From: Rhizoclosmatium globosum
Taxonomy: Eukaryota > Chytridiomycota > Chytridiomycetes > Chytridiales > Chytriomycetaceae
Reading direction: 5' to 3'
NCBI GenBank assembly: GCA_002104985.1
Contig: MCGO01000018.1
Location: 248,001-312,000 of the forward strand
DNA length: 64,000 bases
Made by a program: the position numbers and the translations under genes. Position 1 is the first letter of the stretch. Each line of letters starts with the position of its first letter. The notes below the pieces were generated by a model. It was given only the letters and a program-made list of their open reading frames with translations. It did no database searches and was not told the origin of the DNA. Shown piece by piece: positions 1 to 64,000 of the stretch.

Positions 1-1
1 C

Positions 2-115
2 TCATTCAATGGATTCAATGGATTCAATGGATTCAACCAAGTTCTTGTTTCGGAAAAGATGCGGGCGAAGCTGAAGCAATTGGAGGACCAGCGGAAGGAG
101 GAGGATCTGCCTTAG
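2..115 (+). CDS. C-terminal fragment of an unidentified protein
   Basis: An open frame enters from the left edge and ends at TAG 113-115. It begins with a short repeat of Phe-Asn-Gly triplets, followed by a charged Lys/Glu-rich helical end (about EKMRAKLKQLEDQRKEEDLP). Too little is present to name a family. The fragment lies just upstream of, and on the same strand as, the PEX39-like gene. It could also be a last exon whose splice site lies outside the window. Confidence 0.45.
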   Translation, partial: SFNGFNGFNGFNQVLVSEKMRAKLKQLEDQRKEEDLP

Positions 116-251
116 GTTTACTAGTAACCAAGATAACTGTCTTTATACTCTGTGTGCTTCCCCAAAGTCAACTACCTGTTCACCATCACTACCTTCTCTT
201 TCTCTTTCTCTTTCTTTCTTCTTGTTATAGATTGTTTATTACTTGCATAAA

Positions 252-833
252 ATGTCTTTCGAAACATACGACTTCGACAACGACCCTGCCTTTGCCAGCG
301 GACTCCAATCCATTCTCTCTTCTTTGCAATCGCAAGGCCTCCCTCAAGATGTGATTGCCTCAAAAGTATCCGATGCAAAGCGCTTCTACTACCAGAAATA
401 CGTGGTTGCAGTGGCTCCTCCTGCTCCCACTTCATCTGATGCTCACTCCTCCGCCCCCCCTCCCGCTCAACTTGTATCCAATGGCAACCAACCGACTTAT
501 CTTTCGCATGTCGAGCAAGTACAGCCCAGTGACTCGTTAAACCCAAAGGGTGTTGACTCAACCACTCTCAATAATAATGATACCTCGACATCCTCTGACT
601 CGTCGTCGTCCTCATCGCCTACATACCCAAAATCATTTGCTGAAATTTGTGAACTTGTGGCAAGGGGTGAACCTATTCCGGGAATCAGACTGATTCCAAC
701 TACCGTACATGACCGATCTCTTGCCAGTGTTCCTCAATTGGCTCCTCGTCTGAAACCATGGGAGATTGCTGCTGCTGCTGTTTCTTCTGATGTTGCAAAC
801 TCGGTTGATCCGAATGCATTCCAGACAGAATGA
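252..833 (+). CDS. PEX39: PEX39-like peroxin (KPWE-domain protein)
   Basis: Single-exon gene of 193 residues. ATG 252 is chosen because the longer frame starts only at a TTG. The N-terminal 45 residues form a predicted helical segment (FASGLQSILSSLQSQGLPQD region). A Ser/Pro/Asn-rich linker follows, including a run of serines. Residues about 125-175 match the KPWE domain: SFAEICELVARGEPIPGI, then an IP-T motif and finally LKPWE. This domain is known from fungal Pex14-like KPWE proteins and from Pex39 (yeast Yjr012c, human C6orf226), a cytosolic factor that helps Pex7 import PTS2 cargo into peroxisomes. No membrane segment or PTS1 is seen. A pyrimidine-rich tract ending in TTATAG (about 190-230) just upstream might be the end of a 5-prime UTR intron. 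The family call is from motif recognition; the PTS2 role is inferred. Confidence 0.72.
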   Translation: MSFETYDFDNDPAFASGLQSILSSLQSQGLPQDVIASKVSDAKRFYYQKYVVAVAPPAPTSSDAHSSAPPPAQLVSNGNQPTYLSHVEQVQPSDSLNPKGVDSTTLNNNDTSTSSDSSSSSSPTYPKSFAEICELVARGEPIPGIRLIPTTVHDRSLASVPQLAPRLKPWEIAAAAVSSDVANSVDPNAFQTE

Positions 834-1087
834 GTGAACAACAGTTTCCTTGCCCAAAAGCACAACAAATACATTAAATAAACCTTCTAATGATAATATG
901 TATTCAAACAACGTCGAATTACTTCCAAAACTAACTCTATTCAATTTAGTCTGCAAAAGTAAATACTTTGAATAAGAAATGAAGGGTGGGGCACTGCCAA
1001 AAAAACAAATCAAGTAAGAAGATGCCAAAAAGGGGGGAAAACAAAAAGGAGAAACGTATACAAGGAGGGAGAGGAGATTGCAATTAT

Positions 1088-4000
1088 CTACAAGATTGCG
1101 GCAGCTCCAACAAACATCATCAAAACACCAATCGAAACACGAGAACCACTGGAAGCAGCCAAATTCTTGCCTCCTTGCGCACCACCCGCGGCAGATCCAG
1201 ACGCGTAAATACCACCAACAGCTGGAACGTTTCCAGCTGGTGGAGCTGCTGGGGATGAGTTTCCAGCTGGAACTGGAGCCACGTATCCGGCTGGAGTTCC
1301 TGGAGCAACAGCGGCTGGTGGGACATAACCGGCTGGAGTGCCCGGAGCAACAGCAGCTGGAGGAATGTATCCAGCTGGAGTGCTTGGAACAGCGCCTGCA
1401 GGGTTGACTGGGCTTGGAGCAACGTATCCTGGAGCTGGGGATGGAGGAACATAACCCCCGCCGTTTCCAGCTGGTGGTGGTGGTGGGACGTAACCGCCGT
1501 TGGAGACAGTTGTAGTGGTGCCGACTCCTGGAAGGTTGATGACTGGAAGTGTGCCCTGCGGCGAAGCAGTGCTTGTGGATGAAGTACGGACTCCTGGGAG
1601 GTTATTGATTGGGAGGGTACCAGTTGGAGGAATTGTTGTCGCGGTTTGGTGTGAAGCAGATGCAAGTGGGGAAGCAGTAGAAGATGGAATGCCTGGGAGG
1701 TTGTTTCCTGGCTGGAAAGTGGAAGACGCGGAGGCTGTAACAGAGGATACTACAAAGAGGAGTTAGTTTAAAGATGATTAAATGTAACTGATTTACCTGT
1801 TGCGGAGGAGACATGAGTGGAATCGGTCAAGGTTGCACCAGCATTCTCAGTCTGAGTGGTTGGCGCTTGAGTGGAAGCTGTAGAAACAATATCACTGCTT
1901 TCAGTTGAAGCAGCAACAGTCGACTGAACAGAACCAGCAGTTCCAGTTTCAGTGGCGGAGACGGCTTGAGTCGAAACGATGGAAGCAGACGCGTTTGTCT
2001 CAGTGGCAGTGGCGGTGGCATCTTGAGTGGAAACAGCAGAGGCAGACGCGTTTGACTCAGTGGCGGCAGCAGACTCGGTGGCAACAGCGGACTCAGTGGC
2101 AGTGGCGGTGGCATCTTGAGTAGAAACGACAGAGGCAGACGCGTTTGACTCAGTGGCGGCAGCAGACTCAGTGGCAGTGGCATCTTGAGAAGAAACGACG
2201 GAGGCAGACGCGTTTGACTCAGTGGCGGCAGCAGACTCGGTGGCAACAGCGGACTCAGTGGCAGTGGCAGTGGCATCTTGAGTAGAAACGACAGAGGCAG
2301 ACGCGTTTGACTCAGTGGCGGCAGCAGACTCAGTGGCAGTGGCATCTTGAGTAGAAACGACAGAGGCAGACGCGTTTGTCTCAGTAGCAGCTGCAGTCTC
2401 AGTGGCAGTGGCGGTGGCATCTTGAGTGGAAACAGCAGAGGCAGACGCGTTTGACTCGGTCGCAGCAGCAGACTCAGTGGCAGTGGCATCTTGAGTAAAA
2501 ACAGCAGAGGCAGAAGCGTTTGACTCAGTGGCGGCAGCAGACTCAGTGGCAGTGGCATCTTGAGTAGAAACGACAGAGGCAGACGCGTTTGTCTCAGTGG
2601 CGGCAGCAGACTCGGTGGCAACAGCGGACTCAGTGGCAGTGGCGGTGGCATCTTGAGTAGAAACGACAGAGGCAGACGCGTTTGACTCAGTGGCGGCAGC
2701 AGACTCAGTGGCAGTGGCATCTTGAGTAGAAACGACGGAGGCAGACGCGTTTGACTCAGTGGCAGCAGCAGACTCGGTGGCAACAGCGGACTCAGTGGCA
2801 GTGGCAGTGGCATCTTGAGTAGAAACGACAGAGGCAGACGCGTTTGACTCAGTGGCGGCAGCAGACTCAGTGGCAGTGGCATCTTGAGTAGAAACGACAG
2901 AGGCAGACGCGTTTGTCTCAGTGGCGGCAGCAGACTCGGTGGCAACAGCGGACTCAGTGGCAGTGGCAGTGGCATCTTGAGTAGAAACAGCAGAGGCAGA
3001 AGCGTTTGACTCAGTGGCGGCAGCAGACTCAGTGGCAGTGGCATCTTGAGTAGAAACAGCAGAGGCAGAAGCGTTTGACTCAGTGGCGGCAGCAGACTCA
3101 GTGGCAGTGGCATCTTGAGTAGAAACGACAGAGGCAGACGCGTTTGTCTCAGTGGCGGCAGCAGACTCAGTGGCAGTGGCAGTGGCATCTTGAGTAGAAA
3201 CAGCAGAGGCAGAAGCGTTTGACTCAGTGGCGGCAGCAGACTCAGTGGCAGTGGCATCTTGAGTAGAAACGACAGAGGCAGACGCGTTTGTCTCAGTGGC
3301 GGCAGCAGACTCAGTGGCAGTGGCAGTGGCATCTTGAGTAGAAACAGCAGAGGCAGAAGCGTTTGACTCAGTGGCGGCAGCAGACTCAGTGGCAGTGGCA
3401 TCTTGAGTAGAAACGACGGAGGCAGACGCGTTTGACTCAGTGGCGGCAGCAGACTCGGTGGCAACAGCGGACTCAGTGGCTGTGGCGCTAGCATCTTGAG
3501 TGGAAATGACAGAGGCAGACGCGTTTGCAGTCTCAGTGGCAGTGGCGCTGGCATCTTGAGTGGAAACAGCAGAGGCAGAAGCGTTTGACTCAGTGGCGGC
3601 AGCAGACTCGGTGGCAACAGCAGACTCAGTGGCAGTGGCTGTTGCATCTTGAGTGGAAACGACAGAGGCTGATGCAGCGGAAGCGGAATCGGTAGAGGCT
3701 GGAGCATTCGTTTCAGTTGTAGCTGCTACAGACGACTGGGTAGCTTCAGCAGTCTCAGTGACTGTGGCGGCTTGGGTCGAAATGATGGAAGCAGACGGGT
3801 TAGTTTCCGTAGTAGCAGCTGGTGATTGAAGAGAATCGGTGGTAGAACCAGCTGTCTCGGTGGCGGTGGCGGCTTGGGTCGAAACGATGGAAGCAGACGC
3901 GTTTGTCTCAGTGGCAGTGGCATCTTGAGTGGAAACGACAGAGGCAGATGCAGCGGAAGCGGAATCGGTAGAGGCTGGAGCATTCGTTTCAGTTGTAGCT

Positions 4001-6739
4001 GCTACAGACGACTGGGTAGCTTCGGCAGTCTCAGTGGCAGTTGCAGTTGGGACTTGAGTGGAATCAGTCGAAGCAATATCAGTGGTGGCCACACTTTGAG
4101 TTGAATCGATAGAAGAAGTCACAGGAATGTCAGTGGAAGTCAAAGCAGCGCCAGTAGAGGGCTGAGGAGTCGCTGTTGTCTCCAAGGAAGCAGTAGTTGA
4201 TCGGGACAAATCTGGAGTCACGGCACCTGGTGGAACATGGGTACTTGTACGAGAATTTAAAGTGGTGGTGGCATCAGGAACAGTGGAAGCACCGGCGGTA
4301 TTCGCAGCACTGGCGGTGGCTGAACTTGTCCAAGAACCAGACTTGGTTGATGAAGCGGCAGTCGAAGTCGCTTTCGAAGTTGGCACTGATGATCGAGTAG
4401 AAGACTTGGTGCGAGAGAAACTGATCGATGAAGTACCAGTTGTTGGCTTTGGACAAGACTGGTCACTGCCATAACAAGCTCCACCAATACCATGACTGCC
4501 TTTGTATGCAAGTTGAACAATATCGATTTCAGTTTTTCCAACGGCAAGAACAACGTAACAGTCAACTGTAGCGCAATCTCCGTAGTTACAGGACAAGACT
4601 TCCTCTTTCACCAACGTGGACGTAGTGAATGTCTGGTTGACAGAGCCACAAGTGAACGTGACGGCATCAAGAAGAATGCTGCTACCATACTTTCCAATAT
4701 TCATGGTAACTTGCATTTCCTCAGAATTCAAGGCAAAGTATCGACCTGGAGTACGGAAGTGGAACTCGGGACCGTTGAAGGGAATGACGATGGGGTAGGT
4801 AATAACGGAGCAAATAAACTGAGTTACGTCACAGTATCCGTTCCCTGTTGGCTTTGCAGTCGAAACAGACTATTGATAGAGAGTCAAACAAATTCCAGAA
4901 AGAATATAATAAAAATTACCGAAGCTGAGGCAGTTCGAGACGCCGATGGCCCAATGGTGTAAGGAGTAAAGGTAGGTAAGTGATTCTAATCAATACTATT
5001 AGTGGTTGAAACAAAAAAAAATATGAACATACTGGAGGAGGACAGGTTGGGTTACCACTGTAACAAACACCACCATATCCACGAGTTCCCTTGTAAACCA
5101 AGTGAGTGACGTCAACGTTTGGAACCCCCAAGTTTCCATGGTTGAGAACCACATAACAATCAGTTCCAGCGCATGTTCCTTCGTAACACATCAAAACCAA
5201 TTGACCAGTGAAGGACGCGGCAGTGTACGACACTGTTGTTGCTCCACAAGTGTAAATAACAGTGTTAACGTAAACGAAACCTGATCCACCAATCAGCACT
5301 TGAACTGACATCTCTACAGATTGGAAGAGATATCCGGAGCTCGACATGTGGACTTCGCTTCCGCTGAATGGAACAACGATGGGATCGTTGATGATAGAGC
5401 AGGAATAAGTAGTTTTGTCACAGAACTCGTTATACTTGGCGGTTGAAGATGTGGCCAAGGTAGATTTTCTAGTAGATGCGATATTCGTGGTGGCTGTGGA
5501 AGCGGCCAAGGTTGATTTTCTAGTGGATGCAATGTTTGAGGCTGTGGAAGTGACGAAAGTAGATTTTCTAGTGGATGCGTTTGTGGTGGCTCTTGAAGTG
5601 GCCGTACTTGGTCTTAGAGTGGAGGCGTTTGACTTGGTTGTAGGAGTGGCTGTTGTAGATTTTGTAGTTGAGGTAGTAGTTGTTCCCTGTGTTCATATTA
5701 GGCTCAGTCAACGAATTAAAGGATACCAACCTGAGGACACAATCCTGTTCCGGTGTAGCAAATACCACCAAGACCATGAGTTCCATAATACGCAAGAGCC
5801 TGCACGTCCACGTTGTCAACAGGGTAATTTGCTCGCGAAATCTTCATCCAACAGCCATTGCTACCACACGAACCCGCAGTACAGCTAATAAATGCCGCAT
5901 TGTTGTACGATAGATCGCGAGGAACGAAACTGCCACTGTCGCCATTTGCACATTTGTAGGAAAGAGAATCTACCACATAGACGATGTCTCCATCATCGTC
6001 AAGGTGCTTACCAATGACAAATTCAACTGAGAATTCGTCTGAGAGAACAGCATATGTTGGACCAATAACGTCGTATTCAAAGTTTTTGTGGGTGTTGAAA
6101 GGACTAACCAGCGGGTCGTCGAAAATGGAGCACAAACTGAGATCTCCATTTCTGGCAACAGGTTTGCAATATGAACCTGGAGTTGGTGGGCTGGGTGGGA
6201 CAGGCTGTATTCTCATTTAGGAATGAAGATTGAAGGGGGGCATAAATGCAGATTCATCATACCTTAACATTGTTGCAGTCGGTATTGTAACAAAGTCCAC
6301 AAATACCTTGATTGCCTGTGTAGGAGATAGCTTGCAAATCGACATTGTCGTATGGCCAAGTTCCTTTGGCAATGGTCACGAAACAACTAGCGCCAGTGCA
6401 GGCACCGCTGTCACACGGAAGAGTGAGGGATTTAGACGTAAGATCATCGGCAGTGAAGACCCGGGCCGGCTTGGAGCCGCATTCGAAGCGGATCGAGTCG
6501 ACGACAGCAACGTAGCCCAAGGAGAGCCAGGCCCAGTGGACACCAGTGGTGATCGAGACACTCATCTCGGTGGACTGGATGGCGTAGTAAGTCCCTTGGC
6601 GCTCAAAGTCGAACTGGGGACCCGTAAAGGGCGTCACGATTGGATCCTCCTGGATGCTGCACATAGTGGATCGGCGGGGCATGAAAGCTGCCGCCAGTCC
6701 TGCGACAGTCGCATAGACGAGCACTGTCAAGGGTTGCAT
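1088..6739 (-). CDS. Large modular surface protein, four VWD-like modules plus mucin-like stalk, probable GPI anchor (paralogue A)
   Basis: I reconstruct six exons: 6739-6263, 6204-5731, 5686-5033, 4985-4920, 4869-1797 and 1749-1088. All junctions are GT-AG and phase-consistent, giving about 1801 residues. Residues 1-19 form a signal peptide (VLVYATVAGLAAAF). Four repeats of a roughly 140-residue module follow. Each has the pattern C-S-I-x-x-DP-x-V-x-PF, then an aromatic and G-x-x-Y-A, a VVDS strand, C-x-x-G-x-C-x-x-x-x-C, and P-x-(D/E)NVD...Y-x-G-x-x-G-x-x-G-x-CY. The opening resembles a von Willebrand D domain (C-x-x-x-GDPH-x-x-x-F-D-G); that link is inference. Modules 2 and 3 are separated by Thr-rich ASTRKST repeats. 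A Ser/Thr/Ala stalk of about 900 residues follows, then a Pro/Gly-rich segment (PAGY-VPP repeats). The hydrophobic end (GVLMMFVGAAAIL) suggests GPI attachment. Role: probably cell-wall or adhesion surface protein; no enzyme motif seen. Confidence 0.8.
1985..3665 (-). repeat. Coding minisatellite in the stalk of paralogue A
   Basis: About 23 copies of a peptide unit containing STQDA lie head to tail here. The short form is near 23 residues (VVSTQDATATESAAATESN then ASAS) and a longer form adds ATATESAV. At DNA level the minus-strand units are 69 to about 96 bp and near-identical, with a mix of TESNAS and TETNAS versions. All lengths are multiples of three, so the frame is kept. High Thr/Ser content suggests O-glycosylation. 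Confidence 0.9.
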
Positions 6740-7547
6740 CAAGTGTGATTTCAGAAAAGTAAAACACAAGCCCCTCGCGCACCCCTTGAGCTTCCAATTT
6801 GGATGACATCTCCACACCAAAAAAACAATTTGGAGATCCTCATCTTGATTGCAGCATGCCACTAGGGCACGCAGAATTCTGTACGCAACACAACAAAAAC
6901 GTTTATCAATTAGTCGCATTACAAGAAGTATTTGTCATAAATTCTGTTTGGGGGACACAGTATGTTTGAAGATTACGCATGGTCACCCTTCAACTCCTTT
7001 TTCAAAAAGCTCTATTTCGGGGATATGGTTGCCTCACTGCTTGTAGAAAACAATGTCCTTGCTCGCAGGATTCGTCAGCTGGCGATATAAGGGCTTGGTT
7101 GCCGGTTACGGAAAATTCTATTTCAAAACTGATTTCTGAGTCAGCCAAACTGAAACACCAAAGATGTTTCATTGCAGGGTTGTGAAAAAGCGCAAGTGTG
7201 AACTCGCACAAGCTATGAATGTCATGCAATATGCTCTACTTCTTTCACCGACCACTCAGACACACTTTCGACGGTGATATAAGGTTTAAAGTTGTCTTTC
7301 GCACATCCACAAAAAAGGGGGATCCACTTCAAACTCAACAACTGTACTCCACTAGTATGAGCAGTGCTGCGATTTGAGCTCTTTTAGAAGACAGAACCTA
7401 AGGACCTTTGAAACGGCGTCAAAGATCTTATCGCAGAGACACATTTAAAAAATTGGTATGACAATAATATCACCGGTTTATCGTGTATTTTTCGATTTCT
7501 TATGTTGTAAAAACATAAAAGTATTTCAGCTGAGTTGAACGGAAAGT
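6740..7547. other. Spacer between the two surface-protein paralogues
   Basis: About 800 bp upstream of paralogue A and downstream of paralogue B. Only short AT-rich shadow frames occur. It should hold the promoter of A and the 3-prime end of B. I see no clear TATA element, RNA gene or repeat. Confidence 0.5.
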
Positions 7548-10500
7548 CTAAATCGATAAGAAAATGAGAAGGGAAACCATAGTAGTCACGAACTTCTGAC
7601 CTCCAGATTGTAAGTTGTTCTTTTCTGGAACATTTGCAGCTGGATTCAACTTTTGTGTCGAATTAATTGCAGCAGCTTGCCAATTAGAAGCGGGTGCTGG
7701 CGCCAAATAACCAGATGGAACTGGAGCTGGAGCAACATACGCGTCAGACGGCTGTGGTTTTGGCACGACATACGATGGTTGCGAAGGATTGTTGCTGTCT
7801 GGTTTGTTGGTGGCAGGAAGGTTGATGACAGGAAGAGTCGCAGCTGCCGCCGAAGTTACGGTATTGGAAACGTCAGACGATACGGTACTCTTGGGCTTTC
7901 CGGTAGCAGGTAAATCAATAATTGGCAACGTTCCAACTGGAGACGAAGTAACCTCTGAACGTGATGAACCAGTTTCGGTGCGTGCAAAAGTTCTGGATTG
8001 CGATAAACTGGCAACTGACGCACTTGTTGGCTCAGGCTGAGGTTCAATCGAAGTCTTCGACGCACTGTTAAAGGAAGACGCGATTTCGGAAACTCCAGTT
8101 TGGATGACATGGGAAACACTCTGAGTGATAGTATAATCGGTGCTGCTTGGATTATTCGACAAAGTTGATGCAGAATTAACGGGCTCGACAGATACAGACT
8201 TCGATGCAAATATAGTTGTTTCAGAGGTTGTCTTCAGAGTTTCAGATGCTGGACTCAATAAATCGCTTGTAACAGTAACTAAGGACGTTGAAATAACAGA
8301 AACAGAAGCAGGGAACGTATTGGCAGAAATGGAGGATGTGGCGGAATCACCAGAGGATGTCACCGTTGCAGCGACTGTTGCCTTACTAATCAAATCAGAT
8401 GACGTTTCAACTTCAGTGATCGTTGGAGAAGTTTTCACTGCAGTTCCACTTGCGGCCTTTGTAATGGTTTCACTCCCCGCTGATAGAGTCGACGTGTTTG
8501 GGATAACAGCGTCCGTTGTGAACGAATTTTTCACAGTCTCCACAGTTCCTGGGTTGCTGGCAGCAGTAACAGTGGTTTCCAGTGGCAAACCACTAGAAGC
8601 CAGTGCCGTAATTGGAGAAACGGTTGGTTTACTAATCGTGGAAGGCAAATCAGTGGCGCTGCTTGAAGTGTCAGGAGCAATACTGCTGATAACATTTGTT
8701 GAAGTTGCTGTTGGACGAGAAGCTTCGGATGTTGACGAAATGAGCTGAGTCTCTGTTGGCGTGGAGAGTCTATCTTCACTCACTGATGTCGAAGTTGAGA
8801 CACTTGGAGTAACAATTTCGCTCGTGAATGTCACTGTCAAACTTGCTGAGCTTTCTGAGTTACTGGCACCAGTCAAAGTAGTAGCAGCTGGTAACAAACT
8901 TGAGCTTATGACAGATTCAATGGTTGAGAGAACAGAATTAGTAGAGGAAGTCAAAGTCACGTCAACTGTCGATTGACTTGGCAAATTGGTTGAAACTTCA
9001 GCGCTGATAGAAACTTGGGTATTGCTTGCAGACGTTGTCAACGCTGAGACTGTAACATCCGTGTTGAGAGTTTTCGTTTCTGTGGCAGTTGCAATCTGGC
9101 TCTCTGTTGTGGCAGTTGCAATCTGGCTCTCTGTTAATACAGTAGAACCAGTTGAACTAGAATTGTCGCTTGAAGATGTTCCGGTTTCGGTTGCGGAGAA
9201 AGTGCGAGTGAATTGCTGTACAGCAGTCGTGGACGAAGCTGGAATCGTTTGTTCCGCTGTTTGTTCAGCTGAGACGGATGTTATTTTGGTTTTCGTAAAA
9301 CTGCTTAATGTTGATGAATCATATCCATTGGTTTTGGTTTTGGGGATATCACTTGTGGATGCGGGGAAGGAAGTCCATGAAGACGACATCTGTTTTGTTC
9401 AAATAAATGGAAATAATTTTTAAAGAATAACATACCTTTTTGCACATGTTGTCTGGGTAACAAATACCTTCAATTCCACGAGAACCAAGGTATGCCAAAG
9501 CCTGGATGTCCACGTTGTCGACAGGGAATTTCCCCCTTGCGAGCTTAAGAACGCAACCTTGATGTCCGCATGTTCCAACACGACAATTTATAGTTACGGA
9601 CGTGTGAACATGAAGATCGCTTGGGGTGTATTGCCCACTCTGACCATCAGCACACGAGTAGGAGAGAGAATCAACAACGGATACAGTGTTTCCATCTGCG
9701 TCTTCATGTTCGCCTATCGTTATTTGAACTGAAAATTCCTCGGATCGCAAAGCGTAGACTGTGCCAACATTATCGTACTGGAATTGAGCGCCGTTGAAGG
9801 GTGTAACCCAGGGGTCTTCAGAGATAACACAAATACTCTCATCACCAGTATAAACAATTGGCTTGCAGTACAAAGACGATGAAGTGGTGGCGATAGAAGA
9901 AACTGCAGCCGTTTTGGTTCGAACATTAGTAGTTTGAGCTGCAATAGTAGAGGTTTGCTTTGGGGCATAAACCGATTAAAGATGGGCTATTAATGCACTT
10001 CAACTTACTCTAATGCACATGTCATTTGTGTAACATATTCCACCGACTCCATGAGATCCAAAATACGCAAGCACTTGAATGTCAACATTTTCAACTGGAG
10101 TGCGCCCTTTCAACAATTGCATAAAACAACCATCATAGCCACAAGAACCCACTCGACAGTTGATGATTGTTGGTGTGTGAAAATGGAGGTCACTTGGAGT
10201 GTACACAGCCGACTGGCCATCGGCACACGTGAACTCAAGAGAATCAACAACTTCGACGGTATTTCCATCATCGTCCTCGTGTTTACCAATTGCTATCTTG
10301 ACAGAAAACTCATTCGACTGCAGAGCGTATACAGGGCCAACGGTGTTGTATTGGAATTGTTGTCCGTTGAATGGCTGAACCCATGGATCCTCGGAAATGG
10401 AGCAGAAGCTCTCATCTCCAGTGTAAATTACTGGCTTGCAGTAAGGAAGCGAACTGGTTGTCGGTACTGCGGTTGTACGAATGGTCCTGGTTCTTGCAAC

Positions 10501-11526
10501 GGTACTAGCTGGCAAAGTGAGAGTTGTCGTGGTTTTGGGACACAAGTCTGTTCCTGTGTAACAAATTCCTTCAATTCCCTTGGTTCCATAATACGCGAGG
10601 GCTTGTACGTCGACGTTGTCAACTGGGTAGAGACCACGCGATAGTCTCATCCAGCAACCATTCGTTCCACAAGTTCCTGCAGGGCAGTTGATTGTAACAG
10701 GATGAAGGACGGCAAGATCGCGAGGGGTGAAGCGGCCGCTATCGCCATTTGCACAAGTGTAAGAGAGGGAATCCACAACGCGAACAATGTTCCCATCATC
10801 GTCATAATGTTGACCAATAACAAATTGGACCGTAAACTCATCTGAACGAACAGCATAGGTGGATCCGAGAGTATCATATTCAAAGTTTTTGCGGATGTTA
10901 AATGGGCTGACAAGAGGATCATCAAAAATGGAACAAAGACTCAAGTCTCCATTCTTGACAACTGGCTTGCAGTATGATCCTGGAGTTGGTGGGCCAGGCG
11001 GTGTAGGCTGCACATAACATTGATCAAACTTGAGAGCGAAAAAAAAATAAATTACCTTTTCACAATCGGTGTCGTAGCATAAGCCACAAATACCTTGGTT
11101 GCCTTTATACACGATTGCTTGCAAGTCGACGTTCTTGTATGGCCATGTTCCTCTGGCAATTGTTGCATAACAAGTAGAGCCAGTACATGCACCGTTGTCA
11201 CATGGGAGCGTAATTGACTTGGTAGTGAGATCGTCTGGAGAAAATGTTCTTGGCGGTTTTGAACCACACACATACGTCACGGAGTCCACAACATCAACAT
11301 ACGTGAAAGTGGACCAAGACCAGTGGGTACCGGTTGTAATGGATATAGTCATTTCAGTGGACTTGATGGCGTAGAACGTCCCCGAACGGTCGAACTCGAA
11401 CTTGGATCCAACAAATGGAGTGACGATTGGGTCCTCTTCAATGGTGCAGACCGTAGTTCTCCGCGGCATGAATGCGGTGACGAGGCTCCAGGTCGAGCTC
11501 AGCAGTAGCAGCGACAAAGGAGTCAT
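7548..11526 (-). CDS. Modular surface protein, four VWD-like modules plus Ser/Thr stalk, probable GPI anchor (paralogue B)
   Basis: Four exons are inferred: 11526-11056, 11007-10009, 9957-9436 and 9389-7548, giving about 1277 residues. The start has a signal peptide (LSLLLLSSTWSLVTAF) followed by MPRRTTVC, almost the same as MPRRSTMC in paralogue A. Modules 1 to 4 carry the C-[ST]-I-x-EDP/DDP-x-V-x-PF opening, the VVDS strand, three or four clustered Cys and the closing NVD-x-Q...G-x-CY signature. Modules 2 and 3 share one exon. Exon 4 is a Ser/Thr/Val stalk of about 500 residues without the minisatellite of A. It is followed by TLPIIDLPA and TLPVINLPA motifs, a Pro/Tyr-rich segment and a hydrophobic end (MVSLLIFLSI) typical of a GPI signal. 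Intron 11055-11008 is 48 nt with no stop, so reading through it also leaves the frame open; the homologous intron in A supports splicing. Confidence 0.8.
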
Positions 11527-12291
11527 GTTTTCGAGTAAAAAAAAGCCTAACCAATTTCATGATGGATCTCCCTTTTAATTGATTATCGGTGGAGATGACG
11601 AAGACCTCATGGCCAGAGAGTGTGCAATCGTCATTTCTTGGGGAATACAATTGTACTATATCTTTCTTTTAATGGAACATGATCAACTGGTCGCTTAAAA
11701 TGCTTTAATCGGTTGCATTGCACTCATGGGGTTGGCTTACATCACCTCATCAAGTGACCACAATCATCGTTAAATACAAATTGATATCGGTCTACCTAAC
11801 CGTAGAATCTTGTTTTAGCATACTTGATTTTATGTTATAAATTATGAGACACAGCAACAAACCGAATGCACGTAATACGCCAGGAGAAGTATATTTTGAC
11901 CTTCCGCAAAACATCAGACCTAAGAGGTATTGTTCTGCATTGAGAGCGTGATTGCACCGTAATTCAGTTAAAAGTGTTCAGACACAGAATTGTGACAAAT
12001 TAGGGTCCACAGAAACTAGCGGCCACCTCAGACTCAATCTTTCAACTACGTGCAAAATCCCCCTTCTTAGTTGCTTTCATTAATAGTTCTTATTCGCTAT
12101 ATTTAACGCCTCCGCCGCTTGGTTTAAACGCACGGACAATCGTTTAGACACACTTCGCCATGATCAAAACGGGATATCTGTTCCACAAGATTGGTGATTT
12201 CGATTTGGGTGCCATCCCACAACGAGACACCAGAAAAAGAGAGAAATAACACACGAAGAATGAGAAAAGGAACGTCATGATTTATTTTAGA
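11527..12291. other. Spacer upstream of paralogue B
   Basis: About 765 bp between the start of paralogue B and the stop of the ABC transporter, both on the minus strand. It is AT-rich and without a convincing coding frame. It presumably holds the promoter of B and the transporter 3-prime UTR. No tRNA-like or repeated element was recognised. Confidence 0.5.
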
Positions 12292-15200
12292 CTATTCTCC
12301 ATTTTGCAAAATAGAACGGAGTAAAGCGGCATTTGCCTCTCCAGTTTCATCAACCATCTTGCTGAAATGAGATTGTCGGTCATTAATCAATAGATTGTAA
12401 GGCGTGTCAAATTCCAACACTTTTCCTTCTCCGAGGACGAGGATTTTGGTTGAATTGATGATAGTATTCAAACGATGCGCAATAGTCAATGTTGTGGCGG
12501 TTCGGAACTCTTCTTGGATAGTTCTTTGAATCATTTCGTCTGTAGCCATATCAACTGAAGCAGTACATTCATCCAACACAATGATCTGTGGTTTCTGAAG
12601 ACACGCTCGTGCAAGACAGAGTAATTGACGCTGGCCAACACTCACGTTCTCAGCATTTTCAACAAGAAGGCAATCTAATTTGCCGTCCATTTCAGAAATC
12701 GCATCCTTCATACCGCATCGCTCCAACACAGCCCAGATCTCATCATCGCTGAATCGTCCAGATGGATCCAGGTTGCTTCGCAGAGTACCTGAGAAGAGTA
12801 ACGGGTCCTGTGGAATAATCGCGAGAGCGGTTCTGAGGTCGTGAAGTCGGAGCTTTGACGTATCTTGACCGTCAATCAAAATCTGTCCGTCAGCAAGGTC
12901 GACAATACGGAACAATGCCTGCATGAGACTTGACTTTCCAGATCCAGTTCTTCCAACAACACCAATTTTTTCTCCTCCTCGGATGGATACATTCACACCC
13001 TTCAAAACTAGAGGCAGGTTCGGCTGGTATCGCATCTGAACATTCTTGAACTCGATGTCTCCCTTCTCTGGCCAGTTGTTGGTTGGAGGGACAACGCCGC
13101 CTTGTTCTTCAATTGGAAGGTGGACGTATTCAACCAATCGTTCAACGGCGTTCAATTGAGTTTCAACTTCAACCACTTGGAACACACACATATTCAAAAG
13201 CGATGTACATTGAAGCAGGTAACTCAAGGCAAGACCCATTTGACTTGCATTGATGCTGTGACGTTGGCCGGCTGCATACAAGGCTGTACAGACAACGAGA
13301 ACGTTTCCAATACAATCAAGACGGAATTGAATCCATCTTTGGCCGGTGAAGAGGAGGTACATTGGGGAGGAGTTGGCATCGACTAATGCGTGTGTCTTTT
13401 GGATGAATCTCGCCTCGTCTGAGTACGCACGGATGGTACTCAAACCAGACATGCATTCACTGATGTGTGCATACAATGGAGAACGGGAGACAGATTCGAT
13501 ACGTTTGATTTCACGGGAGGCGGCACGGTAGAAGATTTGAACTCCAACGTAAATTGTGATCATTGGCGCTAGAGCAGCGACGAAAACTCCGCCAGTGATG
13601 TAAGATACGAGTGTGAATGCTGAAATGACTTGCAAGATGGAGTAGAACAACAATCTCATCGCATCCTGTTGAGAAATGTTAAATCCAATGACATGAGGCC
13701 AAATTACTCACGTAAATGGAGTTGTCGACATAGTCAACGTCTCGAGAGAGTCTGTTGATGATACGACCGATTGGAGTTTGGTCTGGAAATTGGATGTTAG
13801 TTCATATGCCATTAAATGTCTTAAAACTTACCAAAGAATCCAACCGAGCAACGCATAACTCTGGTAAACACACTATCGTGCAAACTCTTTGAAGCATGGA
13901 TTCCACCAACAGCAAACAACAGTGAGTAGGACAACAAGGCAATCGCTTGAAGTACGGTCAAAGCCGCATACGTAAGCATGTACGCATTCCTGCTCAAGTC
14001 AGGGTAAGCCAAAGCCGTCCACTCTACAAGCCATAAATCATTCGCAAGACGACAAGCTTGTGTGAAGAGAAGGGAACAGAGTGTCACGATCAAGAACCAG
14101 TTTGAACCAGAACTCTTGAAGTAAGCCATGAATGTTGCGGTGCTGATTTTTCCGGCTTGTTTTGATTCGTCCAACATTTGCTTTACTTGTTCCTTCTTTT
14201 CGTCGGAGTCGACGGAGTCGTCATCCTTCTGGTCTCCCATGGCAGTCTTGTCTTCGATGACAAGAGTTCGCTTTGAGTCTGCAACAGTTTCGACCTTGGT
14301 GGAAGCCTTGGTTGAAACTTCATCTTCGGCTTCATCACCCTTTTCGCCGCCATATGCTGCCATCAACTCTGCAAACTCGCCATTGGAGGAAATAAGGTCT
14401 TGGTAGGTTCCTTGTTCGGCAATTTCTCCGTTCTTGAGGAATACGACCCAGTCTGAAGCAGGGACGTGGTGGAGTTGGTGCGTAACAAGAAGTCGGGTCT
14501 TATTTTTCAGAATGCCGCAGATTCCTTGTTCGAAAATCTTTCTGCCGACGTGCGAGTCAACTGCAGACAGTGGATCTATAAAGAAAAGTTAAGGGTATAG
14601 TCAACAGTTGGTAAACAGGGATTGGTACATACCGTCCAACAATGCAACTTCGTGATCGGTGTACATCAATCTAGCCAACGAAATGCGTTGCTTCTGCCCT
14701 CCAGACAAATTGATACCACGCTCTCCAATCTCACTCATATCTCCATTTGGGAGGATCTTAAAATCCTGAACAAGGCAACAGGCTTCCACAACAGCCTCAT
14801 ACCGCTTCTCATCAAACTCACGACCAAAGACGATATTGTCTCTGACACTTGCATTCACGATCCATGCTTGTTGAGAACAGTATCCGACCTTTCCGTGGAA
14901 GACGACGCGGGTTTCGTCTGGGGTTGTGCACTTCAGTTCCGCAATGAGAGCGTTCAGAAGAGATGACTTTCCGGATCCAACCGCACCCACAATCGAGGTC
15001 AAACCAGCTTTTGGGCAATGCAAGTTGATGTTTCGGAGGGTTGGTTGCTGGATAAATGTCGAGACTGGAACAGGTTCTTGAACGTTGTCTGCGACTTTGA
15101 AACCCTTTTCGGCGGGTTTCTCTTCAGGTGCTTCTGATTCCCAGATGAATTCTCCGTTTGTGATGGAGACGCCGTATGGGGATGTTGTGTCGTAAATTGG

Positions 15201-16697
15201 CTTGAATTCGACTTCAGGAGCATCAAAGAGCTCTTGAAGACGGCGGAATGAAATCAAGGAGTCACCCATGACTGAAATTTGGAGGGGAAGCCACATGACA
15301 TGTTGACGAAGCTATAGTGCGACTGTTAGTTATAACGTGGGAGGTGTGATATGACTGATTTTACCTGATTGAACAAAGCCAACGTGGAAAAGATGGTAAC
15401 TGGTGCCAAATTGTCATTGAAAGCTCCATAAACCAAGAAAGTGATTGACGCAGCCAAAGCCGGGATTGCGAAGCCCAAACATGAAATGATGGAACGAATA
15501 AAAGCAGCGTGCTTCACAAGCACCAACTCCTCTTCGTCACGAATATCGCTCACATTCTTGATAAACTGGTCCTCCCAACCAAAGTACTTGATAATTCTGA
15601 TTCCCATCAAAATCTCACTTGAGAGTTTGATTCGCTTGTCAGTAATAGGAGCAACCAATCCACGCAAACGCATCAGTCTGCGGATCATATATCCTTGCAC
15701 TGGGAGACAGAGGAGAAGGAAAGCGACACCAGCGAGACCGGGTGTTCCGATAATGACCATCAGAATTGCAATTGTTACGAGAAAATAGATAGGAGCTGTC
15801 CATGTCATTTGGAGCTGGTTGACGGTTTGTTCGATACGACCGATATCTGTGGATACAATGTTGAGGAGTTTGCCAGACGAAAACATGGCACGGCCGACAC
15901 CGTTGAGACGGAGGGATTTTCGGTATACTGAGGTTGTGAGCATTCCTTTTACACCGATTGCGATTCGGGAGGAGTGGTGGAAGACGGAAGCTAAATGTAT
16001 GGTATTTAGATTTTCAGTTGTTGGAGATCAGATCGGGATGGGGAGGAAAGTGGGATGGAAGGGTAGGAAGTATGCTTGACTAGAGAGAGGCAATAATTTG
16101 CCAAGATAGGCAATAACAAAACAACGAGATTTCGTCAGCACGCTTGGCTAAACAAGCTGGCTTACCGTTTAACAACGAGGCAGACATAGTCAACAAGAAG
16201 AACCCAATGGCGTAGAGGAAGGGCACATGTGTTTCTGGTGGGTTAGCACCCTGACTTGCAATAATGGAGGTCAGGAATGCTTTCATAACAAGTGACGTCA
16301 TGGTCATACAGAGATCTGCCGCAATCTTTCCAACTCCATAGACAGGATACCACCAGTACATCTTGACGAGAGTACTCAGAACTGTAGCTCCGGGTGTGGC
16401 AGCGAGGCGGGCCTCAAACTCTTCAACAAGTGGAAGAGATCGCTGTGATTCGTTGATGCAGTACAAGTCCTCCATTTCGAGGGGTTTCTTCCATCCTTTC
16501 TTGACGAGGGTATCAAACCAAGAGTTGGTGAGTCTTGAAAGAGGAGATGCTTGCTCTTCCAGGGATGGGAGATGTGGTTCGCTGATGTTATGATGCCCTA
16601 CAGGCGCCTTTGGTAGGGAGGATGATGCGGATACTGATGCAGATGTTTCGTCTGCTTTCCGCCATGCATTAGATTTGCCCTTGTTGTCAGAAGTCAT
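12292..16697 (-). CDS. ABC transporter, ABCC/MRP subfamily (full transporter)
   Basis: Six exons (16697-16166, 15990-15365, 15311-14633, 14575-13832, 13782-13712, 13665-12292) join in phase to about 1341 residues. Order is TMD1-NBD1-TMD2-NBD2 without the extra TMD0 of long MRPs, as in Yor1-type or short ABCC pumps. TMD1 has the classic SVYRKSLRLN and STDIGRIEQ motifs. NBD1 has Walker A GAVGSGKSSL, signature LSGGQKQR and LLDDPLSAVD, where Asp replaces the catalytic Glu, as usual in ABCC. NBD2 has GRTGSGKSSL, a Q-loop (IPQDPLLFSGTLRSNLDP), a degenerate signature VSVGQRQ and an intact IIVLDECTASVD. The family exports organic anions, glutathione conjugates or drugs from plasma or vacuolar membrane; the substrate cannot be read here. 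The start MTSDNKG is the first ATG in frame after a divergent spacer shared with PEX12. Confidence 0.93.
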
Positions 16698-17064
16698 GCC
16701 GTAGTGTTGGATGGTGTGGCAAACTCCGGGATGATTTTGACAGCTTTTTTTTCTGTGTGGAAGATATATCACGGAATGTTCCTAGCTTCCGTTCCGGGAA
16801 GATGGGCTGAGGTAAGGAATTTGAAATCCGCGTATGGCACGGATCACCAAGAAAAGACTTTGCTTTTGTGGTTGGATGGATGTTGAGAATACGGGAACCG
16901 GAAACGGAACGGGAACGGACGATGACATCATTCCGGATTAATTCACGATTATCCAGCGATTATCCACAAACCCTTGAAGTCGTTACTCATTATTATTTAT
17001 ATTTATTTATACTGCAAGTAGAACTTAGATAATTTCAACTGAATTGACATTTCAAAAGAAGGCC
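16698..17064. promoter_or_regulatory. Divergent spacer between ABC transporter and PEX12
   Basis: A 367-bp region between two divergent start codons. It contains an AT-rich stretch near 16990-17020 (TTATTTATATTTATTTATAC) on the PEX12 side that could serve as a TATA-like element, and a G/C-rich patch with repeated CGGAAC/GGGAAC near 16895-16920. The promoter function is inferred from position only. Confidence 0.45.
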
Positions 17065-18263
17065 ATGAGCACACCAACCATCAGCAACCGACCGACACTC
17101 TTTGAAGCAACAGCAGCATCGCAGCTCCAGGGACTAATCAAACCAGCTGTGCGATACGTGCTCGCCTGGTATGGGCAGCAGGGGTTCATTGGGTCGCTGG
17201 TAGTAGCGCGGCTGCAGCAGGTGTTTGATGAGTTGTATCTTGTTTGTGCGTTAGTCGTTGAGGCAGCGCACGTGTTCAGCGCGAGTCCGAGTGGTGCTGC
17301 CGAGCGGTTCTACGGGCTTCGACGGCGTTCTTCGACGGTTGTTCAGAAGGCGGCGGCGTTGGTGGCGCTTGTGCTGGTTCCGTTTGTGCGCGACAAGGCC
17401 GCCGACGCCGCTTCTGCCGCGAGAGAAGTCGAACCTGAACGGCGAACGCGGACGCAGAAGTGCGTGGCTGCCGCGTGGCCCGTCGCCGACTTTGCTGCCC
17501 AGGCCGTGTCGCTTGCCACAAAAGTTGCGTTTATGTTCAACGTGGTCGACGCGTACAATCCAATCGACTTGCTGTTTAACATGCCTGTCGTGCGCATGCA
17601 GCATGAAGACTACAAGGCTCTGCAGGATCAACTAAACATGCAGTCCCTTCCCGCCTCTGCATCTGCCTCACCCCTCTATCGCTCTGCTTCTATTGCTTCC
17701 TCTCTCCTTCGTCGTTCACTCGCATTCTCTACATCGTACCTGGTCCCTGCATCCATCTTTCTGTTTCGCTTCTCAGAATGGTGGTACCAGAATCAGTTTG
17801 ATTCTCTTGCGCGTACTCAGGAGCCTATTCCGCCGCCGCCTCCATCTATTGAGGTAAATATTAGTTATTAAGTGAGATTTAAATGGAGGGAGGAAGCTGG
17901 AATAAGGGAGAAATATGAACTGGAAGAAACCTTTCGGGTCAAGCAAGAAAGAACAGGACATGCCAATAGACTTTAACGGAACCTGAAGGAAAATAGATAG
18001 ACAGGGCAAGTACTTGAATCGTGTTCTAATCTTTCATTATGCAACAATAGCCACATCCAGACGGCACACCACTTCCAGAAAACGCGTCATTCTGCCCCTT
18101 GTGTGTATCTGAGCTCAAGAATCCATCAATGCTCTCCTCTGGCTACGTGTTTTGTTATCCTTGCATCTATCGATATGTTGAGCGGCATCGAGAGTGCCCA
18201 GTTACAAAAATACCAGTCTTTGGAGGTGGAGCCTGTGTACGAAAACTATATTCGATGGGTTAA
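17065..18263 (+). CDS. PEX12: Peroxin-12, RING-like peroxisomal import ligase subunit
   Basis: Two exons, 17065-17853 and 18051-18263, with a 197-nt GT-AG intron (CTAAT branch-like site near 18030), give 333 residues. Exon 1 has the Pex12 N-terminus (RPTLFEATAASQLQGLIKPA), an AERFYGLRR motif, membrane segments, and FLFRFSEWWY followed by IPPPPPS. Exon 2 supplies PHPDGTPLPE and the RING-like zinc domain: CPLC, SGYVFCYPC, then RHRECPVT and VRKLYS near the end. Pex12 forms the peroxisomal ubiquitin-ligase channel with Pex2 and Pex10 and is needed to recycle Pex5. As known for Pex12, the RING shows fewer zinc ligands than a full RING. Reading through the intron would end the protein seven codons later (IEVNISY is the unspliced end), so the single-frame ORF misses the RING. 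Confidence 0.93.
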
Positions 18264-18401
18264 TAAAACAGCATTCAATGAGCCATCTCGCTAGTGTCCG
18301 AACGATTCTGTCCGAATGCAAAGACCCCTTACTAAACAACATCCCGCCAAGACTGAAATTCATCTTCCAAAAAAACTCTCCCCAAAACAGCTCCGTTTTG
18401 C

Positions 18402-20660
18402 ATGAGTGACGCCGCTTCTCTCGCTGCAGTCTTTTCTCTCCTGGAGCAAATCAAGCAAAGGGCCGCTGCTACCGCCGAACGCCTCGCAGGAATTGAGTCC
18501 TCACAATCCTCACTCGTATCCGATGTTCGTCGCCTAAAATCAATCGCCGGCGGGTCATTAAACCCCACAACAATCAACAACCTCCCAAACGAACTCATTC
18601 TCCTAATCTTCCGCCATATCCCGCGTCCAACCGTATTTAAACTAAACCGTTTGTCAAAGCGATTTAAATCGTGGCTCTCTACACCCCAGTTTGCCCTTCT
18701 CAGCAGTCAATCGTATTCTTTCCCGTCTGCGATTCTCACGTTCCGAGACTGGCTCAGAATGCCACGCAACTTTCGTAAAGCGTATGCAGAGACGCCGGGT
18801 CATGAAGGTACTCTTCTCAAGGCTAGCGGTATGGGTGAAAGAGTTGGGGTCAGAAAGGATGCCATTCCTTCGGAAGTTGCATGCTTCCCGAACGTTTCGG
18901 AGCTCCGATTGTCGAAAATGCAACTTGTCGGCTCGATTCCTGTTGAAATTGGGACCATGACGTTGTTGGTTCGTTTGAACTTGTCTGGTAACCAGTTGGT
19001 TGGTCCGATTCCTTCGTCGTTGTGGAAACTTGTAAATTTGCAGGTACTCAGCTTGAACTCTAACTTATTGACTGGTACTATTTCTCCTGATATCAAGTTG
19101 TTGAAACGGCTCACTGTTGTACAACTTGGTGGCAATGCCTTCAATGGTGCTATTCCATCTACTATCACCCAGCTTTCTCATCTCACCCATCTCTCTCTTC
19201 ACGACAACAACTTGACTGGGATTATTCCACTCGATATCTCGCGTCTCGCAAAGTTGAAGGAGTTGCTTCTCCATAACAACCGTTTCTCGGGCTCCGTTCC
19301 CACGTCCGCAGTTACTAAAATGTATTCCTTGGAAGGATTGTACTTGTCTGGAAACAGCTTTATTGGGATTGTACCCTCTGTTGCCTGCCTGAACTTGAAA
19401 CGCCTCGCATTGGATCCAGCAAATCGACCTGATTTGATGACAGAGCGAATGTTCAAGATGTTGAGTCAACTGATTCCGTCGTATACTATAACTGGAAACG
19501 ATATTATTGCGTCTCAAACGGCTTCTCTTGTGACTGACTATCTTCATCACTTGGAAAACAATATTCTGCGGCCACCCACCAATCCTCCGCTTCCGCCACC
19601 TGTCGCTCCTTCTGCATGGGACACGCTTCCGCGTTCATCTGGGCCAATTTATCCGAGCTATAGCCACAATGTGTACTCCGATTCTGGGCCCAGTCACACT
19701 GTTACTCCCCCAACCCCTATGCGATACACTCCTCTCGCTCCGAGTTATGCTCCTACAAGTCCAAGCTACAGTCCTACGAGCCCGAGTTACAGTCCCACGA
19801 GCCCGAGCTATAGCCCAACGAGTCCGAGCTACAATCCAACGAGTCTGAGTTACACTTATCCCGGCGCGTCGACTTCAACCTCTGGACCCAGTTATAGTCC
19901 AACGCGACTTGGAAGTCCAAGGAGATACGAAACAAGAGATGATTTCACGTCTTTTGTTTACGACCAGTCGTCGACTTCAGACAATAAGCCCGTCAGTAGT
20001 CCTAAAAGTCCCTGTTATAGTCCAACGAGTCCGACTTACAGTCCAAACTATGATGATATCACGTCGAACGATGAGCCAAGCTATAGTCCTGTGAGTCCAA
20101 GTTACAGTCCGACTTTGAATAGTTCCATACACGACGACGGCAATGCAAATACCGTGAATAACGAGCCAAAATCCTCGAATGATGAGCCAACTTATAGTCT
20201 TACGAGTCCCAGTAATACCCCTCCATCTGATTTTGGTCCCATCCATAAGGTATCTGCCTCGAACAATGAACCACGTTATAGTCTCACGAGTCCGACTTAT
20301 CATCCTACGGATTACGATTCAGATACCGATGTGATGGATTCGACGAGTGGTCCAAGATTTTGTCCAGAGTCGCCAAGTCATGAGTATCGTGGTGCCGGTG
20401 GTTCTCTGCCTCGGTTTGCAGAGTCGTCCAGTAGCGCGTTGAATGATGGGAATGTTGGAAGCGGTGCAGGATCTGAGGTTGTTGGAGGCGGAAGTGAAGT
20501 TAGTCATGTTGGTAGTGTTGATGATAGTGATCGTGTGGTTAATATGGGTAGCGGAAGTGTGAGTAGTGGAATTGATGGCGGTAGTGGTAATGTTGTTGGC
20601 GGTATTGATTCTAAAGAGGAGAATCTCGAGTGTGGAGTTAGCGCGTCCTTGTTGGGATGA
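18402..20660 (+). CDS. F-box/LRR protein with an RNA polymerase II CTD-like tail
   Basis: Single-exon gene of 752 residues. Residues 1-48 are a coiled coil (EQIKQRAAATAERLAG). Residues about 58-95 are an F-box (INNLPNELILLIFRHIPRP, then LNRLSKRFKSWL). About seven plant-type LRRs follow from about 165 to 335 (LNLSGNQLVGPIPSSL, LSLHDNNLTGIIP). The C-terminal half is low complexity. From about residue 445 it carries RNA polymerase II CTD-like heptads, five in a row with YSPTSPS-type sequence and then scattered copies, before a Gly/Ser/Val-rich end. F-box proteins bind Skp1 in SCF ubiquitin ligases, with LRRs usually binding the substrate; that role is inferred. The gene is followed 155 bp downstream by a related F-box/LRR gene on the same strand. 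I know of no described family with this combination. Confidence 0.85.
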   Translation: MSDAASLAAVFSLLEQIKQRAAATAERLAGIESSQSSLVSDVRRLKSIAGGSLNPTTINNLPNELILLIFRHIPRPTVFKLNRLSKRFKSWLSTPQFALLSSQSYSFPSAILTFRDWLRMPRNFRKAYAETPGHEGTLLKASGMGERVGVRKDAIPSEVACFPNVSELRLSKMQLVGSIPVEIGTMTLLVRLNLSGNQLVGPIPSSLWKLVNLQVLSLNSNLLTGTISPDIKLLKRLTVVQLGGNAFNGAIPSTITQLSHLTHLSLHDNNLTGIIPLDISRLAKLKELLLHNNRFSGSVPTSAVTKMYSLEGLYLSGNSFIGIVPSVACLNLKRLALDPANRPDLMTERMFKMLSQLIPSYTITGNDIIASQTASLVTDYLHHLENNILRPPTNPPLPPPVAPSAWDTLPRSSGPIYPSYSHNVYSDSGPSHTVTPPTPMRYTPLAPSYAPTSPSYSPTSPSYSPTSPSYSPTSPSYNPTSLSYTYPGASTSTSGPSYSPTRLGSPRRYETRDDFTSFVYDQSSTSDNKPVSSPKSPCYSPTSPTYSPNYDDITSNDEPSYSPVSPSYSPTLNSSIHDDGNANTVNNEPKSSNDEPTYSLTSPSNTPPSDFGPIHKVSASNNEPRYSLTSPTYHPTDYDSDTDVMDSTSGPRFCPESPSHEYRGAGGSLPRFAESSSSALNDGNVGSGAGSEVVGGGSEVSHVGSVDDSDRVVNMGSGSVSSGIDGGSGNVVGGIDSKEENLECGVSASLLG
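19730..20310 (+). repeat. CTD-like heptad repeats within the F-box/LRR gene
   Basis: Positions 19738-19858 encode consecutive heptads APTSPSY, SPTSPSY (three times), NPTSLSY. More copies occur at about 19890-19910 (YSPTRLG), 20012-20048 (YSPTSPTYSP), 20080-20118 (YSPVSPSYSP), 20190-20220 (YSLTSPSNTP) and 20276-20310 (YSLTSPTYHP). The DNA copies differ in third positions (CCTACG, CCCACG, CCAACG), so they look selected as protein and not recently copied. Confidence 0.9.
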
Positions 20661-20815
20661 GTAGTACGGAGAGCAAGGGATGGGTACATGCAGATTGTGG
20701 AGCTGTAAGAGTCTTTTTCCGTTTACGATATGTTATAATGAATACTTTTTTGGAGTATGTTATTATTATTCATCGATTCCTCTCGTTTCTGTCAACAACC
20801 AATATTCAGGGGAAG

Positions 20816-22114
20816 ATGACACGGACCACCAGCCCCTCCAACGCACGCGCACCCGCCACCTTGGATTCGATCATGACTCTTCTTGAGACAATGAACAAGC
20901 GACTCGCGGCCGTTGAACAAACGACAACCGAGCTCAAGGCCACGTTTTCCGCATCGCACAAACTGATGCACAGACAACTTCAGCAACTCACCAACGAAAC
21001 GCAGAAGTTCTTTCGCGTGTTTTCTGATCTTCCAATTGAACTTGTTGGACTGATCCTGGCCTGGCTGCCCCCGCGGAACTCAATCAAACTGCGCAGAGTC
21101 AACAAGGCCTTCCTCGCGGCCATCTCGTCAAGGCACTTTGCCGTCGCGAACCTGGCTCGCTTTCAACAGATCGCTCGCACTCATGATCTCTTCACATGGG
21201 TCAGATGGCCCGCAAACTTCCAGGATGCCTACGCTTCGGTAGGCCCTGCAAAGGACTGGCCCGACATTGTCATCAACAACCACTCATTTGCTGCTCTAAA
21301 GAAGCTTCCTCCGTTGCATTTGTTCAAAAATGCACGTGCCGTGAAGTTTAATCACAATATGTGTCAAGGGCGGATCATGCCAGAGTTGGGGACCTTGGCA
21401 AATCTCAGGATTCTTTCGTTTTCAACAAATAGATTGACGGGTTTGATTCCTGAAGAATTGTTCCATGCTACTAATTTGGAGGTCCTGTGTCTGGACCACA
21501 ATCGGTTTGATGGACCGGTCAGTCCCCGAATCTCTGCGCTCAAGAAGTTGAAAACTTTGAATTTGCAGCAATGTGAATTATTTGGGCCGATTTTGGAGCA
21601 TTTGACGGAAATGGAACACTTGGAAGTTCTCAATTTGGCGAACAATAGGTTTACGGGTACTGTTCCGGACGATCTTCTGAATCTGAACAACTTGCGTGAG
21701 TTGTCTCTTCAGTCCAACATGTTTTCGGGAGAGTTACTGATTGAAGACGGTTGGGAAAATATGCGGAGCCTGGATATAAGCGCCAATCGTTTCTCGGGCC
21801 CCGTCCCTGATTTCAGTAACATGTCTCAGCTGGAAAGACTTCACTTGACGGATAACTCGTTCGAAGGGAGTCTCGATTTGGATTTGGATAGTGTACCGAA
21901 TCTCAATCATCTATGTGTCGACGAAAGGAATCATCCGGAGGATCCAAGTGACATGATGGCATCCTTATTGAAAGGCAATTTCGAAGAAGATGACGAGGAC
22001 GAGGACGACGATATGTTTTACCACCCCCACCTATTTGGAGGTTTCCCCATGATGCCGTTCTTCAATCACATGGTGGATGATTCTGACGAGGAAAGCGACG
22101 ATTACCCATATTGA
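20816..22114 (+). CDS. F-box/LRR protein with acidic C-terminus
   Basis: Single exon, 432 residues. The start at 20816 (MTRTTSPSNA) is preferred over the longer frame from 20657, which overlaps the previous stop and adds an unrelated hydrophobic leader. Residues about 18-65 form a coiled coil (TLLETMNKRLAAVEQTTTEL). The F-box follows (FSDLPIELVGLILAWLPP, RRVNKAFLAA). About eight LRRs then match the plant-type consensus (NRLTGLIPEELF, NNRFTGTVPDDL, NRFSGPVPDF). The end is very acidic (EEDDEDEDDDM) and then aromatic. Likely an SCF substrate-recognition subunit by family knowledge; target unknown. It is a tandem paralogue of the preceding gene but lacks the CTD-like tail. Confidence 0.85.
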   Translation: MTRTTSPSNARAPATLDSIMTLLETMNKRLAAVEQTTTELKATFSASHKLMHRQLQQLTNETQKFFRVFSDLPIELVGLILAWLPPRNSIKLRRVNKAFLAAISSRHFAVANLARFQQIARTHDLFTWVRWPANFQDAYASVGPAKDWPDIVINNHSFAALKKLPPLHLFKNARAVKFNHNMCQGRIMPELGTLANLRILSFSTNRLTGLIPEELFHATNLEVLCLDHNRFDGPVSPRISALKKLKTLNLQQCELFGPILEHLTEMEHLEVLNLANNRFTGTVPDDLLNLNNLRELSLQSNMFSGELLIEDGWENMRSLDISANRFSGPVPDFSNMSQLERLHLTDNSFEGSLDLDLDSVPNLNHLCVDERNHPEDPSDMMASLLKGNFEEDDEDEDDDMFYHPHLFGGFPMMPFFNHMVDDSDEESDDYPY

Positions 22115-22375
22115 ATAAATCAAATACCCAGCAAACCAATGAATTATCTTGAATATTATTCCATACTCCACTCAAAAAATAAATAGATTTACACCCACCT
22201 CGAACTTTGGAAGTCCCGACCACGACCATCTTTCAAACCCACAATGACAGTATCCCGCAAAGCCATTCGTCTACAGTCTCGTCTGTGTTGCAAAAAAATA
22301 AGTTGCAAGTAATCCAGTGCAGTGGCTGATACCCACAGTGTTTATTACATTTCTTAATTTTAAAGAAATACAGTT

Positions 22376-24306
22376 TTAAGTATCCGTTTGATGATTTTCG
22401 GTGACAGCTGGAGCGACAACTGCATCACCTCCGTTTTCCTCAGCCCAACGCATCAGTTCTTCTTCATCTTCTTTTTCATCGGTTGCACTCGCTAGAGTAT
22501 CATCTGATCTGACCCCGCGCACCTGTAATTTCCTTTTCTTCAAAATAGTAACTGTCGTCGAAACACCAGCGTCAGCAGCAAGAGCTTCCAAATCTTCTTC
22601 GTCGGAGTCAGTTCCAGGTACTTGCTCAAGAACGTAACGGTGATTGTTTTCGGTAGGCCTCCAAAGAATTGCGATGGAGATGAAGGTCAACAGAAACAGA
22701 ATGTGGAGGAATCCATCTTCAAGGATCCATTGGTACTGCCAGTAAGTTTGGACCCATTCGATTTCAAATTGATGTTTCGTCGCAAGCTGGATTATAATTC
22801 AATAAGTAACACATATCAAAAAGGAATGCTAACCGTGTTGATGACAAAAAACACAACTAAGCAGGCAATCGAAGCCACAAGTATAAGCCAGAGTCCTTTC
22901 GCAACGTTAAGTTCAATCAAAATTCGGTTCAAATAACTCACTGGTGTACATTAGCAATTTAGCCGATTGCTGGCGTTCTTCCAATCGTTTGATTGTCTCG
23001 GAAAGACTTTGGAAAATTGAGCAATAGAAGGCAGTTATGGCTAATGTCAGAGGCAGTGAGATACCGATGGCAAACATTGGACTGCTGCGAAATTTGAGAT
23101 GTCAAACAACATCTACAAGGCTGTTCAGGTCTTACATGTCGTCATACAGGGATCCAACACCATAAAGGGCTCCCGCCATGAAGTGAAAGAAAGTTAGATG
23201 AACGCATTTGATCATTTTTGAGCCCAAGGTTGGTCTGCAAATCAATTTAATAAACAGTTGATGACGTGGCAAAACAACCTACTTTACAACACCATATCCA
23301 AGAGACACAATCAAGAGCATAAAGAACGAGACAGAGTTGCGAGCAGCGTTGAAAACAACAGCAAAAAGCAAAAGTAGCATACTTGGCTCGCCCGTGATAT
23401 TATACTCTTCATAGTAGGCCTATGGTGGAGTGTTAATGAAAAGAAAGGCAAATTTCAACTCTTACATAGTTGATTGCCGTTTCTATCATCATGAAAAACG
23501 TAACAGCAGAAATGTAATGTTGAAGCTGAAGAACATCGTGATAGAAAGTCCATGTTCGCACAGTCCAGATTATTCCAAAGATTAAGTAGACGATAGAGAG
23601 TCCCAGGAAGAGCTTTACAGTACGTTAACACTATCGAAGCCAAACTATCATGCACTCACCCCCAACTTTGGATATTCGTCAGCGGGAAGCTTTCCGTACA
23701 ATGCTTCAAAACTTGCTTCCATTACAAATGGAACTGGAGACATGTTATGCAAAGCATTCGTCTCAACTTTGACGCAATAAAGCCCCGTCGAACCAAACCG
23801 GAACGCCTTTCTCCATAATTCCACTTCATGCGTTGAGTTGAACTGCACACCAATATTGAGGAATTTGTGTTTGAATGGGTCGCTGTCTTGAACAACAAAG
23901 GTTCCCAAAGGAGGGCCATTCTATCTAATTCCATTAATTTTCGGACTCATACACGAAAAGTTGTGACGGACCAAAACGACGCGTTGCGTGTCTGAATTCA
24001 GGAAGTGCTTCTCATCCTCAAGACTGTATACTGGAAGAATATCAGGACTGGCAAAACACTATTATGTGTGAATGGAGGAACATACCGAGAATGGAGGTCA
24101 TCGCTGGCAATGTGGCTACAGCATACATTTGAAGTTTGACAACTGAGCCAGCATAAACAGCGGTACAGGTGCTTGATTCTTCCGTGGACTATGAATAAAA
24201 TAAGAATATGGCACATAATCTCAGGCTTTCAAACCAGTGTGTAGGGATGTGCCGCCACAAGACGGGTCCAGACGATGAAGAGAATAGCGACCCAACCGCG
24301 ATTCAT
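22376..24306 (-). CDS. GOST/PTM1-family seven-transmembrane protein (copy 1)
   Basis: Multi-exon gene with many short introns. The start is MNRGWVAILFIVWTRLVAA, a signal peptide, followed by a luminal domain (TEESSTCTAVYAGS, TFVVQDSDPFKHKFLNIG, STGLYCVKVETNA) and the conserved MEASFEALYGKLPADEYPKL just before the membrane part. TM segments run through about 23600-22800. The cytosolic tail starts with RPTENNHRYVLEQVP, the fungal PTM1 hallmark, and ends acidic with LMRWAEENGG. GOST proteins (GPR107/108, TMEM87, yeast Ptm1) sit in Golgi and endosomes with a GOLD-like luminal domain; they act in trafficking, not as classical GPCRs. The gene is divergent from a clear paralogue 129 bp away. Exact exon edges were not all resolved. 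Confidence 0.85.
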
Positions 24307-24435
24307 TTTCGGAGAGATTCTTTCCCGCCCACCCAACTTGACTGAAAGGAGCAGAAGGTCAAATAACTTTTTAATAAATCCCTTCTAAGTGTCTATAATC
24401 TCAACGAATTCAAATCTGGAGAGAAGTTGCTCAAA
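24307..24435. promoter_or_regulatory. Shared promoter region of the divergent GOST pair
   Basis: The 129-bp interval between the two divergent ATGs must contain both promoters. It is AT-rich in the middle (AACTTTTTAATAAATCC near 24365). No specific factor site was recognised. Confidence 0.5.
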
Positions 24436-26546
24436 ATGACTCGTTGGCTGTCCGTCCTCCCTCTTCTCGCAGCACCCCTCGTATCGGCATATCTAGAAAC
24501 CATCGTACGTTTATCTTGAATTTGATCTCATCAGATCGCATCCGCCCACAAGTCTAATGCCTTTGACATTAGACCCCCCTTGATTCGAGTGCCTGCGTGG
24601 GTGTTTACGCCGGCTCTACTGTCAAACTACAGCTATCCAAAGTAAGCTCTACGCCTGCATTGACGTCAGTCCTCAGTTGAGTGTTCAATGTGAATATTAG
24701 GATGCCAATTCTAAATACGCCCTTTTACAGTCTACAGCATCGATGACGAAGATCGATTCGTGAACCCGAAAACGGATAGAGCCGAATTGGTTTGTGTTGA
24801 GTGTATACTGATGTTAGGTCGCTGACTTCGGATGAATCAGTGTGGGCCAGGAAAATACTGTGCTGGCCAGTTCGTCGTTCAAGACATTGTGCCCTTCAAG
24901 CATACATACCTTAATTATGCTATCCAATTCAATTCGTCACATGAAGTCGATATTTGGAGAAAGTCATTCACCTTCGAATCTACTGGATTGTATTGTGTTG
25001 TGGCAGAAACCAACACTCCAAACGAGATAACGCCCATTTACTTTGCGATGGACGCTAGCTTTGAAGCTTGGTACGGAAAGTTACCAGCAGCTGACTATCC
25101 CAAGTTGGGGGTGAGTGGGAGTTGACTTTCCAGGATGCCGCAATATTCAACCACATATTCAGCTCTTTCTGGGACTATCTATCACGTACTTGATTGTTGG
25201 AATCATCTGGTCTTTCCGAACGTGGATGTTTTACCAAGACATTCTTCAACTTCAACACTACATTTCGGCAGTCACCTTCTTCCTGATGGTAGAAATGGCA
25301 TTCAACTATGTAAGAATTGAGTTAGTTGGTACCTTTGGGGCTAATGTCTGGTTTAGGGTTATTATGAGGAATACAACGTTGCTGGTGAACCACACTCATT
25401 CCTCTTGGTGATGGTCGTCATTCTCAACGCAGCGCGTAACTCCATCTCTTTCTTCATGCTGTTGATCGTGTCTCTCGGATACGGCGTCGTAAAGTAAATG
25501 TGTTTCAGAGGACCTCAACATTCTAACATTTCGACCATAAAGACCAACTCTTGGGTCAAATATGAAAAAATGCGTCATTCTAGGTGTATTCCATTTTGTT
25601 TGCGGAGTTTTGTATGGAGCAGGATCTTTGATGGTCAATGAAATGTAGGCAGTACTGTAGAAGTTATTGGTTCTAAATTCTTATAACCCCAGCTCTGCGG
25701 GAATGGCCCTCTTTTTCTCGTTGCCGCTCTCGTTTGCTATGACGGCTTTTTATTACGCCATCCTGAATGTAAGTTTGTTTGTCAATTACCTCACCATTGC
25801 TTACACCAAGTTATCAAGGGTCTTACGCTTACAATGAAGACACTGGAAGAACGAAGACAACCCATTAAGCTCTTAATGTATAAACGTGAGTGTTTCGTCC
25901 TTGTTTTGCCAATGTTTAACTGCCCTTACCCTGAAGGTCTCTGGCTCATTCTTGTATTTTCGGCTGTCTGCTTATTTGCATTCTTCATTGTTAACACTGT
26001 GAGTTCTACTTAGTTCAAATCGATGTTGAATTAACCAATTTCCAGGTGGCCTTCAAAAACCGCTTTCAACCAGAATGGATTCAAACCTACTGGCAATATC
26101 GATGGGCTCTTCTTGACGGCTGGCTGAACATCCTTTACCTTGTAATCTACCTCTCCATTGCTCTCCTCTGGCGTCCAACCGAAAATAACCAACGATACGG
26201 TCTTGAACAACTTGCTGGAGATGATTACGATGATGATTTGGAAGCTATTACGGCAGGTGGTGCGGCTCCAGGTGTGACAAATCCAAAACAGCGCAAAGTG
26301 CAGTTGCGAGCTATGCACACGGCTCATACTGACGAAACGCTGGAAGAGGGCATTGATGACGATGTTGATGATGACGAAGATGAGGACGATGTTTTCCGAT
26401 GGGCGGAAGAGAATGTTGGAGGCGAAGGTATTGTCAACCAGGGGCATGGAAGCGAGGTTGCTGCTAGTTCGTCAAATGGTATGGTGCGAGACACAAGTAG
26501 CACTGGACTGTTGCGAGGTTCTCAGGATGGGCGCAAGATGGCCTGA
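24436..26546 (+). CDS. GOST/PTM1-family seven-transmembrane protein (copy 2)
   Basis: Multi-exon gene starting MTRWLSVLPLLAAPLVSA, a clear signal peptide. The luminal part has YSIDDEDRFVNPKTDRAE, matching YSLEDEKHFLNSDTQR of copy 1, then QFVVQDIVPFKHTYLNYA and MDASFEAWYGKLPAADYPKL. TM1 (LSITYLIVGIIWSF) and a segment with FYQDILQLQHYISAVTFFLM follow, then further TM exons. The tail begins WRPTENNQRYGLEQL, carries a long Asp/Glu run and VFRWAEENVGG, again matching copy 1. Likely Golgi/endosome trafficking by family. Introns are about 45-70 nt. The tail sequences of the two copies have diverged more than the luminal and TM parts. Confidence 0.87.
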
Positions 26547-26642
26547 TTGACAACTTATAATAAACAGCTATTCTTTTACAAAAGATTTAATTGTATTATG
26601 CAACAAAGGGTGAAGTATTATCCCTGAAAGAAATTGGTGACT

Positions 26643-28056
<1,414 letters not shown>

Positions 28057-28548
28057 GTTCTGTTCTACAATGGGAGAGGAGGGTGAGGAGCTAGTCCATC
28101 AAGGGGTGGGTAAGAAGAGGAGGATCGGAGGAGCAACAGCGAAAAGCAGCTTGGGAGTTACAGACTCAAACCCACCTTGATGTTTTGGATTGAGAAAAAA
28201 GCAGGAGGCGCTCGTTTTTTCCTTTTCACTGCCGAAAGAATCGGAACAACCGGAATGCAAAAAAAATTTGAGTTGGTGGAGATCAAATGTGAAATGACGC
28301 ATTTCTGCATCATATCATTTTGGGACGCCACCTCGGAAGATTTCGTTGGTCTTCCATGAACGAAACTGTGGAGTTGACCCACGGGCGGAGGCGGCGTGGA
28401 GCAGAACACTCCACGTTCTGCATCAACAACTTGGAATCACTGAATGGGTGGTTCCTTGGACAAAGACAAAGCATCTTAGATTTGTAAAACCTTATATTTG
28501 TATACAGTAAGATGAAGGAAAGGTTCATTGGTGTCTATTTCTATATTT
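28057..28548. other. Spacer upstream of HPPD
   Basis: About 490 bp between the HPPD start and the stop of the coiled-coil gene, both minus strand. Only low-quality shadow frames are seen. It should contain the HPPD promoter; no site recognised. Confidence 0.45.
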
Positions 28549-29722
28549 CTATAATCGATTCAAAGATTCCAATGTAGCAACCAATTGCTGTACCAAATCC
28601 TCATTCTCTTTGCGCAACCTTTCAATTTCACTATCCCGTTTTGTGAGCGCCCTCTGCCTCAACATTTGCAGCTCCAAAGATGCACCATCTTCTGGAATCA
28701 AATCAATCAATCCAATGGCACTCGATGACCGTTCTGGAAAATTGATTCCCCTGTTGGTGTTACCACTTGCATTGGCAATTCGAGCAGATTGAGTTGCCGG
28801 TGCTTCTTGAGGAGTGGCTAGAAGTAATTGAGATAGGGAATGTTCTTGCTGTTCATTTTGTTCTCTTAATTGCTGATTTTCCTGACGGAGAGACTCGTTT
28901 TCTTTTTGAAGAGACGTAAGCTGTTGCTGTAATGCGGTTGAAGAAGGACCAGCTTCTTCCTTTCCCGACACCATTTGCGAGACAACTTGTTTCAACCCGT
29001 GATTCGCCTACAATGAGAGGTACAATCGTTAACATCAAATATAAAATATTTTGAGAAAGTCAAGAACAAACCTTCTCCAAATCATCTTGGAGTTTTTGAA
29101 TGAGTATCGACTTGTTTGTATCCTCCAAAACCAAAACGCTCCGCGCCGAAATAAAGTCTTCCCGTTCCAGTTTATACCCTTGAATTTCTTCTTTCGACAG
29201 AGTTAATTCAGCTTTCAGCGATTGGATTTGTTTTTCAAGAGCGATGACTTGCATCGCCATGGTTGCATTCGATGCTTCGACCTTCTTAAGTTGAGCAATC
29301 ATCTTGTCTTTGGCCACAAGTTGTGATTGCAGCGACTTTTGCGATGCTTCCAAAGTTTCAATCTTCTTGCTCTGCTCTGCCTGCACAAATGTAGCATACT
29401 GCATTTGATCTTCTGTGCTTGATTGAGAAACGGAGCTGTGGCTCTTGACACTCTTGATGCGCTGCACCTTGTTGAAACGGGCAGTGACGGTTATCAATCA
29501 CTCAAAGTCCAAGGTGGTCATCCTTACCGGCGGAGCTTCCAAGGCAAGATTATCGCTCACTTCCTTAGATGCAGGGCCTGGTACGACCAGTGTTTCCGAT
29601 CGCTTTAGTGCCTTCTTCTGCGAGTAAGTCCGGCGGGCCATCGTAACGTCCACGTTGGTGCTTGCTGTCGATGGTCCTTCGCCAATGTCTTCGATTTCAA
29701 TGGATGTGTCAGGATCAGACAT
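28549..29722 (-). CDS. Coiled-coil protein of unknown function
   Basis: Three exons. Exon 1 encodes an acidic Ser/Thr-rich N-terminus (MSDPDTSIEIEDIGEGPS) and a basic patch (ARRTYSQKKALKRSE). Exon 2 begins near IKSVKSHSSVSQSS and is almost wholly coiled coil (SQLVAKDKMIAQLKKVE, LEKQIQSLKAELTLSKEEI). Exon 3 continues with LQKENESLRQENQQLREQNE, a Ser/Ala-rich hinge and a final leucine-zipper-like helix (RLRKENEDLVQQLVATLES). No enzymatic or DNA-binding domain is recognised. It could be a structural, centrosomal or tethering protein, but nothing in the sequence decides this. Confidence 0.7.
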
Positions 29723-29840
29723 GTGGGAGAGCAGAAGGTGGGTGGTTGGTTTTGGGGTCTTTTGGTTCGACCATTGTCAGAGTCCGACCCATATTTGATC
29801 CCTTTACCAGTCCCTTTAATCTACATTTCCTCAAATTTAT

Positions 29841-30404
29841 TCACATTATGACACAGCTATCAAAATAGGACGATGGTTGTTCACCTAGTACAATCACAAA
29901 ACATCCTTCATTGGAACCAGGTTCCAGTCCAACTCCATTCTCATCGCAAAACGCCGTAACCATAGGCTTCAACCTCGATGTTCCGTCCCTCGAATGCAAT
30001 CCTCGTCCAGTGATCACTTCCAAGCGAGTGACTCTATTCGCCTTGCATTCTACAATCCTTTCCTGTAGAACCTCCGTTGCCTCGGGAACAAATAGTCCAT
30101 GTAAATCTATGGAATTTAGATCCCTCGTTGAATTATAATGCTGGAATATGAGTGTCTTTGCTCTAGCGTCGTATGCAGTGGCAGCATTCCGAAGTTCAGT
30201 CTTTTCGTCGGAAAGCTTCTTTGCTAATGCCTTTTCACCTCGCTGGTATGAACTCTTGGAGGCATCTGCTTTCATGGCTGCATCAGTACGTGCTTGTATT
30301 GCACTGTCGCGCAGTTGCTTTGCTCGAGCAAGTTTATCATTACTGGTCCAGTCAATGAGCCCTCCAATCGAATCGGAAACAGAATAAGATGATGTGTTGC
30401 CCAT
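29841..30404 (-). CDS. Smr-domain protein (DUF1771 plus Smr)
   Basis: Single exon, 187 residues, starting MGNTSSYS; the second-residue Gly could be N-myristoylated (inference). Residues about 30-100 form the DUF1771 helical region (LARAKQLRDSAIQARTDAAM, YQRGEKALAKKLSDE). The Smr fold follows with IDLHGLFVPEATEVLQ and EVITGRGLHSRDGTSRLKP. The DLHG and TGRGxHS motifs are intact. Smr domains are usually RNA or DNA nicking/endonuclease domains linked to ribosome quality control or recombination in other proteins; DUF1771-Smr proteins in fungi are poorly characterised. The frame continues upstream in the same phase, but only through the antisense of the neighbouring gene, so the ATG at 30404 is preferred. 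Confidence 0.88.
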   Translation of the reverse strand: MGNTSSYSVSDSIGGLIDWTSNDKLARAKQLRDSAIQARTDAAMKADASKSSYQRGEKALAKKLSDEKTELRNAATAYDARAKTLIFQHYNSTRDLNSIDLHGLFVPEATEVLQERIVECKANRVTRLEVITGRGLHSRDGTSRLKPMVTAFCDENGVGLEPGSNEGCFVIVLGEQPSSYFDSCVIM

Positions 30405-30501
30405 GATTGTTGAGCTGCGTGCTTCTGTTGCTGTCGATAAAGAAGGCACAGTTTGTTGTGCAAGAATCCAGAAATTTATTAGAAGGGGAAGAGAAGAGAA
30501 A

Positions 30502-32382
30502 TTAACGAATAGTTGGCATGTTAACGGAAGCCTGAGAGGTGGAAGCATCTTCGCTTCTCCAAAGAGCAGTAACGGTCTTGGTTTGAGTGTAGAACTGCAC
30601 ACCAGTCTTTCCGTAGAAGTTGAGGTCACCACGGATTGATCCTCTGCTTCCCGTGAAAGAGAACATTGGCAATGGAACTGGGATTGGAACGTTGATTCCG
30701 ACTTGACCGACATCAATCTCATCCTGGAAACGACGAGCAGCAGATCCAGAGTTGGTGAACAAGGCAGTACCGTTTCCGTATGGGTTGCTGTTGACAAGCT
30801 CAATAGCCTCATCCAAAGTGTCAGCCTCCAAAACAACAAGGACTGGACCGAAGATTTCTTCAGTGTAGCACTTCATGTGTGGCTTGACACCAGCAAGAAT
30901 AGTTGGGCCCAAGAAGTTACCCTTCTCAAAGCCCTTTGGCTTGATTCCACGTCCGTCCAACAAGAGCTGGGCACCCTCATCAACACCGGATTGAATCAAG
31001 TCTTCAGCTCTCTTGGTAGCTTCTGGGGAAATCATTGGACCCAAGTCGGCAGTCTCGTCAAATCCACTTGACACCTTCAAGGCCTTGGCACGCTCGACAA
31101 GCTCTGGCAACCAGTTCTTTGCCTCACCGACCAAAACAACGGTGCTCAAGGCCATACATCTCTGACCAGCAGCACCAAAAGCGGCACCAGTAAGTTGGTT
31201 CAAGGTGTAGTTCTTGTTGGCATCTGGGAGAATAACTCCGTGGTTCTTGGCACCCAAGTTGGCCTGGACACGCTTTCCGTTGGCAGTTCCACGAGCGAAA
31301 ATGTACTTTCCGGCGTGGTCGGAACCGACGAAAGAGATGGCCTTGATGTGTGGGTCGTCGCAAATGTGGTTGACAGTGTCAACGGATCCCTGAACAACGT
31401 TCAAGACTCCCTTAGGGACACCGGCTTGCGCGGCGAGCTCAGCAAGAATCATCATGGCTCCTGGGTCCTTTTCACTTGGCTTGATGACACAAGTGTTTCC
31501 ACAGGCAATGGCGAGGGGGAACACCCACAATGGAATCTTGATATTCTGGGTTAGAACACAGTTTTTACGAAATCATCGGCTTAATATACCATGGCTGGGA
31601 AGTTGAATGGCATAATTCCTCCAATAACTCCCAATGGTTGACGAATGTTGTAAGTGTCCATGTCTCTGCCAACAGGAAGAGTCTCTCCCATCAACAGAGA
31701 TGGAATAGAGCAGGCGTGTTCAACAACCTGAAGACCACGGAAAACATCTCCACGTGCATCCGCAATAGTTTTTCCCTGCTCCAATGTAATAGACTTGGCA
31801 ATGTCGTTCTGTTTTGAAATTGGAGTATAAGATCAGCGAAACTCGATTTGAGGCACGATACAAATAAATTAAGCGCGGGTCATACCTGCTTCTCGCGAAT
31901 CAAAAGCTGCAAGTCCATCATGATGCGCTGGCGGGCAAGAACACTGGTCTTTTTCCAGGTCTTGAAGGCCTCAGCAGCATTGTCGGTAGCATACTTCAAC
32001 TCAGCTGGAGTAGCCTGTGGAACGAGACTAACAACCTCCTGAGTAGCCTGGAAGAGGGTAGGGAAAGCACGGGTTTAGTGTATTGAATTCCGGATAGGAA
32101 AAGGAGGCGCCTTCTCCCACAAACAAACACGCAAACCAAAGCAAACACGTACCGGGTTGCGCACTTCAATCCACTTGTCCGTCTGCGAATCAATGAATTC
32201 GCCGTTGATGTAAAGCTTCACTTTCTGGGCGGCCGCAGAGACAGCCGATGTTGAAAACAGGGATCGGCCAAGCGATCGAGCTGAGACGGTGGTGAACTGC
32301 GGCAAACGAGGCGTTAGAACGGGCTGTGGCTTGCTATTGTTGTTGGCGGAGGCGGAATACTTGCCTTCTTTGCTGCGAACAT
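30502..32382 (-). CDS. ALDH6A1: Methylmalonate-semialdehyde dehydrogenase (acylating), mitochondrial
   Basis: Multi-exon gene. Exon 1 (32382-32365) codes only MFAAKK. It appears to be joined to exon 2 (from 32296) through a GC-AG intron (AAG|GCAAGT, CTAAC branch site, GCAG end). Exon 2 carries an Arg/Ser-rich mitochondrial presequence ([20 protein letters not shown]), then [19 protein letters not shown]. Later exons have [36 protein letters not shown], the catalytic-Cys motif [15 protein letters not shown], and EEIFGPVL. The enzyme turns methylmalonate or malonate semialdehyde plus CoA and NAD into propionyl- or acetyl-CoA in valine and thymine catabolism. The end SVNMPTIR shows no targeting signal. 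It lies head-to-tail 97 bp upstream of the Smr gene. Confidence 0.94.
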
Positions 32383-32749
32383 GTTCAGTGTTTGGCGTCT
32401 GGTTTTTGCGTCAACTTCGGAACAATCGGAACGAAATCTTGGAGAATCTCTGCCCAATGTCGCCACAGGAACAGGATGAATTTAATGAAGTGAAAAGCGA
32501 GATTAAAATGAGTGGAATATGTATAGGATGGAGGAAATACGATGAGTCTTGAATTCGCTGAGGTTAGCGTACAACTGAAAAAACAGAAACGAACAATACA
32601 ATTCCATTTCGCAAATATTGAATGCAACATAAATTAGGAATTTAAGATCATCTTAAAATACAATAAATGGAAGTGTAGTTACTTGCGGGATGGGGGGATT
32701 TTTCCAACGAACTCACATCCCCAAACCCCTTGCAAAACCGCTGCCAACC
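32383..32749. other. Divergent spacer between MMSDH and RasGAP genes
   Basis: About 367 bp between divergent starts; AT-rich, with CAATAAATGG near 32670. An in-frame ATG at 32690 would extend the RasGAP gene by 20 residues. No other feature is seen. Confidence 0.45.
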
Positions 32750-34882
32750 ATGATGGGCTCCACCAGCCTTGTAGAATGGGATCCAACGCCATTGAATGAG
32801 CTGCAATTAAAGCTGAGAGGAATCCAGAAAGCCATCTTGCTCCAGGACCAAACGAACCATGCCCTAGAACTCGAAATCAAGGCCCTGGACATTCTCAAAG
32901 AGGCTTCGTCGCCTGGATCTACGATAAGAGATACTGCTTCTGTATCAACTGAAGCAGTCGGCGAAACCGAAGCGGAGGACGAAACGGGTGGTACTCTTAC
33001 CCAAACTGAGGTGAGGCTATATTGGACTCCCTTGCAACAGCCAAGACAGATCGGATCATCTTACCGTTGCACTCATTTGCAGAAATACGGATCGTTTTTA
33101 TCGCTGCTTCAAACCGATCCCTCTTATCTGTCAAGGTTTCTGTCCAAATTGGCGCCAAATGAAGTCGATTCGTTGCTGGACGTTGTCGTCTTCTCTCTCT
33201 TCCCGAATCCATATGATTCTCGAGAAGAGCATCTCTTGCTCTCAGTGTTGCAGGTGCGCTTGTTTGGTTTTACAACCAATATCCATCACTGATTGTACCA
33301 AAATCACAGAATGGCCTATCTCCCCACTTTATGGCATCTGAAGATACTGCGCACCTCCTTCGTGCGAATACAACGGTATCCAGGATTCTGACCACATACT
33401 CTCGGCGGGCGCCAGGAAAATCATATCTCCAAACAACGCTCTCCAAATTGATTGCCCTAATTGTTTCAAACGGTGATTTGGACCTCGAAATCAATCCTCT
33501 CAAGCTCGAATCAGACCTCGTTGCTGAGTCCCCAATCGTGACGAACGGGCAGGCAAGCGGCGACGAAAGTGGGGACGAACGAAGCGGTCGTTCAGTTGGA
33601 GTTGAGATGAGAAGTCGGTCTTCCTCTGCTTCGTCGAAGCGAAGTTTCATGTTCATGAAGAACGATAGATCGTCCGACACTTCGTCAACGAGGTTTAAAA
33701 AGTCAGGGTCGGATTTGATTGAGGAGCGTGTCAAGGTCCTCGCAGATATAGTCCGTAGCTTCCTGGATATTTTGATTCTGGAAATCGATCAAGTGCCATA
33801 CGGTCTTCGTTTCTTATGCAAGGAAATTCGCACACTTGTGAAGGTATAGACACAAACTGGTACCCTTAAACTATATTTACTAATAACTTTTGGAACAGCA
33901 AAAGTCTCCCGATGCCACGGACGCAATTGTCGCATCTCACATTGGTGGATTCTTTATGCTTCGATACTTGAATCCCGCCCTCGTCACATCGGAGGAGTGT
34001 TTGATTGGGAAGGCGAAACCCACTGACACGACCAAACGTACCTTGACACTGGTTGCCAAAGTCCTTCAAAATCTTGCCAATAAGACAACGTCCATCAAGG
34101 AAGACTATATGACTCCTCTCTTCCCATTCATCGAGGCTCACAAGGAACGAGTGGCGCAGTTTTTCTTGGAGTTATCGAATGTCCCTGATTTTGACAACAT
34201 CTTTGAATTGGAACAAAGCCTGGCGCAAGATTTGGAACTCAGTATCTCGGTGGACCATATATACACTCTCCATAAAGTTGCGGTGGATCATTTGGATGTT
34301 ATTGCGCCATCAACGGATGACAGATTACGAGCGTTGGTGGAAGAATTGGGACCTCTCCCAGCTGAGCCGAAAACGTCCCAATTGGTTACAATTGCTACTA
34401 GTGCTTTGCCGATCTGGTCAGCGTCTGCTGATGGTAAAGCGTATTCTGCCATTAGACGAAATTTCTTTGGAATCCTTCAACGGATTTCGTTCTCTGTCGC
34501 CGACGTCATGAATGCAACTGGCAAAATTGATTTGCATAAGTTGGCGCAGCTCGCTGTTGACAAGCAGACAGACGACTCGGTGCTGGCTTCACTTGGGACC
34601 TCTGTTTTAGTGCAGCTAGAAGACTTACCTGCGAAGAGCGAATCTTTGGATAAACTAGCGGCGAATGTTACGAAAGATTTGGAGGGACTTGAAATGATGC
34701 TGACGAAATTCAAAATGGATGCTGCACGACTTGAGAATGTCTTGGCCGCAGAGAGTATGCATGAAAAGGAGCTCAAGTCTCGATTGAGTGAATATGGATC
34801 TGCTGCATCGACAACTTCTCATCCAAAATCAGTTTGGAGTTTCCTTCGTTTGGGAGCTCTCAACTTGAAATCCTCTAAATAA
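32750..34882 (+). CDS. IQGAP-like RasGAP-domain protein
   Basis: Three exons (32750-33253, 33310-33843, 33899-34882) join in phase to about 673 residues. The GAP domain starts with NGLSPHFMASEDTAHLL, LLRANTTVSRIL (position of the arginine finger) and RRAPGKSYL, and includes GGFFMLRYLNPALVTSEE and LTLVAKVLQNLANKT. These motifs and the C-terminal region (KAYSAIRRNFFGILQRI) match the IQGAP/GAPA type seen in IQGAPs and Dictyostelium DGAP1, without calponin-homology or IQ motifs. An acidic Ser-rich insert lies at about 33540-33700. Family members bind Cdc42/Rac or Ras-like GTPases and actin; in IQGAPs the GAP fold is non-catalytic. Here the finger Arg is present (LLRAN), so activity is open. Another start at 32690 is possible. 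Confidence 0.85.
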
Positions 34883-35042
34883 TTGATTGGTTTGAAGTTC
34901 CTTACTTGCTCATTTGTTTTGTACTTATAAAGATAACCATTAAAATTGGTTTAGTTTTGATTTGTTCTCCTTCAATACCATATCCAGATTCCACACTTAT
35001 CACAACTTAGTGCAACACTTTTCAAAACAGACGTTGAACAGT

Positions 35043-36488
35043 TTACAATCTCCAGATAATCAACTTTCCATCAACACCAGACGTAGAGAACATGGTCACA
35101 CGGTCACCCTGAGTCAAGTAAGGACGAACGGAACTAAAGTAAAATATTGAGTTGAAATTCAATGAATAAAGGCGAATATCCGTACGTGATGGTGTTCTGG
35201 TGACGACTGTTCAACTCGACGTCTGCAGTAGTTTGTGCACGACTAGCCATCTTCTTGAACATGTCCATAGCACTGTTTTCAGTTGAAGCGGACTTAGCGT
35301 TACCCTTGTCAATACGGTCGACAATTTCCCTGTTAGGAGTAAGGACAGATTAAGATTAGAATGATGTAATGGTACTAATGACGATCGATACACACCACTG
35401 CTGTCCAGTCATTTTGAACAAGAATGGAATACAGTCGTGTCCAGCAGCCACGACAGCGTCTTCTGCAACAAAGGAGAGACTGACCAAAGGCAAACCAGTG
35501 GACAAGGCTGTGAAGACAGGACCCTGAGGACCATAAGAGAAGCTCACGTTTCCGTCGTGTCCAACCCAGGCCAAAACGTTTCCAGACGGAGAAAAGGCAA
35601 CGTCATGAACCCAACCACCGTTAGTGGTACCGAATTCACCACACACAGTTCCAAAAGGAAGCTTTTCACCCCAGACAGGGTTAGCAGCCCTAAAATTATG
35701 GGAATTAAATATAAGAGATACACGATAAGAAGGCTTACTTTGCGTCAATGCCCTTCACGTAGGCAGAGAAGACACGGGCTTTCATGTCAGCACAACCAGC
35801 CGCGATCAAAATGTTTTCAGGGTGCCATTCGATGCTGAGGACAGTGGAGCGAATAGGCTTACGAATGTGCTTTGTAATGTACCTAAATATTTGGATGGAT
35901 ATCAGACTGGGGGGGTATCCTCAAGGGAAGTGTGATCAAAGCACACGCACCAGTCATTGTCCACGTCAAAGTGTGCAATAGCAATGAGTCTGGAGCCCGT
36001 CGCAACAGCAAACTTGTCTTCTCTGGGCGACCAGCGAACGAAGGTGGCGGCTCTGTTAATTCTGAGGAGCACGAGCTGCGGCTTCCACTGGCCAGACGCG
36101 GCATCGAGTGTCCACACGTACGCGTTTCGGTCCTGGGCGCAACTGACAATTTTGTTTGTTTCCGGGGCCCAGTCGATGGACGTGACGAGTTTGTCGTGCT
36201 GTGAAGTGAATTGGGATTGGTTGGTTTTGGTTGGGTTTAAGGGTACAGAGACACAATACCTCCTCAAGGATCTGCGACAATGTCCACGAAGTCCCGGCTT
36301 TGCGGTAAATGTGCACCTCGTGGTTGTTTGGGCTGACTGCGACCTCTGTGTTGTGTTGGCGGTTAATAATGCTGCCACACAATAAATGCATTCAAAGGCT
36401 CAGTTCACGTACGGGTTCTGTCCTTGTTGAAGGCGTGGCAAGTAATTGGAATTCCGTGGAGGAGCTGGTGGACTTCAGGGAACGACAT
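35043..36488 (-). CDS. ARPC1: Arp2/3 complex subunit 1 (WD40)
   Basis: Multi-exon gene beginning [20 protein letters not shown]. Later exons give [57 protein letters not shown] and the ARPC1-diagnostic [20 protein letters not shown] (all read on the minus strand). The end is [10 protein letters not shown]40 repeats run through the whole protein. ARPC1 is a core subunit of the actin-nucleating Arp2/3 complex, acting at the cortex and on endosomes. Introns are short, with the usual CTAAC-like sites. The gene is convergent with the IQGAP-like RasGAP gene; both act on actin in other organisms, but the adjacency may be chance. Confidence 0.95.
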
Positions 36489-36647
36489 TGTGGAAGAGAG
36501 AACTGGTCTATCAATCTCTGTGTTTGGTGGAGAAAATAGGTCAATGTGTCACAGCAACGAACAGTTCATTTATTGTTAGAGGATTTGAGTAAGAAATAGC
36601 CCGTGTCATTCGTACGTCTATCATCATGCACGCAATAAGTTATCCCC

Positions 36648-38445
36648 TCATTCTACTCTTGTTCTCATTGAGAAATCACAGTCATGCAAATCAACAAGGG
36701 ACACACCAGTCCACACTCGATATCCAAGATATAGTCCAAAGAACAATGGCACACCGACAAACAAGGACAATAAGGCCCCAATATCCAACACAGGTCCCAT
36801 AATTCCAGTTACAGCCTGGCCAATCAGAATCAACAACCCAATTGCAATCGCTAAATAGTCCATCCAGGGGAAAAATGGAGCCACATACGGCAGAAGCTCC
36901 AAAGATTTTCCTTGCGCTTCCAATGCAGCCCGAAACCTCAAATGCGTCAAACTAATAGACAACCATGTCAAAAGACCGGAAGTTCCCGTGACGTTGAGTA
37001 ACAGATTAAATAGCTCTCCTTCGCCCAAGACAATTCCAAGAAATGCCATTGACCCAATACAGACAGTGACGAAGAGAGCCCACATTGGCACTCCATTGGA
37101 TGAAACAAGGCTAAAGATTGGATGAGCTTGCCCCCGCAGTGAAAGGGACATGAGAGTTCGGGATGCCGCATACATAGCCGAATTTGCCGTGCTGACAACG
37201 GCAGATAGAATCACCAGATTCATGACGTTGGCTGCACCATTGAGGCCAGCTCGTTGCAGGATTAAAGTAAATGGGGCAATCGTGATATCTCCGTTCTTGG
37301 CGGATAAAGATAAACTTGGATCATCATTTGCGATCACTGAAAGGTCAATATAAGCCCAAATAACTTTTGCACTGCAAGAACTCACATAGACCAATCAATC
37401 CGATAGAGCTCACATAGAATCCAAATATCCTCCAAAACGTTTGATTGATTGCAATCGGTACGTTCTTCCTCGGGTTCTCCACCTCCCCAGCACTAATTCC
37501 AACCAGCTCCGTCCCTCCAAATGCAAAGAATGCAATAGGAACCACAGAAAAGACTCCGCCCCATCCATTCTTGAACGGAGCCCCCTCAATCCACCAATTG
37601 GCAAACCCAAGTGCCGGCGCACCATCCCCAAACCCTTTCACATCCATCCACGTCGCCACGCAAATAAACAAAAAGACAGCCGCCACTTTCACACCACTCA
37701 GCCAGTACTCTGTTTCCCCAAACATGGCAACAGAGCGGGTATTCACAAAGACGAGAAACGCAAGTATAATAGCTGAAAATATCCACGCTGGAACGGCGGG
37801 GAACCAGTACGTCATTAGAATCCCTGACGCAACCAGTTCACTCGTCAGTGAGATGGCCCACTGTAACCAATAGTTCCACCCTAACGTCCATGCCAACGCC
37901 GGGTCAACGAATCGCCCTGCCTATATTCAATGGTGGTGTAAGTCATCCTCATATTTTTTTTTTTTTGCTTTTTGTAGTAAAGGAGGGAAAGGGGGGGTAT
38001 GGTGGTGCCTCATTCAGTGTCAAACAACTCACAAACTCATGAAAAGACCCTGAGACCGGAATCAAGGCAGAAATCTCTCCCAGTGATGTCAGGACGCAGA
38101 AGACCATGATACCAACGGTTACGTAGGCTACCAAAGCACCTCCAGGTCCGGCAATTGCGATTGACATTCCACTTGCTACAAACAGACCCGTCCCTATTGT
38201 CCCACCGACACTATATCCACAGTTACTCAGTGCGGTAATAGAAAGTTATGTTTCCAATAGTTATACCTCATCATGATGAGATGCCTTGCCTTCAAGCCTG
38301 ATGATGTGAGATGCGGAAAGTTTGATTAGAACCAGTCGGACGAACTGATACAAACTGAGATTCTGAAGATACCTCTATGTAATCCGACAGGGGTATGAGC
38401 TGATTGATTATGCGGTAATAGAGGAGTATGCTCGGTGGTGGTCAT
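36648..38445 (-). CDS. Amino-acid permease, fungal AAP/YAT type
   Basis: Multi-exon gene starting MTTTEHTPLLPHN, with GLHRG then LKARHLIMM and VGGTIGTGLFVASGMSIAI, the consensus fungal amino-acid permease entry to TM1. Later segments include LTSLGEISALIPVSGSFHEF, WTLGWNYWLQWAISLTSELV, GTELVGISAGEVENPRKNVP and NSAMYAASRTLMSLSLRGQA. These match the APC superfamily family 2.A.3.10 (Gap1-like proton symporters), about 12 TM helices at the plasma membrane. Substrate range cannot be read. Intron count is about four, the first exons being small. A poly-T/G-rich run lies in the intron near 37951-37990. Confidence 0.92.
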
Positions 38446-38621
38446 TGCAAGTTTGTGAAGGAAGAAGGATCTCTTTCTTTGTTTTGGAGGTCGATGACGC
38501 CTTCCCCAAAAACAGTTGCCCTTCGATCTTTCTGATCGGATAATAGAGTATTTCAGCTTTTTTTCAATCACCACTTTATAAAGAGAAAATAAACAAAGAT
38601 AGGAGAAAGAATACTACACTT

Positions 38622-40370
38622 CTACACCGAATTCAAGTAATGGAATACAGCCTCATTCACCCAGTTATCCTTATAGAACGACGCCCTTCTCGCTTCTTCA
38701 GCATTGATTCTAGAGTCTCCCAAAACAGTTTCCAAGTCCCGTGTCTGGCTTGCAACCCACTGGTTCAAAAACCCAACAGGATCTTTGGCGTATGAGAGCA
38801 TGAATTCACGCTTATGTTTGCACTGTGTTACTTTCTGAACGAGTTTTGTAATCTTCACTTTCGAATTTTAGTTACAGTTGCGAATCAAGTACAATGACAT
38901 CAGGTTTACCTCATCGTCAATTGCTGAAATTTCCTTGTAAGGGGTTGGATCGCCGCCTCCGACAATACTTAGAATATTGGCTTTGATAGGGCTGTCAACT
39001 TCGACATCAATGTCGTATCCAACGGAAGAGGTGGTTAGTGGTTTGTCGAGTTTGATGGTATAGTCGAGGGTGATTGGGTCAAGTGGGAAGAAGTGAGCAT
39101 TTAAATGGTCTGGGAGGTGAGTAAGGGGTGCTTTCTTGGTTTTAAAGATCTAATTTAAAGATTTGTTTAGCAAAATGGTGACAATTATTCCAAACTATGC
39201 TAACCTTTTGAAGAGCGTCATCGTAGTTGATAATGCGTTTGTCTTCCACATCTTGAAGCCCGTGCAACTTGTGATTTATCAGTTAATTCCAAAGAGTTAC
39301 CCAAAATATATTACGGCACTACCTTAATGTACTGCCACAAGCGCATTACAACATTTGTCTTGGTTTCAACTTGGACGTTGACAATATCCGCCAAATCAGG
39401 CGAAAGCTTAAACTTTTCCGGAACAGTGTCAACAACAAGTGCAATTTTGACCTGAACTTCTGTGTCTCCTTTCTTGGTAACTTCAAAACCTTCAAAATCT
39501 TGGTTTGGGGATTCATCTTTTCGCCACTATTGCAGGAGTTGAGTAAAAGGTGCGGTTTGGTGAGAGTGAGAAACTCACCTCAACAGTGTTTCCCTCTGCA
39601 TACAATCCCTTATCACGAACGACGCGAACAGAAATTGAGCGGAACAGAGAAGAAAGCTTCGCTCTCGCGCCTTTGTCTGATCCGTCTTCTTCCAACAAAA
39701 CCCCATGCAGCCGCAAAGTCCAAGAAGGAGCTGGAGCATTCAGGTCCAATTCAGATCCAGAAGCAGTACCAGGTTGTTGCTGATTTGCAGCTGAATTCTG
39801 AATCCACAGCCTCAACGTCTTTTTCGTTCGTGGGGGCCTTACGAGGGCTTCCTGCAGTTCAGCCTTCTTTGCAGCCACAGCAGCATCCAGTTTACGCTCA
39901 CTCGCTTGCAGTTGCGCGTACAGTTTTGCTTCAGGGACAAAGTCGAGTTTAGAAGGAAGAGTACGGTCCATCGGCTTCCTCCGTTTCTGTTGCAGCCGCC
40001 AGCCAGTCAAAAAAATGATGAAGTATTTAAATATCATCAACGTACGGGAGCAGATACGGCGTCGCCTGGTGCACCACTACGTTTCTGTTGTGGGAACCCA
40101 GCACCTGGCGGGGCTCCCATCATGGGTCCAGGCATTGGGAACTGACCGCCGGGCATACCCATCATGGGCATTCCCATCTGTGGCTGTCCGGGATACATCA
40201 TCGGCCTGCCCATATTCATCTGATGTTGAAACGAGTGAGCGAGTTGGCGATGGCGATGAACGGGCACCATCAGCCACGTCCGCGTCTAACAACAATACCT
40301 GTTGCATTTGCTGCATTTGCTGCATGGTCATCTGTTGTGGACGGAACTGTTGTTGCTGCTGATTTTGCAT
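38622..40370 (-). CDS. SWI/SNF-type chromatin remodelling subunit (BAF60/SWP73/Ssr3)
   Basis: Multi-exon gene. The N-terminus is Gln/Met-rich (MQNQQQQQFRPQQMTMQQM), then Pro/Gly/Met-rich (PMMYPGQPQMGMPMMGMPG). The conserved core starts KPMDRTLPSKLDFVPEAKLY, followed by WTLRLHGVLLEED and LSSLFRSISVRVVRDKGLYA. The SWIB region is read in later exons (about 39470-38950). The last exon carries HKREFMLSYAKDPVGFLNQW, RRASFYKDNWVNEAVFHYL, matching the SMARCD C-terminus. The protein bridges remodeller subunits and transcription factors in SWI/SNF and RSC complexes. The promoter is shared in a 70-bp divergent spacer with the RBR ligase gene at 40441. Confidence 0.9.
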
Positions 40371-40440
40371 TGTTGGTTCTTTTTTGTGTAATAAAAAGTA
40401 GATTAAAGAAAAGAGAAGAAGAGGAGCAGCAAGGCACGCA

Positions 40441-42368
40441 ATGACGACTTCCGACATTGACAGCGAAAGCGACGATGGCAGCACCTTCGAGTACAACAGT
40501 GCGAGTGAGAGTGAGAGTGAGAGTTACTCTGAGGCTGTCGATGCAGGCGAGACAGAGGACAGCACCACCTTCGACGTTGGAGGCAAGTCCACTTCGAACG
40601 CCAAAGCCAAGTGGTCCTGCCACACCGTCTCGTTTCTCCAAAGTCGCCGCTCTCAAAATGCCGCCAATCTCGCTTCGTTGATTGGCGCATCGGACGCTGC
40701 GGCTGCCCTGCTTCTGGATCGCTTTCCACAGCGACCCGAGGACATTGCTTCGACCTTCTTTGACGACCAAGAAAAGGTGCTGAGACTAGTCGGCATTCGT
40801 TCGCTGCACTTTGATCCCGTCTTTGTCACGGCCCTGCCTGGTGCGTACTAATGTCCCACTCACTCACTCAGCTAACTATGTACACTCACACAGGCTTCGA
40901 ATGCCCAATCTGCTTCGCTAATGAACCAGATGATCCAACCCTTGCGCTGCAGTGTGGTCACAGAGCCTGTCTGTCTTGCTATTCTCGCTACATTGACCAA
41001 AAGATCACTCAAGAAGGCCAAGTCCGCATTCAGTGTCTCTCCCCGAAATGCACCCTCCACATTGATGAATCAACTATCCAAATGATGGTCAATCCCGACA
41101 TCTATTCAAAGTATTCTGACTTGGTCATCAAACACCACATTTCTGAAAACCCATCACTTCGATTCTGCCCTTCTCCCAAAGGCTGTGATCTGGTCATTGA
41201 ATATCGAATCCCTACTTCGCTAGCAAAAGAACTCTCTCCCCTTGTCACTTGCGATTGCGGTCACTCCTTCTGTTTTGGCTGTTCTCTCCCCGATCATCGT
41301 CCTGCTCCCTGCCCCGTCGTTAAACTATGGCTCAAAAAGTGCAAAGATGATTCAGAAACGGCTAATTGGATTCATGCCAACACAAAAGGTACGTTAAGAA
41401 TACAATCCGTTTGCATAGTGAAAAAGTGGTTATGGAGTGAGCATAGCGAACTGATTGTGTCCCGTGGGCACGAGCAGAGTTAAGCGTGAGCGTAGCAAAC
41501 AAAGCGAACCGATTGCGTCGCGAGGGCACGAGCAGAGCTCGATTCCAACAGACGAAGCGAAGAAAGAGTCAGTAGAGTATGGCAAGGCTTTTTATACACA
41601 TTGGATAGATAACAAAAGTAATCCAACTAACCTTAATATCCAAGACTGTCCAAAATGTGACTCGGCAATCGAAAAGAACGGTGGATGCAACCATATTCAC
41701 TGTCGAAAATGCAACTACCATTTCTGTTGGGTGTGTATGGGAGAATTTCTCGGATACGACAAGCACAGTTGTGCATTATGGAAGGAAGTTGAAATTGACA
41801 ACTCGACCACTGACGCAAAAGCTCACGCAAGACAAGCACTTAAGCGATATATGCATGTAAGTTAACTTGTTCTACTTTCTTGAATTACGTTGTTTTATTG
41901 CTAATTATTTTCAAAAAGTATTTCACACGATACCAAAACCACCATCTTTCAGCAACTCTCGACCTTGCCCTCTCCGCAAAAATTGAAACCGCAATGCACG
42001 CACTCCAAGAAACATCCCACCTCTCCTGGATCGACGTTCAATTCCTCAACACTGCAAAACATACCCTCGTCGCATCTAGGTCAATTCTTCAATGGACGTA
42101 TTGTCTCGCGTTTTATCTCAAACCAGGCGATCTCGCAACGTTTTTGTTTGAAGACAATCAGCAGGACCTTGAAGCTGCCGTTGAAGCCTTATCAGCTCTT
42201 CTTGAACGTGATTTTATGGAAGTGGACAAGATTCCGGACCTGAAGAAACAGATTTTGGACAAGAGTGTGTATGTGATGCAGAGACAAGATAAACTCTTGG
42301 AGTGTACGGTTCAGGATTTGGAGGAAGGTCGGTTGACTTGGGATTCTGTGGTGGGACCTCTGCGCTAA
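40441..42368 (+). CDS. RBR E3 ubiquitin ligase, Ariadne type (copy 1)
   Basis: Four exons (40441-40840, 40894-41388, 41645-41856, 41919-42368) give about 518 residues. The N-terminus is acidic (SESDDGSTFEYNSASESESE), as in Ariadne/HHARI. RING1 begins at FECPICFANEPD, then CGHRACLSCY. The IBR has CPSPKGCDLVIEY and CDCGHSFCFGC. RING2 is DCPKCDSAIEKNGGCNHIHC with FCWVC; the Cys of NGGCNH is the catalytic acceptor by homology to HHARI. The Ariadne helical domain follows (YFTRYQNHHLSATLDLALS, LSWIDVQFLNTA). RBRs pass ubiquitin through a Cys thioester and often act with cullin-RING ligases. Intron 3 is unusually long (256 nt) and repeat-bearing. A second copy lies in inverted orientation at 45351-47226. 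Confidence 0.93.
41389..41644 (+). repeat. Inflated repeat-bearing intron of RBR copy 1
   Basis: The other introns of this gene are 53-62 nt; this one is 256 nt. It contains two imperfect copies (about 41432-41475 and 41488-41540) with the pattern GTGAGC(A/G)TAGCGAAC/AAAC, then a CGATTG(T/C)GTC stretch and GGGCACGAGCAGAG. Its end, CTTAATATCCAAG, is a normal acceptor. A related motif occurs in the intron at the same place in RBR copy 2. Confidence 0.75.
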
Positions 42369-42823
42369 ACTTGCTTATTGGCGAACTGATTGCTTTTCGC
42401 TCTACTATCATTATAATAAATCCCCTGTATTATTGAATTCATGTCTGCGAAATAAACTAGGTGTTTGCGGTTAGTTCGGCAACCAAAGCGAGGTTCTCAA
42501 TTTGGACCAGTCCGATGAAGATCAACATGATCTCAAACGGTTGTACAATATTAAAACTGTTCAGTACAAATATTTAAAGCGCAATAATCTTAATGCGAAC
42601 TATCCTTTTTGGGCTTGCAGTTGGAACGTCAGCCAATTTGCGACTCGTCAGCTAATTTGACTTGAACCGTTCCCAGCGCGCTTCTTGTCACCTTGAATAT
42701 TAAAATTCATGTATCTCAATACACATTCTAATGGCGAGATGACATATGTACGGACTATGAAACAGTACTCACACATAAGGGTGGCAAGACACAAAATAAC
42801 TGTTCAAAAGTATCTCCAAACCA
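42369..42823. other. Spacer with a possible signal-peptide exon for the downstream gene
   Basis: This 455-bp interval holds AT-rich sequence. A TATTTAAA element occurs at 42571, followed by an ATG at 42593 that opens MRTILFGLAVGTSA, a plausible signal peptide. One in-phase splice (donor after GGAAC near 42627, acceptor CAAAAG at 42810) would join it to the frame at 42824. The donor GTCAGC is weak, so this is a suggestion only. Confidence 0.35.
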
Positions 42824-44266
42824 ATGATAGTAGCAACAAACTACACAGGCGGCGTCTTTGAGAAGCTGTATCTCAATGCCTTTGACTGTCCCGGCATACC
42901 CCAACCGAATGCAACTGCTTTGGCCTGTTTGGCATTCTCTGTCAAAGACTTCTCAACAGCAGAGAATCCAATTTTGTTTGAGACGATCACAAGCAACATT
43001 GTCTGGAAGGATACAACACACTGTTCCGGTGATTTCGCCGATCGTATTCAAGCTGTGTATGGGAAACCTATCAGTGACTTTGAGCCTCCCGACGTCAATG
43101 TCAGATTCAACCTTGTTACCTCCTTCGTTGAAAGTATTTGGTTTGATTTGACGCTTTCTTCAGACAAGACACCGATTCCCGTCCGCCGCGCAGATGAGGC
43201 CTTTTTCTGTTCACTTACCTATGCTTCAACTGCGGTTCGCTACTCTGGACCCCTGAGTATCCTTGCTGAAAACAACCCAGTTTGTGGAGCCAATGCGCCA
43301 AAATTAGTTTGGGACCCAAAGGTTGCCCAGTACACTTTCGGTGTTGTCCAATACATTGACAGTCAAGGAAGTGCCACCTTTAACATCATCAACCCTAATG
43401 GTACTTCGATTGCTACAAGCTCTGATTTGGCTGCCGCGTATAACGTCCAGACCTCCGCTATCATTTACAAGCTGATCAATAACGTCCAGTTTTCCCTCAC
43501 TGTAACCGCCAACAAGGATTCTCCATCTGCCGACAATTCGTGTGTTTACGAATACCACTTGTTCCAAGTCCCTGAGACCCAAGGTCGAAGCTATTCGTTC
43601 TACAGTGTTGAAGCTGGTGAAATCCCGCTTCTTCAAAACGCAACCATTTCTGACGGCTGTATCGACACATTGTATGACATTGGTGCAGTTACCAGTGCTC
43701 CGGGCGAATTTGCATTTACCAACAGTACCACATCCGCTTGTGGGTCTGGAGAACTTCAGAAGCGTTTTGCTCGTTTGTACGATGAGAAGAAGTATTCCTT
43801 CACAGTTCGTCTGTTGACTGCTGCCGTCATCTCGGTTTATGTTTCCGACCACCCAGAAATGGGCAACTTGAACAGGGGTGAACGTCGTGACGGTCTTCAG
43901 AATACACGCTACCTCTTTGTTGATCGTAATACCCTTCCAAAGGCTACTTCCACTATTGCTACAACTGTTTCGACCGTGGTTCCTACAAGTGTTAGCACTA
44001 CTACCGTTGTTGCTACTCGTGCTTCCAGTGCACCGTTGGCTAGTAACACTGTTGTTACTACTTCCGCCGCCATTCTCACCACCACTTCGTCTGTTGTGGT
44101 TGTACCAACTGGTTACCAGACACCAAACAACAACAATTATGAAGGCCCATCCAATTACGGAGGACCAGCCCCCGCTACGTCACTTAACCCAGGCTTGTAC
44201 AGGGGCAACGCCGCTGGAAAAGTTGGAGTCATTTTTTCCTTGCTTGCTGGTTTCCTCCTTTCTTGA
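42824..44266 (+). CDS. Probable secreted GPI-type surface protein of unknown family
   Basis: One long exon of 480 codons from the first ATG after an in-frame TAA at 42797. The N-terminal three quarters form a globular Cys-containing region with many potential N-glycosylation sites (for example NAT, NGT, NST). A Ser/Thr/Val stalk follows (about residues 375-425), then a Asn/Tyr/Pro/Gly segment and a hydrophobic end (VGVIFSLLAGFLLS) typical of a GPI signal. There is no signal peptide at 42824, so an upstream exon is likely (see the spacer). A basic RRADE pair and a KRFARLYDEKK segment lie within it. I do not recognise the globular domain. Confidence 0.7.
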   Translation: MIVATNYTGGVFEKLYLNAFDCPGIPQPNATALACLAFSVKDFSTAENPILFETITSNIVWKDTTHCSGDFADRIQAVYGKPISDFEPPDVNVRFNLVTSFVESIWFDLTLSSDKTPIPVRRADEAFFCSLTYASTAVRYSGPLSILAENNPVCGANAPKLVWDPKVAQYTFGVVQYIDSQGSATFNIINPNGTSIATSSDLAAAYNVQTSAIIYKLINNVQFSLTVTANKDSPSADNSCVYEYHLFQVPETQGRSYSFYSVEAGEIPLLQNATISDGCIDTLYDIGAVTSAPGEFAFTNSTTSACGSGELQKRFARLYDEKKYSFTVRLLTAAVISVYVSDHPEMGNLNRGERRDGLQNTRYLFVDRNTLPKATSTIATTVSTVVPTSVSTTTVVATRASSAPLASNTVVTTSAAILTTTSSVVVVPTGYQTPNNNNYEGPSNYGGPAPATSLNPGLYRGNAAGKVGVIFSLLAGFLLS

Positions 44267-44344
44267 TACATAAACGTTACTGATCTCATTAGATATAATA
44301 AGAAATATACTCATTAAATACAAATAAAGTAGAAGTGAAAAAGA

Positions 44345-45295
44345 ATGAACTCCAATACCCTTCCCACCCTTCCCACTGAGCTCATCTTCTCCATCTTCTC
44401 ATGGCTCAGCCCCATCGAAGCCCTCAAACTACGCACCTTATGCAAACGCATTCAAACGTGTCTCAAAACAAGCCACTTTGCCCTCCTCGTGACAGCCCGG
44501 TTCCTCCACGGCACAGACACAGACTTCCTCATCAGCAACAAGTCCTTTGACCAACTGTTTTTCAAGTTCCCTGAACCCTACTCGCGTCTTGCCGCCGAGC
44601 ATCTGTGTGTCGTTATGGCGCGGCACTCGTACATCCAGTTACGCTGGGACGACCTGACTCTCGCGAACGTGGCTCTTCCGCCGGCCGTCAAGTACCTGAC
44701 ATACTTTTGGTACCTTCAGATTTCAAAGACAGAACTGACGGGCTGTTTGCCTGTTGAGCTGTTTGGGCTGGTCAAGTTGAAAGTCCTTGACCTCTCCGAC
44801 AACAAGATCACGGGTCCGTTGCCAAATGAAGTGGGACAATTAGTGAATTTGGAATGTCTGTGTTTGCGCAGGAATCAAATGAACGGTCCAATTCCAGAGT
44901 CGATTGGGGAATTGAAACAACTAGTGCAGCTTGTGTTAAATGATAACGAGTTTACCACGCTTCCTCAAAGTATTGGGGAGCTGTCAAAATTAGAGGCTCT
45001 GCATTTGTCGTGCAATAATATCGGCGGGAGACTTCCCAGCACACTTGGGCGGCTCCAAAGTCTCGTTTTCTTACTGTTAAACAATAATCTATTTGAGGGC
45101 GAGATTCCTGTTGAGATTGCAAGGTTGGAATCTCTACGATTTGGAGACTTCTCTTCAAACAAGCTGTCGGGTCTGATTCCAAATGAATTTGTTGACTTGA
45201 TTCAGCTCGAAGCTTTGGATCTGCGAGGAAATTCGTTGTGGAGAGACCCCACTCTAACAAACGTGGATATTGATTGGCGTCACGTTCTCCTTTGA
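44345..45295 (+). CDS. Short F-box/LRR protein
   Basis: Single exon, 316 residues. The F-box is at the very start (LPTLPTELIFSIFSWLSP, LRTLCKRIQTCLKT), with no coiled coil before it. About six plant-type LRRs follow from about residue 125 (LSDNKITGPLPNEVG, RRNQMNGPIPESIG, SNKLSGLIPNEF). It is likely an SCF substrate receptor by family. It is convergent with RBR copy 2 (55 bp between stops), so two ubiquitin-system genes adjoin. Confidence 0.85.
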   Translation: MNSNTLPTLPTELIFSIFSWLSPIEALKLRTLCKRIQTCLKTSHFALLVTARFLHGTDTDFLISNKSFDQLFFKFPEPYSRLAAEHLCVVMARHSYIQLRWDDLTLANVALPPAVKYLTYFWYLQISKTELTGCLPVELFGLVKLKVLDLSDNKITGPLPNEVGQLVNLECLCLRRNQMNGPIPESIGELKQLVQLVLNDNEFTTLPQSIGELSKLEALHLSCNNIGGRLPSTLGRLQSLVFLLLNNNLFEGEIPVEIARLESLRFGDFSSNKLSGLIPNEFVDLIQLEALDLRGNSLWRDPTLTNVDIDWRHVLL

Positions 45296-45350
45296 TTTGG
45301 GGATTGAAGTGCAATGATAGCAATGATATTAATATCATTATGTATTTACA

Positions 45351-47226
45351 TTATTTTGCTATAACCCAATCAAACTTTCCTTCCTTCAAATCACCCAATG
45401 TTGTATTTAAGAGGGTATCGCGTCTGTGGCTCACATACACAGCCTTGTCCAGCACTTGTGCACGCAAACTTGCTATCTGAGCTACATCTGAAAAGTCTCG
45501 TTCCAGCAATCCAGACAAAGACTCCACAGCCTTCTCCAAATCTTCCTGGTTCGTCTCAAACAATATACACGCGTTGTTCTTTTGCAAATAGAAAGCAAAA
45601 CAGTATGTCCATTTGAGAACGCGACGACTTGCTAGCAAGACTTCTTTTGCTTCTGTCATGAACTGAGCTTCAATCCAACTCATCTCACACTTTTCCTGAA
45701 TCTCAACAATCTTCAGCGCAATTTTCTCAGACAAGGCTGCATCCAATTTCATGGACTGATCGTGGTTCGCATATCGATTAAAGTAGTGCAGGTATCGTTC
45801 AAGGGATGCACGAGATCTTTCCTGGTCTGTCGTAGCTTTTGTGTTGGGCTCATAGGTTGAACAATTGTGGCCCCTCCAGTCCGCACTACAAATCCAGCAA
45901 AATTCGTGCCGACATTTTCGGCAAGTCATGTGGTTGCATCCTCCATTCTTTTCAATTGCCGAAGAGCATTTCGGGCAGTCTAATGGATGTTGTTAGCATC
46001 ATTGATTGTTACATTAACACCACTTCTTTGAATTGTGTCTTCATCTGTTCGCTCTGCTCACACTTTCCTTCCTTTGTCTCAAGTACCAATAATTTCGTTT
46101 CACAGTTCGTGAAGCAAAGGTTTGTTCGCTACGCTTACTTTGCAACTTCCACACTACAATATTCGATTCACGATTCGTCGCTGCAACATTTCGATTCACG
46201 ATAAAAATGTTCGCTGCGCTCACTTCAATAAGTTCACTGCGCTCACTAAGCTCGATTTCCTCCCTTCATATTAAGACTTTTACCTTTTGTGTTTGCACAG
46301 ATCCAATTAGCAGTTTCTGAGTCATCGGCACATTTTGTGAGCCACAGTTTAATCAAACCACATGGAGCCGGTTGGTGAGCAGGAAGGGAGCAAGAAAAGC
46401 AAAAAGAGTGGCCACATGAGCAAGAGACAGTAGGAATAATAGAATTAAGATGAGCAGGTAAGATTGAAGAAGGTGGAGGGAGTTTCGCAGCAGCAGGACA
46501 GGAGATTGCATTTTGGCAGTCTGGGGCAGGACAGAATACGAGAGAGGGAGAATCGTTCACAAACGAGTTCAGCTGAAGAGCCGAATATTTAGCGGCAGTT
46601 GCGTTGTTGACAAGGTTTGCAACAAAGGCTGGAGACACGGCAACATTGCAAGGAGCCATCGGGCAGGAAACAAGAGCGGCCCCTTCATCAAGAATTTTGA
46701 GAGACAGATACGACTTCCAGCAGGCAGCGCACACGGCATGGCCACATTCGAGGGTTTCGAGGAATTCTTTATCTGCGCAGATTGGACATTCAGCTTCGAT
46801 TGAGGCAGTGTGAACCAGATGGACGACCGAGATTGGTGGCTGAGTCGAGTGAGTCGAGACAGAGAGCAGCAGATTTGCGGCCTTTTCGAACAGGGCGTCG
46901 TTTTGCATGACTTCCTCGGCGGAGAGCGACCAGCGCGAGCCAATCAGAAGCGCCGTCGCTGCGGCCTCGGACACGCCAAAGACGCCCGCAACGCCCTCGA
47001 TCGCACTTTGCCGCATCAGAGACACTCGGTCCGGCGAAAGAACGGAACACACAACGGAGCAGCGCCAGTTGGACGTGGTGGCGGGATCGGTCACGTTGTC
47101 GCCCTCGTCCGATTCGTCAAATTCCCATTCGCACTCGGACTCGCACTCGGACTCGCACTCGCTCATGGGCTCACTGTCAGTGCCCATGGTGCACGATGCA
47201 GTGCTGGTGCCTTCGAGATCACTCAT
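45351..47226 (-). CDS. RBR E3 ubiquitin ligase, Ariadne type (copy 2)
   Basis: Two exons (47226-46284 and 45979-45351) give about 523 residues. The start MSDLEGTSTAS is used rather than a longer in-frame extension. The N-terminus is acidic with an ECESECESE repeat. RING1 begins ECPICADKEFLETLECGH, the IBR has CPAPDCQNAI and CSCGHSFCFSCSLPAHQPAPC, and RING2 has CPKCSSAIEKNGGCNH with CRKCRHEFCWIC; the acceptor Cys in GGCNH is present. The Ariadne domain follows (YFNRYANHDQSMKLDAALS, MSWIEAQFMTEA). It is an inverted paralogue of copy 1 with fewer introns: copy 1 has an intron before RING1 and one before the Ariadne domain that are absent here, but the intron after the NTKG codon is shared, with the same phase. 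Confidence 0.93.
45980..46283 (-). repeat. Inflated repeat-bearing intron of RBR copy 2
   Basis: A 304-nt intron at the same codon and phase as intron 3 of copy 1. On the coding strand it carries AGTGAGCGCAGTGAACT, AGTGAGCGCAGCGAACA and AGTAAGCGTAGCGAACA, plus two copies of a CGTGAATCGAA element. The first motif matches GTGAGC-TAGCGAAC in copy 1. Confidence 0.75.
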
Positions 47227-47534
47227 GCTTTTTTGATTGCTTTTTGGCTGGCTTTTTGGGTTGTTGTGTGGAAGGTGAACAAAGCTTGGAACTCCAAAGT
47301 CCAAGTCCACTTTGCTGCTCATCCACATACTCCACATTCACTCATCACAGTTAGCAGTAAAACAAAAACATACTCTTTACTTGAGATAGATTCAGAAGAA
47401 AGTAATAAACAATAGATCCAGAAAGAATGTGCCAAAAACTCAGCAATGAGGAAGAAGGAATAAAAACTCAATAAAGAAGTAATAAAAAAGAAGAAAGAAA
47501 AAAAATTGTCCGATCAAAAAGGTAAGCTCGAGGC
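47227..47534. other. Spacer between RBR copy 2 and a surface-protein gene
   Basis: About 308 bp, very A-rich near 47450-47515. It contains the 5-prime region of RBR copy 2 and the 3-prime end of the surface-protein gene. Nothing else is recognised. Confidence 0.45.
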
Positions 47535-49532
47535 TCAGAACAACAGGATTGCAGCAGCCAAACCAGCAGCAGCACACACTTCAACACTCTTAGCGCCACC
47601 AATTTTAATATTAATTTGAGATGCGCTTGTAGTGGTAGCAGTCGCAACTACTCCAGCATTGGTACCCGCGGCAGCAGCCGTCTTGGAGGCTGTAAGAGCT
47701 TGCCCAGTTGAAGAAATGGAAGTGATCAGAACAGAAGAAACTGGAGCTACAGTGCTCGAAGAAGCGACATTTGAATTAGCACTAGTTTGTACTGTGGCAC
47801 TTTTCAAACCAGAAGCAGACAAGCTTGATGCGCCAACAGATGAGACTGAAGCCGATGATGCAGTTGAAATGACTGAAACAGTGGTGGTGGCAACAACTGG
47901 TACTGGCTCGACAGGAGCAACAGCAGTAACAATTGCGAAACTGGGTCCACTACCAGCTCTCTTCTTGGATCCAGTCACAGTACCACTAAACGTAACAGAA
48001 GCAAGAGCCTGGGTTCCACTAGAAGCAAGAACAACCAAAGACCCATCCTCGTTCAACGAAAATGCGTACCAAACACTTGTCACAGTCGTTGGAACCACAT
48101 ACGTAATCGAGAACCCATCACTCGTGAGCGCTGCATTCACATTCGCAGAAATGTACACTGCAGGGGATCCCACAGCAGTCGCCTTGTATCCCGAAGGCGT
48201 GACCAACAACACAATCGCGTTCAAAGTCGGTGCAGAAGTCGAGTTTCCACTGGCAGGCGCACTTGGGAACGTGGCACCAGCAAACGATACTGGCTTTCCA
48301 ACAGAAACATCCTCGGTTACGGCGAAAAGGTTTCCACTGATTTTGCTTGGGTCAATGTTTCCGAGAGCTGCTGGGAGCTGGATGTTCAACTTGGCAATGA
48401 CTTGAACCGCGTCACCAGAGTATTTGGGGAGTGGAGCGTCTGGGTTTGGGATGGAGACTGTGGCGAGAATGTCTGTAATGTCTTTGGCTGGAGTAGTGAC
48501 GGCTGGACATGGGTTCGTGACTGGGTCAGAGGCAAGAAGTGGATTACAAGCTGGAAGGGCTGGAGAAGTAGTGGTCACTATAGTGTGCACAAAAAATTGT
48601 TAAGATGGTGGGTTGTTGTAATGTAAGTTGATGTGACTGTACCAGAAGCCTGAGTCGAAGTAGTAGTTGTGGAAGTAAAGGACCCAGCACTTCCAATAAG
48701 AGTACTTGTAGTCGATGCCGAAGTTGCTGGAGCTCCTTGGTCAGCAGCTACCGTGGTTGTGGTACTGGAGGTGGTAACAGTGGTGGTGCTTGTAGATGTG
48801 GTACCAACAGTGGTGCTGGACGTGGTAACAGTGGTGGTGCTTGTGGATGTGGTACCAACAGTGGTGCTGGACGTGGTACTGGCAGTTGAAGATGTTGTCG
48901 ACGAAGTTGTCACAGAAGTAGTACTTGTAGTCGTTGTTTGTTTCTCACAAGCTTTCACTCCCTTTTTTTTGTGTATTAGAAATGAGTCAGGAATTTTATT
49001 TAAGGGGTTGAGGAGATTTTGCAACCAGTCAGACACAACACAAAACACTTACAGCTTGGCCAGTGTATCCAGTTGGGCAAACACAGTCTGCAATGGATTT
49101 TGATCCCGCAGGACTTGTGATCACAGAATCAGCAAGAGTTGCGTTGCATGCAACTTGATCACCACGGGTATTAAATGTATCACCTCCAGGGCAGTACTAC
49201 GATACAGTTATCGAGATATTAAAATCAATTATAATGCCTCACATTTCCTGGAGTACAAGCAAGCGCAGCGTCGGAGTAATAGCCTGGTTTCGCGTTACAA
49301 AATGGACCATATCCAACTGCATTGTCAGGGCAAGGGATGCAATTAAAGCATCCAGAAATTGGTGGTAAGCAAGGAGAATACTTGCTAGTATCAGGACCTG
49401 CGAATAATGTCGTTTGTCAGTTAAGCGATGGTTACGTTATTGATGATTACATCCTAAGTTGTCCTTTGGAACAAGGAAAGCTGACACGAAAGGAAGTGCA
49501 GAGAGTGCAACAGCAGTGAAAAAGGATTTCAT
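47535..49532 (-). CDS. Secreted Cys-rich and Thr-rich surface protein, probable GPI anchor
   Basis: Multi-exon gene. Exon 1 starts MKSFFTAVALSALPFVSAF, a signal peptide, and joins in phase at C|GPDTSKYSPCLPP. Exons 2-3 encode a Cys-rich part (SGCFNCIPCPDNAVGYGP, GYYSDAALACTPGN, then YCPGGDTFNT and CVCPTGYTG). The GYYS...C...YCPGG pattern resembles ephrin-receptor-like/GCC2-GCC3 repeats. A Thr/Ser-rich run (about 48600-48950; repeated TSTSTTTVTTSSTTVGT) follows, then a beta-rich globular region (ASVTFSGTVTGSKKR), a Ser/Val/Ala stalk and a hydrophobic end (GLAAAILLF). It fits a wall-anchored surface protein; ligand unknown. Confidence 0.72.
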
Positions 49533-49880
49533 GTTTCAGTGTTGTGGATGAAAAAAAAGAGGAGGTTTCTGTGTTTTTTTCCAGTGTGTTGTGACCATCT
49601 CGCCGCCTCGGCAAACATAACCCTAATTCTCTACACAACTGATCAGTAATTAAAACAGCCAGCAAACTCTGCATTCAGTCGAAAAAGATTTGTCACATTG
49701 ACTACTTTCTTCGCCAATTGAATGACCTATTTCAAAATATCAGGAAAACAGTTCCTCTTCCATTCGAGCTAACTTGAAGAAAATCTTCTTAATCTTTAAT
49801 TTATCCCTCACTTTCAACTACCACTTGATACACATCAGTTTTGGATAATTCTAAATACTGCAGTTTGGCAGCAATATAGC
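49533..49880. other. Spacer holding a possible last exon of the next F-box/LRR gene
   Basis: Between the Cys-rich gene and the short LRR gene. Minus-strand 49857-49801 is an open 19-codon stretch (YLELSKTDVYQVVV...EG, stop TAA). It is preceded by an ACTGCAG acceptor, and could be spliced in phase from a GTGGTT donor ending at 49919. If real, it would replace the VVVHSYGWTSQL end of that gene. Confidence 0.35.
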
Positions 49881-50595
49881 TCAAAGTTGTGAAGTCCAGC
49901 CATACGAATGGACAACCACGTAAAGCGCCTCTAACAACTTCAATTCACAAATCGTGATTGGAATTCGTCCTTCCAACACATTTCCACACAAACACAGCTC
50001 AACCAGCTCAACCAACTGGCCAATGTCCTCCAACAATGATCCTGAGAACTGATTGTTGTGCAAGTGCATTACACGCAATCGAGACAGGCTGTACAGTTGC
50101 CTTGGCAAATGTCCACTCAACTTGTTCCAAGACAATCTCAACTCCTCCAACTTTGAAAGGCAGCCAATTCCTTCAGGAATTCGACCACTTAAGTGATTTC
50201 CAGTCAAATTCAATATCTTCAATTCAATCAGTTGTGTAATTTCATGAGGAATCGTTCCAGCTATCAAGGACAGTAAGCGTCTCCCAACAAGATCCTAGAC
50301 CGCTTGGAAGGTCTTGGAAGGTGGACTGACTCTGAGATTTTCATACTCCATCGAATTTCAGAAACAGCATCGGAGCCTGAAACAAAAAGCACTTTTCTTG
50401 CTCGGTCAAGGTTTCCAAGACCTTTCCGGGAATTGGAGTCTGAGATTGAATGAGGAGGTTTTGACGCAGATTCTTCTTGAGTAGGTAGTTGGATTCAAGT
50501 GAATGGCAGAGTGCCTTGTTCAGTCGTCGACAGTCCAAGAGTTGCCTGATCGGCAACCAGCTGATGATTTCATCGACCATTTCGATTGGTAGCAT
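49881..50595 (-). CDS. Short, possibly decaying F-box/LRR gene
   Basis: Exon 1 (50595 to about 50344) encodes an F-box at the start (MLPIEMVDEIISWLPIRQLL, RRLNKALCHSLES). A short intron (GTATGA to GGTCTAG) leads to exon 2, with about four plant-type LRRs (LNLTGNHLSGRIPEGIG, LHNNQFSGSLLEDIG, GNVLEGRIPITICEL). The splice is phase-consistent (DG|DLVGRRLL). A TAA lies directly before the ATG, while a coiled-coil-like frame (IISMIDESKRVLTELQALHQ) runs upstream in a different phase. That suggests either a shortened protein or loss of the usual coiled-coil N-terminus by a frameshift. Only about 210 residues remain. Whether it is expressed is unknown. Confidence 0.6.
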
Positions 50596-51057
50596 TTAAT
50601 GGATGTGGAATTCTGATGTAGGGCTTGCAACTCCGTCAGAACCCTTTTACTTTCATCGATCATTGAAATGATCTCGGAATTAATGTTAATGAAAGCGATC
50701 AGATTGATAGCGACTAGTAGGATAGAACTCCGATCGACCCAAATCGACTTGAGGAGTGACTGTGTGGCCTTTTGTACGATTGATGGCTTGGCCTTCTTCT
50801 GTCGATTCCTCTTTGAGCTTATCTGCCTTGACTTCCTCTGCTTTGATTGTGTACACTGCGTTGGCGAATGCATGGTTTGGTCGGCTTTGGTGATTGGAGA
50901 GACTCGTTTGAAGTTTGGACAAGGTTTGGGGCAGCCAACAACAAATGAAGTTAAGTGGTTCTCAAAAGATATAAATACTGTGCATCATTCATAAAGCTAA
51001 AATTGTCCGTATCATCAAAGCAATACACCTGATTCATGAATATCACCAAACGACAAC
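50596..51057. other. Spacer with a frame-shifted coiled-coil-like segment
   Basis: Minus strand 50873 to about 50600 reads as a basic then coiled-coil-like stretch (MHSPTQCTQSKQRKSRQ ... LTELQALHQ) out of phase with the F-box frame. It resembles the N-termini of the larger F-box/LRR genes here only in kind, not in clear sequence. The rest of the interval, up to the stop of the next gene, shows nothing. Confidence 0.35.
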
Positions 51058-51833
51058 TTATCCTTCTTTTTCTCCACGAACACGTGAAAGTCTCTTTTGT
51101 CCCTCATTGCGATATGCCGAAACTGATTGGGTGCAAGCTTCCTTCTTGATCTTGTAATCTTTACTGATGCGAGGTGGGTATGGACGTGGTCGATAATCAA
51201 TCGTCTTGCACATAAGACCAGCAGAGGAGGTTTGAAAAAGGGAATCTTGAGATGGCAAGGCGACACCTCGACGACGTACGTTGGGCCCTATCGATTCTGC
51301 AAAAGCACGAGGAGCTTCTAGGGAAATTACTGAGGTCGAAGTTGAAGTTGGAATCAAGTTTTCAATAATGGGTAACTGGGTTGAGTGGGTAGTCGACTTG
51401 ATGCTGTCCTTGAGACGCGCCACAACGCCCAAGGTTTCCTGAATCGCCGCTTTCTTCGCGACAAGCAGATCGAGCTTGATTTGATTTAAATTCAGCGACA
51501 GATTAGTCAGCAATCAAGGGCTTACGCGCACACGACATTCGGCGTCGGCAGCGGCAAACTCGAATTCGGCCTCGTCGGCTTTTGCTCGCCGCGCCGTCCA
51601 TTCGACACGTGCGGATTCAGCGGCGGCGGCGAACGAGTTTCGACGGCGGTCGAGGACAGCGCGGCCTTGGACACGGCGCGTGAGTTCGGCTTCGTCGGCC
51701 TTCGCTTTGGGTCACATCGTTTAGTTCTCAGTCGCTTTGCTAACGTCCGTTCTCTCTTCTAACCTGCTTCCTGGGCGATCGAGAGAACAGCTGAGCATGT
51801 CGCCATCTGCTGCAACACACTTTCAACTTCCAT
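51058..51833 (-). CDS. Coiled-coil protein of unknown function
   Basis: Three exons. Exon 1 encodes MEVESVLQQMATCSAVLSI. Exon 2 is Ala/Arg/Glu-rich and helical (AKADEAELTRRVQGRAVLDR, ESARVEWTARRAKADEAEFE). Exon 3, joined in phase at VR|LDLLVAKKAAIQETLG, continues the coiled coil and then becomes a disordered Ser/Pro/Arg-rich tail (YRPRPYPPRISKDYKIKKE). Introns have GT-AG ends; the second has a TGACTAATC branch-like site. Exon 2 is markedly GC-richer than its surroundings. No known domain is recognised. Confidence 0.65.
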
Positions 51834-52773
51834 TTCCACGTTAATATTTATTCAAAGAACAGAAAACGAGATCACGCATTTCTTGGAATCTTATGATATT
51901 ATGATGTACATCCACCTAATTCTACTTCTCTCACTGGTCTAAGCAGAAGTAGACTCATGGGGATCTCGTTATTGTTGAAAAGCCACACTTCTTCCCCAAA
52001 AACGTCCCCAGAGCGCCCGAAGGCGCATCATGAAAGGACAGGGGAGGAGGAACAAGTCGTTGATTGACCAAGAAACCGTTCACTCCGCTTTTCGATTTCC
52101 GTGTATGTCCAAATTATGCCTTCGATAAAGGGTAGAAGAGGAGAAGAGAGACGGAGAGATATGGAGGCTGCAGCAAGGGCAACGAGTCAATCGAGTGCAA
52201 AAAGAGCAAAAGGTTGACGGGTAGAAGCTTGACAGTGGTGATTGATTCGATTCAAATGAGCCACAGCTAGGTCTCTATTCGCATCGAAGCAAACAGCTGT
52301 ATCGCAGCATGGGTACGGGAATAGGACAGGGGGTAGTTGGACTAGGTGGGTTTGGAGCACACTTTTTTCGCCTCCTCTCTCTTCGTGAAAAACGTATGAC
52401 CGGCACCCCTCCCACCAACAGCCATCCCTGCCTCCATCGCCATCAGAGACATCAGAGACCTCATCAGACTGTTCTGGAAGAGTGACTGCGTGCAAACGGA
52501 CTCGTAAAGTGGCGTCAGTCGTGAGCGGATCGACTGGGATGGACTCGGGCATCTCTGGTCACTCTGGCACACTGAGTCTCCTTCTTGCGAAATGCCGATA
52601 TGACGCAACTGGATCGTATCGAATCTGTCTTCCGAGTCGAATTCATCAGAGGCGTGGAAGTAGTGGACGACATAACACAGTGTGGAATCAGTCAACTCTC
52701 CATCAAACATCAACTCCTACAATCATCTCTCCCTAGCGAATCGGGCGTGTTCCTAACTCCTTATCAAATTAGA
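51834..52773. other. Long spacer upstream of uS12 with weak minus-strand frames
   Basis: About 940 bp. Two overlapping minus-strand frames at 52187-52552 and 52342-52713 start with reasonable peptides ([39 protein letters not shown]) but match no family I recognise. The uS12 promoter should lie in the last 200 bp. No tRNA or repeat was recognised. Confidence 0.4.
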
Positions 52774-53271
52774 ATGGGTCACGCCAACAAGCCAAGAGGT
52801 CTCCACGCCGCCCGTAAGCTCCGTTCCCACAGACGTGAGGAGCGTTGGGCTGACAAGCAGTACAAGAAGCGTGCTTTGGGTACTGCCTTCAAGTCCTCTC
52901 CATTCGGAGGATCCTCCCACGCCAAGGGTATTGTTTTGGAGAAGATGTAAGTCTTGTTTTTTAGTGTACCTGATATTGTGGAGCTAAAAAGTTCGTTCTC
53001 TAGTGGTGTTGAAGCCAAGCAGCCAAACTCTGCCATTCGTAAGTGTATCCGTGCTCAGCTCATCAAGAACGGAAAGAAGGTTACCGCTTTCGTTCCAAAC
53101 GACGGTTGTTTGAACTTCATTGAGGAGAACGACGAAGTTTTGATTGCCGGATTCGGTCGTAAGGGAAAGGCCGTCGGAGATATTCCAGGTGTCCGCTTCA
53201 AGATTGTCAAGGTTTCTGGAGTTGCCCTCATTGCCTTGTGGAAGGAGAAGAAGGAGAAGCCAAGATCTTAA
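52774..53271 (+). CDS. RPS23: 40S ribosomal protein uS12
   Basis: Two exons (52774-52946, 53004-53271) separated by a 57-nt intron give 146 residues. Diagnostic segments are [47 protein letters not shown] and [20 protein letters not shown], and the C-terminus ends KKEKPRS. uS12 sits at the decoding centre; the PNSAIRK loop with its conserved Pro hydroxylated in other eukaryotes is intact. The intron splits the Ile after VLEK. Confidence 0.98.
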
Positions 53272-53400
53272 ATCATGCTTCTGCTTCTTTGTTATTTGAA
53301 GTGACTTGTAACATGGATTCTTTGTCCAAAACTCAAATAAATCTGTTTGATCCTTATTCGAGCCATTTGTTCGAGAACAACCAAAAAGAAGGTCCCAAAT

Positions 53401-53859
53401 ATGCCAGACTATGGAGACATTGTTGACGGCACCATCTTTGATCAACTACTGGAAATGGACGATGATGACAACCGTGAGTTCAGCAAAGGAATTGCTCGGG
53501 ACTTCATCACCCAGGCAGAAACGACCTTGACAGAGCTGCAGGAAAGTCTGTGAGTATCTACTTATTCACAAGTTTCCATGTCTCAACATAATATGCCCAG
53601 CGAAAAGAAAGATTTGGAATCATTGGGTCGCCTTGGTCACTTCTTGAAAGGTTCTTCAGCCGCGTTGGGTCTGAAGAAACTCCGTGCAACCTGTGAAAAT
53701 ATACAAAACTATGGTCGAAAAGTTGATGAAGGAGGGAAGCCGTTGTCTCTTTCTAATGAGGACTTACTCAAGAAACTGGATGAGTTGGTGAAGGGGTCTA
53801 AGGTGGAATATGCCGAAGCGAAGCATTGGCTCGTCTCCATGTATAAGCTTGAGGAATAA
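53401..53859 (+). CDS. YPD1: Histidine-containing phosphotransfer (HPt) protein, Ypd1-like
   Basis: Two exons (53401-53549, 53601-53859) give 135 residues. The ATG at 53401 is the start after which the Ypd1-like N-terminus runs (YGDIVDGTIFDQLLEMDDDD). The helix with the phospho-acceptor reads LGRLGHFLKGSSAALGL; its His in HFLKGSS is intact. The remaining helices (LRATCENIQNYGRKV, EDLLKKLDELVKGSK) complete the four-helix bundle. Ypd1 passes phosphate from a hybrid histidine kinase receiver to response regulators such as Ssk1 and Skn7. A hybrid kinase gene lies about 1 kb downstream, in the opposite orientation and beyond CMSS1. Most fungi have one HPt gene, so this copy is likely essential for phosphorelays (inference). 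Confidence 0.93.
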
Positions 53860-53899
53860 GAATATGATTTGAGTATCAAATGCTTTATTTACTGCCTCG

Positions 53900-54742
53900 T
53901 TAGAATACAATGACGTTGCTACTCTTCATCAGCTTCAATAACTCCACCAAATCCGCCTTCAATTCTGGAATATCAAAAAGCGTTCGTTGCTTTTTGTCGA
54001 ATGAGGTTCCATCCAGAATCACAAAGCCGACTTCTTTTGGTGTTATCGCCCCTAAGGATTGTATGTTAGATGGGAAAAATCAATCAAATGAGACACACCA
54101 GCTTCAACCAACTTCACAATACGGCTTGCAGATCCAACACTGACTGGGAACTTGTGAGTTTTTTGAGCTGCAATCTGTTCCTCCACTTTCATGTGCCGTG
54201 TAAAAAGCTTGCCGATCTTTCCTAGCGGTTTCATAACAGGAATAATTGCAATTGCACGTTCAGCAGACGGTGTTACGATTAAGATGGTCTTTTTCTCCAC
54301 CTCTCGCACTGTTTTGAGTGTCAGTTATCAAACAAAGAACCAAAACGGCAACTCAACTCGCAGTGACCAATGTCAGCAAGTTTTCCAGCGATCGTTCTTC
54401 TGGAAACTCGACCGACTCGTCGCTCCATTCTGAGGCATTTGCCAATTCAAAGATTTCCTTTCGAAGTTCCAACGTTTTCGCGGACCGATCCTTCGGCTTT
54501 TTCGGCTGCTTTTCTTGCGGAGGCTGCGCAGGTTTGTTCTTCTTCTTCTTCTTTGACTTTTTCGACAGAGGTGCTTCTGTTGTTTCCTCGTCAAGTGCAT
54601 CTTCTTCAACGAGGTCAGCTTGCCGTTCTACGACTTCTTCTGGGTCATTGTCTACTTGATCTCTGGTTCTTTTCTTTTTCGATTGCGGTTCCCTGAAGGG
54701 TGTGAGGAGATAATCGTCGTCAAGATCCTCTACGCCTGCCAT
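53900..54742 (-). CDS. CMSS1: CMSS1/Cms1-like ribosome biogenesis protein
   Basis: Three exons. The N-terminus is acidic and Lys-rich (MAGVEDLDDDYLLTPFREP, then KKSKKKKKNKPAQPPQEKQP). Helical EIFELANASEWSDESV follows. The conserved core runs ILIVTPSAERAIAIIPVMKP, KIGKLFTRHMKVEEQIA and FPVSVGSASRIVKLVEAG, ending KEVGFVILDGTSFDKK and VELLKLMKSSNVIVF. Cms1/CMSS1 is a P-loop-like (helicase-fold) nucleolar factor of the small-subunit processome; it lacks a full set of helicase motifs. The gene is convergent with HPt, with 40 bp between stops. Confidence 0.85.
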
Positions 54743-54813
54743 TCTGAGTGAAGTTCTTCAGAAAAAACAAAAAATCGAAGAAACATATAGAAGTATTTAT
54801 TTTTACAAATCAT

Positions 54814-57800
54814 TTAATTGGGAGTGTGTTTATTGCGGAGGAGCGAACCAAACATAGTTCTTGGTTGTGCCGGGAAGTTGGTGCTTGTGTTAGAAGTAGG
54901 TGAAAACATTAACGCAGGAAGCTGTGTAATTTCAGGGACATATTTCCTGCACACATCTTCTACGCCTTGTCTCGTTATAGGTTTAAGCATGATTTGGTTG
55001 ATTCCCACAACTTTCAAGCTCGACTCATCATTTCCCCTCACAATATTTCCTGTCACAGCAACTATAGGAGTCGCGATTCCGGCACTTCGTATCCGAGCAG
55101 ATGTTTCTTCCCTATGTACTTCTTTAAGTATTGTTTTGAAAAGTGTCTTTATGTACTTACCCGTTCATTGCTGGCATTTCCAAGTCCATGAAGATAATGT
55201 TAAACTTCTTCATTCCGCATAAGCGAATAGCATCTTGACCTGTGGCAACTTGCGCGACATCATCAAATACTTCCATTTTCTCAAGCATTTTCGCCAGAAT
55301 TGCCCGATTCGTGATCGAATCATCAACTACTAATGCTGCTGTTCGATTTTCGCTCACTTTTTTTTCTCGTTCCAATGTGGCGGGCTTCTTTGGTTCAAAG
55401 TCGACTTGGTTATTTATACTTGGCGACAACGATCCAACTGACTGCATTGTCCCTTGATGGGCAGGAAGTATAATACTAGGTTTTGGCTCCAGGTAAAGGG
55501 TAGCTCGAGTAATTGTTTTGTTGTATTTCGTCAATAAATGGAGAACCATATCCTTGGATAGAGGTTTTGGGACAATTTCAACTACTGAACTCGATAATTT
55601 GGCGATATCATCGTTGTAGATGTTGTTCCCTGTGATAATGACGATTGGAGATAAACACTTAATGGCTTTGAGTTTCGAAACTGTTTCCCATCCGTTTCCT
55701 TTTGGCATATCAAGATCCATGAATATGATATTAAAAATAAAGTTTCTACAAAGGTCTAAGGCTTCTTCCCCGTTTGGAGCTTCAGATACAGAATAGATAG
55801 GGCTTATTGATTTCAAAAACTTGACAAGAATGTGTCTGAATACCGCTGAATCATCAACGACCAGAATGCTTCCTTGCAAATGATCATTAGGACCTTGTGG
55901 AAGTAATAATTGATCTTGTTGCTGCACTTTCTCACCCGTAATAGTAACATCAACTTGGCTTGCTTCACTCTTTAGGGATAAGTTTCTACTAGCCAGCTCT
56001 GGTATAGCAAATGAGTACATTCCAAAATCTCCTTCCCCAATTCGAGGACTATCCATGCCAGCCAAGCTTCCGCCAGTTATACTTGGTCGTCGCGAAGAGG
56101 GCGCCAAACTTACTCGCTTGGCTGAGGCGTAGCTATTCCGTCGAATGCTGGGTAAGGAGATGTGAAGTAACTTGTCTGAATCGATGTTTTGCTCTTCGGG
56201 ATCTGACTCTCGAACTTGCATCAGATCACCAGAATTCGCTTTGGACGCCGCATCCTGGTACAAACTAGATTTTCCCCTCATAGTACCTTGCCTTGAAGAT
56301 TTATTTGAAGGAGATTTTGTGCTATTGAGGCTTGGAACTCTAATTGAAATCCCTGACGACCTTCTTGAAATCTGTTCAACATTTCCATCAGAGGAAGTAA
56401 ATACTCGAAGACCTTCTTCCAATATTAAACTCTTGTCAATTACTTCAAAGTTTTTTCCGTCTGCGCTTGACTCCATCTGGTTCGCGGCGTCATTATAATG
56501 TACTTTCTTTCGAAATTGCTTCGATGAACTGAGACTTCGCCTCAAACTTGATATCCCGCTCGAAAGCCCCGAGGCATTTGATTTTCGTATTTTATATGAT
56601 TTTCCCTCTACACTGAATCCTTCATTTTTGGGTAATGAAAGTGTTGATGACTTCTGAAACACTTCTGATTTCAAAGCTATTCCTAAACTGGATGCTATTA
56701 CCCCAAACAAAGTTGGAGAGTTTAACTCGCCAGAGTCGTTTGACAGAGATGATGAGTCCTTCGGATCTTTTGCTTCTGGTCGTGTCATAATCGCCAAAGT
56801 TTTCAAAAAAGATGCAGTATGATTTGTTCCCGCTGCATCACTAGTCATAGATTGATAGTTATGTTTGGAGATAGGAGCAGGAGTTGGTTGGCATGGAATT
56901 TCAATTGTGATTTTCCAATTTCCAGACTTAGTCACAAAACTACGTAACTCTCCACCAAGTTTTTGGATCAAAAGCTTCGCAACAGGCATCGTTAGTGTGC
57001 ATATATTGCCTGGGCTGTCTAGTTTTGTGGCAAATGGGGTAAATACATCGTCGACCGATACTGAAACATTAGGTACACATATCGCCATTTCAAGACTTGA
57101 TAGTGGCGTCATTTCTGCGTCATTTGAAGTGCTGAGCACGCAATATTTGATTTCAAGTGAGAGCTTTTCTGGACTCTCAGGAAAACACTACCGAATAAAG
57201 TTTTTAATTAGCAGATTCAACAATGTTGGAAAAAGATCTCACATCTATAGGTCCGAGCAAGATATTAAGTAATATTTGCTGTAAGATGGTGGGATCTACT
57301 AAAGCCCATTCAGACATCAAGTTTGATTTATGCTCAAACATAATATTGCACTTTTCAAATACTTTTTGAGCACATGCAACCGGAAGATCAAGTATATTCG
57401 CTAAGTTCACAGTAGCAAGCTTTGGCTTCATAAGGCCTGATTCCAGACGCTCAAAGTTGAGATAATCATCAACACAGGACAAAACAAACGCAGTTGAATT
57501 CAGAACGGGGGACAACAGTTTTCTTGCTTCTGCATCCAGTTGCAGCTTCGCGATCTGACAAGCTTCCATAATTGTAATCAATGGACTGTGAATTTGAACA
57601 AACATCAAACTCATGTACTTCATCTTGCTGTTGTTTTGATGAAAGATTTCGTCTGAAATCATTTCGCCAGTTTTAATTGTTTGTTGCTCTGCTGAATTCA
57701 TTTCATCCGTGTCAAAGAAATGTTTCCTGCTCGTTACATTTGACGGAATGTCTTCTTTGGAGTGCTGTAGTTGGTGGTGCCGTTGCTGATGATGGCGACT

Positions 57801-58739
57801 GCAAAGAAACACAGATATCAAGCAACTGATATGAATAATAGCATGAATATATAGAACAGGAATAAATCCTGAGGAAATAGACAGTATCAGAGGCTGAGTG
57901 TACAAACTAGACAGAAAGCTAAACCCAAGGTTGCTTAGCAGAGAAAGAGAACTGCAAAACGAAAGACCAACATATCCTCCATACAACGCACTTATGTGTA
58001 AAAACGGCGATTGAAAGAAAATAATAAATAAGCTCGCGTTGTTGGGTAGAGCATATTGAAACAAGTATGCGATTCCAAGACAGAAAATTGCAGATAGAAC
58101 TGGCAAACCATTGCTGAGACTACAAATATCGTCGTAGCTTGGTGAGATGTGGAACATAAACATTGGTGCGAATATTAGATTTCCTGCAAAAGTCGCACAC
58201 CAATCGAGCAGAACAAGATTTGGAAGAGAAAGAGACGTTTCCTTATTCAATAGCAATATAAGTGATCTACACGTAGAACTGATGGGGACAATAACCGCAA
58301 TCGAAATAATGAAGCTCGTGAGAGATATCAGAGACTTCAGTGGCACAGAATTATTTGAAACCATGAAGACAAACCAGGAAATGATACTCGACTCAATCAA
58401 ATGTACGAGCGATATTAGAGCTGCGGTTTTTGAACTGAATGAGGACAGAAGGCCAAGGAAAACAGTTACGAAAAAACACAAGGGAACAACAAAACGCGAC
58501 GCCAAAAGACGCGACCTTGACCAGATAGTGACCATGACCGCTAATTGAAGACCATTGGCTGTCCAAAGTAGGGTAGTGCCATTCGGAAAGGTCATAAACT
58601 GGGATAGCCTAACTAATCCATAGGAGAGAACCAATTGGGTCATAAACACAGCTCCGTAAACTCTTTCGACAGAAAGCGCAGAAGATTCTGAACGCGCTCC
58701 TCCTTTCTCAATTACATTAGGAGTTGGCTCGCTTGACAT
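54814..58739 (-). CDS. Hybrid histidine-kinase-like protein with degenerate kinase core and two receiver domains
   Basis: Three exons (58739-57243, 57187-55161, 55111-54814) give about 1273 residues. Residues about 25-320 are a multi-pass membrane sensor with an MASE1-like look (FPNGTTLLWTANGLQLAV). The DHp-like helix at about 370-430 reads KMKYMSLMFVQIHSPLITI where active kinases have ...MSHEIRTPLN; the phospho-accepting His is a Val (codon 57599-57597). In the catalytic region the N-box is LLNILLGPID in place of LLNLxxNAIKF, and no DTGxGI box is visible. A Ser-rich linker precedes two receivers: REC1 (about 935-1055) with LVVDDSAVF, FMDLDMP and VPKPLS, and REC2 (about 1115-1235) with LVVDDSITN, FMDLEMPAMNG and MLKPIT. 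Acidic pocket, phospho-Asp and Lys are intact in both. It probably is a pseudokinase acting through its receivers. Confidence 0.85.
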
Positions 58740-58792
58740 AGTGGTGCGATTTACAGGTGATTTTCCAATGCGGGGGAAGAGAAATTTCCTTA

Positions 58793-59815
58793 TTAAAACC
58801 GTTTATTGAGCGCTTCCAGTCGCTTTCGTCTGATTATGTCCAATTCTGATTCTTCACGGTGGCTTTCAATTTTTGGGGGTTGGATGCTCATTGCAAGTGC
58901 CTTTTGAAGCTCCTGGTTTTCCTCGTCGATTCCAGCTCTCATGGACATGGCTATTGCCGCAGCCAATTCTGGATCTTCGTCGACTGAATTGCTGTTGTCG
59001 TGATCTCCACTTCCGCTTCCCAAGCTGTAGCCCTTTCCACTGAATGCCACTAAGCCTTTTTGTGTTGCAGCAGCGTCATTTTTTGAAGACACTTTCGTTC
59101 CTTGTGTGGTGGATTGGGGTGGAATCGGCACAGACGTTGCATACGCGTCCGCATCAGAAGAAGGGAGATTTCCGCCAACCACAAACACACTGTATCCAGC
59201 AGCGGAAAGCTCTGATAATAGCGCCTGCAAATAAAATTCGCTGACATACTTTGGACGTTCGAGGGTTGAATCCAAGTTGTAGAATCTTGAACGAGACCCG
59301 CCAAACCTCCGCAACGTTAACCAGTGTTCATCGAGATTGAGAATAAAGGCATCAATTGAAGCTGGGTCTTCACGTGCTTGTTTTGCAGCAGGACTGGTGA
59401 GGGGCGTGAGAGTCAGATTCCAGACACCTAGTGCCTTCTCCAGAACCTGGATGGAAAAGAAACCGCTATCATCATAGTTTTGCGATTGAAACTTGGCGCG
59501 CGTATTTGGAGTTGGAGGAGTTGTTGCACCATCAGCAAGAGCCTGTTGCAAGTAAGTATCAAGCAGAGTTGAAGTGTTTAGACAGCACCTCAAGTTCCTG
59601 CGAATCCAAGTCTCGTGCAAGCTGACTCAGGTCGACAGCCGAGAAGTACGAGCCTTGGAGTACGGCATTGAGCGCGTGTTGGGCACAGAGTTGGCCCTCC
59701 TGCCTTTCATGGAAAACAAGGCCTACAGAGTGATTCTTAATAGACGTTCCTAGGATCCGAGGAATGAATCCACAGACAGTAACAGTAAACAAGTACCTAA
59801 TTCCACGAGATCCAT
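58793..59815 (-). CDS. ATXN3: Ataxin-3-like Josephin deubiquitinase with UIMs
   Basis: Multi-exon gene. The first exon encodes only MDLVELG; the second begins LVFHERQEGQLCAQHALN with the catalytic Cys. The second catalytic motif is FILNLDEHWLTLRRFGG (His) and the third FYNLDSTLERP (Asn). The Josephin part continues to SAAGYSVFVVGG. Two ubiquitin-interacting motifs follow (EDPELAAAIAMSMRAG and NQELQKALAMSIQPP), and the protein ends RRKRLEALNKRF. The domain order matches ataxin-3, without a long polyQ run. Likely function: a ubiquitin-chain-editing protease in the nucleus and cytosol. The histidine-kinase-like gene follows only 53 bp downstream on the same strand. Confidence 0.95.
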
Positions 59816-59948
59816 CGAGTTCAAAAAGGAGTCAAAAAGGAGGCAGGCAAACGAGGTGGTTGTGCAAAAAAAGGTGCGTGGAAAAATGCCGCTGGTCCCT
59901 TATCGACGCCTTCTTTCAACGATGCTGACGTCTCCGCTGATACACAGA

Positions 59949-61155
59949 ATGGCCTACAGAACCAGAGTCATTGGAGCTCCAAACACTCTTGAGCACAGAG
60001 TCTACATTGGTGAGCAGCTTCTTATTGGCGCCTACTTAGGGCCCCCTTATCACCACGGTTAACTGATTGCACCATTTTCGTTTTGTAGAGAACGCCGAAG
60101 GAAAGGTCGTCTCCCCTTTCCACGACATTCCTCTCTTTGCCAATGCTGAGAAGACTGTCTTGAACATGATCGTTGAGATCCCACGTTGGACCAACGCTAA
60201 GTTGGAGGTAATGCTTGTTTTCCTTTTTCGCAACCCCGACACACCCCATGTGGACATGAGATCAATTGAAGAAGCGTGATCCGACTGCATTCGATGCAAT
60301 AGTTCACTAGTCAATATGATGACGATTTTGATGGATGACTCGAAGGGACTACGAATCTAACCTGTTTAATTTCATAGATCTCCAAGGACGAGGCCTTCAA
60401 CCCAATCAAGCAGGACGTCAAGAAGGGAAAGCTCCGTTTCGTCCGCAACTGTTTCCCACACCACGGTTACATCTGGAACTACGGTGCCTTCCCACAAACC
60501 TGGGAGGACCCAACCTCTGTTCACCCAGACACTAAGGCCAAGGGTGACAACGATCCATTGGATGTCTGCGAAATCGGTGAAGCTGTTGGTTACACTGGTC
60601 AGGTCAAGCAGGTCAAGGTTTTGGGTACCATGGCCCTCCTTGACGAAGGTATGTTCAGCTCCCCACAAACTGCTGTCCAACCAAACCAAATTAATATGGA
60701 ATATCTTTGCAGGAGAGACTGACTGGAAGGTTATTGTCATTGACATCAACGACCCATTGGCCTCCAAGTTGAACGACATTGAGGATGTTGAGAAGCACAT
60801 GCCAGGAATCTTGCGTGCATCAAACGAGTGGTTCCGTATCTACAAGATCCCAGACGGTAAGCCAGAGAACAACTTTGCCTTCTCTGGAGAGGCCAAGAAC
60901 AAGGCCTACGCCAACGAAGTCATCCACGAGACTAACGAGGCATGGAAGAAGCTCATCACCCGCCAGATTCCTTCCACCACCGAGCACTACGACATCACTG
61001 TTGTCAACACTGAGGTTGCTGACAGCCCATACAAGGTTGCCACCACCGATGCTGCCTACACTGCCGTTCCAGCTGATGCCAGAAAGCCAGCTGCTCCAAT
61101 TGATGCTTCCATCGACAAGTGGTTCTACTTGAGCGGAAAGCCATCTAACCTCTAA
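59949..61155 (+). CDS. IPP1: Inorganic pyrophosphatase, family I
   Basis: Four exons; the first ends at 60009, the second begins at 60089. The protein starts [19 protein letters not shown]. Core motifs are [13 protein letters not shown] [11 protein letters not shown], the conserved [24 protein letters not shown] with metal-binding Asp residues, and [19 protein letters not shown]. The end [13 protein letters not shown] matches yeast Ipp1-type enzymes. It hydrolyses PPi from biosynthetic reactions. The frame is open 21 codons further upstream (ATG 59886) and encodes an Arg-rich, acid-free leader (MPLVPYRRLLSTML), so a longer mitochondrial form is possible. Convergent with the next LRR gene (77 bp). 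Confidence 0.96.
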
Positions 61156-61232
61156 GATCACTGACAGGATTCTATTCGTTCTGGTTCATTTCTTTTGAGT
61201 TTTGGCAATGAAGTTTATTGGCTCGTATTTTT

Positions 61233-62921
61233 TTATTCGCCTTTTTTGAAGCCTTCCTGTACCAGCATTTCGAGAAGTTTGGTATTGCCAAGTACTGACT
61301 GCGGGAGTTCTTTGTCCATCTCTTCATTACCACTCAACTCAAGTTTTTCAAGAATAAGTGCTCCGAATCTTTCAGGAACCCGTCCAACAAAGTTATTGTT
61401 AGCTAAACCCAACTCCTGCAAGTTCATCAACAGACAGAGAGAGTTGGGAATCGCTCCATTCAATCCATTCTCAGAAACATTCAAAATTGTTAGATTACGC
61501 AAATCACCAATGTTTGTTGGAAAGGAGCCTGACAATTGATTTCCCGAAAGATCCAAAGCAGTCAGTGTTTCAGGAAGACCGGGAATATGACCAGAGATGC
61601 TATTGTTCTTGAGAATCAGAGTATGAAGCGGCAATAGATGGATTGTTGACGGTATTTCTCCAGTCAGCTTGTTGTCAGAGAGCTTCAACATTTGTAACGG
61701 AGTAAGTCCACTACATAACTCATGAGGAATACTGCCACTCAGGTTGTTTTTGCTGCAATTCAAGTGGGTAATGAAACGCAGCTCTCCTAATTGGGATGGG
61801 ATTGTGCCTTCCAATTCATTGCTGAACAAGTTGAGATGCTCCAACCGAGGTGGCATTAATGGAATAGTTCCTGTCAAAGAATTTTCAAATAGATTGAGAA
61901 TAGCAAGATTTTCGAGCTGTTGTATGACACTTGGAATTGGCCCCGTGAACTCGTTGTCAGAAAGAAAGAGGCCCACAATTTCTTTCAGTTGACCCAGCGC
62001 AGAAGGCAAATGGCCGGAAAACTTGTTCTTGTGGAGATTCAGTTGCTTTAACGAGGTTATCGAGCACAGGACATCAATGCCGCCCGTCAACTGGTTCCCA
62101 AACAGATTTAGCTCTTGCAAGGATTGCAACTCGCGAAACTCGACAGGAATTTCACCCTCCAATCCGTTCTTGCTGAGATTCAGAATTTCAAGACTGGTGA
62201 GAGAACCAATTTCCTTTGGAATTTCACCCACTAATTCTTCACAGCTAGCAAGCTGCAGAGTCTTGAGTTGATTCAAGTAGCCAATGGCAGAAGGGATTTG
62301 AATCAAGAGTGGCGGCGTTCTTTTCCGACCCATACGGCCATTGTCTCGCAACGCAAGACCCATTTGAATAAGCTGTGAGAACGGCGCATCCCGCATTTCG
62401 CGCGTGGATAGAGTCTTCTTCTTGTATTTTGACCAGTCAATCGAGGTCCACTGGATAGCGTGGAAATGAGAGAGTTTGAGAGCGGCGTATGCAGCTTGGT
62501 AGTTGGGAGGCCAAAAGAACCAAATAGTATCGAATGAATCCGGTTTAGAGTTGATGAAAAGACGTTGCTTTTTCGTCGCAACGTGAATGGGCAAGGAAAG
62601 CGCAGCAAAGTATGCAGACACGAGGCAGCTATTTATCGCTTTCGAAAGGCGACGTAGCTTGAAAACAGTTGTAGGGGGAACGTATGCAAAAATCTTGGCG
62701 AACACTTCGAATGGCAGATCGCTGAGTTTGGTGAAGAAGCGGCGGTTTGGGTTGGTTTGGTGGAGAACAAGATTCGTTTGGGCCTTCAGTGTTTGAATAT
62801 CATCAACGACACCAGCGAGAGTTGTCCGGAGGCTAGCATTATCTTTCTGCAACACTGTGACCTGGCTACTAAGCTTCTGTAGCATGTTCACGAGGAGTGC
62901 GACGGTGTCTTCAGAGGCCAT
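61233..62921 (-). CDS. F-box/LRR protein with about twelve LRRs
   Basis: Single exon, 562 residues from MASEDTVALL (a start 15 codons upstream at 62966 is also in frame). A coiled coil (LSSQVTVLQKDNASLRTTL) precedes an F-box (TKLSDLPFEVFAKIFAYVPP, LRRLSKAINSCL). A run of plant-type LRRs follows from about residue 210 (LSKNGLEGEIPVEFREL, LSDNEFTGPIPSVI, NNSISGHIPGLPE, SENGLNGAIPNSL). It ends KKGE. Likely an SCF substrate receptor by family. It is the largest LRR array of the five F-box/LRR genes in the window. Confidence 0.88.
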   Translation of the reverse strand: MASEDTVALLVNMLQKLSSQVTVLQKDNASLRTTLAGVVDDIQTLKAQTNLVLHQTNPNRRFFTKLSDLPFEVFAKIFAYVPPTTVFKLRRLSKAINSCLVSAYFAALSLPIHVATKKQRLFINSKPDSFDTIWFFWPPNYQAAYAALKLSHFHAIQWTSIDWSKYKKKTLSTREMRDAPFSQLIQMGLALRDNGRMGRKRTPPLLIQIPSAIGYLNQLKTLQLASCEELVGEIPKEIGSLTSLEILNLSKNGLEGEIPVEFRELQSLQELNLFGNQLTGGIDVLCSITSLKQLNLHKNKFSGHLPSALGQLKEIVGLFLSDNEFTGPIPSVIQQLENLAILNLFENSLTGTIPLMPPRLEHLNLFSNELEGTIPSQLGELRFITHLNCSKNNLSGSIPHELCSGLTPLQMLKLSDNKLTGEIPSTIHLLPLHTLILKNNSISGHIPGLPETLTALDLSGNQLSGSFPTNIGDLRNLTILNVSENGLNGAIPNSLCLLMNLQELGLANNNFVGRVPERFGALILEKLELSGNEEMDKELPQSVLGNTKLLEMLVQEGFKKGE

Positions 62922-63001
62922 TTCTGGAACTGTTTTTGAGGGTTGGACTTTGGGGTGGATTCTCAAAACAAAAAGGATGTCAAACGTCGTTTATTCGGTG
63001 A

Positions 63002-64000
<999 letters not shown>

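Follow-up and report, generated by a model that had tools for sequence, protein, structure and literature searches.

A gene of the chytrid Rhizoclosmatium globosum encodes a protein in which an F-box and plant-type leucine-rich repeats (LRRs) are followed by a disordered tail carrying ten heptads that resemble the C-terminal domain (CTD) repeat of RNA polymerase II. With a probability of about 0.42, we tentatively read this protein as an F-box/LRR substrate receptor whose tail mimics the CTD and connects an SCF ligase with the readers or kinases of the CTD. The gene lies in the window, by which we mean the whole 64,000-nucleotide stretch of contig MCGO01000018.1 that was analyzed, and its features are collected in Table 1 with those of its tandem neighbor and of two other heptad-bearing loci.

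Table 1. Features of the window gene, its neighbor and two other loci with CTD-like heptads. Plain coordinates are window positions; those of the last two rows are given on other contigs of the genome, with the corresponding locus coordinates in brackets.
Feature	Coordinates	Strand	Remarks
F-box / plant-type LRR / CTD-like-tail gene, 752 aa	18402..20660	+	single open frame, ATG to TGA
Predicted N-terminal helix, residues 4-48	18411..18545	+	AlphaFold model
F-box domain, residues 58-97	18573..18692	+	Pfam PF00646; helices in model
Plant-type LRRs, about residues 165-325	18894..19376	+	Pfam, sequence and fold matches, model
Disordered tail, residues 391-752	19572..20657	+	pLDDT <50 nearly throughout
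Degenerate heptad YTPLAPS (4/7), residues 442-448	19725..19745	+	in register with core; read from sequence
Core of five consecutive heptads, residues 449-483	19746..19850	+	YAPTSPS, 3 x YSPTSPS, YNPTSLS
Scattered heptad YSPTSPT, residues 539-545	20016..20036	+	
NDEP-S-YSPVSPS-YSPTLNS, residues 556-574	20067..20123	+	acidic motif (Glu three before Tyr) preceding two heptads
NDEPT-YSLTSPS, residues 593-604	20178..20213	+	
NNEPR-YSLTSPT, residues 621-632	20262..20297	+	
Tandem F-box/LRR paralogue, 485 aa as listed	20657..22114	+	acidic end, without heptads
Ankyrin protein	C257:337964-339391 (L060:2965-4392)	-	second copy on C11 (L061:3094-4461, -)
1094-codon frame	C366:732609-735890 (L058:1610-4891)	+	second copy on C16 (L064:3338-6619, -)

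The frame of the gene comprises 752 codons without an internal stop. The F-box that a preliminary description had seen in the letters was confirmed by a Pfam scan, in which PF00646 matched residues 58-97 at 24.0 bits (cut-off 20.5) and the related F-box-like family PF12937 remained under its own threshold (19.7 bits, cut-off 24.3). The claim of plant-type LRRs also held: LRR_1, LRR_8 and LRR_4 scored well over cut-off and LRR_14 under it, and the best matches of this part, by sequence and by fold, were plant LRR receptors. With repeats over cut-off and a solenoid in the model, the protein has the kind of repeat domain through which an F-box protein would bind its substrate. F-box/LRR substrate receptors of the FBXL/Skp2 and TIR1 type have an N-terminal F-box followed by LRRs, and the window protein has the same order, but its LRRs belong to the class found in plant receptor kinases. 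The Rpb1 repeat family PF05001 stayed under threshold (16.4 bits, cut-off 20.3), and no RPB1 core domain was found in the window protein at E-values up to 0.1.

An AlphaFold model based on 22 sequences had a mean pLDDT of 55.2, the values being mostly 87-98 in the blocks of the LRR solenoid, 70-81 for the F-box (in blocks of residues 61-100) and nearly all under 50 in the tail. As the tail is predicted to be disordered, it should be accessible, and the ten heptads would thus form a CTD-like motif in an exposed region. Of the 50 Foldseek rows listed for this model, most were ectodomains of plant LRR receptors and a few were other plant proteins (PGIP, an ice-binding protein), which is what the LRR part would lead one to expect; none was an F-box structure.

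The searched genome (56.9 Mb in 420 contigs, many of its loci being found twice, as near-identical copies on separate contigs) encodes matches to both the Skp1 domain and the CID domain. At a cut-off of E 0.001 it also yields no fewer than 149 F-box-like matches, a count that includes haplotype pairs. Directly downstream of the gene is the tandem paralogue, whose true start may instead lie at an inner ATG near 20816. Among 86 further matches to the window protein, 29 loci were examined, including haplotype pairs and this tandem neighbor, and none had a heptad at 5/7 or better. No second copy of the window gene was found in the genome, and the one closely matching second contig, C328, ends at its own base 19678, opposite window position 13.5 kb. 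Because this contig stops short of the gene, the lack of an allele says nothing.

We counted as a heptad any seven residues with at least five matches to YSPTSPS. By this measure the window protein has ten, three of them exact, of which five are consecutive (starting at residues 449, 456, 463, 470 and 477) and five scattered (539, 561, 568, 598 and 626), in agreement with the initial count of five consecutive and about five further copies; in 5000 shuffles of residues 391-752 the number averaged 0.42 and never exceeded 5. It had also been proposed that these are repeats of the protein, with differing synonymous codons, and the five core units bear this out, as their third codon positions vary at 7/7 sites, the first at 1/7 and the second at 2/7. 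The ratio pN/pS was 0.11 among the core units, 0.25 among all ten and 0.47 among the outer five, values that are lowered by the choice of units for likeness to a protein consensus, least so for the consecutive core. Selection was assessed from the repeat units and the orthologous proteins.

The core units share an ancestry in DNA as well, since their codons are uniform (AGY for 13 of 13 serines, ACG for four of five threonines), unlike those of the F-box/LRR part, where 37 of 44 serines are TCN, and those of the RPB1 heptads (C257 copy), where TCN accounts for 56 of 85 serines and the 27 threonines include 13 ACT and two ACG. The difference in serine codons from RPB1 suggests a home-grown tail, whose most likely origin is an expansion of its own 21-base unit and not a recent capture of the RPB1 CTD. 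Like the RPB1 CTD, the tail is C-terminal, disordered and built on the YSPTSPS consensus, but it differs in its serine codons and in the lack of a polymerase domain. Counted in the same way, the genome's RPB1 has 29 heptads (26 exact), beside which the ten of the window tail make up a short and impure copy. The second copy of RPB1, on C407 (L063:2805-3796, +), has its CTD split over two frames, through a frameshift or an assembly error.

The resemblance of the heptads to the CTD would also be expected if the tail came from RPB1 itself, by gene fusion or by an error in joining the assembly. We regard this as highly improbable, as the codon contrast just described disfavors a recent RPB1 fusion, the Pfam scan returned no RPB1 core domain, and the same junction is found in proteins from two other genomes. 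The possibility that the repeats are generic low-complexity sequence, rich in proline and serine, had been named as grounds for dismissing the tail. It has been checked in part, and the composition shuffles and the four heptad queries of the genome presented below speak against it, the latter disfavoring a generic low-complexity tail.

The tail is conserved in orthologues, a point that the preliminary description had left to be checked. Two other Rhizoclosmatium genomes keep the heptads, namely those of Rhizoclosmatium hyalinum (P0001, incomplete at its start) and Rhizoclosmatium sp. JEL0117 (P0002). Overall, their proteins have 96% and 93% identity with the window protein, and over the tail 96% and 87%, respectively. 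No further orthologue was present among the best 120 of 1312 matches, for which 7991 candidates had been scored. Across the three genomes, whose sequences are closely related, the sequences agree at 366 of the 380 sites of residues 11-390 and at 300 of the 362 sites of the tail. The core (residues 449-483) is identical at 35/35 sites, compared with 240/292 of the non-heptad sites of the tail. The scattered heptads are invariant at only 25/35 sites, against 178/202 non-heptad sites of residues 391-662, and are thus less conserved than their surroundings (Fisher p 0.016), which is the opposite direction to constraint. This low value is due to a nine-residue deletion in P0002, which removed one heptad and part of another and leaves nine scattered-heptad sites gapped in the alignment. 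Constraint is thus apparent in these sequences for the core and not for the scattered copies.

A quite possible alternative is that the tail is a substrate of proline-directed kinases and regulates the stability or dimerization of the F-box protein itself, its likeness to YSPTSPS being convergent, a product of the expanding 21-base unit, and no CTD reader being involved. The tail contains 24 SP/TP sites, the uniformity of its AGY/ACG codons is a sign of repeats expanding locally, and conservation in its scattered heptads does not exceed that of the residues around them, all of which would suit such a role, as would the occurrence of CTD-like tails on many unrelated proteins, which is what convergence would give. 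However, the core is invariant in the three genomes with a pN/pS of 0.11 among its units, heptads were found at few loci of the genome, and a generic kinase tail need not retain Tyr1, Pro3, Thr4, Ser5, Pro6 and Ser7 together. The composition of the tail bears on another possibility, which we think a good deal less likely, namely that it acts as a condensate tether. The CTD takes part in polymerase II clusters, and the tail could mix with these clustered CTDs via weak CTD-CTD contacts and so concentrate the ligase at hubs of transcription without a specific reader. Its repeats are rich in tyrosine, residues 391-484 contain just two acidic and two basic residues, and the region is largely disordered, which would suit a tether; against this, there are just five tandem heptads.

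Under the CTD-mimic reading that we prefer, three of the scattered heptads may differ from the core in their need for phosphorylation. They have a glutamate three residues before the tyrosine (NDEPSYSPV, NDEPTYSLT and NNEPRYSLT), and it is kept in 9/9 cases (three motifs in three genomes). Glutamate takes this position at three of the 24 tail tyrosines, a borderline excess that was reached by 925 of 20000 shuffles of the window tail and by 744 and 1200 for the orthologues; judging by their sequences, all three may stem from duplication of a single unit. A similar arrangement is described for yeast Trf4, whose NIM is a CTD mimic with an affinity for the Nrd1 CID about 100-fold higher than that of the Ser5P-CTD, with Glu576, three residues before Tyr579, as a putative Ser5P mimic (PMC4186968). 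Binding of the Trf4 NIM and of the CTD to the Nrd1 CID is mutually exclusive, and the beta turn of both ligands uses Pro3 (PMC4186968). The S/N-P-x-x turn after the tyrosine is present in one of the three Glu-bearing copies (YSPV), while the other two read YSLT and lack Pro3. Our best candidate for a mimic that acts constitutively is the first Glu-bearing copy (residues 556-574); the core, in our reading, is a plain CTD mimic and would need phosphorylation.

Acidic and ordinary junctions were also counted more widely. In a set of 328 proteins, 210 of which had at least five heptads, regular expressions found [DE]P-x-[YF]S[PL] 11 times and the ordinary [ST]P-x-[YF]-x-P 5236 times, the set being redundant and the two patterns slightly different. 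Four of the 11 were in the two orthologues, two in P0293 and five in RPB1 proteins.

Two further yeast CTD mimics are Sen1, which carries another NIM (PMC7110113), and Mpp6 (PMC4186968, PMC7110113). The NIMs of Trf4 and Sen1 indicate that CTD mimicry by proteins other than the polymerase is a working mechanism, and by analogy with them the binding to CTD readers or kinases, or competition for them, that was first proposed for the tail is plausible. Like all three yeast proteins, the window protein is no polymerase yet bears a short CTD-like stretch in a disordered region, and like Trf4 it also has, with borderline significance, a glutamate at -3 of the tyrosine. The yeast NIMs, however, are single degenerate motifs in RNA-processing proteins, whereas the window protein, known from its sequence, has five near-canonical tandem heptads and scattered ones on an F-box/LRR protein.

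Heptads were found at few other places in the genome. Four queries were run (the CTD consensus, the tail of an ankyrin protein, the Chytriomyces protein P0325 and the window tail), with only the best candidates scored, and they recovered RPB1 (C257/C407), the window gene (C90), the ankyrin protein (C257/C11) and a 1094-codon frame (C366/C16). The CTD consensus, P0325 and window-tail queries each returned all four of these main loci. The ankyrin-tail query returned three and missed the window gene, so divergent heptad loci may have gone undetected. A weak fifth locus (C24:182.8k, E 0.0025), without a Pfam match, was returned by the CTD-consensus query only.

The ankyrin protein has ankyrin repeats over the Pfam cut-off and nine heptads in its last 102 residues, running to its end, and its two copies differ at 2/333 bases in the tail, both silent. 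Its N-terminus is F-box-like, but at 17.1 and 17.7 bits both copies are under the cut-off of 24.3, and its model (mean pLDDT 38.5, from two sequences) is too poor to use; we do not count it as an established F-box protein, and it remains a candidate. It also carries a Lys/Arg-rich stretch (LKRKN...PKKKQ), and F-box/LRR matches lie within 6 kb of its gene on the same contig. The 1094-codon frame has ten CTD-like heptads between an uncharacterized body and an uncharacterized C-terminal piece, and within its 167-codon heptad stretch the copies differ at two codons, one synonymously and one nonsynonymously. By eye it had been suspected to be a VWA protein, which was not supported on checking.

CTD-like tails outside RPB1 are also found in public proteins. 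We considered the best 120 of 468 and the best 120 of 334 matches to queries with the F-box/LRR and the F-box-like/ankyrin proteins, with bounded lengths, and 31 distinct proteins among the matches listed had no RPB1 core domain in Pfam. Seven of them are by eye RPB1 ends or fragments (P0031, P0254, P0290, P0296, P0309, P0314 and P0324). The remaining 24 were sorted by eye into about 17 families, P0248 and P0285 by Pfam only and the others by sequence, and include the two orthologues, five Mytilus MATH proteins, two VWA proteins, a cullin fragment of Papaver (P0276) and an ankyrin protein with a CTD-like tail from the wasp Eretmocerus (P0311). The Mytilus MATH proteins with CTD-like arrays (P0089, P0243, P0247, P0248 and P0285) come from five species, and four of the five are labeled RPB1-like or USP7 by a source. 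The RPB1-like labels of P0089, P0243 and P0253 are probably due to the heptads. The VWA proteins, P0280 and P0307, are 51% identical and both have CTD-like tails. Two suspicions raised by eye, an F-box in P0256 and a PRANC-like end in P0311, had no Pfam support. No relatives of P0256 or P0280 were found in viral contigs, nor any of P0256 in phage records.

These examples suggest, from sequence, that CTD-like tails have been acquired more than once, in mussels, poppy, a wasp, chytrids and others. The MATH, VWA, cullin-fragment and ankyrin proteins and P0325, a Chytriomyces protein with a CTD-like heptad array, share with the window protein such an array on an otherwise unrelated protein. They differ in their partner domains, and by Pfam an F-box with LRRs was present only in the two orthologues among the matches listed. 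It is rather unlikely, in our view, that cullin-ligase adaptors as a class have repeatedly gained CTD tails which bait CTD readers or kinases, so that the ligase is steered by the transcription cycle. The examples would be the F-box/LRR protein and the ankyrin protein with its sub-threshold F-box here, and the MATH and cullin-fragment proteins elsewhere. The frequency of ubiquitin-linked partners among CTD-tailed proteins is suggestive only, as the lists, drawn with F-box queries, are not an unbiased sample.

The preliminary description knew of no family with this layout. For the combination of F-box, LRRs and CTD-like tail this stands, as literature searches found no description of it; for CTD-like tails as such it does not, with two more in this genome and others in public proteins. 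The layout joins two known kinds of protein, the F-box receptor and the CTD mimic, in a combination that we met only in this gene and its orthologues. Another CTD mimic is reportedly PIE-1 of C. elegans, a zinc-finger germline repressor said to have a single CTD-like motif that competes for a CTD kinase. It resembles the window protein in bearing a CTD-like motif on a non-polymerase protein and differs in being a zinc-finger repressor with one motif. PIE-1 is named as a transcription inhibitor in PMC11094015.

If the window protein is indeed a substrate receptor with a CTD mimic, its F-box would dock on Skp1-cullin and its LRRs would choose the substrate. The heptads, which probably arose locally from the 21-base unit rather than by fusion with RPB1, would be phosphorylated by proline-directed CTD kinases and would bind CID-type CTD readers or the kinases themselves, and the Glu-bearing copies might bind CTD readers even without phosphorylation. 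The SCF ligase would thereby be placed at the transcription machinery, or made responsive to it, and either the ligase would ubiquitylate CTD-bound factors or the mimic would rival polymerase II in binding them. Studies of the CTD code usually treat it as something that belongs to polymerase II. If our reading is true, a ligase adaptor with a CTD of its own, in which glutamate is partly fixed at the place of Ser5, would couple protein destruction to transcription, and it would offer a natural and separable means of testing which features of a heptad are required by CTD readers.
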